Positions 1 through 64,000 of a DNA stretch of 64,000 nucleotides are shown here, one piece after another (within the stretch, counting starts at the first letter, position 1; every line of letters starts with the position of its first letter). The DNA is from Candidatus Gastranaerophilales bacterium (GTDB lineage: Bacteria; Cyanobacteriota; Vampirovibrionia; Gastranaerophilales; Gastranaerophilaceae), in the NCBI GenBank assembly GCA_944325625.1, contig CALVAP010000004.1:62001-126000 (forward strand). Direction: 5' to 3'. The notes below the pieces were generated by a model, which saw only the letters and a program-made list of their open reading frames with translations, did no database searches and was not told the origin of the DNA. Position numbers and translations under genes: made by a program.

Positions 1-1053
1 AGTATTGACAACGAACAACCATTTAGTGCTCCGCTTGCAAAACCACAACTCAGTTCACCAATACTTGATGCCCTACTTATAAAGGAGACGCCCGAAGCAC
101 CAAATTCATTTGGTAAACAAGCTATTTCACCAAATAATAACTCCGCATTAACAAATATAGCTAAGAATATACTTTCAGATTCTACCAATCAAGCGCCAAG
201 CGATACTAAACTAGAAGGAACAGACTCAAAATCCGTTGTAGTGGGAAATACCCAAATTGACAAAGGAATTACACAAGAAGTTGAACCAACACAAGCCGAC
301 GAACCCGATATTAAACCTAAAAGCAAAGAAGAAATAGCCGCTCAAGTTTTGAGTTATGCAAAAGGATACATCATGGGAGAAGAAGGATACGAATCCAAAC
401 CATATATTTGTCCCGCGGGTAAAAGAACAATAGGTTACGGACATAGAATATTGGAAGATGAAAAATTCACGTCCATAAACCAAGCTGAAGCTGAAGCATT
501 ACTTGAAAAGGACATAAAAAAAGCATATACCGCAATAATTGATGCGCTTGGCAATACAGCTGATAAGCTCACAGAACAGCAACTTGCCGCACTGGTGAGC
601 ATGACATTTAATTCTGGTATCAGTGGCGTTATCGACTCAGAATATTTTGCAATGATTAAAAAAGGTGAGTTCGAAGAAGCTCAAGCAAAGATGGATGCGG
701 TTTATGGAAATAAAAAAAATTCCAAAGATGAAAAAGAAATTAAAAACGGGCTTTTAATTCGCAGAACAGAAGAAATGTTACTCTTTGGAAATGGAAAACT
801 TTCACCAAAAGCGCAAGAAAGAGTTTTAGAACTTCTTAACGAATCTTTTAATACAAATTATAGGTCTATAGCGGAAGCAGAAGAAAAAATGAAGTCTGAT
901 CTGACCAAACTTGAAATAGCCAAGAAACTAACTAAAAAAGAAAAGATACAACGTTCAAAACTAAGAAACATAATGGCGTTTTTTGATGCAATTAACAACC
1001 CGCCAATATTCATAGATACAGATGCGAAACCAAAACTTGCTACGGGTAAGTGA
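1..1053 (+). CDS. GH24 lysozyme/endolysin-like protein (5' end outside window)
   Basis: Peptidoglycan-cleaving muramidase of the T4-lysozyme class. The frame is open from base 1 to the TGA at 1051, so the gene begins left of the window; the GTG at 241 is an internal codon. Counting from base 1, about 115 polar, probably disordered residues (rich in S, N, P, Q) precede the lysozyme domain. The GH24 triad E-x8-C-x5-T is readable as E128, C137 and T143, the last in TIGYGH, and the LTEQQLAALVSMTFNSG helix follows. The cysteine form of the triad is an accepted family variant. The tail of about 100 residues is basic and helical. The stop abuts the stop of the convergent manC gene. With no phage genes nearby, a cell-wall remodelling role is as likely as a phage origin. 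Any signal peptide lies outside the window. Confidence 0.85.
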   Translation, partial: SIDNEQPFSAPLAKPQLSSPILDALLIKETPEAPNSFGKQAISPNNNSALTNIAKNILSDSTNQAPSDTKLEGTDSKSVVVGNTQIDKGITQEVEPTQADEPDIKPKSKEEIAAQVLSYAKGYIMGEEGYESKPYICPAGKRTIGYGHRILEDEKFTSINQAEAEALLEKDIKKAYTAIIDALGNTADKLTEQQLAALVSMTFNSGISGVIDSEYFAMIKKGEFEEAQAKMDAVYGNKKNSKDEKEIKNGLLIRRTEEMLLFGNGKLSPKAQERVLELLNESFNTNYRSIAEAEEKMKSDLTKLEIAKKLTKKEKIQRSKLRNIMAFFDAINNPPIFIDTDAKPKLATGK

Positions 1054-2502
1054 TTATACTCGTCCATAAATGTCTTCTAAACGAACAATGTCATTTTCGT
1101 CCAGCACATCGCCTCTTTGAACTTCGAGAATTTTAACCGGTTCATCATAAGGGTTTTGCAGTGAATGCACTTCTTCAATTGCTAAATCAATATGCTCCCC
1201 GGGTAAAAGTACATGCGTTTCTTCACCTTTAACAACAAATGCCTTTCCTTCAAGAACAACCCAATGTTCACTTCTGTGATGATGTAACTGCAAACTAAGT
1301 TTTGCATTAGGGTTAACGACAATACATTTTGTCAAAAAGCCCTTACCTTCCTGCATTACAGTATAATACCCCCAAGGACGAAATACTGTTTTATGAACCT
1401 TATGAGAGTCATCATTTCTTTCTTTTAGCTCATTATAAATCTTTTTTACTTCCTGCGTTTTTGATTTATCACAAACCAAAACAGCATCCTCGGTTTCAAC
1501 AACTACTGTATCTTTCAACCCTATAGTAGTAACAAGTTTTGAGGTAGAATAAATCATAGAGTCTTTAGAATCTATATCAATAACATTTCCTGTAATACAA
1601 TTTCCATTTTTATCTTTTTCAGATATATCATAAATTGCTTCCCAAGAACCCAAATCATTCCAACCACAATCAAGCGGTACCAACGCAATCTTTTTAGACT
1701 GTTCCATCACTGCATAGTCAATTGAAATATCCGGCATTTCCTTAAATTTTTGATATTCCACCGTAGGTTGCGCCTCAAAGTCGATATTCATTTCATTAAT
1801 CAATGAAACAATGTCTTTTGAATATTTTTTCATTTCCGCCATCATAACGGAATACTTAAACATAAATATTCCGCCATTCCAGAAATATTTACCGGACTCA
1901 ACATATTCTTTTGCTGTTTCATAATCGGGTTTCTCTTTAAATTCGACAACTTTAAGCGCTTCTTGAGCCAACTCTGAAACCTTCTTGTTTTTTTGAGTTT
2001 TTATATAGCCAAAGCCCACATCAATCTTAGTCGGTTTAATCCCAAACGTAACGATAAAACCTTCCTGCGCAAGCTTGATACCTTGTTCAACAGCTTTTGA
2101 AAATGCTTTATCATCCAAAATCAAATGGTCCGAAGGAACGACAAGAATAATCGGGTCAACCCTTTTACCTGATAGTAGTTTAATATATTTTGAAGCTAAA
2201 GCAATTGCAGGAGCAGTGTTTCTACCTATGGGCTCAGTAATAATTTTGTAGTTCTCTTTTCTGCAAAATTTGTCTTTCAACTCTTTAAGCTGTATTCTCA
2301 CTCCGGGTTCATGTTTAATATTAGTGATGCTTATAATATTTTTATCGTCAAAATTTTCGATTAAACGCAAAAAAGTAGCCCCAAAAAGCGTGTTTTTTTG
2401 ATTAAGCTTTAAGAGTTGTTTAGGATAAAGCTCACGACTCATCGGCCATAACCTTGAGCCGCTTCCTCCAGCTAATATCAATGCGTACAAATCTTTTGAC
2501 AT
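1054..2502 (-). CDS. manC: mannose-1-phosphate guanylyltransferase / mannose-6-phosphate isomerase
   Basis: Bifunctional cytosolic enzyme making GDP-mannose for surface polysaccharides. The nucleotidyltransferase signature GGSGSRLWPMSR is at residues 12-23 and VVPSDHLI follows. The C-terminal third is a type II phosphomannose isomerase cupin with FRPWGYYTV and LSLQLHHHRSEHWVVLEG. Length (482) is normal for the AlgA/XanB/ManC family. I start at the ATG at 2502, which has GGGAG six bases upstream, rather than the GTG at 2505. It ends base-to-base with the convergent lysozyme gene. The cysD-cysNC-sulfotransferase genes on the other side of the tRNA suggest a glycan-related neighbourhood, but no glycosyltransferase adjoins it. 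Confidence 0.93.
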   Translation of the reverse strand: MSKDLYALILAGGSGSRLWPMSRELYPKQLLKLNQKNTLFGATFLRLIENFDDKNIISITNIKHEPGVRIQLKELKDKFCRKENYKIITEPIGRNTAPAIALASKYIKLLSGKRVDPIILVVPSDHLILDDKAFSKAVEQGIKLAQEGFIVTFGIKPTKIDVGFGYIKTQKNKKVSELAQEALKVVEFKEKPDYETAKEYVESGKYFWNGGIFMFKYSVMMAEMKKYSKDIVSLINEMNIDFEAQPTVEYQKFKEMPDISIDYAVMEQSKKIALVPLDCGWNDLGSWEAIYDISEKDKNGNCITGNVIDIDSKDSMIYSTSKLVTTIGLKDTVVVETEDAVLVCDKSKTQEVKKIYNELKERNDDSHKVHKTVFRPWGYYTVMQEGKGFLTKCIVVNPNAKLSLQLHHHRSEHWVVLEGKAFVVKGEETHVLLPGEHIDLAIEEVHSLQNPYDEPVKILEVQRGDVLDENDIVRLEDIYGRV

Positions 2503-2676
2503 CACATGCTCCCAATTTCAAGCTAATTCTTTAAGAGATTATACAATAAAGCAAAAGATGAATGCAAATATTATATTTGTTGATTAATTAAATATACCTT
2601 ATAAGAAGATTGTAATTAAAATACTTGCGGAAAAAAAGTTTTTCGTGTTATTATAGTAAGGTTGAAAAACAAATAC

Positions 2677-2765
2677 GGAGAAGTGGCCGAGTGGCTGAAG
2701 GCGGCACCCTGCTAAGGTGTTAGGTGGAGTAATCTGCCTCGAGGGTTCAAATCCCTCCTTCTCCG
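2677..2765 (+). tRNA. tRNA-Ser (GCT)
   Basis: Cloverleaf with 7-bp acceptor stem GGAGAAG (2677-2683) against CTTCTCC (2758-2764) and discriminator G. The anticodon loop CTGCTAA is closed by CACC/GGTG and gives anticodon GCT, reading AGC/AGT. A long variable arm, typical of serine tRNA, and a GTTCAAAT T-loop follow. CCA is not encoded. A T-run (2766-2771) starts straight after the acceptor stem and may end transcription. A -10-like TATAGT lies at 2652-2657. Confidence 0.97.
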
Positions 2766-2898
2766 TTTTTTATGTGAATTTTGTTTTGGTTTTTCATACT
2801 TGATTTTGTTAAAGCAATTTGTAATTGCAACTTTTTTCGTATAAACTAAAATTAATTTAGTATATGATATAAACATCTGTTTTAAAAATCGAAAGAAT

Positions 2899-3762
2899 AT
2901 GCTTTGTAATCATCTAAAACAACTTCAAAAACAATCAATAGAACTAATTAGAGAGGTTTGCGCAACAAATAATTATAATGACATGGTTGTTTTTTATTCA
3001 ATAGGAAAAGACAGCAGTGTACTACTGGATTTGTTTAAAAAAGCATTTTATCCGCAAAGCATACCAATAAAATTCTTGCACATTGATACAGGCTGGAAAT
3101 TTAAAGAGATGTACGAGTTCAGAGATAAAATCGCTAAAGAAATTGACCTTCTCGTATACAAAAACCCAGCAAACCTTAACCCTTACACTGACGGGCGAAG
3201 ATACACTGATGTAATGAAGACGGAAGCCCTAAAACAGGCACTTCAAAAATATAAATTCCGAATTGCATTTGGTGGCGGCAGACGTGATGAAGAAAAAAGT
3301 CGTGCAAAAGAGAGAATGGTTTCAATTAGAGATGAGTATAACCGTTGGTCACCGCGCTCACAAAACCCTGAAATACCTCCTCTATACAATACTTTTTTAT
3401 CTGACAAAACAAACTTGCGGATTTTCCCGCTTTCCAACTGGACAGAACTTGACATATGGAGATATATAAAATCTGAAAATATTGACGTTGTACCTCTGTA
3501 TTTCGCAAAAGAGCGCAATGTTATTAAAACCCAACCAGGAATGTACATTATGTCCTACGATAAAATTGGAGAAACGAAAAAAGTCAGATTTAGAACACTT
3601 GGCTGCTATCCGCTAACCGGGGCTGTAGAATCTGATGCTCAAAATGTTGATGACATAATCTCTGAATTAGAAAAGGCTCAGTATACAGAACGAATAACTC
3701 GAGTTATAGATTATGATACCGACGGATCAATGGAAATAAAGAAAAAAGAAGGATATTTTTAA
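2899..3762 (+). CDS. cysD: sulfate adenylyltransferase subunit 2 (CysD)
   Basis: Small catalytic subunit of ATP sulfurylase, which makes adenosine 5'-phosphosulfate from ATP and sulfate together with CysN. The sequence follows CysD throughout: the PP-loop YSIGKDSSV near residue 36, LHIDTGWKF, GGGRRDEEKSRAKER, FPLSNWTELDIW, RFRTLGCYPLTGAVES, and the typical C-terminal GYF. Length (287) is slightly below the usual 300. It starts at ATG 2899 with only a weak purine-rich upstream stretch. The partner cysNC begins seven bases after its stop, clearly one operon. No cysH, cysIJ or sulfate transporter gene is in the window, so the product probably feeds sulfation rather than cysteine synthesis (inference). 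Confidence 0.96.
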   Translation: MLCNHLKQLQKQSIELIREVCATNNYNDMVVFYSIGKDSSVLLDLFKKAFYPQSIPIKFLHIDTGWKFKEMYEFRDKIAKEIDLLVYKNPANLNPYTDGRRYTDVMKTEALKQALQKYKFRIAFGGGRRDEEKSRAKERMVSIRDEYNRWSPRSQNPEIPPLYNTFLSDKTNLRIFPLSNWTELDIWRYIKSENIDVVPLYFAKERNVIKTQPGMYIMSYDKIGETKKVRFRTLGCYPLTGAVESDAQNVDDIISELEKAQYTERITRVIDYDTDGSMEIKKKEGYF

Positions 3763-3769
3763 ACCTACT

Positions 3770-5368
3770 ATGGAGAAACTTTTTAAATTTATATGCTGCG
3801 GAAATGTGGATGACGGAAAATCAACGCTTATTGGACAACTGTTGTTAAACAGTGGTAACGTCAAAGTTGATCAAATGGAAGATGCAAAAAAAGCATCCCA
3901 GAAAAATGGCTCCGGTGTTTTTGAACCTGCTTTTTTGCTTGACGGTTTACTTGAAGAACGTGAACAACAAATAACAATTGATGTTGCTCATAGATTTTTT
4001 GATTATGACGATACAAGATTTCATATTTTAGATTGCCCCGGACATAAACAATACACTAAAAATATGGCAATTGCAGCGGCCGAAGCAGATGCTGCTGTTC
4101 TGGTTATTGATATTAGTAAAGGTATTCAAGAACAAACCCTAAAACACCTGGATATCTGCTCTTATTTCCAAATAGAAAAACTCTGTATATGTATCACAAA
4201 ATGCGACCTAAGCTCTGTTAACGGGAAATGGAATGATGAAAAGATTTTGGATTTAACAGAAAAAATCAAGTCTATTCTTACAAAATACAAATTTGATTAT
4301 ACAATTATCCCCGTATCAAGCATGCAAAACATTGGAATAGACAAGGTTTTAGACAAGCTTGTTGAGTACAAAAATACCATAGATAACCAGGAATATGAAA
4401 ATATTATTCATATACAAGACTGCAAGTTTTCAAACGGTAAACGTTATTATTGGGTACGATATAACAAAAATTTAGACTTAACTAAAAACTACAAACTCTA
4501 CCCCGAGAATATTGATATAACAATAGATAAACTCAGTGAAAATGGAGTTTTAACGATAAAAGAAGATATGGATATTTCAAGGGGACATTGTATTGCTGCA
4601 GGTGAAGTTCTTGTAAATGATTTAATAAGACACTATACCATCTGGTTTTCAGAACCTACAAACGATATGGTAATAAAACACGGTACAAGAACGGTAAAAA
4701 TTCTTAATTACTATGAAAACTCGTTTAAGCTCCAAGAACCATTAATATTCAACAACATAACAGATGTAAAAAACAACGGTTGGGGAATAATAATAGATAA
4801 TCTTACAAAAAAAACTATTGGCTGCGCAGTATTCCTTGCAAATGAGAACACTTACAGCTCAAAAAGCAACAAAAAAGGCAATGTATATTGGTTTACAGGT
4901 TTATCCGGAGCAGGAAAAACTACATTAGCAAAAGAATTACTCAACTCCTTTTCTCTAAAACCGATTTTACTTGACGCTGATGACCTAAGACAAGGGGTTA
5001 ATTCAGATTTAGGCTACAGTAAAGAAGATAGGATAAAAAATGTAGATAGGATTGCACATATTGCAAATCTTCTTGCTTCACAAGGCTTTAATGTAATAGT
5101 AACCTGTATATCAAAGGAAGCTTCGCAAAGAGCAAGAATTAAGGAGCTTATTGGCAAAACATACATAGAAATTTTCGTTGACAGGAGCATAGAAAACTGT
5201 CAAAAATATGATACAAAAGGTCTGTACAAAAGCATTAACAGAGATAATATGATAAACAACTACCAAGAAGGCTCAAGCGTTTCGCTTATTATTGATACAA
5301 ATAATGATACTATTGAAGTATCAAAACAAAAAATGCTAAATTACCTAAAATCTAACAATCTGATTTAG
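3770..5368 (+). CDS. cysNC: short bifunctional sulfate adenylyltransferase subunit 1 / APS kinase (CysNC)
   Basis: GTPase subunit of ATP sulfurylase fused to APS kinase, so with CysD it converts sulfate to PAPS. GTPase motifs: GNVDDGKST at 11-19 and DCPGH at 88-92. The G4 motif reads TKCD (143-146), where NKxD is normal. A beta-barrel region follows, with LTIKEDMDISRGH matching CysN. The APS kinase part starts near 370 with P-loop GLSGAGKTT (377-385), DADDLRQGVNSDLGYS, and DTKGLY near 481. At 532 residues it is roughly 80-100 shorter than common CysNC proteins; the losses lie in the barrel and near the kinase C-terminus, where the usual short GIDSPYE-like stretch is absent. It overlaps the convergent sulfotransferase gene by 17 bases. 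Confidence 0.92.
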   Translation: MEKLFKFICCGNVDDGKSTLIGQLLLNSGNVKVDQMEDAKKASQKNGSGVFEPAFLLDGLLEEREQQITIDVAHRFFDYDDTRFHILDCPGHKQYTKNMAIAAAEADAAVLVIDISKGIQEQTLKHLDICSYFQIEKLCICITKCDLSSVNGKWNDEKILDLTEKIKSILTKYKFDYTIIPVSSMQNIGIDKVLDKLVEYKNTIDNQEYENIIHIQDCKFSNGKRYYWVRYNKNLDLTKNYKLYPENIDITIDKLSENGVLTIKEDMDISRGHCIAAGEVLVNDLIRHYTIWFSEPTNDMVIKHGTRTVKILNYYENSFKLQEPLIFNNITDVKNNGWGIIIDNLTKKTIGCAVFLANENTYSSKSNKKGNVYWFTGLSGAGKTTLAKELLNSFSLKPILLDADDLRQGVNSDLGYSKEDRIKNVDRIAHIANLLASQGFNVIVTCISKEASQRARIKELIGKTYIEIFVDRSIENCQKYDTKGLYKSINRDNMINNYQEGSSVSLIIDTNNDTIEVSKQKMLNYLKSNNLI

Positions 5369-6299
5369 GAACATAAAATTTATCTTTATACCTTTCCGGC
5401 AGCTCATAATCCTCTTTATATAACTCTTTAAGCCTCGATATTTGTTTTTCTGTAAGCATGTCGTAAGTTATTTTTTTATTTTTTGTTACATGGTAATGTT
5501 TTGGTTTTATTTTTAGATTTTCCAACATAAAACTATCTAAATCCTTCAACCATACAAAATCCGTAATTTCATCTATAAAATCCTTCAAAAACAAACTTAA
5601 AGGAACTAAATGTTGGTCAAAACATTTAGAATTTAAAGTTTGCATCTGTACAGCAAGTATCATTTTATCAACAAACTCTGATAAATTTTCTTCCTCAGGA
5701 TTATAAGGTACTATAGACGCAATACCCATATGTCCATTAATCTTATCATTAGCTGCTCGCAAAAACCGTTTAATCGGATCATCATATACTGTAAATTTTT
5801 TCCAACCCGCAAAATACTCTTTTTGCATAACATAATCTTCTTTCTTCAACCAAACAGAACCAAGGTTTTCAGTTTTATTCCAAATTTCATGCCAAACCTT
5901 TTTACCGGTTACTCTTGGCTGATAGAACTTTCGCCAAAAATAATTGTAAAATTCTGAAGCTATTGAAGTAGAAGCGTTTTTTGGTGAATCGAAATAAACT
6001 ATTTTATGTTTCTTTACAGGGAAAACATAAGGCGATTTGAAGTAATAAGTAGACTTGATATCAATCTGACTCAATACACCAAAACGATTATCGTGAATTA
6101 AAGCCGTTTTCCCCCTCATCCCTGGAATTATTACATATAGTATATTACCCTCTTCCCCAACAATCTCAAGCTCTTTCATATCCGGCAACCGAATAAGTAC
6201 TCTGGCAAATGTATCAACCAGAAGCTGAAATTTGCCAAGTGTAGAGTACACGTCCAATTTGAATTGTCTTTTATCCTTCATAACCACATAAAATAACAT
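5352..6299 (-). CDS. probable PAPS-dependent carbohydrate sulfotransferase
   Basis: Likely transfers sulfate from PAPS to a glycan or lipid. About 100 N-terminal residues without obvious motif are followed by KIVYFDSPKNASTSIASEF, which matches the 5'-phosphosulfate loop of Sulfotransfer_2-type enzymes (usually fhIPKcAgTSi). Further on, KKFTVYDDPIKRFLRAANDK matches the 3'-phosphate motif (usually FvRDPyeRflSay), but with Asp for the usual Arg and Ala-Ala-Asn where Ser is expected. Its 3' end overlaps cysNC, the gene for PAPS synthesis, which supports the call. ATG 6299 is chosen over TTG 6311; ATG 6281 is also possible, and none has a good Shine-Dalgarno. Acceptor unknown. Confidence 0.62.
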   Translation of the reverse strand: MLFYVVMKDKRQFKLDVYSTLGKFQLLVDTFARVLIRLPDMKELEIVGEEGNILYVIIPGMRGKTALIHDNRFGVLSQIDIKSTYYFKSPYVFPVKKHKIVYFDSPKNASTSIASEFYNYFWRKFYQPRVTGKKVWHEIWNKTENLGSVWLKKEDYVMQKEYFAGWKKFTVYDDPIKRFLRAANDKINGHMGIASIVPYNPEEENLSEFVDKMILAVQMQTLNSKCFDQHLVPLSLFLKDFIDEITDFVWLKDLDSFMLENLKIKPKHYHVTKNKKITYDMLTEKQISRLKELYKEDYELPERYKDKFYVPKSDC

Positions 6300-6354
6300 G
6301 AATATTAGCAAACCTCAACACGAATAACTAAAATACATGACTTATTTATTGTGT

Positions 6355-6367
6355 TATAATCGTTTTA
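6355..6367 (+). promoter_or_regulatory. extended -10 promoter of a leaderless gene
   Basis: TGT followed by TATAAT (6355-6360), six bases, then the ATG at 6367. A start of transcription about seven bases after the -10 would fall on the ATG itself. There is no Shine-Dalgarno. I see no convincing -35. Confidence 0.6.
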
Positions 6368-7947
6368 TGAAGTTTGCAAGAATTCTAATTTTAATAATAA
6401 TGTTGAGTATACCTCTTAATAGTTGGACAGCTGAAATTAAGCTTGCACCACAAGAAATTATTGACGATTACTTGGATATGGCTGATAACTACGCTTTTGC
6501 AGGAGATTATCAAAAAGCTCTTGATTACATAAACATGGTTGTCCACTTTGAACCAATGAACTCCACTGCAAAATACAAACAAGCAATGCTTTTAACCACA
6601 TTAAACAAAACAGAAGAAGCAAAAGAAATATTTGCAGAAGCAATAAAACTTAACCCCAAATTTGCAAATTCTGAACTTGCGGCGATGTTACTTAAAGATA
6701 ACAATCCCCCAAAAGCTGAGCCCGCCCAAAGCGTCCAAATTCAGCAACATCCCCAAGAACTTAGCGTGAAAGAAACTTTTGAAAACACATTTGGAACAGA
6801 GGCAAAAGAACAACCAAAACCCTACAGCTCTGAGTATTATAATCAACTGGGGCTTCAATATCTTAATGATGGAGATAACAAAACAGCATATGAATATCTG
6901 AAAAAAGCCGTTGAGCTGGATAAAAAGAACTTTGATGCACACAACAATCTCGGTCTGTTCTATTGGCAGCAGGGTGAAAATAAACTTGCAGAACAGCAAT
7001 TCAAAAAAGCAGCAAAAATTGACCCAAAATCCAGCAAACCCCTACTTAACCTTGGGTTATTATATAAAGAAATGCACAAAGACAAAAAATACTATGACAA
7101 CATAAATAAAGCAGTAACAATGAACCCAAAAGATTATCTTTCTAATTGGATTATGGGAAATTATTACGCCGAAACAGCCAGACTTACACACGCAATAAAT
7201 TTCTATAAAAAAGCCATCGACTACAATCCTAATTTTTACGACGGTTATCTAAGCTTAGGAAATGCTTTAGCTCACGCTCAAACATTTGATGAAGCATACA
7301 GCGTATTTGAAAAAGCTCTAACCATAAACTCAATGGACCCCAATCTTTATTACGTATTATCAAGAACAGCCTCTGTTTTAGGTAAAACGCTCGATGCCAA
7401 ACAATACATTTTGCAAGGACTTGAAATAGCTCAAACCGATAAACTTTTGCTTGAACTTGCTAAAGTAACATCAAGTATGGGTGATTACGAAGAATCTCTT
7501 CAAATTCTACTTAAATATTTTGCAAATACAAATGAACCAGAAATTCTTAACTACATAGGCTTAGCGTACTACAAGCTAAAACAACCTGAAATTGCTATTG
7601 ATTATTTCAAAAAACTTATCAATATTGATAAATCAAAAACAATTTACTTCTATAATTTGGCACTTTGTTACAAATCACTCGGAGATAGAGATAAATTCTT
7701 CAAATATGTAGATATGGCAACAAAAATCTTACCCAAGTATCCCCAAGACTACATAGATTTGTCTTACATCTATTTTGATAACGGCAACAAATCATATGCC
7801 TTGAACATTCTTAATGACGGGATTTTAAAATATCCCGACGATAAAAAAATCTACCTGGCTAAATTGTCACTATTCCAAACTTGTGGGGATACAAAAAACT
7901 ACGTTGAATTCAAATCTGTTATAGATGCCAAATTTGGGACAAAATAA
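6367..7947 (+). CDS. secreted tetratricopeptide-repeat protein
   Basis: Protein of 526 residues with a signal peptide (MKFARILILIIMLSIPLNSWTA, by eye cleaved after about residue 22), so probably periplasmic or anchored outside. A first group of TPR helices (residues about 30-110) is separated by a Pro/Gln-rich linker from a longer array to the C-terminus; repeats such as YYNQLGLQYLNDGDNKTAYEYLKKAVELD show the W/L-G-Y-A-P spacing. TPR arrays hold protein partners; the partner is unknown. I start at ATG 6367, not the upstream TTG at 6337, because a -10 box overlaps the longer reading. Downstream lies a convergent gene five bases away. Confidence 0.82.
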   Translation: MKFARILILIIMLSIPLNSWTAEIKLAPQEIIDDYLDMADNYAFAGDYQKALDYINMVVHFEPMNSTAKYKQAMLLTTLNKTEEAKEIFAEAIKLNPKFANSELAAMLLKDNNPPKAEPAQSVQIQQHPQELSVKETFENTFGTEAKEQPKPYSSEYYNQLGLQYLNDGDNKTAYEYLKKAVELDKKNFDAHNNLGLFYWQQGENKLAEQQFKKAAKIDPKSSKPLLNLGLLYKEMHKDKKYYDNINKAVTMNPKDYLSNWIMGNYYAETARLTHAINFYKKAIDYNPNFYDGYLSLGNALAHAQTFDEAYSVFEKALTINSMDPNLYYVLSRTASVLGKTLDAKQYILQGLEIAQTDKLLLELAKVTSSMGDYEESLQILLKYFANTNEPEILNYIGLAYYKLKQPEIAIDYFKKLINIDKSKTIYFYNLALCYKSLGDRDKFFKYVDMATKILPKYPQDYIDLSYIYFDNGNKSYALNILNDGILKYPDDKKIYLAKLSLFQTCGDTKNYVEFKSVIDAKFGTK

Positions 7948-7951
7948 AGTT

Positions 7952-8761
7952 CTACTTTACAATTAAAAAAGACTTAACTTTTCGTCCAAGATTATCACCA
8001 ACAGAAGTTACACTTATCGCACCATTTTCAAATGATGTAGAACTTCCTCCATCAAATGCCAGTGCCTTTTCCATTCCTTTTTCTTTCATCAGTGTGCTTA
8101 ACTCTTCAATAGTCATAGGATTCTCATCCGTTACCACAAATAGATATACATCATTACTTTTTAAACCAATCGCCGTTCTTGCAACCTTTTTTGTAGCAGA
8201 AATAGAATCTCGAACAATCTTGTCCCCTTCTTTAACTAAAAAATATTCTTTTTCCAAATCCATTCTCTCATCCAAAATAGGACCTGCTTGAATTGAATGA
8301 ACTATATTGCAGCCTTGAGCTACCATATCATTATGATATGCTATATCAAACCTTTGCTTTCCATCGCATTTTAAAACTCTGAACTCGCCTCTGTTTAATA
8401 TCTTCTCCATATGGGGCTTTAACTCTTCATTACCAATCAAAGCCTCATTATCAAGCGGATTTAACAAGATCTTTTCATCTTTTATGACATAAGATATAGT
8501 CTTTCCATTATTGGGATCAAAGTAACCCGCGTTAACAAGCAATCGCAACGAACTATCTGATTCAAAAACATCTTTGGCTGTAGCAAGGTTCGCACTAACA
8601 TACGGTTCAATTTGATAATCCGCGGCATTATTAATTTTAACCATATGCACGCCCTTAGCTGGCTTATACATACGAATATAAGGAACTTCAGCATCCAAAG
8701 AGGGATTAAATGCCGTCAAAATAAGACTAAACAACATTGGTACATAACCGGGAAACTGCAT
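7952..8761 (-). CDS. exported phosphodiester glycosidase family protein
   Basis: NAGPA-type (phosphodiester glycosidase, DUF2233-like) domain: GVHMVKINNAADYQ, LLVNAGYFDPNNGK, ARTAIGLKSNDVYLFVVTD and the hallmark ALAFDGGSSTSF near residue 237. A hydrophobic N-terminal stretch (residues 5-18) looks like a signal peptide or anchor. Bacterial members act on sugar-phosphodiesters in envelope polymers; the substrate here is unknown. The ATG at 8761 is two bases after the stop of lptG, so it is the last gene of the lptB-lptG operon and may process envelope material. Confidence 0.85.
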   Translation of the reverse strand: MQFPGYVPMLFSLILTAFNPSLDAEVPYIRMYKPAKGVHMVKINNAADYQIEPYVSANLATAKDVFESDSSLRLLVNAGYFDPNNGKTISYVIKDEKILLNPLDNEALIGNEELKPHMEKILNRGEFRVLKCDGKQRFDIAYHNDMVAQGCNIVHSIQAGPILDERMDLEKEYFLVKEGDKIVRDSISATKKVARTAIGLKSNDVYLFVVTDENPMTIEELSTLMKEKGMEKALAFDGGSSTSFENGAISVTSVGDNLGRKVKSFLIVK

Positions 8762-8763
8762 AG

Positions 8764-9882
8764 CTACACATCCTTTATCTTTTTAACTAAATATGTAAAC
8801 ACTAAAACTGCAAGCGGTTGTATTGACGCGGTTAAATACGGACTTAAAACTCTTTTTTCTGCCAATAAATCGAAAAACGGCAAAGTTATATAGTACGAAA
8901 ATACTATTCCAATCGCAATCGTAAAACCAATCAGCCTTTGCTCTCGCGGCTGACTAAATCCTAAAAGACACCCCAATGCCGCAAATAATATACACATTAA
9001 TGAATGAAAATATCTTTGCAAATATTTATTCAGCATATAACTATACTCATCCATTAAATTTTCTTTTTTTAGCAGCTTTATATAGTTCCAAAGCTCATTA
9101 TTTTTCAGCTCTCTTTCTCTTTTTACCGAGTAAGTCATAAGAGTATAAACATCTTTTGCCTTCTGCCCACTTACAATAACTACATCGTCAACATTTTCTA
9201 TAAGTTCAAAAATACCTTCTCTGTCAAGCTTATATTGCTTAGCTACAGGGAGTTTCCAAACATCATCTTCATAAACAGCATTTTCTGCAATCATAATATT
9301 TGACAATATATTTGCATCCGCATACTGCTCACCCGAAAAGTTTAATACTACCAGTTTTTCAATTTTGTTGTTATCAAAATTTGATACAATCATTATTTTT
9401 TCAGGAGCGCCACTTGCATCTTTAAAAGTATAAACAAAGTGCGAACTTGGGTTTTCTTTGTGTATCTCATTGTGTTTTTTAACGCTTATAGGGATAAATT
9501 TGTCATAAACAACAAAACACGCAGCAGTTACAAACAAACTAAAAACTAAAACAGGTGCAACAATTCTTGAAAAAGATATTCCAAAACTACGCATTACCGT
9601 TATTTCAGAATCCTTACTCAGCTTATCAAAGGTAAAAAGAGCGCCCAAAAACAATCCCACCGGTAATGCTTTATTTAAAATTTTTGGAATCTCAAGAACC
9701 AAAAGCTGTACTGCCATAGAAACGGTATACATTCCTGAAAGGGTTCGTTTTATAACCTTAAGTAATGTTTCTGGTGCAATCCAAACCACAACAAAAAGGA
9801 CAATACACGCTACAGTTGCTATAACAACTTGAGAAAGAATATATTTGTCCAATATTTTTAACTTATGGTCTTCTGAGCTCAT
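8764..9882 (-). CDS. LptF/LptG-family permease
   Basis: Inner-membrane permease of the YjgP/YjgQ family, part of the LPS transport bridge. Features: transmembrane segments near residues 16-38, 60-85 and 105-125, a periplasmic beta-jellyroll region about 130-270, and three more helices at the C-terminus (ALGCLLGFSQPREQRLIGFT is typical). The 372 residues fit the family. Its ATG overlaps the lptB stop by one base (TAATG), showing translational coupling. Only one permease gene is seen here, as in Cyanobacteria and other lineages that seem to use one LptF/G homolog; whether a second exists elsewhere is unknown. Confidence 0.92.
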   Translation of the reverse strand: MSSEDHKLKILDKYILSQVVIATVACIVLFVVVWIAPETLLKVIKRTLSGMYTVSMAVQLLVLEIPKILNKALPVGLFLGALFTFDKLSKDSEITVMRSFGISFSRIVAPVLVFSLFVTAACFVVYDKFIPISVKKHNEIHKENPSSHFVYTFKDASGAPEKIMIVSNFDNNKIEKLVVLNFSGEQYADANILSNIMIAENAVYEDDVWKLPVAKQYKLDREGIFELIENVDDVVIVSGQKAKDVYTLMTYSVKRERELKNNELWNYIKLLKKENLMDEYSYMLNKYLQRYFHSLMCILFAALGCLLGFSQPREQRLIGFTIAIGIVFSYYITLPFFDLLAEKRVLSPYLTASIQPLAVLVFTYLVKKIKDV

Positions 9883-10610
9883 TATAGAGTAAAATCCTTT
9901 CCTAAATAAAATTGCTTAGCAATCGGGTCATTAGCAACTTCTTCTGACGGTCCTGAGATTTTAATTCTGCCATCAAAAATAACATATGCTCTGTCTGTTA
10001 TAGAAAGTGTCGCCTTTGGGTTGTGGTCTGTAATCAGAACACCCAAACCTTTTTGCTCAGATAAGGTTCTAATTGTTTCTTTAATCTCGCCTATTGCAAT
10101 AGGGTCAATCCCCGTAAATGGTTCATCGAGTAATATAAATTCCGGACTAGCTGCCAGAGCTCTTGCAAGTTCTACTCTTCTTCTTTCTCCCCCTGAAAGA
10201 GCAATCGCAGGAGATTTACGAAGTTTCGTTACTCCAAATTCCGCTAAAAGTTCGTTTAGTTTTTCTTCCTTCTCTTCTTTTGTCGGAATTTTTTCATTCA
10301 ATTCCAATACAAGCTTTATATTATCCTCAACAGAAAGCTTTCTAAAAATTGAGTTTTCTTGAGGCAAATATCCGATACCGGCTTTTGCACGTTTATTCAT
10401 AGGAACTTTGGTCAAATCCGTATCATCTAAAAAAACATGTCCTGAATATGGCTTTACCAAACCAACAACCATATAAAAAGTTGTGGTCTTACCTGCTCCG
10501 TTAGGTCCCAACAACCCCACGACTTCTCCCTTATTTACCGTAAATGATATGTCATTGACAACCGAACGGTCTCCATATATTTTTATAAGATTTTCTGTAC
10601 GAATCTGCAT
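9882..10610 (-). CDS. lptB: LPS export ABC transporter ATP-binding protein
   Basis: Cytoplasmic ATPase that drives LPS extraction from the inner membrane through LptF/G. Walker A GPNGAGKTT at 35-43, the LptB-typical YLPQENSIFRKLSVEDN near 81-97, signature LSGGERRR at 138-145, and Walker B with LLDEPFTGIDP at 160-170. Length 242 is standard. AGAGG stands upstream of the ATG at 10610. It leads a three-gene operon (lptB, permease, phosphodiester glycosidase) and indicates a diderm envelope. Confidence 0.96.
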   Translation of the reverse strand: MQIRTENLIKIYGDRSVVNDISFTVNKGEVVGLLGPNGAGKTTTFYMVVGLVKPYSGHVFLDDTDLTKVPMNKRAKAGIGYLPQENSIFRKLSVEDNIKLVLELNEKIPTKEEKEEKLNELLAEFGVTKLRKSPAIALSGGERRRVELARALAASPEFILLDEPFTGIDPIAIGEIKETIRTLSEQKGLGVLITDHNPKATLSITDRAYVIFDGRIKISGPSEEVANDPIAKQFYLGKDFTL

Positions 10611-10710
10611 AAAATTTTCCTCTTAATCCATTATCCCATTATAAAATAAAAATACTTTGATAAAAGCACTTTTACACAAATTTTAACTTTTATTTAAACC
10701 CAAAGAAAAA

Positions 10711-11769
10711 CTAAATTCTTTTGGTTGAATTTGCATCAAAGTATAAAATATCATTAAAAGAAATTTTTAGAGTAATTTCATCTGTAACAGGGGTTTCTGC
10801 CGAGAATTTTGCACAGCATTTATTACCGTTAAGATAAAAATATGCAATTTTTTCACTTCCGGGATTTTCCCACAGATCTACTTTAACTTTTAAATCAAAA
10901 TAATGGTTTGGCACAGACATTTTTTCGGGTCGGATACCAAAAATTACTTTTTCATATCCACTCAGTTTATTTCTGGCATTTTCACACAGGTAAATAAAAT
11001 CATCATTGATTCTTACCGCACCGTCAACAATTTCCACCGGAATAAAGTTCATAGGAGGCGAACCCAAAAAACCTGCAACAAAAGTATTTTGCGGATTCTG
11101 ATAAATACTATCCGGCTCATCTACCTGTTGAATTACACCTTTATCAATAATTGCAATTCTATCTCCCATCGTAAGAGCTTCGGTTTGGTCATGTGTTACA
11201 TATATAAACGTTGTCTGAAGTTTTTCATGCAGTTTTTTTATCTCACTACGCATCTGAACTCTTAATTTCGCATCTAAGTTAGAAAGAGGCTCATCCATAA
11301 GAAAAACTTTTGGATTACGAACAATCGCCCGACCCAGCGCAACTCGCTGTCTTTGTCCGCCCGACAACTGTTTTGGTTTGCGTTTTAGTAACTCAGTCAG
11401 GTTAAGAATTTCTGCTGCATTTTTTACTTTTTCATCTATTGTCTTTTTATCAAATTTCCTCATTCTTAATGGAAACGCAATATTATCATATACACTCATA
11501 TGCGGATAAAGAGCATAGTTCTGGAATACAAAAGCTATATCTCTATCCTTTGGATGAAGTTCATTAACAACCTTTCCATCAATAACAATCTCTCCACTAC
11601 TGATAGTTTCTAAACCTGCTATCATTCGTAAAACCGTAGACTTTCCGCAACCAGATGACCCGACAAGAACCAGAAATTCTTTATCTGCTATGGTTAAATT
11701 AACGTTATCTATAACTTTTGTTTTTTTATCGTACGTTTTCGAAACGTTTTTTAGTTGAACTTCAGCCAC
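10711..11769 (-). CDS. ugpC: UgpC/MsmX-type sugar ABC transporter ATPase
   Basis: ATPase of CUT1-type importers (maltose, glycerol-3-phosphate, multiple sugars). Walker A GSSGCGKST (37-45), Q-loop FQNYALYPHMSVYDN (82-96), LSGGQRQRVALGRA (135-148), MDEPLSNLDAKLR (158-170) and a C-terminal OB-type regulatory domain with FGIRPEKMSV. No permease or binding-protein gene is nearby, so it may be a shared ATPase that serves several importers, as MsmX does. The histidine-kinase-like gene ends 17 bases upstream on the same strand, suggesting co-transcription. Confidence 0.92.
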   Translation of the reverse strand: MAEVQLKNVSKTYDKKTKVIDNVNLTIADKEFLVLVGSSGCGKSTVLRMIAGLETISSGEIVIDGKVVNELHPKDRDIAFVFQNYALYPHMSVYDNIAFPLRMRKFDKKTIDEKVKNAAEILNLTELLKRKPKQLSGGQRQRVALGRAIVRNPKVFLMDEPLSNLDAKLRVQMRSEIKKLHEKLQTTFIYVTHDQTEALTMGDRIAIIDKGVIQQVDEPDSIYQNPQNTFVAGFLGSPPMNFIPVEIVDGAVRINDDFIYLCENARNKLSGYEKVIFGIRPEKMSVPNHYFDLKVKVDLWENPGSEKIAYFYLNGNKCCAKFSAETPVTDEITLKISFNDILYFDANSTKRI

Positions 11770-11786
11770 AACCTCTCCTGCACAAT

Positions 11787-12911
11787 TTATACGGCAATTC
11801 TTTCCGTTGGAATTATAAAACTAAATTTTGAACCTTGCATAGCCGCACTTTCAACCCAAATTTTTCCTCTCATATTTTTTATTAAAGCCTTATCTATAGC
11901 AAGTGCAAGGCTCTTTGCAACATTCTTTTTGTTACCGGATTCTATTTGATAATACGGGTCAAAAATATATGCCTTTTCGGTATCACTCATTCCACTTCCC
12001 GAGTCACTAATCGAAAATTGAATAAAAGATTTTTCCGTAGCTGTTTCACTAACTTCAATATCCTGCTGCGCCACTGCCTCCAGTGTCGGGTGAAAAAGTT
12101 CAACTTGTATATTTCCAAGATATGTCGATTTAACAGCCAAATCCATAAGAGTATCAAAAACACACTTTAAGGCCGTCTCATCCGCAAAACATGTTCTTTT
12201 TACCACACCCTCTATATCTACACTCAATTCTATACTTTTTTGCTCAAGTTCATCTTTATATGGACGAATAACCGACTGCATAAGATTAACAATATCTAAA
12301 TGCTTAAAATCCCATTCATATAATCCGGCTTCAAGTCTTGATTGCTCTACAACTTTATCTATAAGAAAAAGCAGCTCATGAGAATTTTTGTTGATTATAT
12401 TTAAGTATTTATTTTGTTTTTCTGTAATCTCACCACCAAGTCCTTCCAACAATGCTTTAGAAAAACCATCTATAGAGTGTAATGGTGACTTTAACTCATT
12501 AGCTATCTTTACCAAAAAAGAGTTCTTATCACGATTAACTTTTTTCGAACTTTCTGTTTCCACAAGCATCTTTTTCATAAACTTGTGAGTTTGTGTAACA
12601 TTTCGAACAGTAATTACAAACTTTGCCTCATCTTCAACCTTTGCAGCACTAACCTCTACATAAGCTTCTCCGTCATCTTTGGTAACCTTGAATACCGATT
12701 GCACTTTGTTATCAATAAGGCTTTCTATCATTGAAAGGTTTACATCCAAAACCTCTGCTATGTTGTCGCCATCATTTAAGCCCATTAGTTTTTGAGCATA
12801 AGAATTTGAAAAAAGAACTTTTCCGCTAAAATCCGTCAACACCAAACCATCCGGAAGATAATCAAAAACCGAAGATGCATTAACCTTTTTGAAAAAAGAT
12901 ATAAAATCCAT
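11787..12911 (-). CDS. PAS-containing histidine kinase homolog lacking the phospho-acceptor histidine
   Basis: Cytoplasmic signalling protein of 374 residues without transmembrane segments. A PAS domain (about 11-105, LPDGLVLTDFSGKVLFSNSY) is followed by a helix and a HisKA-like region. The H-box reads FLVKIANELKSPLHSIDGF, so Asn138 (AAT) stands where the phosphorylated His of SHELRTPL is expected. The HATPase domain keeps ISDSGSGMSD and a G2-like tail, but the N-box is DTLMDLAVKST, with Asp in place of the key Asn. It is probably a pseudokinase or a scaffold that binds nucleotide. No response regulator is adjacent. It shares an operon with ugpC. Confidence 0.85.
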   Translation of the reverse strand: MDFISFFKKVNASSVFDYLPDGLVLTDFSGKVLFSNSYAQKLMGLNDGDNIAEVLDVNLSMIESLIDNKVQSVFKVTKDDGEAYVEVSAAKVEDEAKFVITVRNVTQTHKFMKKMLVETESSKKVNRDKNSFLVKIANELKSPLHSIDGFSKALLEGLGGEITEKQNKYLNIINKNSHELLFLIDKVVEQSRLEAGLYEWDFKHLDIVNLMQSVIRPYKDELEQKSIELSVDIEGVVKRTCFADETALKCVFDTLMDLAVKSTYLGNIQVELFHPTLEAVAQQDIEVSETATEKSFIQFSISDSGSGMSDTEKAYIFDPYYQIESGNKKNVAKSLALAIDKALIKNMRGKIWVESAAMQGSKFSFIIPTERIAV

Positions 12912-13009
12912 AAAATCGTCCCTACTGTTTACCTTAAAATGATGATAGCATATACTAATAAAATTAAAAATACATCATTTACTTGATAAAACAAGAACTC
13001 AGATAAGGA

Positions 13010-15142
13010 CTAAAACCCCCTAGCTAAAAATTCCTGAGCAGCTCTTTCTGCCATTTCAGCTTTAAAAATAGCTCTCTCAACCTCTGCCTCTCGAGGATCT
13101 TTTTGTGTCGCATATACTGAAGGCGCTGCAGAAGGAATATAGCTACGTTTTAGCTCGGGTGCATCATTTACATTATCAATCTGCGCAATGGGTGCTGATG
13201 ATATGATTTTTGAAGTTTGAGGGTTATTTTGCAATAATGAAGATGTCATAGCAGGTGTTGCCGATTGCGGTTTATTTATTATGTTATTCAATATGTTTGT
13301 GCTTTCAGCAGAATTATTAGCCGTTTGTACAGCTTGCTGCGGCAAAACAATATCTGCATTTTGAGCCGTCTGTTTTTCTGCCTCTGCTTTTTCTTTTTCA
13401 TTCTTCTCTTGATCTAAGAAAGAATTTTTTGGCTTACCAAATATCATATGAGATAATTTCATAAATCCTTTTCTAAACGGCTCTACAAGAACAAACATTA
13501 CAAGTAGTGCACGACCGGCTCCACCGCCAAAACGTTTGCCCCATTTTAGCATACTTTTAGCTGAGAACTTCTCACCATGTACCAAGTCATAACGGCCTAC
13601 AGACAATGCACGACCTATAAGACTTAGCGGTTTTTGAACAATATATCTGCCCAATCTTTGTAAGAAATTACCTTTATTGTGCTCTGTTTCTTTAAATATA
13701 GAAGAAATAGTCAACTTCGATTTCAATGCCCCTTTGATGTCTTTTCTTATAGAATCAAAGTAGTTTTCATCTCTCGCACCAACAACTTTTTGTATCTCAG
13801 ATAATAACTCACCGGGATTTTTAATCTTTTCTGCCCCTTCAATTCCAAGTTTTTGAGCTTTTGAAATTGCCTTTGATAAAGACATTTTTCCATCTCTTAA
13901 ATCGTTTGCAATTGAATTTAAGCCACGAACATTCTTATATTCTCTATTGTAAGCTATAACTGCATCTTGTAATCTTCCTTGACTCATATCAAGTCCAAGT
14001 CTTTCACCAACTGCCTTCACAGCATTTTTATCAAGCCCCAACTCGGAAACACCCAAGAACTTATTAAACCAAGTACCAACTACAAAAGACATTAAATAAG
14101 AACCCAGTGTAAATCCGATATAATCTTCCATAAAGGCTTTTAACTTATCACCTTTTTCAGCATTAGAAGCAGCATTAAAACCTGTAATAAGACCGGCAGC
14201 TCCCATAAGCAATGCCATCTTTCCGCCAAGAACCCCGTTACCTGAGGCCTCACCAATTAAAGCAGTCATCTTTTGAGCAAACTTTGCCATAGGTCCTTGT
14301 TTTGAAAGATTATTAAAGAATCTTGCTTTATTCAAAGATGTATTTAAATCCGGTTTTGTCAATAACAACTTATCCCAAAAAGACGAAGGTCCAAGGATTT
14401 TAGCTAATTTATCAGCCGGAATTTTCCCCAAATCAACCACTTTATTTAGCTTTTCCCAAACTACAGGACCTCTGATTTTACCTGCTTTAAATTTGTGTAA
14501 GAGCTCAAACACCTCTTTTTGAGCGTTTTTGGGAATAATATCTTTAAGTTTGTCATTAGGAACTTGCGAAAGTTTTTCTACAAATTCATTCAATGCCTCA
14601 GCGCCTTTACCAAGCGAATACATCCCTTGCTTATCCAAAACTGCAATTGAACCAACTTTTACTTTGGATTGAACTTCTTTTAAAAATTCAGGAACAGGAA
14701 CCTTTCCAATAAAGTTTCTTATTCCGTTATTAACCCTGCCAATGAAACGTCCAAAAGCTGAATTGCCAACTTTGTCATCAAGGTACTCACCTACTTTGTA
14801 CAATCTCGTTTTTTGAAAATTTTGCAGGTTCGTTGCACCTGATGCAATCTCCTTAGAATTCATCAACCAGTTTGTAGCACCGGTAACCCCAACACTCATT
14901 CCCAATGCCAATAAAAAGTTTCTAAATATAATTGTAGGGTCGCTCATTGCGTCATAGTCTTTTGTTGCTTGAGCTAATGCGTTGTCCTTTGCTTGATTTT
15001 TAAAAGTATCATAATCTAACCCTTGCATTGAGGGCGGAATTCCTTGCATATTAGGAGAGTAAACGGCATCTTGAGGATATGCTTGCAGCATAACCGGCAG
15101 CTTTTGCATATTGTATTGGTTATTAAAATCCAGATTAGACAT
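13010..15142 (-). CDS. large hypothetical membrane-associated protein
   Basis: 710 residues; I do not recognise the family. The first 65 residues are Gln/Met/Pro-rich and polar. Hydrophobic segments occur near 71-93 (FRNFLLALGMSVGVTGATNW), 300-325 (LMGAAGLITGF), 340-365 and 565-580. Between them are long Lys-rich helices that alternate with short motifs such as KIPADKLAKILG. The last 130 residues are a Gln/Asn/Ser-rich linker that ends in a charged helix (AEMAERAAQEFLARGF). The overall plan, soluble polar ends with scattered hairpin-like hydrophobic helices, is also seen in the 336-residue protein at 48689. CAGGAT stands seven bases before the ATG. Confidence 0.75.
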   Translation of the reverse strand: MSNLDFNNQYNMQKLPVMLQAYPQDAVYSPNMQGIPPSMQGLDYDTFKNQAKDNALAQATKDYDAMSDPTIIFRNFLLALGMSVGVTGATNWLMNSKEIASGATNLQNFQKTRLYKVGEYLDDKVGNSAFGRFIGRVNNGIRNFIGKVPVPEFLKEVQSKVKVGSIAVLDKQGMYSLGKGAEALNEFVEKLSQVPNDKLKDIIPKNAQKEVFELLHKFKAGKIRGPVVWEKLNKVVDLGKIPADKLAKILGPSSFWDKLLLTKPDLNTSLNKARFFNNLSKQGPMAKFAQKMTALIGEASGNGVLGGKMALLMGAAGLITGFNAASNAEKGDKLKAFMEDYIGFTLGSYLMSFVVGTWFNKFLGVSELGLDKNAVKAVGERLGLDMSQGRLQDAVIAYNREYKNVRGLNSIANDLRDGKMSLSKAISKAQKLGIEGAEKIKNPGELLSEIQKVVGARDENYFDSIRKDIKGALKSKLTISSIFKETEHNKGNFLQRLGRYIVQKPLSLIGRALSVGRYDLVHGEKFSAKSMLKWGKRFGGGAGRALLVMFVLVEPFRKGFMKLSHMIFGKPKNSFLDQEKNEKEKAEAEKQTAQNADIVLPQQAVQTANNSAESTNILNNIINKPQSATPAMTSSLLQNNPQTSKIISSAPIAQIDNVNDAPELKRSYIPSAAPSVYATQKDPREAEVERAIFKAEMAERAAQEFLARGF

Positions 15143-15228
15143 AACTATCCTGATTTATCCTATATAATGAATAAAACAAAAACTTCGAAGAAATTGACTT
15201 TTGAAGGTTATATTTTAAGATTCCTAAC

Positions 15229-15258
15229 AAAAAAGCGCGACCAATAAAATAGCCGCGC
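15229..15258 (-). terminator. rho-independent terminator of the zinc-ribbon gene
   Basis: On the minus strand, GCGCG (15254-15258) pairs with CGCGC (15235-15239) around a 14-base loop, followed by a run of six T. It lies about 20 bases after the stop at 15280. Confidence 0.65.
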
Positions 15259-15279
15259 CTTTAACTTTTATTTTCCAAA

Positions 15280-15543
15280 TTACTTATTTTTTGCGTAACA
15301 TTCACGGCAAAAAACTTCTTTTCCCTCTATAGGCTTAAATGGTACTTTGGTTTCTGCTCCACAGGCTGAACATACTGCGTCATATAGTCTTTTTTTAGAT
15401 TTTTGACGTCTTGCCTTACGACAGTCAGGACATCTTTTGGGCTTATTAACAAGACCTTTTTCTGCATAAAATTCTTGTTCGCCTTGTGTGAAAACAAATT
15501 CAGCTCCGCAGTCTTCACAAATGAGCTTTTCGTCTTGGTACAT
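15280..15543 (-). CDS. double zinc-ribbon protein
   Basis: Small basic protein of 87 residues with four CxxC pairs: C9/C12, C38/C41, C58/C61 and C79/C82. The first half (LICEDCGAEFVFTQGEQEFYAEKGL...PKRCPDCR) is the probable zinc-binding (zf-trcl) type, and the second half is a further CxxC-20-CxxC ribbon (CSACG...CRECY). Such proteins are common, often with nucleic acid or protein-binding roles; the function here is unknown. I start at the ATG at 15543, which has AGGAGA six bases upstream, not at the in-frame codon at 15585. It is monocistronic, with a terminator behind it. Confidence 0.88.
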   Translation of the reverse strand: MYQDEKLICEDCGAEFVFTQGEQEFYAEKGLVNKPKRCPDCRKARRQKSKKRLYDAVCSACGAETKVPFKPIEGKEVFCRECYAKNK

Positions 15544-15665
15544 GGTTTCTCTCCTAGTTTGTAATAATGAACACAAAACTTGCATTCAACCGCTTCATTA
15601 TATCTTTTTTATTCGAAAAACACAAGTAAATAATTATTTTTTACATAATATAGTCGAGTTACTCA

Positions 15666-15700
15666 TTGTAAAGTTCTCAAAAAATGATATACTAAATTTA
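15666..15700 (+). promoter_or_regulatory. promoter of leaderless CoA-disulfide reductase-like gene
   Basis: TTGTAA (15666-15671), 16 bases, then TATACT (15688-15693) preceded by TGA (extended -10), then six bases and the ATG at 15700. There is no Shine-Dalgarno, so the transcript probably begins at the start codon. Confidence 0.65.
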
Positions 15701-17070
15701 TGAAAAATAACGAGAAAATAGTGATTATAGGCGCTGTTGCCGCAGGTTCAAAGTGCGCATTCAAACTTAAACGCGAAAAACCGGAATTTGATATAACAAT
15801 ATATACTTTAGAAGATGTTGTATCTTATTCGGCATGCGGTCTACCGTACTACATCGGCGGACAAATTAAAAGCAGCGAAAATTTAATCGTTCGCAAGCCC
15901 GATGATTATAAAAAAGCAGGCTTAAACTTATTCTTGAAGCACAAACTTCTATCAATAAATCCTTCAAACAAAACAATAAAAGTTTTGGACTTAGAAAATA
16001 ATAGAGAATTTCAAGACCACTACGACAAATTAGTTCTTGCAACCGGAGCAAAACCATTTGTTCCGGATATAGAAAATATAAACCTCAAAAATATTTACAC
16101 CCTAAGAACCATTCAAGACGGCATAAAAATTAGAGAACAAATGCTAAAATCAAAAAATGCAATAATAATAGGCGGAGGATACATTGGCATTGAACTACTT
16201 GAAAGCTTTAACAGAAACGGATTAGAGGTAAAACTTATCGAATTTGCCGAACACATAATGCCTCTTTTTGATGGTGAAATGGCTGAAAAAATAGAAAAGC
16301 ATATAACAGAAGCCTCTTGCGGAAAAGTTGAACTATTGACCTCAAACTCGATTGTAAAATTTGAAGGAGAAAATGGCAAAGTTAAAAAAGCCATAACCGC
16401 AACAGGACGTGAAATAGAAACAGATATGGTTGTGATATGTGTAGGTGTTCGTCCAACCGTGGACTATCTCGAAGATAGCGGAATTGAAACAGGAATAAAA
16501 GGCGCAATAAGAATTAATAAAAACATGCAAACGAATATTCCTGATATATATGCAATTGGGGATTGCGCGGAAAATATAAACCTCATTACAAATTCGCCTT
16601 GCTGGATTCCGCTAGGTTCGACAGCAAACAAGGAAGGGCGGTGTTGTGCGGTAAATTTATCAGGACAAAAAGAGGAGTTTGCCGGAGTTTTGGGCTCAGC
16701 CGTCACAAGATATAACGGTTTTACAATGTCACTGACAGGTTTAACCGAACGCGACGCAAAAATACAAGGTTATGAAGTAGAAACAGCAACAGTGACAAAA
16801 AAAGACAAAGCAGGCTACATGCCTGAAGTCAAAAACATCACAATCAAAGTCATTGTTGATAAAAAGTCAAGAAAAATACTCGGAGCGCAGGCAATTGGCT
16901 GCGGCGATGCAGATAAAAGAATAAATACCGTTACTTCTGCCATAGTTAGTGGAAAATCAATCGATGATTTTGTTAATCTTGATATGACCTATGCGCCGCC
17001 CTACTCCCCTTCTATTGACCCTCTCCTTACTGCTTTGGCGAATGTTCAACAAAAACTTGAAAAAAATTAA
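15700..17070 (+). CDS. FAD/NAD(P)-dependent CoA-disulfide reductase / NADH oxidase-like enzyme
   Basis: Flavin disulfide reductase of the single-cysteine branch (CoADR, Npx, Nox). N-terminal FAD-binding IVIIGAVAAGSKCA (7-20), the redox cysteine C46 in SYSACGLPYYIGG, the NAD(P)-binding GGGYIGIELLE near 156-166, the second FAD motif DIYAIGDCAEN, and a C-terminal dimerisation domain ending AYAPPYSP-like (MTYAPPYSPSIDPLL). Length 456 fits, and no rhodanese domain is attached. It probably reduces CoA disulfide, a persulfide or oxygen at NAD(P)H expense; sequence alone does not decide. It stands alone between divergent or separate units. Confidence 0.9.
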   Translation: MKNNEKIVIIGAVAAGSKCAFKLKREKPEFDITIYTLEDVVSYSACGLPYYIGGQIKSSENLIVRKPDDYKKAGLNLFLKHKLLSINPSNKTIKVLDLENNREFQDHYDKLVLATGAKPFVPDIENINLKNIYTLRTIQDGIKIREQMLKSKNAIIIGGGYIGIELLESFNRNGLEVKLIEFAEHIMPLFDGEMAEKIEKHITEASCGKVELLTSNSIVKFEGENGKVKKAITATGREIETDMVVICVGVRPTVDYLEDSGIETGIKGAIRINKNMQTNIPDIYAIGDCAENINLITNSPCWIPLGSTANKEGRCCAVNLSGQKEEFAGVLGSAVTRYNGFTMSLTGLTERDAKIQGYEVETATVTKKDKAGYMPEVKNITIKVIVDKKSRKILGAQAIGCGDADKRINTVTSAIVSGKSIDDFVNLDMTYAPPYSPSIDPLLTALANVQQKLEKN

Positions 17071-17127
17071 AACATATAAATTTGCTCCAAATAAAATTTT
17101 TACATTCCAGACAAAATTAGATTTTTG

Positions 17128-17155
17128 TTGAGAATTATCTGTTTTTATGTATAAT
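17128..17155 (+). promoter_or_regulatory. sigma-70 type promoter
   Basis: TTGAGA (17128-17133), 16-base spacer, TATAAT (17150-17155). A second TATAAT follows at 17165-17170. The start codon at 17186 has no clear Shine-Dalgarno. Confidence 0.55.
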
Positions 17156-17185
17156 TAACTTATCTATAATCAATGAGAATTAGTT

Positions 17186-19213
17186 ATGCAGATAATTGAA
17201 GTAAGGAATGATATTTTAAAGTTAGCCTACTCTCCGTTTCAAAACGGGCTTTTGCTATCTGATTTTTTGTTGGTTTCCGAAGGAACAAGGTCAATTCTTG
17301 CACAAGTGATAGGTGTAGAATCCTCTAAAGAAAAAGATATAAATATTGCAACCCTAAAAGGTTGCCTTTCAGTTGATGAAACAGGAAAAATTAATCCCTA
17401 TATTGGCTTTGTCCCATCTACAGGTGCCGAGGTCGTTCCTGTAGAACAAAATCAAATCATTTCTATGCTCTGCGCAAATAATGACGCTGTAAACTGGGGC
17501 TACCTTGCACAACACGATGACACGCTATTTAAAACCGAAAAAACATTAATCCAAAATAAACCATTAATTTTGATGGATGATTATGAAAATTACAACGTAA
17601 TAGTTAACAACCTTGTATATTCCATCAACAAACTTAAAGGTAACTCGGTAATCATAGATTTTGACGGAAGCGTGAAAGTTGACAATGCCTTTTATATTAA
17701 AATTGGCGAAGATTTAAAACTTCCACTTTCCTACTCAGCTTTAAACTACATCTATGAGAATGACTTAAATTCAGAATCACTCTCTACACAAGCAGTAATA
17801 CAAGACATTATAAACGAACTTCAAGGATATATAAAAACCCTTGCGGAAGGTTATTTGCCGTTTTCAACAATTAAAAACGTTATATACTCACAATATGAAG
17901 AAAACAAAATTCCCGAGCTTATGCTCCTAAAAAACAAGTTTGTAAAATATTCTCAACAGGAAATTTTTGCAGAAAATAACGAGGACTTTGATTTCTTAAA
18001 TGAAACAATTTCAGAAAACGGTCTTGTAGTTATTGATGCTTCAGATGTAGAAAATGTTTGGCATAGACTAATTCTTGAATATCTGGCCAAAGAAATAAAT
18101 CAAAAATGCTTCTTCTTCGCCAAACTTGAAAACGATAACTCAAACAAAAAGACAATTCTGGATATCTACAATAACCATGTATTAAAATCCATATTGACAT
18201 CGAGCTATACACATAACTTTGTAAACGTAATGAAGTCAATTGCCAAAAACATGATTTTGTTCCCACCGAAACAGCAGGTAAACGATTTTGCAACATATAA
18301 CGCATTTATGCAAAAACTTAATAGAGATGAATATGTGATTTGCGGTGAAGATACTCTTTATTTGTCATTCTTACTAAGACTAACTTACATAGATTCAAAT
18401 ATGTCACCTGATTACATAGAAAGAGAAATCCAACAAGATGTAGATAAACTATATCGTAGCGGCAGTACAAAAAACAAAACAACTATTGACGCCAAAACGG
18501 ATATACTCAGCTCAGAACCGGCATATACAACAACCCCGAGTTACCAAACTCAAACACCGACTGCACAACAGATTATAGAAAATAAAACAGATTTGCAAAA
18601 TAAAACATCTGAAGCTGATGAGATTGATGAGATAACAGAGGAAGACTTGGACTTTCTTGATGAATTGGATAATCTTGGTGAAGAGCCGGAACAAATATCT
18701 GATGAAACTCTGGAACTACCAATAGAGGAAGAAGTTTCCTCAGAGGATACTCAAAACACTAATCAAATTGAAGCCGAACTTGAACCAACACAAGAAGTTG
18801 TTCAAGAAATTCCTATAGAATCTATCGAGGAAACAATAAATGAGCAGCCACAAAATATTGAACAAACCCAAATTAGCAAAGAAGAAGCTCATAAAATGAT
18901 GGTTGAAGAGGCAATCCAGGAATACAATATCGATGAAAAAGAAAACATAAGTTATGAAGCTCCTGAAGAAGAAAAAGAATTTGACAAGCCAATACAACAA
19001 GCTCCGCCAATACCGGTATATTCTGTTCCTGAAACAGATCAAGAAGCTCCGATAGAGTTTTCTGAGGGTAATTTTGTATTCCACGAAAAATACGGCAAAG
19101 GGATAATCGAAAAAATCATGAACTATGGAAACAAAACACTCTGTTCTATTCAGTTTGAAGAAGTAGGAAGAAGGCTTTTAGACCCAAATCTTGCGGGGTT
19201 AAAACAAATATAA
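17186..19213 (+). CDS. HerA-like protein without Walker A, with UvrD-type C-terminal domain
   Basis: 675 residues. The N-terminus (GLLLSDFLLVSEGTRSILAQVIGVE) looks like the small beta-barrel that opens HerA-type ATPases. Where such proteins have GxxGxGKS, this one reads LILMDDYENYNVIVNNLVYSINKL..., followed by NSVIIDFDGS, so the fold seems kept but the P-loop lost. The middle region (VVIDASDVENVWHRLI) continues that resemblance. Residues about 440-610 are acidic and low-complexity. The last 55 residues (NFVFHEKYGKGIIEKIM...FEEVGRRLLDP) match the Tudor-like end of UvrD/PcrA helicases, which binds RNA polymerase. Probably non-enzymatic; the HerA relation is inference, the tail is firmer. Confidence 0.6.
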   Translation: MQIIEVRNDILKLAYSPFQNGLLLSDFLLVSEGTRSILAQVIGVESSKEKDINIATLKGCLSVDETGKINPYIGFVPSTGAEVVPVEQNQIISMLCANNDAVNWGYLAQHDDTLFKTEKTLIQNKPLILMDDYENYNVIVNNLVYSINKLKGNSVIIDFDGSVKVDNAFYIKIGEDLKLPLSYSALNYIYENDLNSESLSTQAVIQDIINELQGYIKTLAEGYLPFSTIKNVIYSQYEENKIPELMLLKNKFVKYSQQEIFAENNEDFDFLNETISENGLVVIDASDVENVWHRLILEYLAKEINQKCFFFAKLENDNSNKKTILDIYNNHVLKSILTSSYTHNFVNVMKSIAKNMILFPPKQQVNDFATYNAFMQKLNRDEYVICGEDTLYLSFLLRLTYIDSNMSPDYIEREIQQDVDKLYRSGSTKNKTTIDAKTDILSSEPAYTTTPSYQTQTPTAQQIIENKTDLQNKTSEADEIDEITEEDLDFLDELDNLGEEPEQISDETLELPIEEEVSSEDTQNTNQIEAELEPTQEVVQEIPIESIEETINEQPQNIEQTQISKEEAHKMMVEEAIQEYNIDEKENISYEAPEEEKEFDKPIQQAPPIPVYSVPETDQEAPIEFSEGNFVFHEKYGKGIIEKIMNYGNKTLCSIQFEEVGRRLLDPNLAGLKQI

Positions 19214-19233
19214 ACTTACCTTTCACAAATTAA

Positions 19234-20058
19234 TTAAACAATGCTTTTTTGCAATCTGGTAGTTCTTTCTTCTGAAAGAATTTTACGCAGCTTCATAATC
19301 GCTTGAGCATGCAATTGGCAAACTCGAGATTCGGAAACTTCAATCATCTCACCAATTTCTTTAAGGGTCATGTTTTCATGGTAATAAAGAACCATAATCA
19401 TTCTCTCACGCTCGGGCAAGCGTTTGAGTGCATTATGAAGTTCTTTTTTTACATCTTTTTCTTCAAGCTGTTCTTCAGGAGTTAACTTATTTTCGTCCTT
19501 AATAGTGTCAATTATCTCAACACTATCCTCAGCTGTTCCTTTTTTGTCATGAAGCGAATAAATACTGGTATCTTCTGCCAAAATTTCGTCTACGCGTTCC
19601 TTTTCAATCCCTAAAGAATTAGCAACTTCAGTTGTAGTAGGAACCCTGCCTAACTTCATACGAAGAGTTTCCATCGCCGTTTTTACATCTTTAATTTTTT
19701 TCCTTGCACTTCTCGGCAGAAAATCTTGAGAGCGGATTTTATCTATAATATTCCCTCTAATACGCATCAGTGCATAAGTTTCAAACCTCGCTCCTTTATC
19801 TAATGAAAACTTTTCTATAGCATCAATCAACCCCTCAACTCCATAACTCGCAATATCTTCAATTGAAAACGATGGAGGTAAGTTGACTTTAACACGACCG
19901 ATAACATATCTTGTAAGGTAAATATATTGAACAATTAGCTTATCTCGAACAACCTTATTTGTCTTATCCTGAAAATAAGCACTCCAAAGTGCTTCCAACT
20001 CTTCGTCAGAAATCCTCTTTATGTGGCTGTATGAATTGTGCTCTAATTCACCGGTCAT
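19234..20058 (-). CDS. fliA: flagellar/motility sigma factor FliA-type (sigma-28)
   Basis: 274-residue sigma factor of the FliA/SigD/WhiG group. Region 2 reads IASYGVEGLIDAIEKFSLDKGARFETYALMRIRGNIID and is followed by the FliA-typical KIRSQDFLPRSARKK. Region 3 has GRVPTTTEVANSLGI. Region 4 has RLPERERMIMVLYYHENMTLKEIGEMIEVSESRVCQLHAQA. It should direct RNA polymerase to late flagellar promoters; two matching sites occur in this window (37447-37472 and 26742-26768). GGGAT lies five bases before the ATG. A TATAAT on the same strand at 20071-20076 would give a very short leader. No anti-sigma FlgM is adjacent. Confidence 0.93.
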   Translation of the reverse strand: MTGELEHNSYSHIKRISDEELEALWSAYFQDKTNKVVRDKLIVQYIYLTRYVIGRVKVNLPPSFSIEDIASYGVEGLIDAIEKFSLDKGARFETYALMRIRGNIIDKIRSQDFLPRSARKKIKDVKTAMETLRMKLGRVPTTTEVANSLGIEKERVDEILAEDTSIYSLHDKKGTAEDSVEIIDTIKDENKLTPEEQLEEKDVKKELHNALKRLPERERMIMVLYYHENMTLKEIGEMIEVSESRVCQLHAQAIMKLRKILSEERTTRLQKSIV

Positions 20059-20267
20059 TTTTATCCCAAAATTATATTGTTCGAACTTACAGGGAACACT
20101 GATGGCAAATCCCCTCTTCTTATTCTAGTTATTAAGCAACATTAGTAATCATATAAATGTATGACTTTTGTAAACAATCTGTAACATTCAGAGTATGTTG
20201 TGCAATTTTACTTACAAAGTTGCGTTTATTAAGATAGTTGGTTAGAAAAGATATGGGTAGGTGGAGA

Positions 20268-21671
20268 ATGTCTAATTACTATTCAATGTATAGTGTTCCA
20301 TTTGGAAACAATCCGTATGTACAATATGGAACATATGCAGGTTCAAAAATTCCTCAAGTTATGGATGAAAACAACGAAGCAACGCTGGGGGAAACCATAG
20401 TAGGCGGAGGTCTTGTTATGGGTGGAATTCAAATGGGACCAAAACTCATGCACCCAATAGAATCTTACACTGCTATGAGAGGAGCAGATAAAATCTATTT
20501 GGAACTCTTAAAAAGTGAATCATTTAAAAATTTGCCTGAAGCAGAGAAAGCAAAGATATACAAACAACTATTTGAGAAAGAAAAATATGCAAGCCGAATT
20601 TTGAATGTACGCAATTCACTCCGAGGAGAGAGCGTATCTAAAGAAATAATCAAAATGCTTGATGATGCGACTTCTAAATATACAGAAGCAATAAAAAAAG
20701 GTGACATGGTAGCAGCTGAAAAATATGCAGCTGAAATGAGAACAATAGCAAAAAAAGGGGTAGAACAGGGCTTTTTGGCACGTATGTTCACAAAAGGCAA
20801 AACCAGCAAAATATATACCCCTGAAGAAATAAAAGCCTTTACGGAAGCTGAAAAAGCTGCAGAAGCAGCAAAAGCAGCAAAAGCAGCAGAAGCAACTGCA
20901 GGAACAGCAAAGGCTGCAGAAGCGAGCGCTGGTGCTGCAAACGCTGCAAAAGCAAGTGCGGGAGCAGCAAAGGCTGTAGGTAGTTTTTCACTTATGAATA
21001 CAGCAAAAGACGCACTAAAAAGTGGCGGTTTCAAAGGAATGGCAGCAATAGAAGGAGTTATTGAAACCTTTACCGAAGTAATACCCGCATTCCAACTTGG
21101 AACAGATAAAGGTATCAAACAGGTTGGAAAATCTGCAGTAACAGTAGCAGGAAGTGCAGCAGGATGGTGTGCCGGTGCATACGTAGGCGGAGCTGTAGGT
21201 GCAAAAGTTGGTGCAGCAGTAGGAACAGCAATATGTCCCGGCGTAGGAACAGCCGTAGGGGCCGCAATAGGACTTGTGGGCGGCTTAATCGGCTCTTGGC
21301 TCGGTCACAAAGCGGCTAAAGCCGTTGTTGGCAAGTCTGAAGTTGAGAAAGCTCAAGAACAAGCTCAAGAACAAGCTCAAACACAACCAGCTCCACAGCA
21401 AACTATGCCAACAATACCTGATAATACTCAGGTTCCACCTAATTTTTACACTTTTCCTTCTCAGGTTACCCCAACAAACAGTTATACACAACCGAGCTTT
21501 GATTTTTCAACTCCTACAAGCAATTACACACTGCCGGGGTTTGACTTTTCATCTCTTACAAGCACACCAACTGCATATATGACAAACCCTTTTGCAACAA
21601 GTCAGTTTGGGGGAGGAGCCATTGATAATCTGTTCCTATCCAGACCAGATTCAATGAGTTTATACGCTTAG
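20268..21671 (+). CDS. alanine-rich glycine-zipper hypothetical protein
   Basis: 467 residues from the ATG at 20268, which has GGTGGAG just upstream; in-frame starts at 20253 and 20238 are possible. The N-terminal part is helical and charged (about 80-200). Then comes an Ala-rich stretch of AAKA/AGAA repeats (about 205-245), a glycine-zipper membrane segment (about 300-350, GAYVGGAVGAKVGAAVG), and a Gln/Pro/Ser/Thr-rich tail. The tail holds two near-repeats, NSYTQPSFDFSTPT and SNYTLPGFDFSSLT. No known family recognised. A surface or secreted role is plausible but unproven. Its last four bases overlap the convergent sigma factor gene. Confidence 0.72.
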   Translation: MSNYYSMYSVPFGNNPYVQYGTYAGSKIPQVMDENNEATLGETIVGGGLVMGGIQMGPKLMHPIESYTAMRGADKIYLELLKSESFKNLPEAEKAKIYKQLFEKEKYASRILNVRNSLRGESVSKEIIKMLDDATSKYTEAIKKGDMVAAEKYAAEMRTIAKKGVEQGFLARMFTKGKTSKIYTPEEIKAFTEAEKAAEAAKAAKAAEATAGTAKAAEASAGAANAAKASAGAAKAVGSFSLMNTAKDALKSGGFKGMAAIEGVIETFTEVIPAFQLGTDKGIKQVGKSAVTVAGSAAGWCAGAYVGGAVGAKVGAAVGTAICPGVGTAVGAAIGLVGGLIGSWLGHKAAKAVVGKSEVEKAQEQAQEQAQTQPAPQQTMPTIPDNTQVPPNFYTFPSQVTPTNSYTQPSFDFSTPTSNYTLPGFDFSSLTSTPTAYMTNPFATSQFGGGAIDNLFLSRPDSMSLYA

Positions 21672-22300
21672 TAATCTCCAAAATTCTGGCGCTGAAGTTC
21701 TTTTTTGAGCTTATTTAGTCCGGATTGTATAATTCTAGACACTCTTGATTGGGAAATTCCATATTCATCAGAAATCTCTCTAAGTTTCTTTTCTTTAAAA
21801 AACTTACATTCAACAAGCTCCTTCTCTCTTGGGGGGAGCTTGTTTATTGCTGCTTTAAGAACTTCTCTAAGCTCAATAAATTCAACACACTCTGAAGGCG
21901 TTTTCCTATCGTCTTTAATAATGGTTGGATTTTCTGCATCAGCGAGCTCATCAACAGATAAAATTGTCTTATAAACTGCTTCTCTAATCTCGTTGTGCGC
22001 TTCTTCATCAAACTTTGCGGAACGAGTTTTTAACGTATACCACTTATAACGTCGGCGAACTTCATTTCTTATAGCCCATTTTATGGCCGTAGAAAGATAT
22101 GAACTGTTAAACGCCTCCATATTTGAGGTTTTTGCTAGCGTATGAATAACCTGAATTCCAATATTCAAAAGTTCCGTATATTCAACCAAATGAGGAAGAT
22201 TAAATTTTTTAATCTCAACCTTAACCACTGTTTCTATAAGAGGCATATAATCTTTGATATTAAACTTTGTAATAGCTGAAGTTTTATTATCTGGAGTCAT
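21668..22300 (-). CDS. sigma-70 family sigma factor (alternative)
   Basis: 210 residues. Region 2 is recognisable but divergent (YTELLNIGIQVIHTL...YLSTAIKWAIRNEVRRRYKWY), and region 4 is clear (KLPPREKELVECKFFKEKKLREISDEYGISQSRVSRIIQSGLNKLKKEL). The linker is short, so region 3 is largely missing. It belongs with group 3/4 alternative sigma factors; the regulon is unknown. The helix-turn-helix shows it should bind a -35 element. It is divergent from the universal stress protein gene, which might be a target. Four-base convergent overlap with the preceding gene. Confidence 0.85.
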   Translation of the reverse strand: MTPDNKTSAITKFNIKDYMPLIETVVKVEIKKFNLPHLVEYTELLNIGIQVIHTLAKTSNMEAFNSSYLSTAIKWAIRNEVRRRYKWYTLKTRSAKFDEEAHNEIREAVYKTILSVDELADAENPTIIKDDRKTPSECVEFIELREVLKAAINKLPPREKELVECKFFKEKKLREISDEYGISQSRVSRIIQSGLNKLKKELQRQNFGDY

Positions 22301-22426
22301 TATCTTTACACGGTTACTATCAACATCATTATAATATATAAAAATAGCCGTTCAGGCAATAAAAAGTTTTACTGCATCTGATAAGTTGATTATAACACCA
22401 TAAAAGAAAGATAGAAAGGAATATTT

Positions 22427-23308
22427 ATGAAGGCATTGTTTTGTACTGACGGGTCAGAAATAAGTTTTTATGCACTTGATAACATTCAAAGTTATAAAGG
22501 AGAACTTGAGATTGATATATTATGTGTAATAGACTGGCACTTTTACCCTATGTATATGAGTTACCCTGAACAAGACTTCATAAACACTTATGAAGATATG
22601 GCAAATAAAGTTTTGGAATTAGCTGCAGCAGCAGTTGAAGAAAAAGGATACAAAGTCGGACAACTTAAAAAATCTTGGGGTAGTGCAAGTGAAGAAATAA
22701 TAAAACACACAAAAACCGTAAAATATGATTTAATAATACTTGGTTCTCATGGGAAAAAGGGGCTTAAGAGCTGGCTTGGTTCGGTTTCCAGACGAGTAGT
22801 AAATAGTGCGTCAGAACCACTTTTTGTAAGCAAAGAAATCTGTGCCAATAAAAAAGTTCTACTTGCTGCAGATGGGTCTGAATGCTCCAAATTTGCAATT
22901 GAAAAGGCCTTATCTTTATTAGACTTTGAGGGCAAAGAAATATATATAATAACGGTTATGGAAGATGTTTCGAATCTACCCCTCGAAATAACAAGCAATA
23001 AGGAATGGTTTAATGACTACCTGAAAAAGCGAAACTGTTTTGCACAAAATGTACTTAAAGACACGAACGAGAAGCTCAAAGAGCACAATCTTGAAGCAAA
23101 AAACGAATATTCTTTGATAGGCTCACCAAGCGCAACAATAATAGATACGATAGAAAAAGAAAATATAGACCTTGTAATAATGGGTTCACGCTCAAAAGAC
23201 AAACTATCCGAGTTTTTACTTGGTTCAACCAGCAAACGTGTTCTCGAAAAAGTAAAAAGCTCGGTATTAATCGTAGCCCCACCCCAAGATATGGAAGATA
23301 AAAATTAA
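22427..23308 (+). CDS. tandem universal stress protein
   Basis: Two UspA domains in one 293-residue chain. Domain 1 (1-145) begins KALFCTDGSE and has the nucleotide-binding GSHGKKGLKSWLGSVS; domain 2 (about 143-288) begins KVLLAADGSE and has GSRSKDKLSEFLLGSTS, both fitting G-2x-G-9x-G-S/T or a close variant. It probably binds ATP and acts in stress survival. A good GAAAGGAAT lies before the ATG. Divergent from the sigma factor at 21668 across 126 bases; followed by the SRP RNA gene. Confidence 0.92.
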   Translation: MKALFCTDGSEISFYALDNIQSYKGELEIDILCVIDWHFYPMYMSYPEQDFINTYEDMANKVLELAAAAVEEKGYKVGQLKKSWGSASEEIIKHTKTVKYDLIILGSHGKKGLKSWLGSVSRRVVNSASEPLFVSKEICANKKVLLAADGSECSKFAIEKALSLLDFEGKEIYIITVMEDVSNLPLEITSNKEWFNDYLKKRNCFAQNVLKDTNEKLKEHNLEAKNEYSLIGSPSATIIDTIEKENIDLVIMGSRSKDKLSEFLLGSTSKRVLEKVKSSVLIVAPPQDMEDKN

Positions 23309-23311
23309 AAT

Positions 23312-23340
23312 TTGCTCAGTAATTATTTTTAATGTAAAAT
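23312..23340 (+). promoter_or_regulatory. promoter of SRP RNA
   Basis: TTGCTC (23312-23317), 17-base spacer, TAAAAT (23335-23340). The predicted start, about seven bases later, coincides with the first base of the closing stem at 23347. Confidence 0.6.
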
Positions 23341-23346
23341 TAAATA

Positions 23347-23605
23347 GCCGTGCTCCACGGGGACGTAGCGAATCTCTCGACTTGAACGCTTAGCAAGGTG
23401 CAGAGCCTGCCGTGAGGGGGCAATGAGCAAGGCAATCAACTTGTACATTGTTGATATTTCAACCAATATCGGCGTAAACCGTCGAACCGTGTCAGAGTGG
23501 GAACACAGCAGCACTAAGACGTAATTTGCGGGTGATATTGTTTTGAAAAGGAGATGTATTCGTTTGTGACCCTTTATCATTTCTTTCGATAGGTAGTGGC
23601 ACGGC
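23347..23605 (+). ncRNA. ffs: signal recognition particle RNA, large bacterial type
   Basis: RNA of about 259 bases, similar in size to the Bacillus scRNA and so with an Alu domain. Ends pair: GCCGTGC (23347-23353) with GCACGGC (23599-23605). Domain IV is recognisable at 23491-23515: TCAGA, then GTG closing a GGAA tetraloop (23499-23502) with CAC, then AGCAGCACTAAG. The canonical form has TCAGG on the 5' side, so one G is A here. This is the Ffh-binding hairpin. A minus-strand reading frame across it is spurious. The gene sits between a promoter and a strong terminator, and this accounts for most of the gap between usp and the FlaG-like gene. Confidence 0.9.
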
Positions 23606-23613
23606 ATTAAAAA

Positions 23614-23639
23614 GACGCGAATTATAATCGCGTCTTTTT
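23614..23639 (+). terminator. rho-independent terminator of SRP RNA
   Basis: GACGCGA (23614-23620), loop ATTATAA, TCGCGTC (23628-23634), followed by five T. The strong stem lies eight bases after the RNA end. Confidence 0.9.
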
Positions 23640-23661
23640 AATTTGTATACTCTCATTACCC

Positions 23662-24114
23662 TTAAGCTTTTTTGTTAACCATTATTCCTGCAGGGTCATC
23701 AAATTTTTTCAAAATTTGCATCATATCTTTTGCAGAAAGCCGTTGCAAAGTCGTTTGCAAATATTTATCGTACAACTCTACAATATTCAGCTCTTGATTA
23801 ATCCTGAGTTCAAACCTGTTTGGACTATGCTCAAGGTCATCCTCATTATCACTTAATTCAATTTCCGGCTTTGGTAATATATCCTCTTCCCTATCATCTT
23901 CCCCAGTATCCCCACCAACAAAAGCCTGACCTCCGGTTTCTGAAAAATCAGTTTCTTTTCGCTCTATTCCTTTCCTTTTTGAGGCCGCATCTATATCCTT
24001 AATTTGATTTTCCGTTCCCTGAGCAGCAAGGTTTTCTGCCTCGTTAGACATTTGGGCTGATGTTAATCTGTTGTATAATCCCAAATTTGCCATCGAAAAC
24101 CCGTCTAATCCCAT
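23662..24114 (-). CDS. FlaG-like hypothetical protein
   Basis: 150 residues. The first 100 are polar, acidic and probably disordered. The last 50 (FELRINQELNIVELYDKYLQTTLQRL...MMQILKKFDDPAGIMVNKKA) have the layout of FlaG proteins: a beta-hairpin, a residue stretch where FlaG has IRxIP, a helix, and an ending like GxxxDxxA. FlaG modulates flagellar filament length or attachment in other bacteria. The presence of fliA, a motAB-fliLMN operon and sigma-28-like promoters in this window makes a motility role reasonable, but the match is weak. GGAG lies seven bases before the ATG. Confidence 0.55.
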   Translation of the reverse strand: MGLDGFSMANLGLYNRLTSAQMSNEAENLAAQGTENQIKDIDAASKRKGIERKETDFSETGGQAFVGGDTGEDDREEDILPKPEIELSDNEDDLEHSPNRFELRINQELNIVELYDKYLQTTLQRLSAKDMMQILKKFDDPAGIMVNKKA

Positions 24115-24201
24115 TTTTTCTCCATTCGTAAAATATTGTAAAACACTATCTTTATTTTTAATTATAATATATAATTGAAATAAATACTATCGGAGGAATA
24201 T

Positions 24202-24945
24202 ATGAATAATTTGTATGCAGACTTTACAGAAAAAATCTTGAACTTACCTTTATGGGTCAAAGAAATTGTATACTTTATGCTCAAGCAAAATCTTAAAAGC
24301 ACTTTACCTTGTTCTAATATAGACATAGATGAAGAAAACCTCTATCAGTATTTATGTCCGGAAATAACGTACGCAGGGAAAAAAGAATATGAACGCCTCA
24401 AAATAGAAGAGCCGGATTCCACCGAATTCAAATTTCTTGATGCCTTAATGAATAAATTAAGCATTGTTGAAATAACACTTAATAATGCCTGGACATTGGA
24501 AGAAACCTCACAAGTTTATTACCACTGTATTGAAGAGCAATTTGTCGCCAGACCCGAAAATCCTGTAATAAGTGCCAAAGCGGCATATTTTGCAAATAGA
24601 ATCAGAATAGGTGAATATCTAAAACGTATCGGACTTATTGACGTTGACCAGTTAGAAACTGCAATGCGCATCCAAAAAGAAAGTGAACTGGCGAATGAAA
24701 AAAAAGGTTTTGCCTCTATTCTCGTGGATTTAGACCTTGTAACCCGTAATGATACTGATAATATCCTGCTAATAAAACAAGAAAGCAAACGTCGTTTCAT
24801 CCTTAACTTTAATACCAGTGCCCAAAGTCAATCCCAAACAGAAATTCAGCTGGCTAAAGATGAAAAAACAATCGAAAGATTAACTTACGAAAATAACGTA
24901 TTAAAAGCAAAGCTTAGAGAGTTGTTAAATCTTGGAAAAAAATAA
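24202..24945 (+). CDS. protein with GspE/MshE N-terminal-like domain
   Basis: 247 residues. The N-terminal 130 are helical with no motif I know. Residues about 135-205 (RIRIGEYLKRIGLIDVDQLETAMRIQKES...GFASILVDLDLVTRNDTDNILLIKQ) follow the T2SSE_N / MshEN pattern of paired helices, as in type II secretion and type IV pilus ATPases, where the domain can bind cyclic-di-GMP or partner proteins. The C-terminus is a predicted coiled coil (KDEKTIERLTYENNVLKAKLREL). No ATPase domain is attached, so it may be an accessory regulator. Shine-Dalgarno GGAGG precedes the ATG. It overlaps the asparaginase gene by 14 bases. Confidence 0.65.
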   Translation: MNNLYADFTEKILNLPLWVKEIVYFMLKQNLKSTLPCSNIDIDEENLYQYLCPEITYAGKKEYERLKIEEPDSTEFKFLDALMNKLSIVEITLNNAWTLEETSQVYYHCIEEQFVARPENPVISAKAAYFANRIRIGEYLKRIGLIDVDQLETAMRIQKESELANEKKGFASILVDLDLVTRNDTDNILLIKQESKRRFILNFNTSAQSQSQTEIQLAKDEKTIERLTYENNVLKAKLRELLNLGKK

Positions 24946-25936
24946 TTCTCCTTCAATACTTTTGGAATACATAAGGGACAGTTTATGCGAGCAATCTCAT
25001 TATGGTTATATAACACTCGTTGATATTAATAAAAACGAGCTTGTAAGCATAGGCAAAAGTGATGAAATCGTATTTTATCAACGTTCTTGTGCAAAACCAT
25101 TACAAGCCTCTTTACTGGTTGACAACGGACTAATTGATTACTTCAATCTTACAAATAAAGAAATAGCCATATCCTGTGCTTCACACACAGGTAGCAAAGA
25201 ACATACAAACATTATCAAAAGCTACCTCCAAAAAATCGGTTGTACCAAAACAGACCTAAAGTGCGGTATCCAACAACCAATCTCAAAAAAAGAACAGGAA
25301 AAACTTTTATTATCAGGAATAAAAGCAGATGTTTTGCAAAATAATTGTTCGGGTAAACACACATTTATGTTAGCTTTCTGTAAAAAAGAACATCTTGATA
25401 CAGAAACATACCCGAATATTAATCATCCGCTACAAAAAAGAATTTACGAGAAACTACAAGAACTATGTGAGACCTCAAAAGATTTAAAATCAACAAAAGA
25501 TGGCTGCGGAGTCCCAATTTGGGCAACCACACTTCACGAACTTGCAACAGGATACCTAAACCTTTTTTTAAACCCCAAATATGAAATAATTAAAAACTCA
25601 TTTGTACAAAACCCATACTTAATTGGCGGCGAAGAACGTCTTGACTCTGAAATTATCAATGCAAACCCAACTCTAATTGCAAAAGTTGGCGCCGGAGGGT
25701 TATGCGTTGTCGTCAACACAAACAAAAAACAAGCGCTTGTCGTAAAGATATCCGATGCAGACCTTAAGGCAAGAACCCTTATTGTAATAAATGCTCTACT
25801 CCAACTCAAGTGGCTCGATAAATCCCATATTAAAACAAATGGGTTGGGAAAAATTTTCTTGCCACAAATAAAAACACTTCACAACGAAACTATCGGAACA
25901 GCAGAAGTCAGATTTGATTTATCTGCTTTTGCTTAG
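24932..25936 (+). CDS. L-asparaginase, Rhizobium ReAV-like (class 3) family
   Basis: Hydrolyses asparagine to aspartate and ammonia. It belongs to the asparaginase II / penicillin-binding-protein-like fold family, not the AnsA/AnsB type. Motifs: RSCAKPLQA (51-59) with the Ser-x-x-Lys pair, SCASHTGSKEHT (81-92) with the second Ser, NNCSGKHTFML and DGCGVPIW, which carry the paired cysteines and lysine reported for ReAV. Length 334 is normal. The only plausible start is TTG at 24932, inside the end of the preceding gene, so translation is probably coupled. No transporter is adjacent. It ends with a 4-base convergent overlap. Confidence 0.9.
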   Translation: MEKNNSPSILLEYIRDSLCEQSHYGYITLVDINKNELVSIGKSDEIVFYQRSCAKPLQASLLVDNGLIDYFNLTNKEIAISCASHTGSKEHTNIIKSYLQKIGCTKTDLKCGIQQPISKKEQEKLLLSGIKADVLQNNCSGKHTFMLAFCKKEHLDTETYPNINHPLQKRIYEKLQELCETSKDLKSTKDGCGVPIWATTLHELATGYLNLFLNPKYEIIKNSFVQNPYLIGGEERLDSEIINANPTLIAKVGAGGLCVVVNTNKKQALVVKISDADLKARTLIVINALLQLKWLDKSHIKTNGLGKIFLPQIKTLHNETIGTAEVRFDLSAFA

Positions 25937-26709
25937 CCAAATGTTTTAAAAGAAGATTCTACGTTCTTTTGAATAACATTTTTAACGGATTCCATCTCAG
26001 TTTCGATGGCTTTTTGCTCTGTCGTTATTTGATTTAATCTCATTTCAAGAGCTTTATCCTGACTTTGAATGGTTTCGGTATCTCTGGTGTATTCTGCTTC
26101 CGCCGCACTATCATTATCTTCATAAAGCAAATCATCAATAAATGAATCTGTATAAAAATCGGTATCTACCCAATCAAAACCTGTATCTACATTATCATTT
26201 GTATTTCTTTTTTGAAGCGTCCACTCTGCATTACGCAACTTGTCCTCAAGATAATCACAAGCATTTCTGTATGCGCTTTCGGAATCAGACATATTAGGAA
26301 CAATACTTGCATCAACCACATAGTCATCCGGATTTGCTCCCTCAGGAATTGCCGGCACAACTATTTTCCCTTCAGAATTTACAATCCTATATCCCAAACC
26401 CGGCTGGTTAGGATCATTTATTCCATTTGTAATATCATAATAATCCAGTCTTTTTTGGGATGCAGAACTTTCACCAAAATTAACAAGGGTCGAAACGTTT
26501 CCGTCCTCATCAATTCCTGTTTGCAAAGTATAGGGGGCATTATAGTACAAATGCCTATCATTAATCTGGTTTGAATATTTTGTAGCAATCTGCTGCGTGC
26601 GCTCTGCAAGCGATAATCTTTTTTGACAGATTTGTTGCGCTTGGAATTCCAAGTCGCTTTTTCTTGCAGTTAATTGCAAATATCTTGCCTGTGATGCTGA
26701 CATTCCCAT
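25933..26709 (-). CDS. coiled-coil hypothetical protein with sigma-28-like promoter
   Basis: 258 residues opening with MGMSASQARYLQLTARKSDLEFQ, a beginning I associate with a family frequent in gut Gastranaerophilales (recollection, not checked). Residues 10-55 and 215-255 are heptad-like helices; the middle (60-210) is acidic with a likely beta fold (VSTLVNFGESSASQKRLDYYDITNG). Helices at both ends with a variable middle recall flagellin and hook-associated proteins, but I see no defining flagellin motif. The promoter at 26742-26768 fits FliA. CGGAG precedes the start; a second ATG lies six bases inside. Confidence 0.7.
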   Translation of the reverse strand: MGMSASQARYLQLTARKSDLEFQAQQICQKRLSLAERTQQIATKYSNQINDRHLYYNAPYTLQTGIDEDGNVSTLVNFGESSASQKRLDYYDITNGINDPNQPGLGYRIVNSEGKIVVPAIPEGANPDDYVVDASIVPNMSDSESAYRNACDYLEDKLRNAEWTLQKRNTNDNVDTGFDWVDTDFYTDSFIDDLLYEDNDSAAEAEYTRDTETIQSQDKALEMRLNQITTEQKAIETEMESVKNVIQKNVESSFKTFG

Positions 26710-26741
26710 ATTAGTGACACTCCGTTCTTTTTACATGTTTT

Positions 26742-26768
26742 ATATCGACAACATGTTTTTAGAACTTA
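26742..26768 (-). promoter_or_regulatory. sigma-28 (FliA)-like promoter
   Basis: On the minus strand: TAAG (26765-26768), 15 bases, GTCGATAT (26742-26749). The Bacillus SigD consensus is TAAA-N14/16-GCCGATAT, so the -10 matches at 7 of 8. It lies 33 bases before the ATG of the coiled-coil gene. Confidence 0.6.
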
Positions 26769-26831
26769 AACAGTTAACACTTAAATATTAAGAATTTTTA
26801 ACAAAAAGACAAGATTTAAAATTAATCAAAA

Positions 26832-27017
26832 CTACTTAGCGTCTTCTTTTATTACTATAAGATTATTCATAATTTTCATAACGCAAGTAGGAAGAACAAC
26901 CTCGTTCAGACCATTAGCTATGCTGATAACACTGCCTGCTTTTAGGGTAACTTCTTCACCTTTATACATAAATGTATAATCAGTATCACGGTCTGAGCGA
27001 ATTGTAATCTTATCCAT
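26832..27017 (-). CDS. small hypothetical protein
   Basis: 61 residues (MDKITIRSDRDTDYTF...GEEVTLKAGSVISIANGL...VIKEDAK). Mostly beta by eye, no cysteine cluster except one Cys, no membrane segment. Strong AGGAGAATAAA before the ATG. It starts 18 bases after the rph stop on the same strand, so it is co-transcribed with RNase PH. Family unknown to me. Confidence 0.75.
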   Translation of the reverse strand: MDKITIRSDRDTDYTFMYKGEEVTLKAGSVISIANGLNEVVLPTCVMKIMNNLIVIKEDAK

Positions 27018-27035
27018 TTTATTCTCCTTTAAGAT

Positions 27036-27752
27036 TTAGCAGCAAGAATTATTGTAATGGAAATTAATAATTTTATCAATAGATTGAGAGGCTAAATCCA
27101 AAATCTCCAGAAGTTCACAACGTTGGTAAGGCTCACCTTCTGCTGTCGTTTGAAACTCAATAATTTTACCACTTTTAGTCATAACAATATTCGAATCAAC
27201 CTGAGCTACGGAATCTTCCGAATAATCCAAATCAACGATAACCTCACCGTTAAGAATCCCTGCAGAAACTGCGGCAATCGGCTCGATTATAGGATTTTCA
27301 GTCAGCACTCCTTTTGCCATAAGCTTCTCAATTGCAATGGTCAACGCCATAAAAGCACCGCATATACTTGTGCATCGAGTTGAGCCATCTGCTTGAATAA
27401 CATCAGCATCAATAGTAATAGTTCTTTCTCCCAATTTTGTTAGGTCCACACAAGCCCTAAGGCTTCTTCCTATAAGTCTTTGAATTTCTTGCGTACGACC
27501 TGAAACCTTTGAACGTTCTCTTTGACAGCGAGTATTTGTTGAGGACGGCAAAAGTGAATACTCTGCGCTTATCCAGCCTCTTGGGTCATCTTTTTCCATC
27601 CATTTAGGCTTTTGTTCATCAACTGACGCAGTTACTATAACTTTTGTGTCGCCAAATTGTGCCAAAACAGAACCTAGTGCATGTTTTGTATAGTTTTTTA
27701 TAAACTTAACCGTTCTCAATTCATCGTTTTTTCTTCCGTCTGCTCTTTGCAT
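27036..27752 (-). CDS. rph: ribonuclease PH
   Basis: Phosphate-dependent 3'-5' exoribonuclease that trims tRNA 3' ends. Matches the family across its length: RADGRKNDELRTVKF, GDTKVIVTASV, WMEKDDPRGWISAEYSLLP, RTQEIQRLIGRSLRACVDL, TITIDADVIQADGSTRCTSICG, and DLDYSEDSVAQVDSNIVMT with the catalytic acidic residues. Length 238 is normal. Followed by a 61-residue gene in the same operon, and divergent from the WYL regulator pair. Confidence 0.97.
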   Translation of the reverse strand: MQRADGRKNDELRTVKFIKNYTKHALGSVLAQFGDTKVIVTASVDEQKPKWMEKDDPRGWISAEYSLLPSSTNTRCQRERSKVSGRTQEIQRLIGRSLRACVDLTKLGERTITIDADVIQADGSTRCTSICGAFMALTIAIEKLMAKGVLTENPIIEPIAAVSAGILNGEVIVDLDYSEDSVAQVDSNIVMTKSGKIIEFQTTAEGEPYQRCELLEILDLASQSIDKIINFHYNNSCC

Positions 27753-27821
27753 GTTTTACTCCTTTTGCTAATATATTGATAGTTAATTATGGCATAAAAT
27801 ATAATCAGGTAAAACATTTTT

Positions 27822-28781
27822 ATGTTTCAAAATGTAGGTTTACCATACTCGGAATACTCAATGAAAGAAATAAGTTTAACAGCTTATCGCGCTTGTTTTA
27901 TTTTATTTCTTCTGGTTGACGGACCAAAGTCTATTGATGAAATACTTCGAGCCTTTTCCAGTGATAAGCTCTTGTTCAAATCTTGCCATAAAGATACAGT
28001 TACAATTTCCATTAACTCTCTTCGTGCAAGCGGTTTTGTAATCGAAAAGCCAAAACCCTCTAATAATTACAAATTAAAACTTATCTCTCATCCCTTTAAG
28101 TTTGAAATTTCTCAAGAACAGGCGGAATTACTCTATTTAATCAGAAACTCACTATCATATCAGAGTAACTATGAGTTACTTTTCAAATTAAATAAAATTT
28201 TTGACAAAATCACTGCCATTGGCAATTGTAAAAACTGCATTGACACAATAGAACGCTCAAATTATTTCAAAACAATTAATCCCGATATACTAAACAGTAT
28301 CTTACGATTATGTAAAACAAAATCAAATGCCCGTATCATTTATAACTCACCAATAAATGGTGTAGAAGAACTGAAAATTAAAGCGCAAAAGGTAGTATTT
28401 GAAAACAACAGATTGTATTTTTGGCTATATTCATATAAATATCACGCGCCTGCTTACTTGAGAATAGACAAAATAACCGCTGTAAAAGAAGAAAACGACA
28501 TTGAAAATGAAAATGATAAAGTTTCACTGACAAACTTTGTTAAATACGAACTGACAGGAGAAGCTGCGAAAAAATTTATTCCCAAAGATGATGAAATTGT
28601 TATTGAAAAATACACAGACAGAATAATCGTCAGAGCGAATGTAATAAATAAATTCAACTTTTTCCAACATATAATACCCTTTTCTGACAATTGCAGAATT
28701 CTTGAACCTGATTATATAAAATATGAATTCATAGACCACATAAAAAATATTATGGAGGTTTATAACAGTGCCAAGCAGTAA
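27822..28781 (+). CDS. WYL-domain transcriptional regulator, first of a pair
   Basis: 319 residues. N-terminal winged-helix-like region (about 15-90: TAYRACFILFLLVDGPKSIDEILRAF) and C-terminal WYL-like fold (ARIIYNSPINGVEELKIKAQKVVFENNRLYFWLYSYKYHAPAYLRIDKI, about 165-220) that binds nucleic acid or a ligand. It resembles PafB/PafC, paired WYL regulators of DNA-damage genes in actinobacteria, but the targets here are unknown. The second gene starts 14 bases before its stop. A TATAAT at 27800-27805 would give a leader of only about ten bases, with no clear Shine-Dalgarno. Confidence 0.8.
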   Translation: MFQNVGLPYSEYSMKEISLTAYRACFILFLLVDGPKSIDEILRAFSSDKLLFKSCHKDTVTISINSLRASGFVIEKPKPSNNYKLKLISHPFKFEISQEQAELLYLIRNSLSYQSNYELLFKLNKIFDKITAIGNCKNCIDTIERSNYFKTINPDILNSILRLCKTKSNARIIYNSPINGVEELKIKAQKVVFENNRLYFWLYSYKYHAPAYLRIDKITAVKEENDIENENDKVSLTNFVKYELTGEAAKKFIPKDDEIVIEKYTDRIIVRANVINKFNFFQHIIPFSDNCRILEPDYIKYEFIDHIKNIMEVYNSAKQ

Positions 28782-29691
28782 TAAAACAAACTCAACAGCC
28801 ATAAGAGTTCTGGAAGTTCTCAAGCTTTTAGATACAGGCATGCTGCGCCAAAATGATATCCTCGCCAACCTGAGCGATAATAATAAAATTGACTGCGAAC
28901 TTCGCAAAGAAGCATTGTACAAATATTTTAATACCTTCAAACTTTTGGGTATAAATGTAATCAAAAAGAACAAAATTTTATCTCTTGAAAAATCACCCAT
29001 AACAATAAACCTCTCACAAGAAGAAATAGAAGGTTTAAGCTTTATTATGGAATATGCCGAAAAAATCTTCGTCGGACAAGCAAAGGATGAAATACAAAAA
29101 CTTATAAATAATATCTGCAGATGCACAAAAAACTGTACACCGGAAGAATTGAAAAATCATCTTTCAAAAAAGGACATTCAAAACTTCACAAGTCCTAAAA
29201 ACTACGACCCCAATCTACTAAACCAATTCAGGCTTTTATGCAAAGAAAGACAAAAAATAAGTTTTACTTACATAAACCACGACCTTAACGAAAAGCAGAA
29301 ATTTGAAATAGAACCCGATGAGGTCATAATAACGCCCGTAGGTAGTATTTTAAAGGGGTACAATCCTCAACTTGCGGAAACACAAAGATTTTACATAGAT
29401 GCAATAGAAGATTTGGTTCAATTACCAACAATGTCAAAGCATAAAAACGTAAAAAGTTCCGTAACATTTATGTTAAAAGGCAGACTTTCTCACTCATATG
29501 AACTTAAACACGGTGAAAGACTAACTCAAAAAGGAAAGGATTACATCGTAGTAACAAATTCTGAAGAAGACAAAGAAACCTTAACCCGAAGGCTGCTTCG
29601 ATATGGTAAAGATTGTGAAATTATTTATCCGAAAATTTTTCGCAAAAGAGTACTTAGTAATCTGGAAAAAATTTTAAAAAACTATAATTAA
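28768..29691 (+). CDS. WYL-domain transcriptional regulator, second of a pair
   Basis: 307 residues, GTG start at 28768 with GGAGG eleven bases upstream inside the previous gene. N-terminal helix-turn-helix-like region (TAIRVLEVLKLLDTGMLRQNDILANL), then a spacer with four cysteines, then the WYL domain (KISFTYINHDLNEKQKFEIEPDEVIITPVGSILKGYN, about 170-205) and a C-terminal WCX-like extension (DKETLTRRLLRYGKDCEIIYPKIFRKRVLSNLEKIL). Being paralogous to and overlapping its neighbour, it probably forms a heterodimer with it, as PafB and PafC do. Confidence 0.8.
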   Translation: MPSSNKTNSTAIRVLEVLKLLDTGMLRQNDILANLSDNNKIDCELRKEALYKYFNTFKLLGINVIKKNKILSLEKSPITINLSQEEIEGLSFIMEYAEKIFVGQAKDEIQKLINNICRCTKNCTPEELKNHLSKKDIQNFTSPKNYDPNLLNQFRLLCKERQKISFTYINHDLNEKQKFEIEPDEVIITPVGSILKGYNPQLAETQRFYIDAIEDLVQLPTMSKHKNVKSSVTFMLKGRLSHSYELKHGERLTQKGKDYIVVTNSEEDKETLTRRLLRYGKDCEIIYPKIFRKRVLSNLEKILKNYN

Positions 29692-29717
29692 AAAAAACTT
29701 CCTTTATAAAAGGAAGT
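29691..29717 (-). terminator. rho-independent terminator of the 111-residue zinc protein gene
   Basis: Perfect 9-bp stem ACTTCCTTT (29697-29705)/AAAGGAAGT (29709-29717), 3-base loop. On the minus strand it is followed by a run of T (29690-29696). On the plus strand there is no T-run, so it serves the minus-strand gene. Confidence 0.8.
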
Positions 29718-29776
29718 CAAGATTAGTAAAAGAGACATCAATAACAATTTGACATGCGTAAAAAAAAAGTCAAATT

Positions 29777-30115
29777 TTATTTAGTCAAATCTCTGTAATG
29801 CTTTGGTAAATGCTTTGTCCAATCGGCACCCAAATTTTTGATGAAACGATGAGCATCAATAACATCATCACAACTTACCGGATCCGGACCATCTTGTAAT
29901 TCAAAAGCGAGCTCACTATCTTTTGGATTTTTAACGGAAAAATTATTCTCTCCCAAAAACGCAATCCCGAATGATTTTTTACAATTACTGCAAACAATTT
30001 GCAAAACAGAGAATTCCTCCTCTTCTCTCAACACATTAATCGACTCTTCTGTAAAGTCTGCACCACACTGGGAGCAGCATAAATTTGCAAATAACTTACT
30101 TATATTTTTTTTCAT
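29777..30115 (-). CDS. small zinc-ribbon hypothetical protein
   Basis: 112 residues, starting at the ATG at 30115 with GGAGG five bases upstream; the longer frame from 30148 lacks a site. A zinc ribbon is formed by CCSQCG (near 13-18) and CSNCK (near 43-47). The C-terminal half is acidic and ends in a helix-rich stretch (VIDAHRFIKNLGADWTKHLPKHYRD). I do not know the family; a regulatory or adaptor role would fit. It is monocistronic with its own terminator. Confidence 0.82.
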   Translation of the reverse strand: MKKNISKLFANLCCSQCGADFTEESINVLREEEEFSVLQIVCSNCKKSFGIAFLGENNFSVKNPKDSELAFELQDGPDPVSCDDVIDAHRFIKNLGADWTKHLPKHYRDLTK

Positions 30116-30298
30116 AAACCCTCCACAAATTCCAGAATTCATCAACAAACCGAATTTATAGATACTTTGAAATATTCACTATAATACATTAGAAAAAACT
30201 TTGTAAAAAAAGTTCCACACATTTCTTAACATTATGTTATAAAATTATAAAAATGGGTATATACATATTGTGAAGAATAGAAAAAGAAGGAGAGCGTC

Positions 30299-30391
30299 AT
30301 GGATATTTTAAGCTTATTGTTCATAGGATTCATAATGTACCTTGGATTCATTGCTATTCCGGCAATATTAGAAAAACGTGCAGAGAATTAG
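30299..30391 (+). CDS. 30-residue single-pass membrane peptide
   Basis: ATG at 30299 with a strong AAGGAGA six bases upstream, ending in TAG at 30389. The peptide has a short polar start, one hydrophobic helix of about 20 residues (LSLLFIGFIMYLGFIAIPAI) and a charged tail (LEKRAEN). It fits a membrane microprotein such as a subunit or regulator of a larger complex. It stands alone in the 365-base gap between a minus-strand gene and the MCE operon. A likely -10 lies near 30237. Evidence rests on the ribosome site and the clean helix; no homolog is known to me. Confidence 0.6.
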   Translation: MDILSLLFIGFIMYLGFIAIPAILEKRAEN

Positions 30392-30528
30392 AGGTAAAGA
30401 AACAAATCAAAACCGGTTATATATAAAATATGTCTTGTTTTCGTTTTATCCTAAATTGAAGTGAAGGTACCAAAAATATTCCCGATATGTAATTTAATTT
30501 TCCATAGTTCTCCATGAGAACCGCGTTG

Positions 30529-30544
30529 TGCTATAATTTTTTTA
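30529..30544 (+). promoter_or_regulatory. extended -10 promoter of a leaderless operon
   Basis: TGC then TATAAT (30532-30537), six T, then the ATG at 30544. No Shine-Dalgarno. The transcript would start at or next to the ATG. Confidence 0.65.
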
Positions 30545-31191
30545 TGAAAAAGCATTTGATATGGATTTCGGAACTACTTCTATGGATATTCATAATAATA
30601 GTACTTATTATGAGTATGTTTTTGTATAAGCACTTGAAATTAAAAGAAAAACACAGTTACCACGTATTTTTTGCTGACGCAAATGGGATAAGGGACGGTT
30701 CTCCCGTAAAAATAATGGGTAATGAAATTGGCTATGTATCAAACGTAAGAGTTATCGACAATAGCGAAATCTTCGTATCCTTTGTTATAACAAAACCTCA
30801 AATAAACATTCCTGCCGGGACAGTTGCAAACATAGAGAGTACCGGAATAGTAGGTTCCCGCTCACTGGAATTGTATCCGCCCACAAAACCTGCGAAAAAA
30901 GGTTCTGAGTTAATAATCCCAACAAACCCAAATCGTGTGCAAGGAGCGTTTTCAAATTCTTCCCGAACGGCAGAAATCATATACACAGCCTCAAGCAGCT
31001 TTAACAAGACAATAAATGTAGAACAAATACCAATAATTCGAAGATTTATAAGAAAAACTTACAACGAAACCAATTCATATGGAACAAAAATTGACGAAAT
31101 AAATGAAGCACAAAATGAAGCAATCAAGCTCATACAAGATAATAAAAAGATAAAAGATTTTAATAAAAAAATGGAGAATCTATCCAAATGA
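30544..31191 (+). CDS. MCE/MlaD-family lipid transport protein
   Basis: 215 residues: one N-terminal transmembrane helix (about 6-27) then an MCE domain (about 40-120; YHVFFADANGIRDGSPVKIMGNEIGYVSNV, STGIVGSRSLEL). Such proteins form rings in the periplasm that carry phospholipids between membranes. The C-terminal helix is shorter than in the larger MCE proteins. I start at ATG 30544; the earlier in-frame codon at 30514 overlaps the promoter. The stop overlaps the upp start (ATGA), an odd operon partner. No MlaE or MlaF gene is close by. Confidence 0.85.
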   Translation: MKKHLIWISELLLWIFIIIVLIMSMFLYKHLKLKEKHSYHVFFADANGIRDGSPVKIMGNEIGYVSNVRVIDNSEIFVSFVITKPQINIPAGTVANIESTGIVGSRSLELYPPTKPAKKGSELIIPTNPNRVQGAFSNSSRTAEIIYTASSSFNKTINVEQIPIIRRFIRKTYNETNSYGTKIDEINEAQNEAIKLIQDNKKIKDFNKKMENLSK

Positions 31192-31853
31192 CAACACAAA
31201 CATATGAAAATACACTGGTATGTAACTATCCTTTAGTAGAACACAACTTAAGCATAATAAGGGATCAAAAAACAACTCCGGAACGATTTAGAAATGCAGC
31301 AAAAAGATTAGCATACATCCTTCTTTACGAGGCATACAGTAACTTGCCAATGAAAACGATAGAAACACAAACCCCCATCTGCACAACAAAAACCCAAATA
31401 ATAGACCCTAAAGCAGATATAATAATAGCACCAATACTTAGAGCAGGTCTGGCCTTTGCGGATGTAGCAGCAGAGATTTTACCGGAAGCAACCATAAGAC
31501 ATATGGGAATGTACAGAAACGAAGAAACACTAAAACCGGTCTGGTATTACAATAAAACTCCTCAAGAGCTGAAAAATCCGCAAAATACATACGTATATGT
31601 TCTTGATCCAATGTTGGCAACAGGAAATTCTTCTATAGAGACAATAAATTTGTTTTTAGAAAAAGGAATGAGGGAAGAAAATCTAACATTTGTAAACCTA
31701 ATAGCCTCGCCACAAGGAATAAATAATATTCGAAGCAGATTTAAGAAAATCAGAATAGTAACCGCACATATAGACGAGGGCTTAAATGAAAAAGGATATA
31801 TTATTCCCGGTCTGGGCGATGCCGGAGACAGGTTATTCAACACATTTGGGTAG
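31188..31853 (+). CDS. upp: uracil phosphoribosyltransferase
   Basis: Pyrimidine salvage enzyme: uracil plus PRPP to UMP. Diagnostic PRPP loop VLDPMLATGNSSI (about 135-147), IIAPILRAGLAFADV, and the C-terminal GYIIPGLGDAGDRLFNT. Length 221 is slightly above the usual 208. It starts at ATG 31188, overlapping the MCE gene stop by four bases. pgeF starts two bases after its stop, so the three genes form one transcript. Confidence 0.95.
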   Translation: MTTQTYENTLVCNYPLVEHNLSIIRDQKTTPERFRNAAKRLAYILLYEAYSNLPMKTIETQTPICTTKTQIIDPKADIIIAPILRAGLAFADVAAEILPEATIRHMGMYRNEETLKPVWYYNKTPQELKNPQNTYVYVLDPMLATGNSSIETINLFLEKGMREENLTFVNLIASPQGINNIRSRFKKIRIVTAHIDEGLNEKGYIIPGLGDAGDRLFNTFG

Positions 31854-31855
31854 TT

Positions 31856-32593
31856 ATGTTTTATATTGAAAAGGTTAACAATAAAAAAATCCTTAAAACA
31901 ACAGCGCTTAAGGGGCTAAATCACTGTTTTACAACTCGCGAAACAGTTATTAAAAGTTCAGAAGCAGGTATGGAAGAATTGGTAAAAACTAACAAAGTTG
32001 ATTTGTGCAACTACTTCAAAATTACGGAAGAAGACCTAATTTCCCCTAACCAAACTCATAGTACCAACATATCTGAGGCAAAAGAAGGAATAAAAATATA
32101 CGCGAACACAGATGCAATAATTCTAACAAACAAAACCCAAGCAGTATTTCTAAACTTTGCAGACTGCACCCCGGTAATAATTTTTGACCCCAAGAACAAC
32201 ATAGGTGCAATAGCACATGCCGGTTGGAGAGGAACGGCCGGAAAAATTGTCATAAAAGTCATAGAAAAAATGGCAAATGACTATGGTTCCAAACCCGAAG
32301 AACTACTCAGTGCGATAGGACCATCAATCGGCAAATGCTGCTACCCAGTAGGCAAAGAAGTATATGAACAACTTAAATCAACAATAAAAAATTCAGACAA
32401 CTGTTTTTCGACAGGAAGCGGAGAAATTTTTACCGACCTTAAAAAAATAAACAAAAAACAGCTCGAATTCTGTGGAGTTAAGCAGATTGACGTATGTAAT
32501 TTTTGCACATCATGCAATAATGAATTATTTTTCTCCTACCGAAAAGAGAATGGGACAACAAGCAGGCATAGCGCAGTAATAAAACTATATTAG
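31856..32593 (+). CDS. pgeF: peptidoglycan editing factor PgeF (YfiH family)
   Basis: Removes wrongly incorporated amino acids from peptidoglycan precursors; the family was earlier called polyphenol oxidase/laccase. Zinc ligands are visible in NQTHS (His, near 67), NFADCTP (Cys, near 101) and AHAGWRG (His, near 121). IGPSIGKCCYPVG follows, and the C-terminal CNFCTSC-x-SYRKENGTTSRHSAVI is typical. 245 residues, normal. A decayed repeat of its 3' part lies 63 bases after the stop. Confidence 0.94.
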   Translation: MFYIEKVNNKKILKTTALKGLNHCFTTRETVIKSSEAGMEELVKTNKVDLCNYFKITEEDLISPNQTHSTNISEAKEGIKIYANTDAIILTNKTQAVFLNFADCTPVIIFDPKNNIGAIAHAGWRGTAGKIVIKVIEKMANDYGSKPEELLSAIGPSIGKCCYPVGKEVYEQLKSTIKNSDNCFSTGSGEIFTDLKKINKKQLEFCGVKQIDVCNFCTSCNNELFFSYRKENGTTSRHSAVIKLY

Positions 32594-32655
32594 AATATTT
32601 TTATTTCATTATGTAAGCTCATAACCAAAATCACTAGCCCTCGATAATAAAAAAA

Positions 32656-32740
32656 ATCGACTTATGTAATTATTGCACTTTTTTAATAATTGAGTTATTT
32701 TTTTATAAAGCAAAAAAGATTTATATCATCAGAAAAGAAA
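32656..32740 (+). pseudogene. decayed duplicate of the pgeF 3' end
   Basis: Bases 32656-32718 align without gaps to pgeF bases 32485-32547; I count 43 identities in 63. Read in the same frame the translation begins IDLCNYCT and then ELFF, against IDVCNFCT and ELFF in pgeF. The rest is degraded, with no open start. It looks like an old tandem duplication left as non-coding sequence before the next gene. In an AT-rich region part of this similarity could be chance, but the shared ID-CN-CT-ELFF spacing argues against it. Confidence 0.45.
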
Positions 32741-32766
32741 AACATATAATAGGATAGAGGAATAAA

Positions 32767-34056
32767 ATGTCAGTTATAGAAAAATTTTCGGCAATATCAA
32801 GCACAATAACAAAGTTATTTGAATTTTTAACAACATCAGAAGCAGTTCAAGAAGATGTGCAAGAATATCTAAAAACAGTATCCGCGCACAACCAACCGTC
32901 AAAAAACATACAGTCGGTATTGATGCCATATCTTTTCGAAAGAACCATAAACAAAAAAAGTATTTTTCAAATCTATATAGAAACTACAAAAATAAAAGAC
33001 AAAACAGAGCTTGCGATAGTAAAAAGTCTGGAAAAGTCATTTGAAAGTGTATTTGAAATTAAAAAAGTACTAAAAAACGGTTTTTTGTTCCAAAATCTAC
33101 TGAACGAAAAAGAATACAACGTACTTCCGCTTGTAAAAATGACAAACTTTAGAGATATTCTAAGCGGTCAATTTGTTTTATCACGTATTTTTGAATTTGA
33201 AGAAGAATTTTATCTTCTGGAAATATCCAATGTATACGCAAGCTACCAGAAAGAAGAAGTCTACAGATATGCAATAGCAAAACTTTTGGAAAAACCGGAA
33301 CTGCTATACACAGATAACGAAGAAAAGCAAAAAGAGATAAAAGAGCTTATTGATAAATTTAACATAAAATTTAACGAACTTTTTGGAACCAACGAACTTA
33401 TTTCTGATAACAAAAATGTTGATGAGTTGATAAGCCTTTTTAACGATTACTGTGAAACGGAAAATCAAGAGCTTAAAGAGCAAGTATCCCAATACATAAA
33501 AGAACCTCAGGAATTTAACTTTTTTAAAGTAAAAGAATTTGACTCACAGTACAACAATTTTTTGGAAAATTCAATGGGCGGATTTTCTTCACATGATGCC
33601 CACTACGACGTAGGAATGATATTTGATGAAGAAACAGGACTTTATATCATCCCGTTTTGGGCAACATTAAAACACGGATTTGAGTCAGACTACAAATCAA
33701 TACCGAATTATGCCAGCTGCCTAAAAACCGTTCTGGAAAACGATAAAATACCAAACTCAATAATAAATAAACTACACTCGCAATACCCAAACTTTATGGA
33801 TGTTGTGAATGAAATTCTTGAAAAGAATTACACTTACGATGAGCTAATACAAACATACAAAGCAGACTATCTCACAAAAAAAATATATTCACCAACAACA
33901 GTGCTCTACTCATCAAAAATATTCACAAAAACAATATCAATGATAGAAAAAGAAGAAACAGAAAAACTCAAAGGGAACAAGAAAGCAAGACCCAACGATC
34001 CTTGTCCATGCGGAAGCGGAAAAAAATATAAAAAATGCTGCGGCGCTAAAGCTTAG
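32767..34056 (+). CDS. SEC-C motif hypothetical protein
   Basis: 429 residues. The last 24 form the zinc-binding SEC-C motif (PCPCGSGKKYKKCC, cysteines 413, 415, 424, 425), as at the end of SecA. The first 400 are helical, acidic and Glu/Lys/Asn-rich, with no motif I recognise. SEC-C proteins of this shape are common and often unassigned; contact with SecB or ribosomes has been suggested only for some. AGAGGAAT precedes the ATG. It ends with a 4-base overlap with a convergent gene. Confidence 0.8.
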   Translation: MSVIEKFSAISSTITKLFEFLTTSEAVQEDVQEYLKTVSAHNQPSKNIQSVLMPYLFERTINKKSIFQIYIETTKIKDKTELAIVKSLEKSFESVFEIKKVLKNGFLFQNLLNEKEYNVLPLVKMTNFRDILSGQFVLSRIFEFEEEFYLLEISNVYASYQKEEVYRYAIAKLLEKPELLYTDNEEKQKEIKELIDKFNIKFNELFGTNELISDNKNVDELISLFNDYCETENQELKEQVSQYIKEPQEFNFFKVKEFDSQYNNFLENSMGGFSSHDAHYDVGMIFDEETGLYIIPFWATLKHGFESDYKSIPNYASCLKTVLENDKIPNSIINKLHSQYPNFMDVVNEILEKNYTYDELIQTYKADYLTKKIYSPTTVLYSSKIFTKTISMIEKEETEKLKGNKKARPNDPCPCGSGKKYKKCCGAKA

Positions 34057-34712
34057 TGTTTTCTATAAAATTCATCGTAATAAGTTGGGAAACACTCTTC
34101 ACTCATATAGCTCAACCAACCTTTTAAACCCTGTCCATGCATAACATTGCGATATGCAGCATTGCCATTTTTCCAATTCAAGCGCAAAAACTCAAACATA
34201 TCACGAAGGTCAGTATAAGTAAAAGCAATAGGTTTTTGGGTAGGATAAATATCTGGTGTAATTTTGTTAAACGCAGGCGTCTGAACCTTTGTAGCCATTC
34301 TTGCAAGATATTCCCAACGTTCTTTAAAAGTATCATCTTTCTTTTGATTTACACCAAATTTCTTATAAAGTCTGCGAGCGACCGTACGACAAGCTTCGGA
34401 AAACGGCTCACCATTTCTGTTTAAATCTTCTACGCCCAAAACAAATCTTGTCATCATCTCAACCAGAAGGTCCGGCTTAATATTCCCCTTGTCAAAAACA
34501 TCTTGGGCACACCCTGAAATATGTTCAAAAGACTTAAAATTAATATTGTCAAATTTGTTATTTTTAAGAAATTTTAGCATACCCAATATTTCCCTATTTC
34601 CAATCGGAACAAGAGAGGACGAACCAAAAGATACATTATTACGCAATGATGTATTCTTCGGAGATGATAGATATTTTTCTAAACGATATGGATTAATTTG
34701 TGAAACTGACAT
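34053..34712 (-). CDS. hypothetical protein with N-terminal VSFG motif
   Basis: 219 residues from the ATG at 34712, which has GGGA nearby; the longer frame begins at 34754. The first 35 residues are basic and polar and contain NNVSFGSSS at 25-33. The rest is helical (FLKNNKFDNINFKSFEHISG..., MFEFLRLNWKNGNAAYRNVMHG) with two cysteines, and no known domain is seen. A VSFG motif also opens the HNH protein at 49735. It may be a lineage-specific export or localisation signal, but that is conjecture. Confidence 0.72.
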   Translation of the reverse strand: MSVSQINPYRLEKYLSSPKNTSLRNNVSFGSSSLVPIGNREILGMLKFLKNNKFDNINFKSFEHISGCAQDVFDKGNIKPDLLVEMMTRFVLGVEDLNRNGEPFSEACRTVARRLYKKFGVNQKKDDTFKERWEYLARMATKVQTPAFNKITPDIYPTQKPIAFTYTDLRDMFEFLRLNWKNGNAAYRNVMHGQGLKGWLSYMSEECFPTYYDEFYRKH

Positions 34713-34818
34713 AATAAATTCCCAATCTGTGAATACAAAAGGATTAAATCGCAAACAGAAAATGATTTGTTAATATGTTGCGAAATATTAAAAATAAGAG
34801 TGATAGGTAAAATTATGT

Positions 34819-34897
34819 TTGAAAAAAAATATTTTTGGTATAAGATTGAAATACAGTAATTAGCCGCTTAATAGAATGAGAGGAAGAGTCATTCTAT
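34819..34897 (+). promoter_or_regulatory. rpmG promoter and leader hairpin
   Basis: A weak promoter TTGAAA (34819-34824), 16 bases, TAAGAT (34841-34846) is followed in the leader by a perfect 9-bp inverted repeat, ATAGAATGA (34871-34879) and TCATTCTAT (34889-34897), around a nine-base purine loop GAGGAAGAG. No T-run follows, so it is not an intrinsic terminator. It could be an RNA control element for rpmG. Confidence 0.4.
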
Positions 34898-34953
34898 AGC
34901 TTTTGCAACGAAAGATTATAATTAAAAGAAAGAAATAAAAGAGAAGGTGTAAC

Positions 34954-35121
34954 ATGGGAATAAAAGGAAAAGTAGACAAAATGGTAGTTCTTGCTTGCGA
35001 AGAGTGTAAAAGAAGAAACTACACAACAACAAAGAACAAAAAGACCCTAAAAGAAAGAATGGAATTGAACAAATACTGTCCATTCTGTAAAAAGCATACC
35101 GCACATAAAGAGACGAAATAG
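34954..35121 (+). CDS. rpmG: 50S ribosomal protein L33
   Basis: 55 residues, from ATG 34954 to TAG 35119-35121, with GAAGGTG upstream. Zinc-type L33: CEECK near residue 15 and [12 protein letters not shown] near 42, plus the conserved [11 protein letters not shown]. It comes before tRNA-Trp, secE, nusG, rplK and rplA, the usual order for this locus. Confidence 0.95.
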
Positions 35122-35163
35122 TTAATGTATAAAGGGTTTCAATAGAGATATTGGAACTCATAT

Positions 35164-35236
35164 GCGTCCTTAGTTCAGTTGGTAGAACGTCGGTCTCCAA
35201 AACCGGATGTCGAGGGTTCGAGTCCTTCAGGGCGCG
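35164..35236 (+). tRNA. tRNA-Trp (CCA)
   Basis: Acceptor GCGTCCT (35164-35170) pairs with AGGGCGC (35229-35235), one G-T wobble; discriminator G. The anticodon loop CTCCAAA gives anticodon CCA. The T-arm GAGGG/CCTTC encloses TTCGAGT. CCA is not encoded. It lies between rpmG and secE, its usual location. Confidence 0.97.
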
Positions 35237-35259
35237 ATTTAAAGAAAAAAGAGGCAAAA

Positions 35260-35463
35260 ATGGGATTACAAGACATAAAAACATCAATAGTAGCATACCT
35301 AAAAGGTGTAAGGGCAGAATGGGGTAAAATAACCTGGCCGACAAAAGACCAAGTAAGGAATGAAACTATAGCAGTAATTCTGATAGTGTTTGCTTTTACC
35401 ATATTTATATTGCTTTTGGATATGGTATTCAAGGGATTTTTCAATCTTATAAAGCTAGGGTAG
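35260..35463 (+). CDS. secE: preprotein translocase subunit SecE
   Basis: 67-residue single-pass form. A cytoplasmic amphipathic helix with VRAEWGKITWPTKDQVRNET precedes one transmembrane helix (about 42-63) that clamps SecY. I start at the ATG at 35260, with GAGG seven bases upstream; the longer open frame runs back into the tRNA and is not used. nusG follows after 21 bases. Confidence 0.96.
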   Translation: MGLQDIKTSIVAYLKGVRAEWGKITWPTKDQVRNETIAVILIVFAFTIFILLLDMVFKGFFNLIKLG

Positions 35464-35484
35464 TACTTAAAACGGGAAAGAATA

Positions 35485-36099
35485 ATGGCTGAAGATAAAA
35501 AACAAAAATCAAGCGAAGTGGAAGAACTTTTAAATGATAAAGATGCTGAGTTACAAGCATCAAAAGAAAAGGCGCCACAAAAGAGATGGTACATAGTACA
35601 TACATACTCAGGTCATGAAAACAAGGTAAAAGTTAACTTAGAAAAGAGAATTGAGTACATGAACATGGGGGATAAAATTTTCCGTGTAGAAGTACCTCAA
35701 AAAACAGTAACCAAGGTAAAAGACGGAAAGAAACAAGACCGTGATGAAAAAATCTTCCCCGGATACGTATTGGTTGAAATGATAATGGATGATGACAGCT
35801 GGTATGTAGTAAGACACACAGCCGGAGTAACCAAGTTTGTTGGCTCGGCTAAACGCCCGATAGCTGCTAAAGACAGCGAAATCAAGAAAATAATACACAG
35901 AACACAAGGACAAACAGTCAAGATAGAGCTTGATGTAAAAGTAGGAGACAAAGTAAGGATAGTATCCGGTCCGTTTGCTGACTTTATAGGAGACATAACA
36001 GAAGTATATCCTGATAAGTCGAAAATCAGAGCGAATGTATCGATATTCGGACGAGAAACTCCTGTAGAGCTTGAATACAAACAAATACAAAAAGTATAG
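35485..36099 (+). CDS. nusG: transcription termination/antitermination protein NusG
   Basis: 204 residues. NGN domain (about 32-135: KRWYIVHTYSGHENKVKVNLEKRI, FPGYVLVEM, VRHTAGVTKFVG) and C-terminal KOW domain (VGDKVRIVSGPFADFIGDITEV) that contacts Rho or ribosomal S10. The extra N-terminal acidic/Lys-rich 30 residues are typical of some lineages. GGGAAAG lies before the ATG. Between secE and rplK. Confidence 0.97.
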   Translation: MAEDKKQKSSEVEELLNDKDAELQASKEKAPQKRWYIVHTYSGHENKVKVNLEKRIEYMNMGDKIFRVEVPQKTVTKVKDGKKQDRDEKIFPGYVLVEMIMDDDSWYVVRHTAGVTKFVGSAKRPIAAKDSEIKKIIHRTQGQTVKIELDVKVGDKVRIVSGPFADFIGDITEVYPDKSKIRANVSIFGRETPVELEYKQIQKV

Positions 36100-36118
36100 A
36101 AACAACAATACAAATAAA

Positions 36119-36166
36119 GTGGCAGGTATTCTCAAGTGAGGAGAACCGTTATGACCACGAAAGGAG
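36119..36166 (+). promoter_or_regulatory. L1-stalk-like leader element before rplK
   Basis: GTGG (36119-36122) can pair with CCAC (36155-36158) and an inner stem GGTATTCTC/GAGGAGAACC (with mismatches) leaves internal loops CA and GTTATGA. The 3' loop resembles the element before rplA. It is followed by AAGGAG. This fits a site where protein L1 binds and represses its own operon, as it does in other bacteria. Confidence 0.5.
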
Positions 36167-36172
36167 AATAAA

Positions 36173-36598
36173 ATGGCAAAAAAAGTCGTAGGAAAAATCA
36201 AACTACAAATTCAAGCCGGTAAGGCTAACCCATCACCACCGGTAGGACCTGCGTTAGGTCAACATGGTGTGAACATTATGGATTTCTGTAAGCAATTCAA
36301 CGCAAAAACAGAATCTCAAGCAGGATATGTAATTCCTGTAGTAATAGATGTATATGAAGATAGAAGTTTTTCATTCATCACAAAATCGCCACCTGCAGCA
36401 GTGTTGATAAAAAAAGCACTCAATCTTGAAACGGCTTCAGCAGCGCCAAACAAGACAAAAGTTGGACAAATAACACAGGCACAGCTGGAAGAAATCGCTA
36501 AGACAAAAATGGAAGATCTTAATGCAACCACACTGGAAGCAGCTGTGGAAATGATAAAAGGCACCTGTCGTTCAATGGGTGTTACGGTAGCAGAATAG
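36173..36598 (+). CDS. rplK: 50S ribosomal protein L11
   Basis: 141 residues, the standard length. N-terminal [37 protein letters not shown] is the classic L11 start, and [12 protein letters not shown] with the C-terminal RNA-binding domain follows. Builds the GTPase-associated stalk base. Followed by rplA after 43 bases. Confidence 0.98.
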
Positions 36599-36601
36599 AT
36601 A

Positions 36602-36636
36602 ATGGGAGGCGAAAGCCGTTAAGACCATAAAGGAGA
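36602..36636 (+). promoter_or_regulatory. L1-stalk mimic before rplA
   Basis: ATGG (36602-36605)/CCAT (36625-36628), internal loop GA (36606-36607) opposite GTTAAGA (36618-36624), inner stem GGC/GCC capped by a GAAA tetraloop (36611-36614), then AAGGAG. The 5' strand TGGGAGGC is the same as in the L1-binding helix of E. coli 23S rRNA as I recall it. Probably lets L1 repress its own translation. Confidence 0.6.
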
Positions 36637-36641
36637 TATTA

Positions 36642-37370
36642 ATGAGTAAATTAACTAAGAAACAAAGAAAAATAAGTGAAATGCTTGAAGGAATGGTACA
36701 ACCTACCAACGCAAAAGAAGCATTAACAAAACTTCAAGAGATATCAAAGGCGGTATCTAAGTTTAACGAAACTGTAGAATGCCACATGAGATTGGGTATT
36801 GAAGTAAAACACGCAGACCAACAAATTCGTTCTACGGTAGTTTTACCTGCCGGTTTGGGTAAAGATGTAAGAGTTTGCGTAATAGCAAAAGGTGCAAAAG
36901 CAACTGAAGCGAAAGAAGCAGGTGCAGATGAAGCCGGAGCAGAAGAAATTATTGACAAAATTTCAGGTGGCTGGTTTGAATTTGATACCCTGATAGCAAC
37001 ACCGGATTGTATGGGAATGCTTGGTAAACTTGGACGTGTATTAGGTCCAAAAGGTTTAATGCCAAACCCAAAGACCGGAACAGTTACGCTTGATGTTGCA
37101 AAAGCTGTTAAAGATGCAAAGGCAGGTAAAGTAGAGTTTCGTGCCGACAAACAAGGTATGATTCACGTACCCATCGGAAAAGCTGATTTTAAACACGAAG
37201 ATTTAGTTACAAACTTTGCTACGTTGGCAGATGCTGTTATAAAAGCAAAACCGGCATCGGCTAAAGGTGTATACATTAAGTCAGTATTTTTAACAACTAC
37301 AATGGGACCAAGCATCAAGCTTGACAGCAAGACACTTGCAACTGATGTAAAAGAATATCTTGGCGCATAA
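36642..37370 (+). CDS. rplA: 50S ribosomal protein L1
   Basis: 242 residues. Contains the L1 signatures [38 protein letters not shown] and [17 protein letters not shown]. It binds the L1 stalk of 23S rRNA and probably also the leaders before rplK and rplA. The usual followers rplJ, rplL and rpoB are absent: a strong terminator comes next, then the flagellar operon, so the ribosomal cluster is broken here. Confidence 0.98.
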
Positions 37371-37394
37371 TAATACAAGCCTAAGAAGAATAAA

Positions 37395-37424
37395 AAGCAC
37401 TTGAGAATACTCAAGTGCTTTTTT
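37395..37424 (+). terminator. rho-independent terminator after rplA
   Basis: Perfect 11-bp stem AAGCACTTGAG/CTCAAGTGCTT with AATA loop (37406-37409), followed by T-run. Ends the secE-nusG-rplK-rplA transcript. Confidence 0.95.
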
Positions 37425-37446
37425 AATAAATTTAACAAATAATTAC

Positions 37447-37472
37447 TAAAATATCGTGCAAATGGTTGATAT
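37447..37472 (+). promoter_or_regulatory. sigma-28 (FliA)-like promoter of motA operon
   Basis: TAAA (37447-37450), 14 bases, GTTGATAT (37465-37472). The Bacillus SigD consensus is TAAA-N14/16-GCCGATAT. It lies 58 bases before the motA start and after a strong terminator, so motAB-fliLMN needs a promoter here. Confidence 0.65.
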
Positions 37473-37530
37473 CACAAGAGGAAAAATATAGGAATATATA
37501 TGTAATATTAGGGGAATAAATGAGGTTGAT

Positions 37531-38313
37531 GTGAACAGGGCTGCGACAGTTGCGCTTATTTTGGGAATTATAATAATACTTGCAGTACAAAAAATAGAAG
37601 CAGGTTCAATTGGGATAATAATACAACCTGTAGCCTTCTTGATAGTAATAGGCGGAACGTTTTGCGCGTCAATAGTAAACTTTGGTCCGGATGTGTTATT
37701 AAAAGCGATAAAATCGGCATCAGAAATTTTTACTCCGGACAAAGACACCTCAAGAGAAGTAATAAATGATATTATCCAAATAGCATACTATGCAAGAAGG
37801 AACGGAATGGTAGCGCTTGAGGGTGTAATAGATGAAATAGAAGATCCTTTTTTAAGTCGTGGAGTACAGCTTTGTATAGACATAAACAATCCACAACTAA
37901 TACATGACATTCTTGAGGGAGAAATAGCATACGAGGAAGAACAAGAGCTTATAAGTTCAAGAGTCTTTGAAGCGATAGGAGGCTATGCACCAACATTTGG
38001 AATCGTAGGTGCTGTAATGGGCTTAATACAAGTAATGAGCAACATGCAAGAGCTTGACGTACTTGCAAAAGGTATTGCAACGGCATTTGTTGCCACATTA
38101 TACGGTGTAGGCTTTGCAAACCTGATTTTTCTCCCGATAGCGGGTAATCTTAAGCAAAGATTGCGCGAAAAAATCTTACTGAAAGAAGTGATAATGCAAG
38201 GGTTAATCTCAATTCATATGGGCGAAAACCCGGCAATAATAGAGGAAAAACTGCTTGCATATGTAAAATACCATAACAAGAGCCACAAAATTAGTACAGG
38301 TGGGATAAACTAA
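37531..38313 (+). CDS. motA: flagellar motor stator protein MotA
   Basis: Proton- or sodium-channel component, with MotB, that powers the flagellum. 260 residues and four transmembrane segments (about 5-25, 30-50, 145-165, 175-200), with ARRNGMVALEGVIDEIEDPFL in the cytoplasmic loop and GYAPTFGIVGAVMGLI. Start is GTG at 37531 with GAGG five bases before it; a four-codon ATG frame at 37519 is not used. The length suits the Bacillus/PomA type. motB overlaps its stop by one base (TAATG). Confidence 0.93.
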   Translation: MNRAATVALILGIIIILAVQKIEAGSIGIIIQPVAFLIVIGGTFCASIVNFGPDVLLKAIKSASEIFTPDKDTSREVINDIIQIAYYARRNGMVALEGVIDEIEDPFLSRGVQLCIDINNPQLIHDILEGEIAYEEEQELISSRVFEAIGGYAPTFGIVGAVMGLIQVMSNMQELDVLAKGIATAFVATLYGVGFANLIFLPIAGNLKQRLREKILLKEVIMQGLISIHMGENPAIIEEKLLAYVKYHNKSHKISTGGIN

Positions 38314-39002
38314 TGAGAAACGATTATTATGGTAACTCAAAAGACTATATAAACCGTTGGGTAATCTCATATGCAGATTTTGTAACGATGTTACTTGCGC
38401 TATTTATTGTGATGTATGCGATATCCGTAAATGACACAAAACATCTATCTGCTGCGCTAAAAAAAACATTTAACATAGAGCAGGTAAAAGAAGAAGAAAC
38501 AATTACAACCGAGCAAGCGAAAGATGCAACAGAAACAGAAACAGAACTCACAGAACCTGACACCACTGAAGAATTATACAATAATTTTAAGGACAAATTT
38601 GCAGATGATACATCATTGAGTGTAGTAAAAGAGAAACGAGGAATAATAATTCGTATAAATGATACAATGCTTTTTGACGAGGGTTCTGCTATAATAAAAA
38701 CGGAAGCAAAGTCGACATTGGAAAAAATAGCATCGGAATTAAAAGAGAAAGAAAATCCAATAATAATAGAAGGACACACTGACTCAACACCGATAAAGAA
38801 CGAAAAATATCCATCGAACTGGGAGCTTTCAACAGCAAGGGCGACCAACATAATAAAATATCTGACAGAAAGCGGATTAATAAGCCCCAAAAGGCTATCT
38901 GCGGTAGGATATGGAGAATATATGCCTGTAAGCGAAAACATCTCACCTGAGGGCAGAGCAAAAAATCGTAGAGTTGATATAATAGTATTAAGCAGCAAAT
39001 AG
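38313..39002 (+). CDS. motB: flagellar motor stator protein MotB
   Basis: 229 residues. Transmembrane helix (about 16-36) containing the ion-binding Asp22 in YADFVTMLLALFIVMYA. A Glu/Thr-rich plug and linker follow. The C-terminal OmpA-like peptidoglycan-binding domain carries EGHTDSTPIKN and LSTARATNIIKYL, then RRVDIIV. It anchors the stator to the cell wall. Translation is probably coupled to motA. Confidence 0.95.
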   Translation: MRNDYYGNSKDYINRWVISYADFVTMLLALFIVMYAISVNDTKHLSAALKKTFNIEQVKEEETITTEQAKDATETETELTEPDTTEELYNNFKDKFADDTSLSVVKEKRGIIIRINDTMLFDEGSAIIKTEAKSTLEKIASELKEKENPIIIEGHTDSTPIKNEKYPSNWELSTARATNIIKYLTESGLISPKRLSAVGYGEYMPVSENISPEGRAKNRRVDIIVLSSK

Positions 39003-39015
39003 TTGGAGAAGAAAA

Positions 39016-39648
39016 ATGGCAAAACCAAACCAACCAAGGGATATAAAACCTCAATCTGATGACAGACCGACCCCAACCGTAATAAACAACAGTTTGGGAA
39101 GGATTATAGCAATAAACATAGTTACTACGGTATTAATCTGCGTAATAGTTTTTGTAATAAATATGTTATCCGTACAAAAAGTACTCAATAAAGTAGAAAC
39201 GATAGCTGCATCAACTGGAACAAGCGAAGAAACCGAGACGGTTGGGGAAGATATAGAGCGAGGCTTAATTGTTGATATGGGAGAATTTACAATGAATTTA
39301 GCAGACGTAAATCCCCGTAGATATTTAAAAGTCAATGTAGCATTGGAATTATCAAAAACAGATGCAGACAGAATGGCTTTGGATGCGAAAACACCGGAAG
39401 CAAGCGGAGGTCATGGCTCTGCACCCGCGGTTGACCCGATGAAAGCAATAGAAGAAGAAATGAACCAATTCAAACCTGCCATAAGAGATACAATAATAAC
39501 AACTCTTTCAAGCAAAACCTCTGATGAACTTGCAACAGTACCCGGAAAAGAGCTTGCAAAAGAACAAATATCAGAATCCGTTGATGCTATATTTAACGGG
39601 GAAAGAGAAGTTATGCGGGTAAGCTTTGGACAATTCATAATGCAATAG
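39016..39648 (+). CDS. fliL: flagellar basal body protein FliL
   Basis: 210 residues. One transmembrane helix (about 30-53), then a periplasmic domain of the FliL type with GLIVDMGEFTMNLADVNPRRYLKVNVALELSKTD, and an ending near MRVSFGQFIMQ. FliL surrounds stator units and influences their activity. An inserted Gly/His/Ser-Ala loop (EASGGHGSAPAVDP) near residue 130 is unusual. Spacing: 13 bases after motB, 15 before fliM. Confidence 0.9.
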   Translation: MAKPNQPRDIKPQSDDRPTPTVINNSLGRIIAINIVTTVLICVIVFVINMLSVQKVLNKVETIAASTGTSEETETVGEDIERGLIVDMGEFTMNLADVNPRRYLKVNVALELSKTDADRMALDAKTPEASGGHGSAPAVDPMKAIEEEMNQFKPAIRDTIITTLSSKTSDELATVPGKELAKEQISESVDAIFNGEREVMRVSFGQFIMQ

Positions 39649-39663
39649 CAAAGGACAACTTAA

Positions 39664-40686
39664 GTGCCAGATCAAGATATAAATGAAGAAATTAACCAAA
39701 CACTAGAGAATCTGTCGTCATTGAATATAGATGACGCAGAGCTTTATCTTGACCAAGACGAGGAAGAAGAATACAAAAAAGGATACAAACTTTATAACTT
39801 CCGTCGTCCTGATAAATTTTCGAAAGACCACTTAAGAGGTCTACAAGATATACACAGAGAGTTTTCAAGACAACTTTCTATGGTACTTACAGCGTATTTG
39901 CGAATGCATTTAGAAATAAACGTAGTATCAGTAGACCAACTTACATACGATGAGTTTACACGCTCAATGCCAACCCCGATAACAATAGGGATTTTTGAAC
40001 TGGAACCACTTCCGGGACAAGCACTGATTGGAATAAGTTTTGAAGTTCTATCAAGCATAGTAGACCGTATGTTGGGAGGCGTAGGCGTAAGCGAGAACAA
40101 TAACCGCGAGCTTACAGATATAGAAGAATCACTGGCTAAAAAAGTTGTCGAAAGGACAGTAAAAACACTTGAATCTGCTTGGAAACATATTATGCCCGTT
40201 CAGGGCAATATAGTTGGGCTGGATAACAGTTTCACAATGGTACAAGTAGCAACCCCGGGGGAAATAGTAGCATTGATTACACTTGAGGTGCAAGTCAGCG
40301 GCAGACATTTCGGTTTAATAAGTTTATGCTTCCCCTATCCGGCGCTGGAAAACATTCTATCGCAATTAACAACACAACACATATACCAGACAAAAGGGCT
40401 TATAGCAACAAGCGAAGAACGTCAGCAAATGATTAGCAGACTTAACACTTCAACAATAGACATAAAAGTAATTCTTGGTGAAACCGAAGCAACCTTGGAA
40501 GACTTGATAGACTTAAAAGTTGGAGATGTAATAAAATTAAACAACAAAGTTACAGATAATCTTATAATGGAAGTAAACAACAACAAAAAATTCTTTGTAA
40601 GACCCGGAACACTAAAGAATAAGGTCTGTGTGAAAATTACCGACCGATATAACGAAACAGACGACATCTTAAAAGCATACATATAG
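39664..40686 (+). CDS. fliM: flagellar motor switch protein FliM
   Basis: 340 residues, GTG start. The middle CheC-like domain (FSRQLSMVLTAYLRMHLEI..., PLPGQALIGISFEVLSSIVDRMLGG) and C-terminal surface-presentation domain (VGDVIKLNNKVTDNLIMEV) match FliM. The N-terminal 40 residues are acidic (LYLDQDEEEEYKKGY), and I cannot find the LSQxEIDxLL motif that binds phospho-CheY in E. coli and Bacillus. Part of the C ring with FliN, which follows after eight bases. Confidence 0.93.
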   Translation: MPDQDINEEINQTLENLSSLNIDDAELYLDQDEEEEYKKGYKLYNFRRPDKFSKDHLRGLQDIHREFSRQLSMVLTAYLRMHLEINVVSVDQLTYDEFTRSMPTPITIGIFELEPLPGQALIGISFEVLSSIVDRMLGGVGVSENNNRELTDIEESLAKKVVERTVKTLESAWKHIMPVQGNIVGLDNSFTMVQVATPGEIVALITLEVQVSGRHFGLISLCFPYPALENILSQLTTQHIYQTKGLIATSEERQQMISRLNTSTIDIKVILGETEATLEDLIDLKVGDVIKLNNKVTDNLIMEVNNNKKFFVRPGTLKNKVCVKITDRYNETDDILKAYI

Positions 40687-40694
40687 GGGGCAAA

Positions 40695-41138
40695 ATGTTT
40701 GACGACGAAATGGAAACAATGAATAATAATAATGATGGAATAAACCCAAATTCAAATCCAAACCTAAATGCACAAGGCAAAATGTCAGAAACCACCGAAG
40801 AATACACAGAACCCGTAACAGTTCAACCAGTACAATTTGCCTCTTTTGATGCAAGTTCGCAAACGTCAGGCGAAGAAAATCAAAACCTTGACTTACTGAT
40901 GGACGTAAAACTTCAACTGACAGTGGAACTTGGACGCTGTGAACTGCCCATTAAAAAAGTTTTAGAATTAACCCGTGGTTCTATCGTAGAACTGGATAAA
41001 GTAGCAGGAGAACCTGTAGCACTTTATGCAAATGGTAAACACGTAGCAAACGGAGAAGTTGTTGTAATTGAGGATAATTTTGGATTAAGAATAACAAACA
41101 TATCCGACCCCGAAGAACGAATGAAGGGTATACAATAA
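40695..41138 (+). CDS. fliN: flagellar motor switch protein FliN
   Basis: 147 residues. A polar 65-residue extension (N, Q, T, E) precedes the SpoA domain (LLMDVKLQLTVELGRCELPIKKVLELTRGSIVELDKVAGEPVALYANGKHVANGEVVVIEDNFGLRI). It completes the C-ring switch. GGGGG lies before the ATG. No further flagellar genes follow; an unassigned 150-base gap with a TGCGTA/TACGCA inverted repeat separates it from pgi. Confidence 0.95.
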   Translation: MFDDEMETMNNNNDGINPNSNPNLNAQGKMSETTEEYTEPVTVQPVQFASFDASSQTSGEENQNLDLLMDVKLQLTVELGRCELPIKKVLELTRGSIVELDKVAGEPVALYANGKHVANGEVVVIEDNFGLRITNISDPEERMKGIQ

Positions 41139-41292
41139 GAATAGGACTAGACAATTTAACTGGAACTATTGAACTCCATACCATAATCTCGCAAAATTAT
41201 GCGCTGCGTAAGCAATACGCAAATATTAACAGTTTTGTCATTTACACAACGCAAAACGTGAAAAATTTATGAACTGCACTAATTCGTCTATA

Positions 41293-42690
41293 CTAAAGTG
41301 ATTGGACTTTTTCCATTTTTTCTTTAATAGAATTTGCAGATTCTTCATACCCTGCACGCCCCATAAGTGCGTATGTATAATTTTTTGCCTGCTCTACTCC
41401 TGGCTGATTAAATGTATTAATTCCGTAAAGTTCACCGGCTATAGCCGTTTGAACTTCCAACATATAAAGCAGCTGCCCAACTGAATACCCGCTAACACTG
41501 GGAAGTGTAATAGTCACATTCGGACGTTGATAATCCGTTAACGCAACTCTTGTCGCATCTGCCTCCGCATTAATAAGGTCATTCATCGTTTTTCCGCCAA
41601 GATAACCGATACCCGTATATTCAAAAATACGAGGAATTTCCAAAGTTGTATCAAAATTCTCAACTCTAACAAAAGTTACAACCTTATTATTCGGACCTTC
41701 GTTATAAAGCTGGATTTGGGAATGCTGATCAGTAGCTCCGAGCGCTTTTATGGGAGTAGGTCCAATATTAACCTTCTCTCCATTTTTATTAAATTCTTTT
41801 CCCAATGATTCTGCCCAAAGCTGTACATACCAGTCAGAAACATATTTTAATCTGCTTGAATACGGCATCATAACCGAAAGATTTTTACCTTTTTTGGTGT
41901 CCATTAAGTAATGAATAAGAGCATTTTGTGCAGCAATATTTTCTCTGATATCTGTATTTTTAAGCGCCAAATCCATATCTTTAACACCCTGAACAATATC
42001 ATCAATGTCGATACCAACAAGAGCAAAAGGTAATAAACCAACCGCAGAAAACACCGAAAATCTTCCACCCACATCATCAGGCACAACAAACGTCTTATAT
42101 CCTTCTTCACCAGCAATTTGCCTAAGAACGCCTGTTGAGCGGTCTGTCGTAACCACAATATTTTGTCTGTAATCATCGCCCATAAGCTTTTCGAGTTTAT
42201 CCTTCACAATCATATACTGTGACATTGTTTCTGCCGTTGAGCCTGATTTTGTAATAACATTAACAAGCGTTTTTGTAAGGTCAATACTTTCCAATAGCCC
42301 ATTAACTTGATCCGGGTCGATATTATCTAAGAAGAAAATCCTAGGTGCACCTTCTCTTTGTTCTGGGGTAAGCATATTCCAATAAGGTTTTAAAAGAGCT
42401 TCACAAACGGCCAACCCGCCCAGTGCAGAACCGCCAATTCCTAATACAAGGATATTATCAAATCTACCCTTAACCATAGCCGCGTATTCTTTAACATACC
42501 AAACTGTTTCTTCGTTATAGCCCAAATTCATCCACTGCAGCCATTGTTCCGGCTTATCTTTTCGAGAGTTCAAGTCCGCTATAATTTTTTTTATTTGTTC
42601 TGCGTATGCTGAAAATTCAGATTCAAGTTCCAAACCATGCTCATTTCCGATTACATTGTTTGTAACATTTTTGTAGTTTAATTGAATCAT
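41293..42690 (-). CDS. pgi: glucose-6-phosphate isomerase
   Basis: Glycolysis/gluconeogenesis enzyme (glucose-6-P to fructose-6-P). 465 residues, the short bacterial form. Sugar isomerase domains: NILVLGIGGSALGGLAV, VNVITKSGSTAETMSQYMIV, DDVGGRFSVFSAVGLLPF, and ALGATDQHSQIQLYNEGP for the C-terminal part with the catalytic residues. AGGGAGA six bases before the ATG. It also provides fructose-6-phosphate, the precursor for mannose-6-phosphate used by ManC-type pathways. Confidence 0.97.
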   Translation of the reverse strand: MIQLNYKNVTNNVIGNEHGLELESEFSAYAEQIKKIIADLNSRKDKPEQWLQWMNLGYNEETVWYVKEYAAMVKGRFDNILVLGIGGSALGGLAVCEALLKPYWNMLTPEQREGAPRIFFLDNIDPDQVNGLLESIDLTKTLVNVITKSGSTAETMSQYMIVKDKLEKLMGDDYRQNIVVTTDRSTGVLRQIAGEEGYKTFVVPDDVGGRFSVFSAVGLLPFALVGIDIDDIVQGVKDMDLALKNTDIRENIAAQNALIHYLMDTKKGKNLSVMMPYSSRLKYVSDWYVQLWAESLGKEFNKNGEKVNIGPTPIKALGATDQHSQIQLYNEGPNNKVVTFVRVENFDTTLEIPRIFEYTGIGYLGGKTMNDLINAEADATRVALTDYQRPNVTITLPSVSGYSVGQLLYMLEVQTAIAGELYGINTFNQPGVEQAKNYTYALMGRAGYEESANSIKEKMEKVQSL

Positions 42691-42913
42691 TGGACTCTCC
42701 CTATATTCGCGTTATCAGTAGTATAAAAACCTCTTATTATAATTGTATTTGCTCAAAAAAAAATTAACAGGATTTATCTTTTTTATATATAAACTTGAAA
42801 CACTTTGTTACAATAAAAACATTTAAAATTTTGTAACGATTAGACAGATTATTTTAAAATAACTTTTCTATAAAATACACTTAAACTATAATTTTGTCAT
42901 AAGGAACAATAAA

Positions 42914-43690
42914 ATGCACAAAAATTTGGAAGAATTAATAAAAACAATAGAAATTTTACGCAGCCCAAACGGTTGCCAATGGGATAGAGAACAAACCCAC
43001 GCTACACTCAAAAAAAACATGCTGGAAGAAGCCTATGAAGCCGTTGACGCAATCAATGATAACGATACAAAACATCTGAAAGAAGAACTAGGGGATGTTT
43101 TATTACAAGTTGTGCTGCACTCCCAAATCGCCAGTGAAAACGGAGAATTTAACATCGATGATGTTGCCGCAGGAATAAACAAAAAACTCATACACCGTCA
43201 TCCACACGTATTCGGTAATCTCAAAGTAAATTCTACCGACGATATACTAAGAAACTGGGAAGAACTCAAAAAAGAAGAAAAACCTCATCGAAAATCCCTT
43301 ATGGACGGGATTTCTAAAGCTCAATCAGCACTTATGAGTGCTCTTAAAATAAGCAAAAAAGCGGTTAAAGCCGGATTTGAATGGCCTGATGAAAAAACTC
43401 TATATGAGTGCGTTTTCTCTGAATTTGATGAGTTTAAAAATGCAAAAAACCAAGATGAAAAAGAAGACGAGTTTGGGGATATACTTTTTGCACTTGTAAA
43501 TCTCGCTCGCTGGAATAAAATTGACCCCGAACAGGCACTGCTGCGAGCAAACAAAAAATTCATGGCAAGATTTCGAAAAATGGAAGAACTTGCAACAAAA
43601 AATCTTGAAGAATATTCACTGGAAGAATACGACAAACTCTGGCAACTGGCAAAAACTAAACTTAAACAAGAAAATGCAGGTATCCTTTAA
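42914..43690 (+). CDS. mazG: nucleoside triphosphate pyrophosphohydrolase MazG
   Basis: 258 residues with two MazG domains. Domain 1 has [20 protein letters not shown], then [10 protein letters not shown] and [11 protein letters not shown]; domain 2 has [31 protein letters not shown]. It hydrolyses NTPs and damaged nucleotides to NMP. TATAAT at 42887-42892 and AAGGA before the ATG form a regular promoter and ribosome site. ruvB overlaps its stop by one base. Confidence 0.95.
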
Positions 43691-44754
43691 TGACAATAAT
43701 CTCCGATGATAATAGTTTCGAATACAAAACCCCTGAGAGAAAAAATAAAAATATTGAAGCTCAGGTAAATGAGTTTGATAAGTCCTTTGAAAATAATATT
43801 CGTCCAAAATCATTTGACGATTATATCGGACAAAGCGCTCTCAAAGGAAATCTTAAAATCTCAATAGAAGCAGCAAAAAAAAGAGGACAAGTGCTGGATC
43901 ACTTGCTTTTCTACGGCCCGCCCGGACTGGGAAAAACAACTCTAGCCGGAGTTATAGCTGCAGAAATGAATAGCGATATAAAAATCACATCCGCACCGGC
44001 GCTAGAACGTCCTAGAGATATAATCGGTATTCTTATGTCACTCAAAGGAGGAGAGGTTCTTTTTATTGACGAAATTCACAGATTAAACAAAATAGCAGAA
44101 GAAATTCTCTACCCTGCGATGGAAGACTTTTTTCTTGATATGACAACAGGAAAAGCTCAATCAGTTAAAACTCTCAGAATTCCCGTACCCAAATTCACTC
44201 TAATAGGCGCGACTACTAAAGCAGGTGCACTCTCAGGCCCCCTTAGGGATAGATTTGGAATAATTCACCGCCTCGAATTCTATACGACCGAAGAATTATG
44301 TTCTGTAGTAAAAAGAACCGCAAAAATTTTAGACTTTCAGATAAAAGAAGAAGGAGCAAAAGCTATTGCAAAACGCTCAAGAGGTACACCAAGAATTGCA
44401 AATCGACTTGTAAAAAGAGTTGCCGACTATGCACTGGTTAAATCAAACGGAATAATTACAGAAGAAATTGCAAATCAGGCACTTGATGTATTGAAAATAG
44501 ATAACCAAGGTCTGGACACAACAGACAGAGCACTGCTAAAGCTAATAATCGACAAATATGACGGCGGTCCGGTAGGTTTGGAAACTATAGCTGCAGCCTT
44601 AGGTGAGGATTCTCGAACAATAGAAGATGTATACGAGCCGTATTTACTTCAAGAAGGACTAATTCAAAGAACCCCAAGAGGCAGGAAAGTTTCACCACAA
44701 GGTTACCGCCATCTTGGTTTTAAGCCGCCTATCGAACAGCAAACTCTTTTTTAA
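43690..44754 (+). CDS. ruvB: Holliday junction branch migration helicase RuvB
   Basis: 354 residues. Walker [10 protein letters not shown] (76-84), Walker [11 protein letters not shown], sensor [18 protein letters not shown], and the C-terminal winged helix ([21 protein letters not shown]). Works with RuvA and RuvC, which are not in the window. The first 35 residues are more polar than usual. The mazG-ruvB overlap (TAATG) implies coupled translation. Confidence 0.97.
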
Positions 44755-44877
44755 AAAATTAAGTTTTGTTAAGCAATTTTTGCCTCAATATATACATTTG
44801 TTAAGTTTTGTAACAAGGTAAGTATTCATGGAAACATGCACCGCTACATGATTTCGACATGTTTTGAATAGTCAGCT

Positions 44878-44928
44878 ATTTGTTTAGTAAACAAATATTT
44901 GTAATAAATAGTTTTTTTGTCCTATAAT
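44878..44928 (+). promoter_or_regulatory. promoter with 19-base palindromic operator
   Basis: Perfect palindrome ATTTGTTTA-G-TAAACAAAT (44878-44896) ends three bases before a -35 box TTGTAA (44899-44904), followed by an 18-base spacer and TATAAT (44923-44928). The site is placed as for an activator or overlapping repressor of the yggS-type/sepF genes. Confidence 0.6.
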
Positions 44929-44999
44929 AATAAAGGCAGTTACATGCTGGCGTTTTTCAAAAGCGAGTCAGAAAATGTATCTTTCACAGGGGAAAACAA

Positions 45000-45668
45000 T
45001 TGAAAAATACAATAGAAAAAAACTTGCTTGAAGTTAAACAAAAAATCGAACCTTATAATCCGAATATAATCGCAGTCACTAAATATTTTGACTATCATGC
45101 AATAATAGATGCTTATTCAGTAGGAATAAGGGATTTTGGTGAAAATCGAGTTCTTGATGCAATCGCAAAAATCTCGCAGTTGGATGAAGAAATTCGGAAG
45201 AATTCAAGATTTCACCTTATCGGGCATCTTCAAAAAAACAAGGTCAAAAAAGCTGTTGGAAATTTTGACTTAATTCAATCCGTAGATACCTTGGAGCTTG
45301 CTTATGAAATTAATGATCAAGCAGCAAAAATTGGAATTGTTCAGGATGTATTAGTTCAAATAAACAACGCAAAAGAGCCGCAAAAATCAGGGTTCTATCC
45401 TGAAGATATTTTCAGAGATTTTGGGGAAATAATAAAACTGAAAAATCTTAGGGTTAAAGGCGTGATGAATATGGCTCCACTTATTGATGACAGAGAACAA
45501 ATTTTAAATCTGTTTAAAGACGTAGTCCGTATAAAAACAGAATTGGAAAAAAAGTTCTCCTACCCGCTCGAGGAAATTTCTATGGGGATGAGTGGTGATT
45601 ACGATTTGGCAGCGCAAGCCGGTGCAACGATGATAAGGCTGGGGAAAAAACTATTTCAGGATAATTAA
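45000..45668 (+). CDS. YggS-family PLP homeostasis protein
   Basis: 222 residues, PLP-binding TIM-barrel fold. IIAVTKYFDYHAI carries the PLP lysine, followed by GENRVLDAIAKI, FHLIGHLQKNKVKKAV, LIQSVDTLELA, VKGVMNMAPL and SMGMSGDYDLAAQAGATMIRLGKKLF. Start is TTG at 45000 with AGGGG eight bases before it. Located just before sepF, as in cyanobacteria and many Gram-positives. Confidence 0.93.
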   Translation: MKNTIEKNLLEVKQKIEPYNPNIIAVTKYFDYHAIIDAYSVGIRDFGENRVLDAIAKISQLDEEIRKNSRFHLIGHLQKNKVKKAVGNFDLIQSVDTLELAYEINDQAAKIGIVQDVLVQINNAKEPQKSGFYPEDIFRDFGEIIKLKNLRVKGVMNMAPLIDDREQILNLFKDVVRIKTELEKKFSYPLEEISMGMSGDYDLAAQAGATMIRLGKKLFQDN

Positions 45669-45691
45669 ATTAAATATTGGGAGGAAAAACA

Positions 45692-46177
45692 GTGAGCGTA
45701 TCACAAGGAATCAAATCTATCGTAGGATTTTTGACACAAGGTTTTGAACAAAAAGAAGATGACATCTTTGAAGACATGCAAAATGATTTTGAGTATCAAA
45801 CTCAAGACAATCTTGCGCTTGAACCGTTGTATGGTTCTCGTGAAAGAGAAAACAGAGAATCTAAAGTAGTTTCTCATCCAAATTTCCGCGGATATGAAGT
45901 TATTGTTTGTGAACCGCGCTCATATGATCAATCTGTTAATATCGTAAAACATCTTAAAGATAAAAAGACGGTTATTTTGAACCTTCATCTTTTGGACAAA
46001 GAACAATCTTTGAGAATCGTTGACTTCCTTTGTGGCGCAACACATGCTCTTAATGGAAATCAGCAAAGAATCGGGGATGCTGTATTTATTTTCACTCCTC
46101 AAAACATTAATCTTTCTGCTGAAAGTCAAAAGAGCAAGATGATTATCAAAGATGCATTGTGGAATCAAGCTCAATAA
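45692..46177 (+). CDS. sepF: cell division protein SepF
   Basis: 161 residues from the GTG at 45692 with GGGAGG upstream; an in-frame TTG at 45677 is rejected because it includes the ribosome site. N-terminal amphipathic membrane helix (VSQGIKSIVGFLTQGF), polar linker, and C-terminal SepF domain (YEVIVCEPRSYDQSVNIVKHLKDKKTVILNLHLLDKEQSLRIVDFLCGATHALNG...GDAVFIFTPQNINL). Anchors FtsZ to the membrane. Terminator follows. Confidence 0.96.
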   Translation: MSVSQGIKSIVGFLTQGFEQKEDDIFEDMQNDFEYQTQDNLALEPLYGSRERENRESKVVSHPNFRGYEVIVCEPRSYDQSVNIVKHLKDKKTVILNLHLLDKEQSLRIVDFLCGATHALNGNQQRIGDAVFIFTPQNINLSAESQKSKMIIKDALWNQAQ

Positions 46178-46242
46178 TTGAGCTATGTTGGAGGAGAGGG
46201 CACTATATAGTTTGAATTAGTGCAGTTTTTAAAATTTTCTTT

Positions 46243-46266
46243 GGTCGCATTTAATGCGACCTTTTT
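46243..46266 (+). terminator. rho-independent terminator after sepF
   Basis: GGTCGCAT (46243-46250), loop TTA, ATGCGACC (46254-46261), followed by five T. Confidence 0.9.
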
Positions 46267-46309
46267 ATTATATTTATGCGGTAAACTTTCAAATATTTAT
46301 AAATTAGAT

Positions 46310-46323
46310 TATAATATAGTTTA
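46310..46323 (+). promoter_or_regulatory. -10 box of leaderless neuB-like gene
   Basis: TATAAT (46310-46315) ends seven bases before the ATG at 46323, without Shine-Dalgarno. A weak -35 (TTTCAA, 46287-46292) sits 17 bases upstream. Confidence 0.5.
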
Positions 46324-47222
46324 TGGAAAAGAAGAGAACAAACGCGTTTAATTTAATAGCAGAAATAGGCTGCAATCATCAAGGGAATATAAACCTTGCT
46401 AAAGAACTGATTGTTAATGCACGCCGCTGCGGCTGTAACATTGTAAAATTTCAAAAAAGGACACCGGAACTGCAATTTACACCCGAGAAATTCAACGCCC
46501 CACACCCATCGCCAGAGAATGCTTTCGGAAAAACATATGGTGAACATAGAAAAAATCTTGAGTTCAATATCGAACAACATAGAGAATTAATGAATTTTGC
46601 ACGCGCAAACAGGATAGAATACTCTTGCAGCGTGTTTGATATCATTTCAGCAAAAGAGCTGGTTTCAATTCATCCTTCGCACATAAAAATTCCTTCAACA
46701 TGTAATCATAATTCAGAAATTATTGAATACATCGCCAAAAACTTTTTTGGCACAATACATGTTTCACTTGGAATGACAACACATACCGAAGAAGCAAACC
46801 TTATCACTATTTTAAATAAGCATAATAAACTTAAAAATACCGTCTTGTACCATTGCGTTTCTTGTTATCCTGTTGAGGATAAGGATGTATGTCTTCCTGA
46901 AATAACAAGACTGAGTAAAATATATCAAAGTGAAGTTAAAGCGATAGGATTATCAGGTCACCATATCGGAACGCTGGTTGATTGTATGGCTTTGGCTCTT
47001 GGAGTTCAATATATTGAGCGTCACTTCACTTTCGATAAAAATGCAAAAGGCTCAGACCATAAAATTTCGTTAAATTATGACGAAATGAGAGAACTAAGCG
47101 AGCAACTTAACCATGCAAGCTTATACTTAAACCAAAAACCTAAAAAGATTTTAGATTGTGAACTCAAAACAAGGAAGTTTCATAAAGAAAATTTTATTAC
47201 AGCAGGTTATGAAAATGGCTAA
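46323..47222 (+). CDS. neuB: NeuB-family nonulosonic acid synthase lacking the SAF domain
   Basis: 299 residues. Condenses phosphoenolpyruvate with a hexosamine-type sugar to form a sialic acid-like 9-carbon acid. Matches the NeuB barrel: FNLIAEIGCNHQGNINLAKELI, VKFQKRTPELQF, IEYSCSVFDIISAKEL, YHCVSCYPVEDKDVCL, IGLSGHHIGT and IERHFTFDKNAKGSDHKISL. It stops after LDCELKTRKFHKENF, where other NeuB proteins continue into an antifreeze-like SAF domain, so it is about 45 residues shorter. No neuA or epimerase is nearby. The next gene begins inside its end. Confidence 0.82.
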   Translation: MEKKRTNAFNLIAEIGCNHQGNINLAKELIVNARRCGCNIVKFQKRTPELQFTPEKFNAPHPSPENAFGKTYGEHRKNLEFNIEQHRELMNFARANRIEYSCSVFDIISAKELVSIHPSHIKIPSTCNHNSEIIEYIAKNFFGTIHVSLGMTTHTEEANLITILNKHNKLKNTVLYHCVSCYPVEDKDVCLPEITRLSKIYQSEVKAIGLSGHHIGTLVDCMALALGVQYIERHFTFDKNAKGSDHKISLNYDEMRELSEQLNHASLYLNQKPKKILDCELKTRKFHKENFITAGYENG

Positions 47223-48600
47223 AAAAAGACTTTTTATCGTTGCCGGAACATTTACAACCGCTATAAGCGCAGCTTTAATAAAACAACTTAATACTCCCAA
47301 TTGCGAAAACTATCTTGTTTCTATCGCACCGACGTTATACGAAAATGTTGATGTTCATATAAAAAATGAAGCACAGCGACTTGAAATATTTAAGGAAATT
47401 TGGTTTTATTTTGATTTTTGCGCTCCAAAATCAAAATTTAAAGAAGAAAAACCACATGTTTTAAGCTTCAATGTACAAAAATTCAAAGCGGCAACGGGCA
47501 ATATTGAATTTGACGAAATTTTTTCCGTATATATTCACGGGGCAGCAAACCACCTATTTAATCAGTATCCCAAAGCCGATTTGTATTTTATGGAAGATGG
47601 AACAGCCGCATACCTAAAAATGGATAATGCCTCCAAAATTAACAAACGGGCGAAAAAAATATATACACTGAACTATTTTAACAAAATAAAACCCTTTGTT
47701 GCCACGCATGAAGGAGTAAAACCGGTTACAATCGATAAAAACCTGGTCAAAGAAGTTTTTGAAAAAATAGCATCACAAGTTAATGCTAAGTTTGATAGAA
47801 AACAAAAATCCGTCATCTTTTGTGCTCAAAACATCTCAATTAACCAAAAAGCAATGAAATACGACGATGAACTCAATTTGTACAAAAGGAACATTGAAAA
47901 TCTACTGAAAAAAGGGTATTTGGTATATTTTAAAGAACACCCCAAAACGCCTTTAATGTTCTTCAACAATTTGAAAAAACAAATAACTGACCCCAACTTT
48001 GTGAACTTGGGCAGTTTTAATATTTTACCCGTAGAAGTTCTGGTTCCAATGATTTCGCCGGTAGCTGTAGTGTCAATGTTTTCATCCGCATTATTTACGG
48101 TGCCTTGGATATTTTCAATACCCGCTTTTACTTTTTTTATGGACAAAGAATTTATAAATCACGAAATATTTGGTATCGCACACCTGCTTGTCGCCCATTA
48201 CATCCCTTCAATTGACCTTGTCGATGAAAAGCCGGATATTACAAAACAAAATTTTAATTTCTTTATCGAAAAAACGCTCCCGCTTGAAAGACAAACTATC
48301 TATTCCATAAAACTTATTGATTATTTTAAACTGTTTATTTCTAAAAGACAGTTTAATAAGCTTCAAAAAGACTTTAAAAAATGTCATAAATTTTTATTAA
48401 ATTATGCAAACTTAAGAAATGAAGTAGTAGATTTATTTTTAAATCAATCTTATCTCTCCTTCTTATTGTATTATGCAGAAGACTATCAAAAACAATACAA
48501 AAAATACCTGGAAAGTAAAAAAAAGAAAAAAAGTTCTCTAAAAGACACATTAAACTTTATAAAGGAAGGGCTTGCCATTATTTTCAAGCTTGTATTGTAA
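47215..48600 (+). CDS. polysialyltransferase-like protein
   Basis: 461 residues from ATG 47215, overlapping the neuB stop by eight bases (ATG at 47209 is the alternative). The N-terminal MAKKRLFIVAGTFTTAIS and middle region (YFMEDGTAAYL, VIFCAQNISIN, YFKEHPKTPLMFF, LPVEVLVPMISPVAVVSMFSSAL) match the alpha-2,8-polysialyltransferase family (GT52/GT-B-like fold, POLYST). It probably adds sialic acid-like residues to a surface polymer. The C-terminal 100 residues are basic and helical and may associate with the membrane. Confidence 0.7.
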   Translation: MAKKRLFIVAGTFTTAISAALIKQLNTPNCENYLVSIAPTLYENVDVHIKNEAQRLEIFKEIWFYFDFCAPKSKFKEEKPHVLSFNVQKFKAATGNIEFDEIFSVYIHGAANHLFNQYPKADLYFMEDGTAAYLKMDNASKINKRAKKIYTLNYFNKIKPFVATHEGVKPVTIDKNLVKEVFEKIASQVNAKFDRKQKSVIFCAQNISINQKAMKYDDELNLYKRNIENLLKKGYLVYFKEHPKTPLMFFNNLKKQITDPNFVNLGSFNILPVEVLVPMISPVAVVSMFSSALFTVPWIFSIPAFTFFMDKEFINHEIFGIAHLLVAHYIPSIDLVDEKPDITKQNFNFFIEKTLPLERQTIYSIKLIDYFKLFISKRQFNKLQKDFKKCHKFLLNYANLRNEVVDLFLNQSYLSFLLYYAEDYQKQYKKYLESKKKKKSSLKDTLNFIKEGLAIIFKLVL

Positions 48601-48688
48601 ACTTTTCATACAAATTAAATTAAAACTGGCAAAATAAAAGTATTATGATTATTAAACATCAAGAACCCCAAAAGAGGAAAATAAAGAG

Positions 48689-49699
48689 ATGACCGTAACC
48701 AATACCACGCAACTACCCAATTTTAACTTTATAAATCAACCACCTAAGATATCAAACACTCAGGAAAATTCAAAAGCCGAAACATATAGCGACCCGCTTT
48801 CTAAATGGCCTGTAAGAGGGCTAGCATACTCCAATGAACTTGGGGTTGCGATTGGTGAAATTGCCCCCAAACTTGGTGCTCTTTTATGGGTTCCTGCTTT
48901 AATGTATTTTGGAGCGGACATATACGATAAATATAAAAACCAGGAAACAAACTATAATCCAAGCACAAAAAGAGCACTGGAACAAGCAACCTTTCAGGCT
49001 CTGGCCAGCGTAATTCTTCCTACTGTTACAGTCCATGCCGGACAAAAAATCATTTCTTTTGCTGATAGAATTACCAAAGATGGTCTCTCTACCAACGCTA
49101 AAGAAGAAACCTTAAATTTCATCCACGATTTTATAAATAAATCAAAACTCACTACCTATGAGAATAATTTTGATTTATACTACGAAAAATTCAATGCTTC
49201 TCTAAAAACATATATTGATGATGTGAAAGGAGAACAACATTCCAAAAATATATTTTTAAAAATATATAATTGGTTATTCTCAACAAAACATCCTGAAGCG
49301 CTTAGCTATGCAAATAAAGAAAAGTTAATGGCATATGCGAATAATCAACTCAGATCGCTAATTGAAATGCGCTCAAAACTGATGAATAATCAGCGACCTA
49401 AGGACATCTCCAACAATGTATTTAACAGTTTTTGCACAATCCAAGAAACTTTTAAAAAGGAATTTGGGGAAGAACACTATTTACACAAATCTGCCAAATA
49501 TGCACTAAAAGAACAACTTAATGCTAACATATTTAAACTTAAAATGTTCAAAACCCTAGGCGGATTTATAGCTTTAGGCGCTATGATTAAACCTATAGAT
49601 ATGTTCGTTGAACAAACAATTATGAAAAAAGTTGTTGAACCAAACATTGAAAAACTTAATAAAATTAACTTCAAAAGAAAAACAGAAACCACAAATTAA
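48689..49699 (+). CDS. hypothetical protein with internal membrane segments
   Basis: 336 residues. Polar N-terminus, then GLAYSNELGVAIGEIAPKLGALLWVPALMYFG (about 50-80, hydrophobic hairpin), a second hydrophobic stretch (ATFQALASVILPTVTVHA, 98-115), and a long Lys/Asn-rich helical body; a third near 285-300 (GGFIALGAMIK). It resembles the 710-residue protein at 13010 in composition but not enough to call them homologs by eye. No family known to me. AAAGAGG and AAAGAG precede the ATG. Confidence 0.72.
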   Translation: MTVTNTTQLPNFNFINQPPKISNTQENSKAETYSDPLSKWPVRGLAYSNELGVAIGEIAPKLGALLWVPALMYFGADIYDKYKNQETNYNPSTKRALEQATFQALASVILPTVTVHAGQKIISFADRITKDGLSTNAKEETLNFIHDFINKSKLTTYENNFDLYYEKFNASLKTYIDDVKGEQHSKNIFLKIYNWLFSTKHPEALSYANKEKLMAYANNQLRSLIEMRSKLMNNQRPKDISNNVFNSFCTIQETFKKEFGEEHYLHKSAKYALKEQLNANIFKLKMFKTLGGFIALGAMIKPIDMFVEQTIMKKVVEPNIEKLNKINFKRKTETTN

Positions 49700-49734
49700 T
49701 GCTAATAGGGTGTAAGCTATTTAAAGAGTTTTAA

Positions 49735-50898
49735 TCACTCTTTTATGAATTCTTTGAGGGATATTTTCCCTTCTGACTCCTGTTGGAAGGTTCTTGCTAT
49801 TGCACTAACATAGTCTTTATAACCCGCCCTATCATTTACCATTTTATTATAAACAGCACGTTTTCTACGAGGATTTGAGCATGAATTTTCATCCACTACA
49901 GGTTTTTTAGCATCATTTAGAATTGCTCTAAGATTTTTTTTGATATTTTCTACAATCTCCGGATGCATGTCAACAAACTTGGTCATAGGAATGTTGTTCC
50001 TAGTTAAATTATTACATCTGGCGCAAGCAACTGCCAGATTATGAGGAGCTGTAACGCCTCCAGCGGTTCGAGGCTTTATATGTTCCAATGTTGAGGTCGC
50101 CTCGTAAAAAAGCTGCTCTACTATCTCTCTTGGCGAACGCCTATAATACTTAACCATAAAAGCACTTTCGGACTCAAAAGATTGCGGCATTTTCTCCGCT
50201 TCACTTATAATCTTCTTTATTACACTTCTATTCCTAAACACAGGTAAATATAAAATATTCTTTAGTTCATGCAAAAAGGTTTTACGTTTAAATACTCCGG
50301 CATCGCTTTCATTATTTATCCATTGAGTGGTTTCATATAAAATACTTTGGAAAAGTTTTTTTTCTATATCAGAATTAAAAGCCCCAGAGTATTTTTTTCT
50401 TATGTTTCTTAAAACCTCTAGCTGCTCTTGCTCCAATTCGGCTTTATACACAGGTGCTAACCTGGTCAATATTTCTTGAATATTTTCATCAGGGTATTTT
50501 ATAGCTGCAGTTGCTATCTTCTGCGCAATATTCCTCTTTATACCTTTGAGATACTTTCGATTTTCCAACAACTTCTCAGCCAGTTCTTCCCCCCTAGCAT
50601 TTGCCATACTCAAAGCTAAACGGGATTTCATACTTGCAGGCATCATAGGCTCGCCACAATATATGCAAGGCAAATCTTTTATCTCCTTTATTGTTGAAAG
50701 ACACTTTGAAAACCCAGCATTCCTGTTTTCTGCAATAACTTCTGCGGGATTCTCGCGTGTTCCAAAAGAAACCACATCAGAACTCAATCCTCCCATATAG
50801 TTTTGATTTATAAATAAAGGATTGCGTCTTAATTTGTAATTGCAACTGTAACTGTAGTTACCGTTATTCTGTATTAACTGCGCGCCAATAATTTTCAT
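49735..50898 (-). CDS. HNH endonuclease domain protein with N-terminal VSFG motif
   Basis: 387 residues. A polar first 45 ends in DVVSFGTREN (41-50). A CxxC at 78-81 (PCIYCGEPM) and a second at 292-295 (ACARCNN) frame the HNH core LEHIKPRTAGGVTAPHNLAVACARCNN, where His273 in LEHIKP is the likely catalytic base. Such nucleases cut DNA, but the long helical middle (100-265) is unusual. The VSFG motif also occurs in the protein at 34053, so the enzyme may be exported or targeted; this is speculation. No restriction or toxin partner is adjacent. Confidence 0.78.
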   Translation of the reverse strand: MKIIGAQLIQNNGNYSYSCNYKLRRNPLFINQNYMGGLSSDVVSFGTRENPAEVIAENRNAGFSKCLSTIKEIKDLPCIYCGEPMMPASMKSRLALSMANARGEELAEKLLENRKYLKGIKRNIAQKIATAAIKYPDENIQEILTRLAPVYKAELEQEQLEVLRNIRKKYSGAFNSDIEKKLFQSILYETTQWINNESDAGVFKRKTFLHELKNILYLPVFRNRSVIKKIISEAEKMPQSFESESAFMVKYYRRSPREIVEQLFYEATSTLEHIKPRTAGGVTAPHNLAVACARCNNLTRNNIPMTKFVDMHPEIVENIKKNLRAILNDAKKPVVDENSCSNPRRKRAVYNKMVNDRAGYKDYVSAIARTFQQESEGKISLKEFIKE

Positions 50899-50970
50899 AC
50901 ATTTATTATAAATGTGAACAATAATTTATTTGTCACCATTGTTAAAAAAATTTACATCAAACCTCATAAA

Positions 50971-50994
50971 AAAATACCGCGCTTTCGCGCGGTA
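50971..50994 (-). terminator. rho-independent terminator of the 237-residue gene
   Basis: TACCGCGC (50975-50982)/GCGCGGTA (50987-50994) with a four-base loop; on the minus strand it is followed by a run of T (50968-50974). Confidence 0.85.
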
Positions 50995-51005
50995 CATTAC
51001 ATGTT

Positions 51006-51716
51006 TTATTCAAAACTCTTAAGTTTTAACAGAGGATCTTCTAAATATCTTGCTATATCATCACCGGTTTGCATTTTTCCGGGAGCTTCGAACAACTCTG
51101 TCAGAACAGGTAGCTTTTGTCCATCTTCTCTAGCTACAACCTGGAGTATATTTTCATTACCCTTTATTAGTACATTCCCATTTTTGGCAGTTGCTCTTAT
51201 CGCAAATTTTTGTCCTTCTCCCTTTGCTGGATTGGCCCAATCATTTATTTTTATATTTACAGGAGTATGAGAATCTACTCCACTCGGCTTTAATCTTGCA
51301 AAAAGTTTTGATATAAACCCTCTGATACCAACTTGTCCATTATCTCCAACAAGTTCGCCATAATCAGAATTATTCGTTACTATAACTTTTTCTCCGGCAA
51401 ACTCTCCTAGGTTGTTCTTTGCTTTAACTGACGTTTCAAATCCGTCCAATGCCGGTTTTGTAACTATTTTTTTTCTATCTCCGTTTCTTAATACAACACT
51501 TACGTTTCTTGATACAAAATTTCCATCTGCATCAAATACATACCTATCTGGCTGTACCCTTCCTGCTTTACCTTTTTGCGGTTTATTTAATGCATCCAAA
51601 ACATCTACCGTATGAAATTTAGTCCCTTTAATATCAAATTCTCTGGTTACAACTTTTTTAAAACGATTTACCGCCATTGAATAAGTAAAATCTGCAATAC
51701 TTTGTATTTTCAACAT
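51006..51716 (-). CDS. hypothetical protein
   Basis: 236 residues from the ATG at 51716, which has GGAAGGAAAA upstream; a longer frame from 51776 lacks a site. Beta-rich by eye: GTKFHTVDVLDAL, RYVFDADGNFVSRNVSVVLRNGDRKKIVTK, VKIKINDWANP-like (VNIKINDWANPAKGEG), VLIKGNENILQVVAREDG. No signal peptide or membrane helix, one basic N-terminal helix. I do not recognise a family. It has its own terminator. Confidence 0.72.
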   Translation of the reverse strand: MLKIQSIADFTYSMAVNRFKKVVTREFDIKGTKFHTVDVLDALNKPQKGKAGRVQPDRYVFDADGNFVSRNVSVVLRNGDRKKIVTKPALDGFETSVKAKNNLGEFAGEKVIVTNNSDYGELVGDNGQVGIRGFISKLFARLKPSGVDSHTPVNIKINDWANPAKGEGQKFAIRATAKNGNVLIKGNENILQVVAREDGQKLPVLTELFEAPGKMQTGDDIARYLEDPLLKLKSFE

Positions 51717-51814
51717 TTTTCCTTCCTTTTCTCTCGAGTACGCATACTTAGTTTGTGCCCTCACATGAAAAATCAAACAAAAATAAATTTGCTATTTTTT
51801 AAAAATTTTTCTTA

Positions 51815-51848
51815 ACAAAAAGAACACCGCTTAAAAAGGGTGTTCTTT
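51815..51848 (-). terminator. rho-independent terminator after pheT
   Basis: AAAGAACACC (51819-51828)/GGTGTTCTTT (51839-51848) with a ten-base loop; on the minus strand TTTT follows. Located 16 bases after the pheT stop. Confidence 0.8.
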
Positions 51849-51864
51849 CGTAATGTTTTTTATT

Positions 51865-54327
51865 TTATTCTCTAAAGGAAATATCTTCGAAGGATTTTTT
51901 CAAACCTGCCTTTATATTTTGCATTTCTTTTTCAACTACTTCATCAGTAAGTGTAGCATTTAAATCTTGGAACCTAATTCTATATGCGACACTCTTAAAT
52001 CCATTTTGAACATGTTCTCCCTGATAAAGATCGAAAATTTCTGCACCATTAAACAAAGTATTCGAAGCAAACTTTTTAATTGCCTTAAGTACAGCCTCAT
52101 TAGTAACATCATTTTTAACAACAAACGCAAAATCCCTTTGAACTTCAGGGAATTGTGGTAATTTTTTGTATTTGACAACTGAATCCGAAACATTTGACAG
52201 TATTATATCCAAATTCAATTCAAACACATATACATCCTGATTGAATTTTTCCTTATCACTTATAAGAGGATGAACAAGCCCAAAACAGCCTATATTTGGC
52301 ATCCCTTTTCCCATAAGAATAATTTGTGCCGACTTTCCAGGATGAAGATAAGCCACATCTGTACAAGGTTCAAACTTAACGCGATTCTGAAGCCCCAACA
52401 TTTCAAACATTCTTTCCAGCACACCTTTTAAGGTATAAAAATCCGTTTTAGGCTTTGAGATCCATAAATTAGGATCTATTGAACCGCTGATTACTCCGGA
52501 GAGCATTCTTGTCTCTTTTACTCCACTGTCTTTTTCTGTTGCTTCACTTTCTTTAAAATATGTCCTTCCTATTTCATAAAGCCAGATATTCTTTTGTCCG
52601 TTGAAAAGGTTATTTTTTACGGACTGGAGCATATTTGGAATCAATGTTTGTCGAAGAGTTGTATGTTCCTCAGATTGTGCATTCAAGACCCCAACCGATT
52701 TTTCGTCATCAAATTTCAGCATAAATTCATCCATTAACGGCTTCCCAACCAAAGATGAAGTTACACTCTCATAAAAACCAAACCCTATAAACAAGTCATT
52801 AATTTTTTTTATCAACCTTTGCTCAAAAGTTATCACCGGTGCATGCGTTTTTGACGGCAAGGTCGGTGATATTTTATCATAACCATTTATTCTCGCTACT
52901 TCTTCTATCAAGTCAACTTCTTTTGTAACATCATTAATTCTAAATCCAGGAACTCTGAACTTTGCTGCCAAGTCGTTTTTGCCCAACAGCTCAAAACCAA
53001 GATTTTCAAGTATTTCTATACATTTTGAAGCCGGAATTTCACATCCAAGCATTCTTTTTATCTGGTTAAACCTCAAAGTTATATCAACTTCCGGAAGCTT
53101 ATTAACCCCTGTTTCTGTAATACCTACGACCTTAGCATCTGCAAAATCAACCAATAATTGCATTGCCCTATATAAAGCAGGCTTAACCGCTTCCATATCT
53201 ACACCTCGTTCAAACCTTGCACAAGCTTCTGAACGATATCCAACACTTCTTGATGAGCGTCTGTTACTTGCCGGAGTAAAATATGCTGATTCTAACACTA
53301 TATTCTTCGTATTTTCATCAATTTCACTATTAGCACTTCCAAATACACCTGCTATACAAACACTTTTTTCTTGCGTTGCTATTACAACAGTATCTGTTGT
53401 CATTGTTCTTTCTACATCATCAAGAGTAACAATCTTTTCACCATTTTGCGCTCTTCTTACACACAAATATCCGTCTAGTTTATCTCTGTCAAATGCATGC
53501 AACGGCTGACCATATTCAAGCAAAACATAATTTGTTATATCAACAACATTGTTTATTGCTCTTATTCCGCATGCCTGAAGCCTTGCCTGCATCCACGACG
53601 GTGATGGTTTTATAACTATATTTTCCAATATACCTGCGCTGTAATACTTACAAATATCAAAATCTTTTATCTCTACTTTAAAACCGCCGTCTGAAATTTG
53701 TTGAGTATTTTGAACAAACGAAAATCTGAGTTTTTTATTAAATAAAGCTGCAAGTTCCCTTGCAACACCGACTATAGACATTTGATCCCCTCTATTTGCA
53801 GTCGGGGCAATATCAAGAACAACATCCTCTCTAATATTGAGAACATCCTCAAGTTTTTTGCCAATTTTTACATCCGGCAAAAATCTGTTCAAAATAAGAA
53901 TACCATCTTCTTGTTGATAATTACATTCACTTAAGCCCAACTCATCTGCCGAACAAAGCATTCCTTGGGACTCTACACCCCTTATAACAGCAGGAGTAAG
54001 TTCAAACTGCTCTCCAGTTTTACGATTTAATACCTTTGACCCCACTGAAGCATATGGAATAATTTGCCCCTCTTCAATATTCTGTGCACCGCAGACAACA
54101 GTTCGCGTCCCTTCACCTGTATTAACTGTAACCAAATGAAGTTTATCTGCATTAGGGTGGTTATCTATTTTCTCAATTTTAGCTGTAATTATATTCGTAA
54201 AGACAGGACCAGTCTTTTCTATATCCTCTACTTCCAGCCCGCTCATCGTAAGCTCATGTGCGATTTGCTCCACACTTATATCCGTTAAGTCTACAAAATC
54301 TTTTAACCACTCTAATGATACTTTCAT
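51865..54327 (-). CDS. pheT: phenylalanyl-tRNA synthetase beta subunit
   Basis: 820 residues from the ATG at 54327 (MKVSLEWLKDFVDL), with AAGGAT eight bases upstream. The order is the classic one: EMAP/tRNA-binding domain (about 40-150, KIEKIDNHPNADKLHLVTVNTG), B3/B4 editing domain (NYVLLEYGQPLHAFDRDKL), B5 domain, core (INDLFIGFGFYESVTSSLV), and C-terminal FDX-ACB domain that binds the tRNA anticodon. pheS is not adjacent, unlike most bacteria but as in cyanobacteria. Confidence 0.97.
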   Translation of the reverse strand: MKVSLEWLKDFVDLTDISVEQIAHELTMSGLEVEDIEKTGPVFTNIITAKIEKIDNHPNADKLHLVTVNTGEGTRTVVCGAQNIEEGQIIPYASVGSKVLNRKTGEQFELTPAVIRGVESQGMLCSADELGLSECNYQQEDGILILNRFLPDVKIGKKLEDVLNIREDVVLDIAPTANRGDQMSIVGVARELAALFNKKLRFSFVQNTQQISDGGFKVEIKDFDICKYYSAGILENIVIKPSPSWMQARLQACGIRAINNVVDITNYVLLEYGQPLHAFDRDKLDGYLCVRRAQNGEKIVTLDDVERTMTTDTVVIATQEKSVCIAGVFGSANSEIDENTKNIVLESAYFTPASNRRSSRSVGYRSEACARFERGVDMEAVKPALYRAMQLLVDFADAKVVGITETGVNKLPEVDITLRFNQIKRMLGCEIPASKCIEILENLGFELLGKNDLAAKFRVPGFRINDVTKEVDLIEEVARINGYDKISPTLPSKTHAPVITFEQRLIKKINDLFIGFGFYESVTSSLVGKPLMDEFMLKFDDEKSVGVLNAQSEEHTTLRQTLIPNMLQSVKNNLFNGQKNIWLYEIGRTYFKESEATEKDSGVKETRMLSGVISGSIDPNLWISKPKTDFYTLKGVLERMFEMLGLQNRVKFEPCTDVAYLHPGKSAQIILMGKGMPNIGCFGLVHPLISDKEKFNQDVYVFELNLDIILSNVSDSVVKYKKLPQFPEVQRDFAFVVKNDVTNEAVLKAIKKFASNTLFNGAEIFDLYQGEHVQNGFKSVAYRIRFQDLNATLTDEVVEKEMQNIKAGLKKSFEDISFRE

Positions 54328-54426
54328 ATTTATATCCTTATATGTTTTTCCACATAAAGATTTTATTACAAACAATATTGAGTATCAAATTTGAGCTTAT
54401 TTCTTTTATTTCCACACTTAAAAGCT

Positions 54427-54455
54427 AAAGATGCCTAAATAAGGCATCTTTGCTT
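54427..54455 (-). terminator. hairpin terminator after the RHH gene
   Basis: AAAGATGCC (54427-54435)/GGCATCTTT (54443-54451) with a seven-base loop. T-rich sequence follows in both directions, so it may be bidirectional. It lies 57 bases after the stop at 54508. Confidence 0.6.
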
Positions 54456-54507
54456 TTCCCCAATATCTTTTTGCATTGTCCCGCTTTTTATACTTGTTTA
54501 CAATGCT

Positions 54508-54696
54508 TTAGTCTAATAGCGCCTCCAGTATTTGTGCATTTTTCGTCGCATACGTATTTTCTCGAACCTTATTCCTATGAATATAAGTCCTCAATGCCTC
54601 TCTTATCAATTCACTTCTCGAACGATTCTCATTGTCAGCTACTTCGTCAATGTTCTTCAAAAATGATTCAGGCATTGAAATCAAAACTCTTGCCAT
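54508..54696 (-). CDS. ribbon-helix-helix (CopG/Arc-type) DNA-binding protein
   Basis: 62 residues: MARVLISMPESFLKNIDEVADNENRSRSELIREALRTYI is a complete RHH fold, beta strand then two helices, with a short C-terminal tail. Acts as a dimer at operator DNA. RHH proteins are often antitoxins, but no toxin gene follows before the terminator, so it is probably a solo regulator, maybe of itself. GGAGG nine bases before the ATG. Confidence 0.88.
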   Translation of the reverse strand: MARVLISMPESFLKNIDEVADNENRSRSELIREALRTYIHRNKVRENTYATKNAQILEALLD

Positions 54697-54954
54697 TGCA
54701 ATTCCTCCAATTATTTCTAATTTTTAATGTGGTTTTATCTCTTACATTTATATTAAAAATTTTTTCTCTGTTTAATTGCCTTTTTTCTCTATTATTTATA
54801 TACAAAAACTATATTTCGTTGTTATTATTGCCTTTTCAGCGTTACAAAACTTTAGATTTCTTTAATTCTAAATTATTAGTCCTTGTGTCTATTGCAATCT
54901 TTTTAAAAATCTGTAAAATTGTATAAAAAGACTAATGTAAAAAAGGAGAAAAAT

Positions 54955-55566
54955 ATGACAGATAATTTTAACGAAGAAAACAAAGAACCAGAGAAAAAAT
55001 CACACTGGACAAAGGGAAACGACAAAACTCTAAAATTCATAGCGGTTTGCTTGTGTGCGTTTTTAGGTGGTTTTGTGGCTGTACTTGCATTGGGTGGAAT
55101 TATGACAATCCCTCATAAAAATGCGCCTATGCCCCCGCATCCGTTTGATGCACCTGCACCTCCTATGCATCATAGACACCACCATCACCCGGCTCCTCCG
55201 GCAAAACACGCTCAAGCTCCGGTGTTCTTGGAAGAAGATGACTTTTTCGTCATTCCTCAACCAAAACAACCTGTTCCTCCCCACAAAAAAGTGAAAGGTA
55301 TTGTTAATATCGATGAAACACCCCAACATTACAAGGTTTTTATTGATTTAAAAAACTTCAATAATGATGAAAAAAATGTTTCAGTTACAGTAAAACCTCA
55401 TTTAATAAAGATTTCAGGTAAGGCAGAAGTTAAAAAGGGCAAAGAGCAAAGCTACTTTTCTTATTCACAAGAGCTTACGCTTCAACGCAAAGTTGACGTC
55501 GACGACGTAACTAAAGAAAAAATCGGCAAACATTATGTTATAACTCTTCCGATTGAAAATGATTAA
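54955..55566 (+). CDS. membrane-anchored His/Pro-rich Hsp20-like protein
   Basis: 203 residues from ATG 54955 with AAGGAGA upstream. Cytoplasmic Lys/Glu-rich start (1-25), transmembrane helix (26-50), a Pro/His-rich linker (54-86, including MHHRHHHHPAPP), a short acidic/aromatic stretch, then a domain with the alpha-crystallin/Hsp20 layout (118-200: ETPQHYKVFIDLKNF, VTVKPHLIKISGKAEVKKG, QELTLQRKVDVDDV, KHYVITLPI). The usual Ile-x-Ile tail is absent. It should face outside or the periplasm as a holding chaperone, with the linker perhaps binding metal. The architecture is uncommon. Its end overlaps the convergent MATE gene by four bases. Confidence 0.75.
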   Translation: MTDNFNEENKEPEKKSHWTKGNDKTLKFIAVCLCAFLGGFVAVLALGGIMTIPHKNAPMPPHPFDAPAPPMHHRHHHHPAPPAKHAQAPVFLEEDDFFVIPQPKQPVPPHKKVKGIVNIDETPQHYKVFIDLKNFNNDEKNVSVTVKPHLIKISGKAEVKKGKEQSYFSYSQELTLQRKVDVDDVTKEKIGKHYVITLPIEND

Positions 55567-56879
55567 TTAGCGTATTTAAAACGTAACTGCTTAAATCTTA
55601 CAAAAATAATAATTAATTCAATAATACTTATTGCAAAGAATGAAAATGCAAGCCCAAGCCAAAAACCCTTGAGTTGCATTTTCATTTCGTATGCAAGCCA
55701 AAAGCCTAAAGGCAGCCCAAAAGCCCAATATCCGCATATAATACACGCAGAAACTGTTTTGGTCATTTTTAATCCCTTTAAAACCCCGCTCAAAGAGGTT
55801 TGTAAGCCGTCCAACATTTCAAAACAAGCCGCAATAATCAATACCGGAATTCCGACTGCCAAAACACTTTGCTCCGTGGTAAAGAATGAAAAAATTTGTG
55901 CCGGAAAACAAAGTAATATTAAAGTACAACCTCCCATAAACACTACAGAAGCAAATATTCCCGCAAGAGAATACCTTTTGATTTGAGTAAACAATCTGGC
56001 TCCGTTAAAAAATCCAACCTTTATTGCTAACGCATTTGAAAGCGATAACGGAACCATATAACAAATTGAGCCAACCGTACAAACTATTGTATGCACCGAA
56101 GCAAAAAGACCTGACTCCCGACCTACAAGAATTGTTATCAAATTAAATCCCAAAAACTCTAACAACAGCGCAAAACCTATCGGATAACCGATTTTTACCA
56201 ACTGTTTTATTAAAATAGGGTCAAATCTTTTTCTAAAATCAATTAATTTGAGGCAATAAAGAAATAAAACCAGCCCCATCAACGTTCTGACTATCAACGT
56301 TGCAATTGCAAGACCTTTAACACCCAATGATGGAACGCCAAACATTCCAAACACTAAAATATAATTTAGCGCAAAGTTCAATATTAATGCAGCGATTAGC
56401 AAAATATTGGGAAAATTCACTATCTCATGTGCCTGCAAAAATTCCTTCAAACTCTGATATACATACATACCAAATATTGAAAATGATGAAATCAAAATAT
56501 ACTCTCTTATCATAGGCACAAGATGCACTTCAAACCCCATAACACCTACAAAAGGCACAATCGCCAGAGTAATAATCCAAAATATTACCGCAAGCAAAAG
56601 TGAAAAATTAACAACAGAAAACAAGTATTTTTTGGTAGGTTTTCTATCCCCCCTATAGTTTGACAGAACTATTGATATAGCAGACATAAGCCCAATTCCA
56701 ACTATATATATGCAAAAAACTATTGCATTAGCAATACTTATTGCGGCTAAAGTATCCAAGCTATGTCTGGCAGCAACAAAAACATCGACCGCACCAATCA
56801 GTATCTGTCCAAGATTTCCAACAATCATTGGCAGTGCAAGAACTAGAAGATCTCTTAAATACCTGGAATACGCCTGCAT
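55563..56879 (-). CDS. MATE family efflux transporter
   Basis: 438 residues, about twelve transmembrane helices. MATE motifs: ALPMIVGNLGQILIGAVDVFVAARHSLDTLAAISIANA, the repeat in GYPIGFALLLEFLGFNLITILVGRESGLFASVHTI, and FEMLDGLQTSLSGVLKGLKMTK. Sodium- or proton-driven multidrug exporter; the substrate is unknown. AAGGAGG before the ATG. Upstream on the same strand is pilD, 31 bases away, so they may share a transcript. Confidence 0.93.
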   Translation of the reverse strand: MQAYSRYLRDLLVLALPMIVGNLGQILIGAVDVFVAARHSLDTLAAISIANAIVFCIYIVGIGLMSAISIVLSNYRGDRKPTKKYLFSVVNFSLLLAVIFWIITLAIVPFVGVMGFEVHLVPMIREYILISSFSIFGMYVYQSLKEFLQAHEIVNFPNILLIAALILNFALNYILVFGMFGVPSLGVKGLAIATLIVRTLMGLVLFLYCLKLIDFRKRFDPILIKQLVKIGYPIGFALLLEFLGFNLITILVGRESGLFASVHTIVCTVGSICYMVPLSLSNALAIKVGFFNGARLFTQIKRYSLAGIFASVVFMGGCTLILLCFPAQIFSFFTTEQSVLAVGIPVLIIAACFEMLDGLQTSLSGVLKGLKMTKTVSACIICGYWAFGLPLGFWLAYEMKMQLKGFWLGLAFSFFAISIIELIIIFVRFKQLRFKYAN

Positions 56880-56910
56880 AGCTCCTCCTTATAGTCACTA
56901 AGATTATAGC

Positions 56911-57909
56911 TTAAATAAACATCAAAACAAATGCAGCAATAATCAAAGGCGGGCCAAAAGGTACATAAGTAAGTCCCTCTGCACTCTTTGCCGAAACAAT
57001 AAGTTTTTTGCAAGCATAAAATGCAAAAAATAACATTAAGCCAAATGCAAAAATAAAGACAAATAAATTCCCAATCAAATTCAAAACGTCCAACAACTTA
57101 AATAAACCAACAGACAACACAAAACCACCCAGCGAGTACAAAAGCATATACTCCCTGTTTTGTAATAATTTCTTTATAAACATAGGCAATATAATTATTA
57201 TCTGGACAATAACGCCCAAAACTAAAATATAAGGCACACTTCGAACCCCAAAAACAGCACCCAACGCTCCCAATATATAAGAATCACCTTCACCAAATGC
57301 TCGCTTACCTACAAAAAGCTTACCCCAAAACGCCAATACTTCCATAATTAACGCGCCTGCTATTATTCCCAATATAGAATAAATAAAACTTTTATTTATA
57401 CTTAAACTATGCGCAAATAAAGAAAAGTCATAACTTCCGAGATTGCTTTTTCCTATATCAAAGAAATTGTATAAAAGTCCTATTACCCCAAGAGCAATAG
57501 CATGCATATCAAAAATTACCTGCTCCTTAATATCCGTAACCGACATTACTACACAAAGCATCGAGGCCACACTCAATACTATAGAATTAAGCGTCAACCC
57601 AAACTTCAGGAATATTCCAACAAACAACAAACCAACTATAGTTTCAACCAACGGATATTGTATAGAAATAGATTCCTTACAAAAACCGCACTTACCTCTC
57701 AAAAAGATATACGACAAAATTGGAATATTGTGATACCACTTTAATTTATTATGGCAGTGCGGACACTTTGATGGGGGTAAAACTATCGACTCACCGGAGA
57801 ACGCTCTTAATATAACTACATTTGAAAAACTTCCGATACAAGCACCAATTACAAAAATAACGAATATTATATAATAGAACTCAAGTCCCCTAAGTTCAAA
57901 AATGCTCAT
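56911..57909 (-). CDS. pilD: type IV prepilin peptidase
   Basis: Cleaves and methylates pilin-like proteins in the inner membrane (A24 aspartic peptidase). GSFSNV at 26-31 and two CxxC pairs (C49/C52, C74/C77) form the N-terminal zinc domain. The catalytic Asp pair is D126 (VTDIKEQVIFD) and D209 (FGEGDSYILGALGA). Multiple transmembrane helices follow. 332 residues. Its ATG at 57909 overlaps the sigma factor stop (ATGA), giving direct coupling. Confidence 0.95.
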   Translation of the reverse strand: MSIFELRGLEFYYIIFVIFVIGACIGSFSNVVILRAFSGESIVLPPSKCPHCHNKLKWYHNIPILSYIFLRGKCGFCKESISIQYPLVETIVGLLFVGIFLKFGLTLNSIVLSVASMLCVVMSVTDIKEQVIFDMHAIALGVIGLLYNFFDIGKSNLGSYDFSLFAHSLSINKSFIYSILGIIAGALIMEVLAFWGKLFVGKRAFGEGDSYILGALGAVFGVRSVPYILVLGVIVQIIIILPMFIKKLLQNREYMLLYSLGGFVLSVGLFKLLDVLNLIGNLFVFIFAFGLMLFFAFYACKKLIVSAKSAEGLTYVPFGPPLIIAAFVLMFI

Positions 57910-58697
57910 TCTTCTTCTTTTTCCTCAGCTTTTATAATTCTAAACAAATCTCCAAGTGCCTTTTTAATCGTTCTTGACGTCTGCATCTTAGAAATATTGA
58001 GCCTTTCTGCAATTTCTGTCTGACTAATGTCATCAAAAAAATGCATTTTGATGAGTTTTTTCTGTTCGGGTTTAAGCTTTAATATAGCATTTAAAAGCAT
58101 CATGCGAACTTCTTGAATATTTTGAATATCACTATCTTTGGTATCAGCTATTTTATCATACAATGGAACCTGTTCTTCCTCAGTCAACCCATTCATCTGG
58201 TCAAGCGAAACCAACTGTTTTCTACGCTCCACATCGATTACCTCATGGACTTTAACCAAATCCATTTGTAATCTTTCTGCTATCTCAACATCCGTAGGTT
58301 TTTCCCCATTTTCTTCTTCCAATTCTTTGGAAATTTGATAGATGCGATAAGCCAACTCTTGAATTTCTCTGGGAGCTTTTATCATGGCCGATTTATCTCT
58401 CAAATAATGGCGAATTTCCCCTGTAATCATATGAGTAGCATAAGCACGAAAATTTTTACTCTTACTTGCATCAAAAAGATTAACAGCCTTAAGCAAACCG
58501 ACACTTCCGACCTGAAGCAAATCGTCAATAGGGTCGGTACTTCTACGTGCCAACCCGCAAGCTATTTTATTAACCAGCGGCATGCAAGCTACAACTATAA
58601 GATTTTGCAGCTGACTTTTAACCCGCGGGTTACTCGCAGTTCTGTAGCTTTCCAGCCATTTATATACATCAGGGTAGTTTATATCGTCTTCTCTCAT
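57906..58697 (-). CDS. SigF/SigB-type sigma factor
   Basis: 263 residues, group 3. Region 2: DPIDDLLQVGSVGLLKAVNLFDASKSKNFRAYATHMITGEIRHYLRDKSAMIKAPREIQELA. Region 3: EENGEKPTDVEIAERLQM. Region 4: LKPEQKKLIKMHFFDDISQTEIAERLNISKMQTSRTIKKAL. Cyanobacterial SigF of this type controls type IV pili and motility; here the gene overlaps pilD by four bases, so the same link is likely. AGAGGA before the ATG. Confidence 0.92.
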   Translation of the reverse strand: MREDDINYPDVYKWLESYRTASNPRVKSQLQNLIVVACMPLVNKIACGLARRSTDPIDDLLQVGSVGLLKAVNLFDASKSKNFRAYATHMITGEIRHYLRDKSAMIKAPREIQELAYRIYQISKELEEENGEKPTDVEIAERLQMDLVKVHEVIDVERRKQLVSLDQMNGLTEEEQVPLYDKIADTKDSDIQNIQEVRMMLLNAILKLKPEQKKLIKMHFFDDISQTEIAERLNISKMQTSRTIKKALGDLFRIIKAEEKEEE

Positions 58698-58751
58698 AAA
58701 TCCTCTTTAACAATTATATCATGGTTTATTTAAATTATAAGTATTTTGTTG

Positions 58752-58764
58752 TATAATGCTCAAA
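58752..58764 (+). promoter_or_regulatory. -10 box of leaderless HEAT-repeat gene
   Basis: TATAAT (58752-58757), six bases, then the ATG at 58764; no Shine-Dalgarno. The in-frame TTG at 58746 would put the -10 inside the gene, so ATG 58764 is the likely start. Confidence 0.6.
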
Positions 58765-59984
58765 TGAATAATCTGGTAGACAACTTAACACAAAAAGACG
58801 AAGCTAAAGCTATCCATGCAGCTAGGGTCTTGATTGATACTAAAAATCTGGACGCTTTTAAAAAATTATGTGAAAAATCCGAGTTCCTTTTTGATTTTGT
58901 CAAAGATAATGTAAGAAAAAGGCTCAAAACAGCCATAAAACAGGAAAATTTTCATAACATAATCACATTTTTTAACTTCTACTGTGAAGAATATGCTGAT
59001 ACTTTAATTGAGGCATTATCTCACTTTGCTGATGAAGACTTGTCTGATAAAATTTTTGAACTGTTAGAAAACGGAACAATAGATGAAAAAAAATATGCAG
59101 CACTGTATTTTTGCTATATTCCGGACACTATTGCTCAAGAAGCACTTGAAAAACTATCTTTTGACAATGATATTCAACTTGCAGTTAATTGTGCTCGAGC
59201 ACTCGGAGCTATGAATAGCACCGGCGCCTTTGAAAAAGCTTTAAACTTGCTAGATTCCGAAGATGATTTTGAACTTATTAAGGCTGTAAGATTTTTGAGC
59301 GCATTTGGTGATAAATCCGCAATACCTCATTTATTAGAAGTTCTTGAAACTTCTCCTGCTGCCGAAAATATTGCCGGAGAAATTCCGTTTTTAAGTTCTA
59401 TTCAAAACATGTTAAAAACTCATGATAAAAACTCTGTTTTAAATTGTTTCGACCTAATTTTAACCGGCTTGGGAGAAATTTATCCGCTCAATGACTTATT
59501 TTTCTTCGAAGTCTATAATGTATTGCAATATCTCATTGAACAGCAAAAGCATAACGCACCTGACAGCCATATAGCGGCTATCCTTCTTCGTGCATATGAA
59601 AAATTTTCATCCATACATGATTGCGACGAATATCTTTTTGATGAATCAAAAGATGTCAAAAATGAGATTAAGGATATATTTGATTTGCTTAATTCGCAGC
59701 AAAAAGAATTTTGGACTCAACAAAAAGAAATTATTCCAAATGAATTGAAACAAAGCAAATTCCGCTCAATTTCAGCTTTGGACATAATAAGATTAATGGA
59801 AATTACATCCGCAAAAAATGACGTAATTAATTTTATAAACTCAGTAAGAGATGAGCAATCAATACTTGCCGGACTCGGCGCTGCGAAATCTCTGGACATT
59901 TTGAATAAATTGGATAAAGAAGAACTTAAATCAAAAATTGCCAACCCCACTTTGAGTGAGGTTTTGGAAAGCTTCTTTGTCTAG
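58764..59984 (+). CDS. HEAT-repeat-like protein
   Basis: 406 residues, entirely helical, with repeated pairs such as KKYAALYFCYIPDTIAQEALEKLSFDNDIQLAVNCARALGAMNSTGAFEKALNLLDSEDD that follow the HEAT/PBS-lyase pattern. Acts as a scaffold; the partner is unknown. No enzyme motif. The gene is monocistronic, probably leaderless, and ends five bases before the convergent sigma factor gene. The C-terminal third (FWTQQKEIIPNELKQSKFRSI) is less repeat-like. Confidence 0.72.
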   Translation: MNNLVDNLTQKDEAKAIHAARVLIDTKNLDAFKKLCEKSEFLFDFVKDNVRKRLKTAIKQENFHNIITFFNFYCEEYADTLIEALSHFADEDLSDKIFELLENGTIDEKKYAALYFCYIPDTIAQEALEKLSFDNDIQLAVNCARALGAMNSTGAFEKALNLLDSEDDFELIKAVRFLSAFGDKSAIPHLLEVLETSPAAENIAGEIPFLSSIQNMLKTHDKNSVLNCFDLILTGLGEIYPLNDLFFFEVYNVLQYLIEQQKHNAPDSHIAAILLRAYEKFSSIHDCDEYLFDESKDVKNEIKDIFDLLNSQQKEFWTQQKEIIPNELKQSKFRSISALDIIRLMEITSAKNDVINFINSVRDEQSILAGLGAAKSLDILNKLDKEELKSKIANPTLSEVLESFFV

Positions 59985-59989
59985 ATATA

Positions 59990-60985
59990 CTAATCTCCAA
60001 TATAATTTTTTAAATTACGAGAAACTGTAGCGTTACGACAAATTTTTTTCAACTTACTTATAGCTCTATTTTCGATTTGTCTTATTCGTTCACGAGAAAC
60101 ATTGTATCTGGCACCAATTTCTTCAAGCGTTTTTTTAACCCCATCATCGTCAAGCCCATAACGCATTATTAAAACATCTCGTTCCTTAGGACTGAGTTGG
60201 TCTAACATTTTTCTCACATCCATCAACAGGCTATCATTAGTTACCTTTGTATCGGGTGAAAGTGTTGATTCGTCGACTATCAAATCCCCAAGCTTTGCAT
60301 TGTCATCCTTTGCCGTAGTCGGACTTTCTATACTAATTGTATCCTGCGCAGATTTTACAAGAGTAGAAAGCTTATTTACAGAAATACCCAATCTTTGTGC
60401 TATATCTTCTCTTGATGGGGGCGCTCCATTTTCAGTAGTTAAATCAACAGTTGCCTTTTTAATTTTGCTCAACATTTCTATCATATGTACGGGCAGACGA
60501 ATCATTCTTGATTTATCTGCTATTGCCCTTGTAATAGCTTGCTGAACCCACCAGGTTGCATATGTCGAAAATTTATAGCCTTTTGAATAATCAAAACGTT
60601 CTGCTGCCTTCATCAGCCCCATATTGCCTTCTTGAATTAAATCAAGAAAAGAAAGACCTCTGCCTATATATTTTTTTGCGATACTAACAACCAGACGCAA
60701 ATTAGCGTTTATTAACTTATTAATCGCATTAGGATCTGCCGTTTCTTTAATCCTTTGAGCAACCTCAAGCTCTTCATCCGGACTTAAGAGTGGTATTTTA
60801 CCAATTTGTTGCAAATATATTTTCACAGAGTCATCAGTATTAACACTGGAAAGATTTTCCCCTGTTTTTACAGGCGCAATACTTAGGATTTCATCGTCTT
60901 CATCTGGCTCCAGTGAATTAGTTTCTGAAAGATTTTCCTCTATGTCTTGATTTTCGTCTGCCATATTTCTAATTTTTTGCGTCAT
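59990..60985 (-). CDS. rpoD: RpoD-type (SigA) sigma factor
   Basis: 331 residues. Region 1.2 (DDSVKIYLQQIGKIPLLSPDEELEVAQRI), region 2 (NLRLVVSIAKKYIGRGLSFLDLIQEGNMGLMKAAERFDYSKGYKFSTYATWWVQQAITRAI), region 3 (PPSREDIAQRLGIS) and region 4 (LSPKERDVLIMRYGLDDDGVKKTLEEIGARYNVSRERIRQIENRAISKLKK) are complete. The N-terminus is short and acidic, without a full region 1.1. It could be the principal sigma factor or a group 2 copy. GGAG lies seven bases before the ATG. rlmB is 18 bases upstream, so both form one operon. Confidence 0.95.
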   Translation of the reverse strand: MTQKIRNMADENQDIEENLSETNSLEPDEDDEILSIAPVKTGENLSSVNTDDSVKIYLQQIGKIPLLSPDEELEVAQRIKETADPNAINKLINANLRLVVSIAKKYIGRGLSFLDLIQEGNMGLMKAAERFDYSKGYKFSTYATWWVQQAITRAIADKSRMIRLPVHMIEMLSKIKKATVDLTTENGAPPSREDIAQRLGISVNKLSTLVKSAQDTISIESPTTAKDDNAKLGDLIVDESTLSPDTKVTNDSLLMDVRKMLDQLSPKERDVLIMRYGLDDDGVKKTLEEIGARYNVSRERIRQIENRAISKLKKICRNATVSRNLKNYIGD

Positions 60986-61003
60986 GCCAAATCTCCAATT
61001 TAA

Positions 61004-61765
61004 TTATATATTAAGATTTGATTTTTGCATAATTTGCCTTGTTGCTTCATACATTAATATACTCGCAGCATTTGATACATTTAATGAGTTAAATTCATTA
61101 AACATAGGAATTTTTACCAAAAAATCTGCTTGTTTTATTAATGTTCTGGAAACTCCTGAGTGTTCTGCTCCCATAATTATGGCAAAATTCATGCCTGTGT
61201 AATCAACCTCAAAATAATTATCTTTGCCTCCAGCTTCTGCCGCAATTACCCAGAAGTCTGATTTTTTAAGAGTCTCAACAACATTCACAAGACTATTAAC
61301 TTTAATTATATCTATGTAGTTAATAGCCCCTGCCGAAGTTTTTTCAACAGTTGCAGAACAAAGTACCGAACGCCGCTGAGAGATAATAACTGCGTCAAAC
61401 CCTGCACAAAGTGCAGTCCTTATTATCGCACCAAGATTGTGGGCATCCTCAACTCCATCAAGAATAATTACTCTTTTATATTCATTCTTAGACTTCTTTT
61501 TTAAAAAATCTTCCAGCTCAACATACTCAACAGGAGCCACAAATGCCAGTATCCCCTGATGTTTGTACTCTTTATATTGCTGGAATTTTTCCTTTGGAAC
61601 AAATTGAAAAAGTACACTGTTTTGTTTTGCCAAATTGAGGATTTCATCAATTTTATAATCTCTGTTAAGACCTTTTGATATAATAATTTTGTTAATATTC
61701 CTACCGGAGTTTTTCAGCAACTCCAACACTGCATTTTTACCACAAATAAAATTTTGATTTTCCAT
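61004..61765 (-). CDS. rlmB: 23S rRNA 2'-O-methyltransferase RlmB (TrmH/SpoU family)
   Basis: 253 residues, SPOUT fold. N-terminal ribosome-binding domain (ICGKNAVLELLKNSGRNINKIIISKG), then the trefoil-knot motifs: NLGAIIRTALCAGFDAVIIS, FAIIMGAEHSGVSR and FNSLNVSNAASILMYEATRQ, which bind S-adenosylmethionine. Predicted target is G2251 of 23S rRNA. AAGGAT before the ATG. First gene of an operon with the RpoD-type sigma factor. Confidence 0.92.
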   Translation of the reverse strand: MENQNFICGKNAVLELLKNSGRNINKIIISKGLNRDYKIDEILNLAKQNSVLFQFVPKEKFQQYKEYKHQGILAFVAPVEYVELEDFLKKKSKNEYKRVIILDGVEDAHNLGAIIRTALCAGFDAVIISQRRSVLCSATVEKTSAGAINYIDIIKVNSLVNVVETLKKSDFWVIAAEAGGKDNYFEVDYTGMNFAIIMGAEHSGVSRTLIKQADFLVKIPMFNEFNSLNVSNAASILMYEATRQIMQKSNLNI

Positions 61766-61792
61766 AATAATCCTTTAAAAGTATTAAGTTTT

Positions 61793-61821
61793 TTGACAAT
61801 ATATGTATTACAATATATTAT
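61793..61821 (+). promoter_or_regulatory. sigma-70 promoter of the pilus assembly operon
   Basis: TTGACA (61793-61798), 17 bases, TATTAT (61816-61821). A further TATAAT follows at 61824-61829. About 35-50 bases of leader precede the ATG at 61857. Confidence 0.65.
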
Positions 61822-61856
61822 TGTATAATAAAGTATGAGGAAATAATAGTTGGATA

Positions 61857-63551
61857 ATGTTTAGCAGTTTATTTTCAAATTCTGGCTCTAGAGAGTATAT
61901 CGGTATTTCGCTGAATGCTAATGGGCTTTTGGAGGTTATTCAAACAAGCAAAAGTGGCAGTGAAATTCAAAAATACACAAATCGGTTTGTTAACTATAAT
62001 GCGATTACACGCGAAGTTGAAAGCTATGAAACGCTTGGCGCAGAAATAGAAAGTGCCCTTTCAGAACTAAATATCAATGCTAAGAATTGCGCCGCAACAA
62101 TTTCTTTGCCGAATGTTCTTTTTGGTATAACAGAACTTCCTGAAATTCTTTCTGACGAAGAAATATCAAATGCACTAATTTCGGAAGTTGAAGATTCGTA
62201 TATATTCAAACGTCAAGAACCTGCAATTAGCTGGTGTAAAATAAGCACGACAGAAAACACTTCAAAAATTGCCTATAGCGCATTGCAGACTTCTGTTTTG
62301 AAGGAAATTAAGGAAATATGTTCCGGTTTGGGCATCACCCTGTTAGCTGTTCAAAATTCAATTTCTGAACTTCTTACCGGACTAAGTTTTTCCGAACTTA
62401 CTTCTAAAGTTATTCCGACCGACAAGTCTGCATGGAATTTGCTTTTAATTTCCGGTACAAGTTATTCAATATTTAATTTTTTAGGTGACAAACTAAATAA
62501 CTATTATGAAGAGCCCCTTGCGGTTAAATCTTTTACAGATGAGGAAGTATACGCAGCTGTTGGATCGATGGCATCTACTGCTCTTCAGAATTATCCGGCA
62601 ACAAATCTTCTAATTATTTCCGAGACAGATGAAGTTTCCGCCGAAGTTATTTCTACAAAATTAAGTACAAACAGTATTCCTTTTTATATTGAGCAAAACA
62701 AGTTCCAACAACAGCCCTCGTTAAAAGTAAGCCTTAATGTTTTACCGGGGTATATACCACAAATTACAATTGCTGCTGTTGGCGCATCTGTTAACCCTCA
62801 CGAAAATAGGGCTATCAAATTTAATTACCTTGATTCTCTGGGCAGTTCTGCTGGAGCTGGAGATATCATCACTATTGGTGATAGTACTTTTGAAATCACC
62901 AAAGACTTAGTTACAAAAATTACTATATATGCAATTGTGTTTGCTGCTGTGGTATTTGGTGGTACGTATTTTCTACTCAATACAGCAATAAGCAAGACAT
63001 CTAAAAAAATAAACCAACTTACTCAGGAAGAAACAAATCTTCAAAATGAATTAAAATCTTTTTCGGATAAACCCTCAACCGTTAATATTACAGGTACTAT
63101 TGAGAATATAACCAAATCTAACAGAAAAAAAATGCTGTATTACGATGCACTGTCCTATGGAATTCCTGAAAAACTTTGGATAGAATCATTTTACGCAGGT
63201 TCCGGAGATTCAATAGGTATAAATGGTGTGTCATTGAACAGCAACGATATAACAGCATTTTTAAAAGGCATAAGAGAAGTTGCCGGGGAATCGGAAGTTT
63301 CTGTTGTAAGGTTAACTGTTACTGGAAGTGATGATATTGTTGGAGGAAATGAACCTGAATTATACTCATTCACTCTTGCAAATCAAGCATATAAGGATAC
63401 AATGAATAATTCTGCAGTTAGCGGTGACAATAATAACAACACAAATCCAATACCAGCAAATCAATCGCAGCCAAATCAAAATTATGGAGGGAATAATATT
63501 CCTCCGGTAGATAATCCGTCAACCGTACCTCCGGTGATTCCGGCGGAATAA
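61857..63551 (+). CDS. PilM-PilN fusion protein of type IV pilus assembly
   Basis: 564 residues. Residues about 10-310 are a PilM-like actin/FtsA fold (YIGISLNANGLLEVIQTSKSG, SLPNVLFGITELPEILSDEEISNALISEVEDSYIF). A transmembrane helix (about 353-375) leads into a coiled coil and PilN-like domain (about 380-500, MLYYDALSYGIPEKLWIESF). The last 65 are Asn/Pro-rich. In most bacteria pilM and pilN are separate genes. The PilM half seems to lack a strong nucleotide loop. pilO-like gene follows after 16 bases. Confidence 0.8.
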   Translation: MFSSLFSNSGSREYIGISLNANGLLEVIQTSKSGSEIQKYTNRFVNYNAITREVESYETLGAEIESALSELNINAKNCAATISLPNVLFGITELPEILSDEEISNALISEVEDSYIFKRQEPAISWCKISTTENTSKIAYSALQTSVLKEIKEICSGLGITLLAVQNSISELLTGLSFSELTSKVIPTDKSAWNLLLISGTSYSIFNFLGDKLNNYYEEPLAVKSFTDEEVYAAVGSMASTALQNYPATNLLIISETDEVSAEVISTKLSTNSIPFYIEQNKFQQQPSLKVSLNVLPGYIPQITIAAVGASVNPHENRAIKFNYLDSLGSSAGAGDIITIGDSTFEITKDLVTKITIYAIVFAAVVFGGTYFLLNTAISKTSKKINQLTQEETNLQNELKSFSDKPSTVNITGTIENITKSNRKKMLYYDALSYGIPEKLWIESFYAGSGDSIGINGVSLNSNDITAFLKGIREVAGESEVSVVRLTVTGSDDIVGGNEPELYSFTLANQAYKDTMNNSAVSGDNNNNTNPIPANQSQPNQNYGGNNIPPVDNPSTVPPVIPAE

Positions 63552-63567
63552 TTAAGGAGATATAACC

Positions 63568-64000
63568 TTGGAAGCAATTCTTAAAAAATATATATTGTAC
63601 ATTTTTGTCATAATTCTTGCATTTGGTTTTGGATTATCAAAGACCATACCAATGGTTGGCAACTATTTTTCACTAAACAAAGATGTTAAATCTAAACAGA
63701 CTTCTATTGAAGATTTGAAAAAAAATGTTGAAATTGCCAGACAAAACAGCCAAAAACAAGAGGAGACAGAAGTTAAGCAAGAAAAACAAATATATGAACC
63801 TCAATTTAAGTCAACAGAGGTTATGGTTAATTTTAACGGCATGCTCGATACTATCTTAGAATTGGCAAAACAGTCCGGTTTGAAAATTAAATCTATAGAA
63901 TTTAAAGATATTCCTGAAAGTGATTTGATTAAACAAAACCACTCTGCTGAATATGACGCAACGTTACTTGTTACTCAAGTGATAGGTACATATACGGAAT
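63568..64000 (+). CDS. PilO-like pilus assembly protein (3' end outside window)
   Basis: Frame from a TTG at 63568, with AAGGAGA eight bases upstream, to the window edge; 144 residues seen. A short N-terminus, one transmembrane helix (about 8-27, LYIFVIILAFGFGLSK), a coiled coil (KDVKSKQTSIEDLKKNVEIAR and following), and the start of a ferredoxin-like domain (NFNGMLDTILELAKQSGLKIKSIEF) match PilO. It is expected to pair with the PilN half of the previous protein and to be followed by PilP/PilQ. Confidence 0.75.
   Translation, partial: MEAILKKYILYIFVIILAFGFGLSKTIPMVGNYFSLNKDVKSKQTSIEDLKKNVEIARQNSQKQEETEVKQEKQIYEPQFKSTEVMVNFNGMLDTILELAKQSGLKIKSIEFKDIPESDLIKQNHSAEYDATLLVTQVIGTYTE

Follow-up and report, generated by a model that had tools for sequence, protein, structure and literature searches.

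A first-pass annotation of 64,000 nucleotides of DNA from a Candidatus Gastranaerophilales bacterium (in the following: the window) recorded genes for the synthesis of PAPS tail to tail with a putative sulfotransferase gene. This arrangement raises the question whether PAPS is reduced in this organism or spent on sulfation, and on which acceptor. Bacteria that make PAPS solely for sulfation are few and informative. The question was approached computationally via the parts present, the absence of reductases, the homology of the sulfotransferase and the co-occurrence of both gene sets in related genomes.

Organization of the locus

The cysD and cysNC genes and the convergent gene were found as annotated (Table 1). 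A gap of only 7 bases separates cysD from cysNC on the same strand and, judging from position, the two are surely co-transcribed. The sulfotransferase gene overlaps the end of cysNC by 17 bp. The score of CysD lies above the cut-off of the NF003587 CysD model (195 bits) and below that of TIGR02039 (396.6). CysNC is short (532 aa) and divergent in its CysN part. Its full length can be aligned with CysN/CysC proteins (identity approximately 30%), its best PDB match is 1zun_B (annotated as CysN/adenylylsulfate kinase), and both P-loops (GNVDDGKS and GLSGAGKT) are retained; despite its length the protein is a normal CysN-CysC fusion. With clear family-model matches for both proteins and both nucleotide-binding loops intact, the set for PAPS synthesis is complete, in line with the original assignment.

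Table 1. Features of the locus and of corresponding loci in relatives (window coordinates unless a locus is named).
Feature	Position	Strand	Evidence
manC-type gene, bifunctional GDP-mannose pyrophosphorylase/phosphomannose isomerase (GMP-PMI)	1054..2505	-	TIGR01479, 521 bits
tRNA-Ser (gct), between manC and cysD	2676..2766	+	ARAGORN
cysD, ATP sulfurylase small subunit	2899..3762	+	PF01507, 2.4e-49; NF003587 CysD, 361 bits
cysNC, ATP sulfurylase GTPase subunit fused to APS kinase	3770..5368	+	GTP_EFTU, 2.1e-42; APS_kinase, 3.4e-32
Divergent Sulfotransfer_2-type sulfotransferase with N-terminal all-beta domain	5352..6281 (start from homologues; alternative start ATG 6299)	-	Pfam, fold matches, profile-profile match
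5'-phosphosulfate-binding loop F-D-S-P-K-N-A-S-T-S-I	5955..5987	-	alignments; beta-loop-helix in model
Degenerate 3'-phosphate motif T-V-Y-D-D-P-I-K-R-F-L-R-A-A-N	5748..5792	-	comparison with Tritonibacter homologue
Small DUF2061 membrane protein gene between cysD and cysNC	L052 10774-10992; L053 2498-2731; L085 5817-6092

The GDP-mannose gene to which the first-pass annotation had drawn attention is indeed present upstream. As a pathway partner it is only weakly indicated, because a tRNA gene intervenes and manC is transcribed away from cysD. The designation of the locus as an island was not supported: the three genes are ordinary in GC and GC3 (within about 1.6 standard deviations of the 56 window ORFs), the adjacency occurs in this genome only, and in relatives the components are found at separate loci. 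In one relative (G001), a TPR gene and those that follow it are conserved with no cys genes at that place, which indicates that the cys genes have moved. No mobile element marks were detected around the three genes, and the neighbouring tRNA-Ser gene is only suggestive of acquisition. Searches with defence models yielded nothing of note, and a promoter scan gave sites no more numerous than in shuffled sequences. At the beginning of the window (241-1053, plus strand) lies a protein with a phage-lysozyme-like domain (PF00959), part of a longer frame entering from upstream and with no adjoining phage genes.

Identity of the convergent gene product

By sequence, the relationship of the convergent gene product to Pfam Sulfotransfer_2 (PF03567) is real but weak. 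The window protein scored 21.8 bits (2.3e-4), just under the cut-off of 22, whereas its homologues at L058 (22.3 bits) and L059 (31.0 bits) passed. All five members of the group, which are 36-66% identical to the window protein, matched the family, the best at 3.5e-7. In a profile-profile comparison with five other Sulfotransfer_2-type proteins of the same class, 180 columns were aligned with 80% probability. A PDB sequence search with the protein and its profile returned nothing.

The structure model of the window protein (pLDDT 72.5, pTM 0.75; stretch 102-144 poor) was compared with known folds using Foldseek. In the PDB the top 11 matches were all sulfotransferases, with low TM-scores and E-values of 0.05-0.3; they include heparan sulfate N-, 3-O- and 2-O-sulfotransferases, each a weak match (E 0.05 and up). 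In BFVD the top matches were viral and phage sulfotransferases with E-values down to 7.5e-6, and most of the 10 matches at E<=0.001 carry the name sulfotransferase. A protein named carbohydrate sulfotransferase 8-10 was also among the fold matches. A second prediction, for the catalytic domain of the L061 copy, reached a pLDDT of only 39.5 and its fold search was uninformative. The top informative matches are thus sulfotransferases, and a fold of some other kind, which would have spoken against the annotation, did not emerge. The model further contains an extra all-beta N-terminal domain of approximately 75-80 residues, which in one member weakly resembled a 6-fold beta flower.

Compared with Pfam Sulfotransfer_2, the group shares a domain match in all members (for the window protein just below the cut-off), the 5' loop and the beta-loop-helix core, but differs by the N-terminal beta domain and an altered 3'-phosphate motif. 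Because the latter departs from R-x-P-x(4,5)-S, the protein was filed as a divergent relative of the family, with a sulfotransferase-like mode of action retained in the assignment. The enzyme branch, which is new to us, is limited to few genomes.

Co-occurrence with CysD and CysNC

Among the 146 relatives searched, sulfotransferases of the window type were found only in the three genomes of the window's own genus (the genome of the window, G001 and G002); of the 88 family genomes, no others have a true CysD. Four other family genomes gave moderately strong PF01507 matches (E ~1e-30), which were set apart from CysD by length or context and are proteins of other kinds (one of 293 aa linked to an integrase, the others of 579-619 aa). 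When 84,980 species genomes were scanned, one further carrier (L061 in genome G146) emerged independently, which also possesses cysD and cysNC, so that CysNC accompanies the sulfotransferase in all four genomes in which it was found.

The association extends to the other Sulfotransfer_2 proteins of the class: all seven of the 146 genomes that bear one, including the remaining four of the class (G095, G104, G137 and G139), have a strong PF01507 match, such matches occurring in 25 of the 146 (p ~2e-6 without adjustment; 1e-4 if they are taken as five lineages). In G137, the gene immediately after an APS kinase gene, on the same strand, encodes a Sulfotransfer_2 protein.

Only in the window genome is the sulfotransferase gene located beside cysNC. 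G001, G002 and G146 share the gene order cysD, DUF2061, cysNC and have the sulfotransferase gene elsewhere. Since the loci are separate there, the co-occurrence is not due to hitch-hiking; the link between cysDNC and the sulfotransferase is functional rather than positional, and co-occurrence is the stronger argument. The DUF2061 gene overlaps cysD in all three of these relatives and is absent from that place in the window, which has lost it from between cysD and cysNC. Directly downstream of cysNC in G146 (L085 8248-15001), ketosynthase, ketoreductase, dehydratase and acyl-carrier-like genes were observed which, from a reading of the translations by eye, resemble aryl polyene clusters.

Descent of the sulfotransferase gene from a phage or plasmid was considered and rejected, as no relatives were found in phages or viral contigs and a single one, of 23% identity, in plasmids.

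Genomic context and the likely acceptor

Three of the four sulfotransferase paralogues found elsewhere lie by glycan genes. One of the two copies in G001 (L047) adjoins a polysaccharide pyruvyl transferase gene (PS_pyruv_trans), and the other (L049) has GT2 and PMT_2 glycosyltransferase genes nearby. The copy in G146 (L061 7940-11936) is near genes for a HAD phosphatase, a NeuA-type CTP_transf_3 protein, a GT2 protein whose C-terminal part is long, and NeuB, possibly a sialyl-type glycan cluster. The G002 copy adjoins genes for a DMT-type transporter and a DUF1796 protein. No glycan cluster directly surrounds the gene in the window, where only manC is close; 40 kb away (46323-48600, plus strand) a NeuB-type synthase gene is followed by a gene for an alpha-2,8-polysialyltransferase-like protein (PF07388, 9.6e-23), and the organism probably makes a glycan containing nonulosonic acid. 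The neighbours of the paralogues thus favour a glycan as acceptor, which may contain a sugar of the sialic acid type.

A small molecule or lipid, such as a host sterol, a bile acid or a membrane lipid, might be sulfated instead. A precedent with the same gene logic in a gut-type setting comes from Bacteroides, in which PAPS genes (Bt_0411-0415) adjoin the gene of the sulfotransferase BT_0416, an enzyme that makes cholesterol sulfate (PMC9417993). The present protein, however, is of the Sulfotransfer_2 type with heparan sulfate and carbohydrate sulfotransferases among its fold matches, searches of the genomes considered here detected neither Sulfotransfer_1 nor Sulfotransfer_3 proteins, and the glycan genes beside the paralogues likewise argue against a lipid. 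Characterized members of Sulfotransfer_2 act largely on carbohydrates. A non-glycan acceptor is therefore considered unlikely.

Sulfated sugars abound in mucus and host cells. By placing sulfate on its own surface or on molecules of the host, a gut bacterium could imitate the host's glycans or change sterols. A speculative extension of the glycan reading, to which we give little credence, is that this genus-restricted family, whose members have a rebuilt PAPS 3'-phosphate site and an N-terminal beta domain fused to the enzyme, acts on a surface glycan of the sialic acid type and so provides a host-like sulfated, sialylated coat.

Cofactor-binding motifs

Both sulfotransferase cofactor motifs had been reported for the convergent gene product. 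The 5'-phosphosulfate loop, PKNASTSI, was borne out as canonical: its lysine is invariant in the 10 aligned proteins, and in the model a strand (residues 94-97) is followed by the loop and a helix (105-115). The 3'-phosphate motif, by contrast, lacks its arginine and, in most members, its serine. Where the Tritonibacter homologue has VRDPVRRFLSAYSNR, the window protein has VYDDPIKRFLRAANDK; the canonical Arg is replaced by D/E in five of five members, and in four of five, the window protein included, Arg stands in place of the canonical Ser. This alteration is the main reason for caution over the use of PAPS, because binding would need other residues (candidates are K171, R172 and R175, numbered from the 6281 start) or activity may have been lost. 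Heparan N-sulfotransferases also lack Arg at the corresponding place, yet are active.

The degenerate motif, together with a Pfam score at threshold and the marginal PDB fold matches, might mean that the protein is inactive or uses another nucleotide, and that CysDNC provides PAPS or APS for some other purpose. Such a loss of function seems distinctly improbable given that the catalytic-loop Lys and the patterns DQH..P and DF..L.D.D are kept among members at 36-66% overall identity, which indicates that the sulfotransferase is under constraint. Its strict co-occurrence with CysD/CysNC points in the same direction, and no other known PAPS user was found.

Fate of PAPS

The genome to which the window belongs (1.70 Mb in 17 contigs) was examined by profile searches. 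CysD is its sole PF01507 protein, and hence it contains no PAPS/APS reductase (CysH). The NIR_SIR domain of sulfite reductases, which also covers Asr- and Dsr-type reductases, was found neither there nor in G001 or G002, although it occurs in 11 of 14 control genomes; no match of CysH strength occurred in G001 and G002. The first-pass observation that no PAPS or sulfite reductase gene lies near the locus therefore extends to the entire genome, and no cysH-cysIJ set that could use the PAPS was found elsewhere in it. Ordinary sulfate assimilation, with the reductase steps missed by the searches or hidden in an assembly gap, is very improbable: the assembly is fragmented and some assimilation enzymes are atypical, but completeness is 99.7%, G001 and G002 from the same genus likewise lack both reductase signals, and control genomes gave positive matches in the same searches.

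Members of the inositol-phosphatase family PF00459 (CysQ, SuhB) were absent from the window genome as well as from G001, G002 and G146 and present in all 14 controls, which counts against a dedicated sulfation module; a DHH/NrnA-type enzyme could substitute for CysQ as PAP phosphatase. A SulP transporter is present and was rejected as a partner importer, as it occurs in 84 of 117 family genomes and hence indicates nothing specific.

The first-pass proposal that PAPS is destined for sulfation is well supported by the lack of CysH and NIR_SIR and by a sulfotransferase that tracks CysD/CysNC. In the proposed pathway, (i) CysD together with the CysN portion of CysNC would convert sulfate and ATP to APS; (ii) the kinase part of CysNC would phosphorylate APS to PAPS; (iii) PAPS, which the cell cannot reduce, would be spent by the cytosolic PAPS-dependent sulfotransferase encoded by the convergent gene; and (iv) the acceptor, most likely a sugar in a glycan of the cell surface or in its lipid-linked precursor, would receive a sulfate ester. 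We infer catalytic activity of the sulfotransferase, PAPS as its donor and the acceptor from the data above, and regard this use of PAPS, most likely on a surface-glycan sugar, as reasonably probable. Retention of the costly PAPS pathway in a small genome that lacks sulfate reduction points to one dedicated acceptor.

Relation to known systems

PAPS genes combined with a sulfotransferase constitute a system of an already known kind. In Vibrio sp. KMM 8419, cysD/cysN(C) and sulfotransferase genes within a polysaccharide cluster were regarded by the authors as a hallmark of sulfated polysaccharide synthesis (PMC11641403), and the sulfated capsule cluster of Cobetia marina KMM 1449 comprises fused cysN/cysC, GDP-mannose genes, cysQ and a sulfate permease (PMC11766843). 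The locus described here resembles these marine clusters in the pairing of PAPS genes with a sulfotransferase gene. They are large, however, whereas here three genes stand without a surrounding capsule cluster, in a genome devoid of a PF00459 phosphatase. From the Bacteroides system it differs in that the acceptor there is cholesterol and the present protein belongs to the Sulfotransfer_2 type.

The comparison with rhizobia drawn in the first-pass annotation applies to the dedicated supply of PAPS to a sulfotransferase; nod context is lacking here. Rhizobial NodPQ, equivalent to CysD/CysNC, is a dedicated ATP sulfurylase/APS kinase that supplies the sulfotransferase NodH, and rhizobia also assimilate sulfate. 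CysN/CysC genes on rhizobial plasmids match the CysNC of the window at approximately 30% identity.

A narrow literature search revealed no report linking the probable lineage (gut Vampirovibrionia, formerly Melainabacteria) with sulfotransferases or sulfate assimilation. Finally, on a plasmid of a seaweed-associated Tritonibacter (L091 5989-9936), a Sulfotransfer_2 gene and a Stf0 gene were observed among glycosyltransferase genes.
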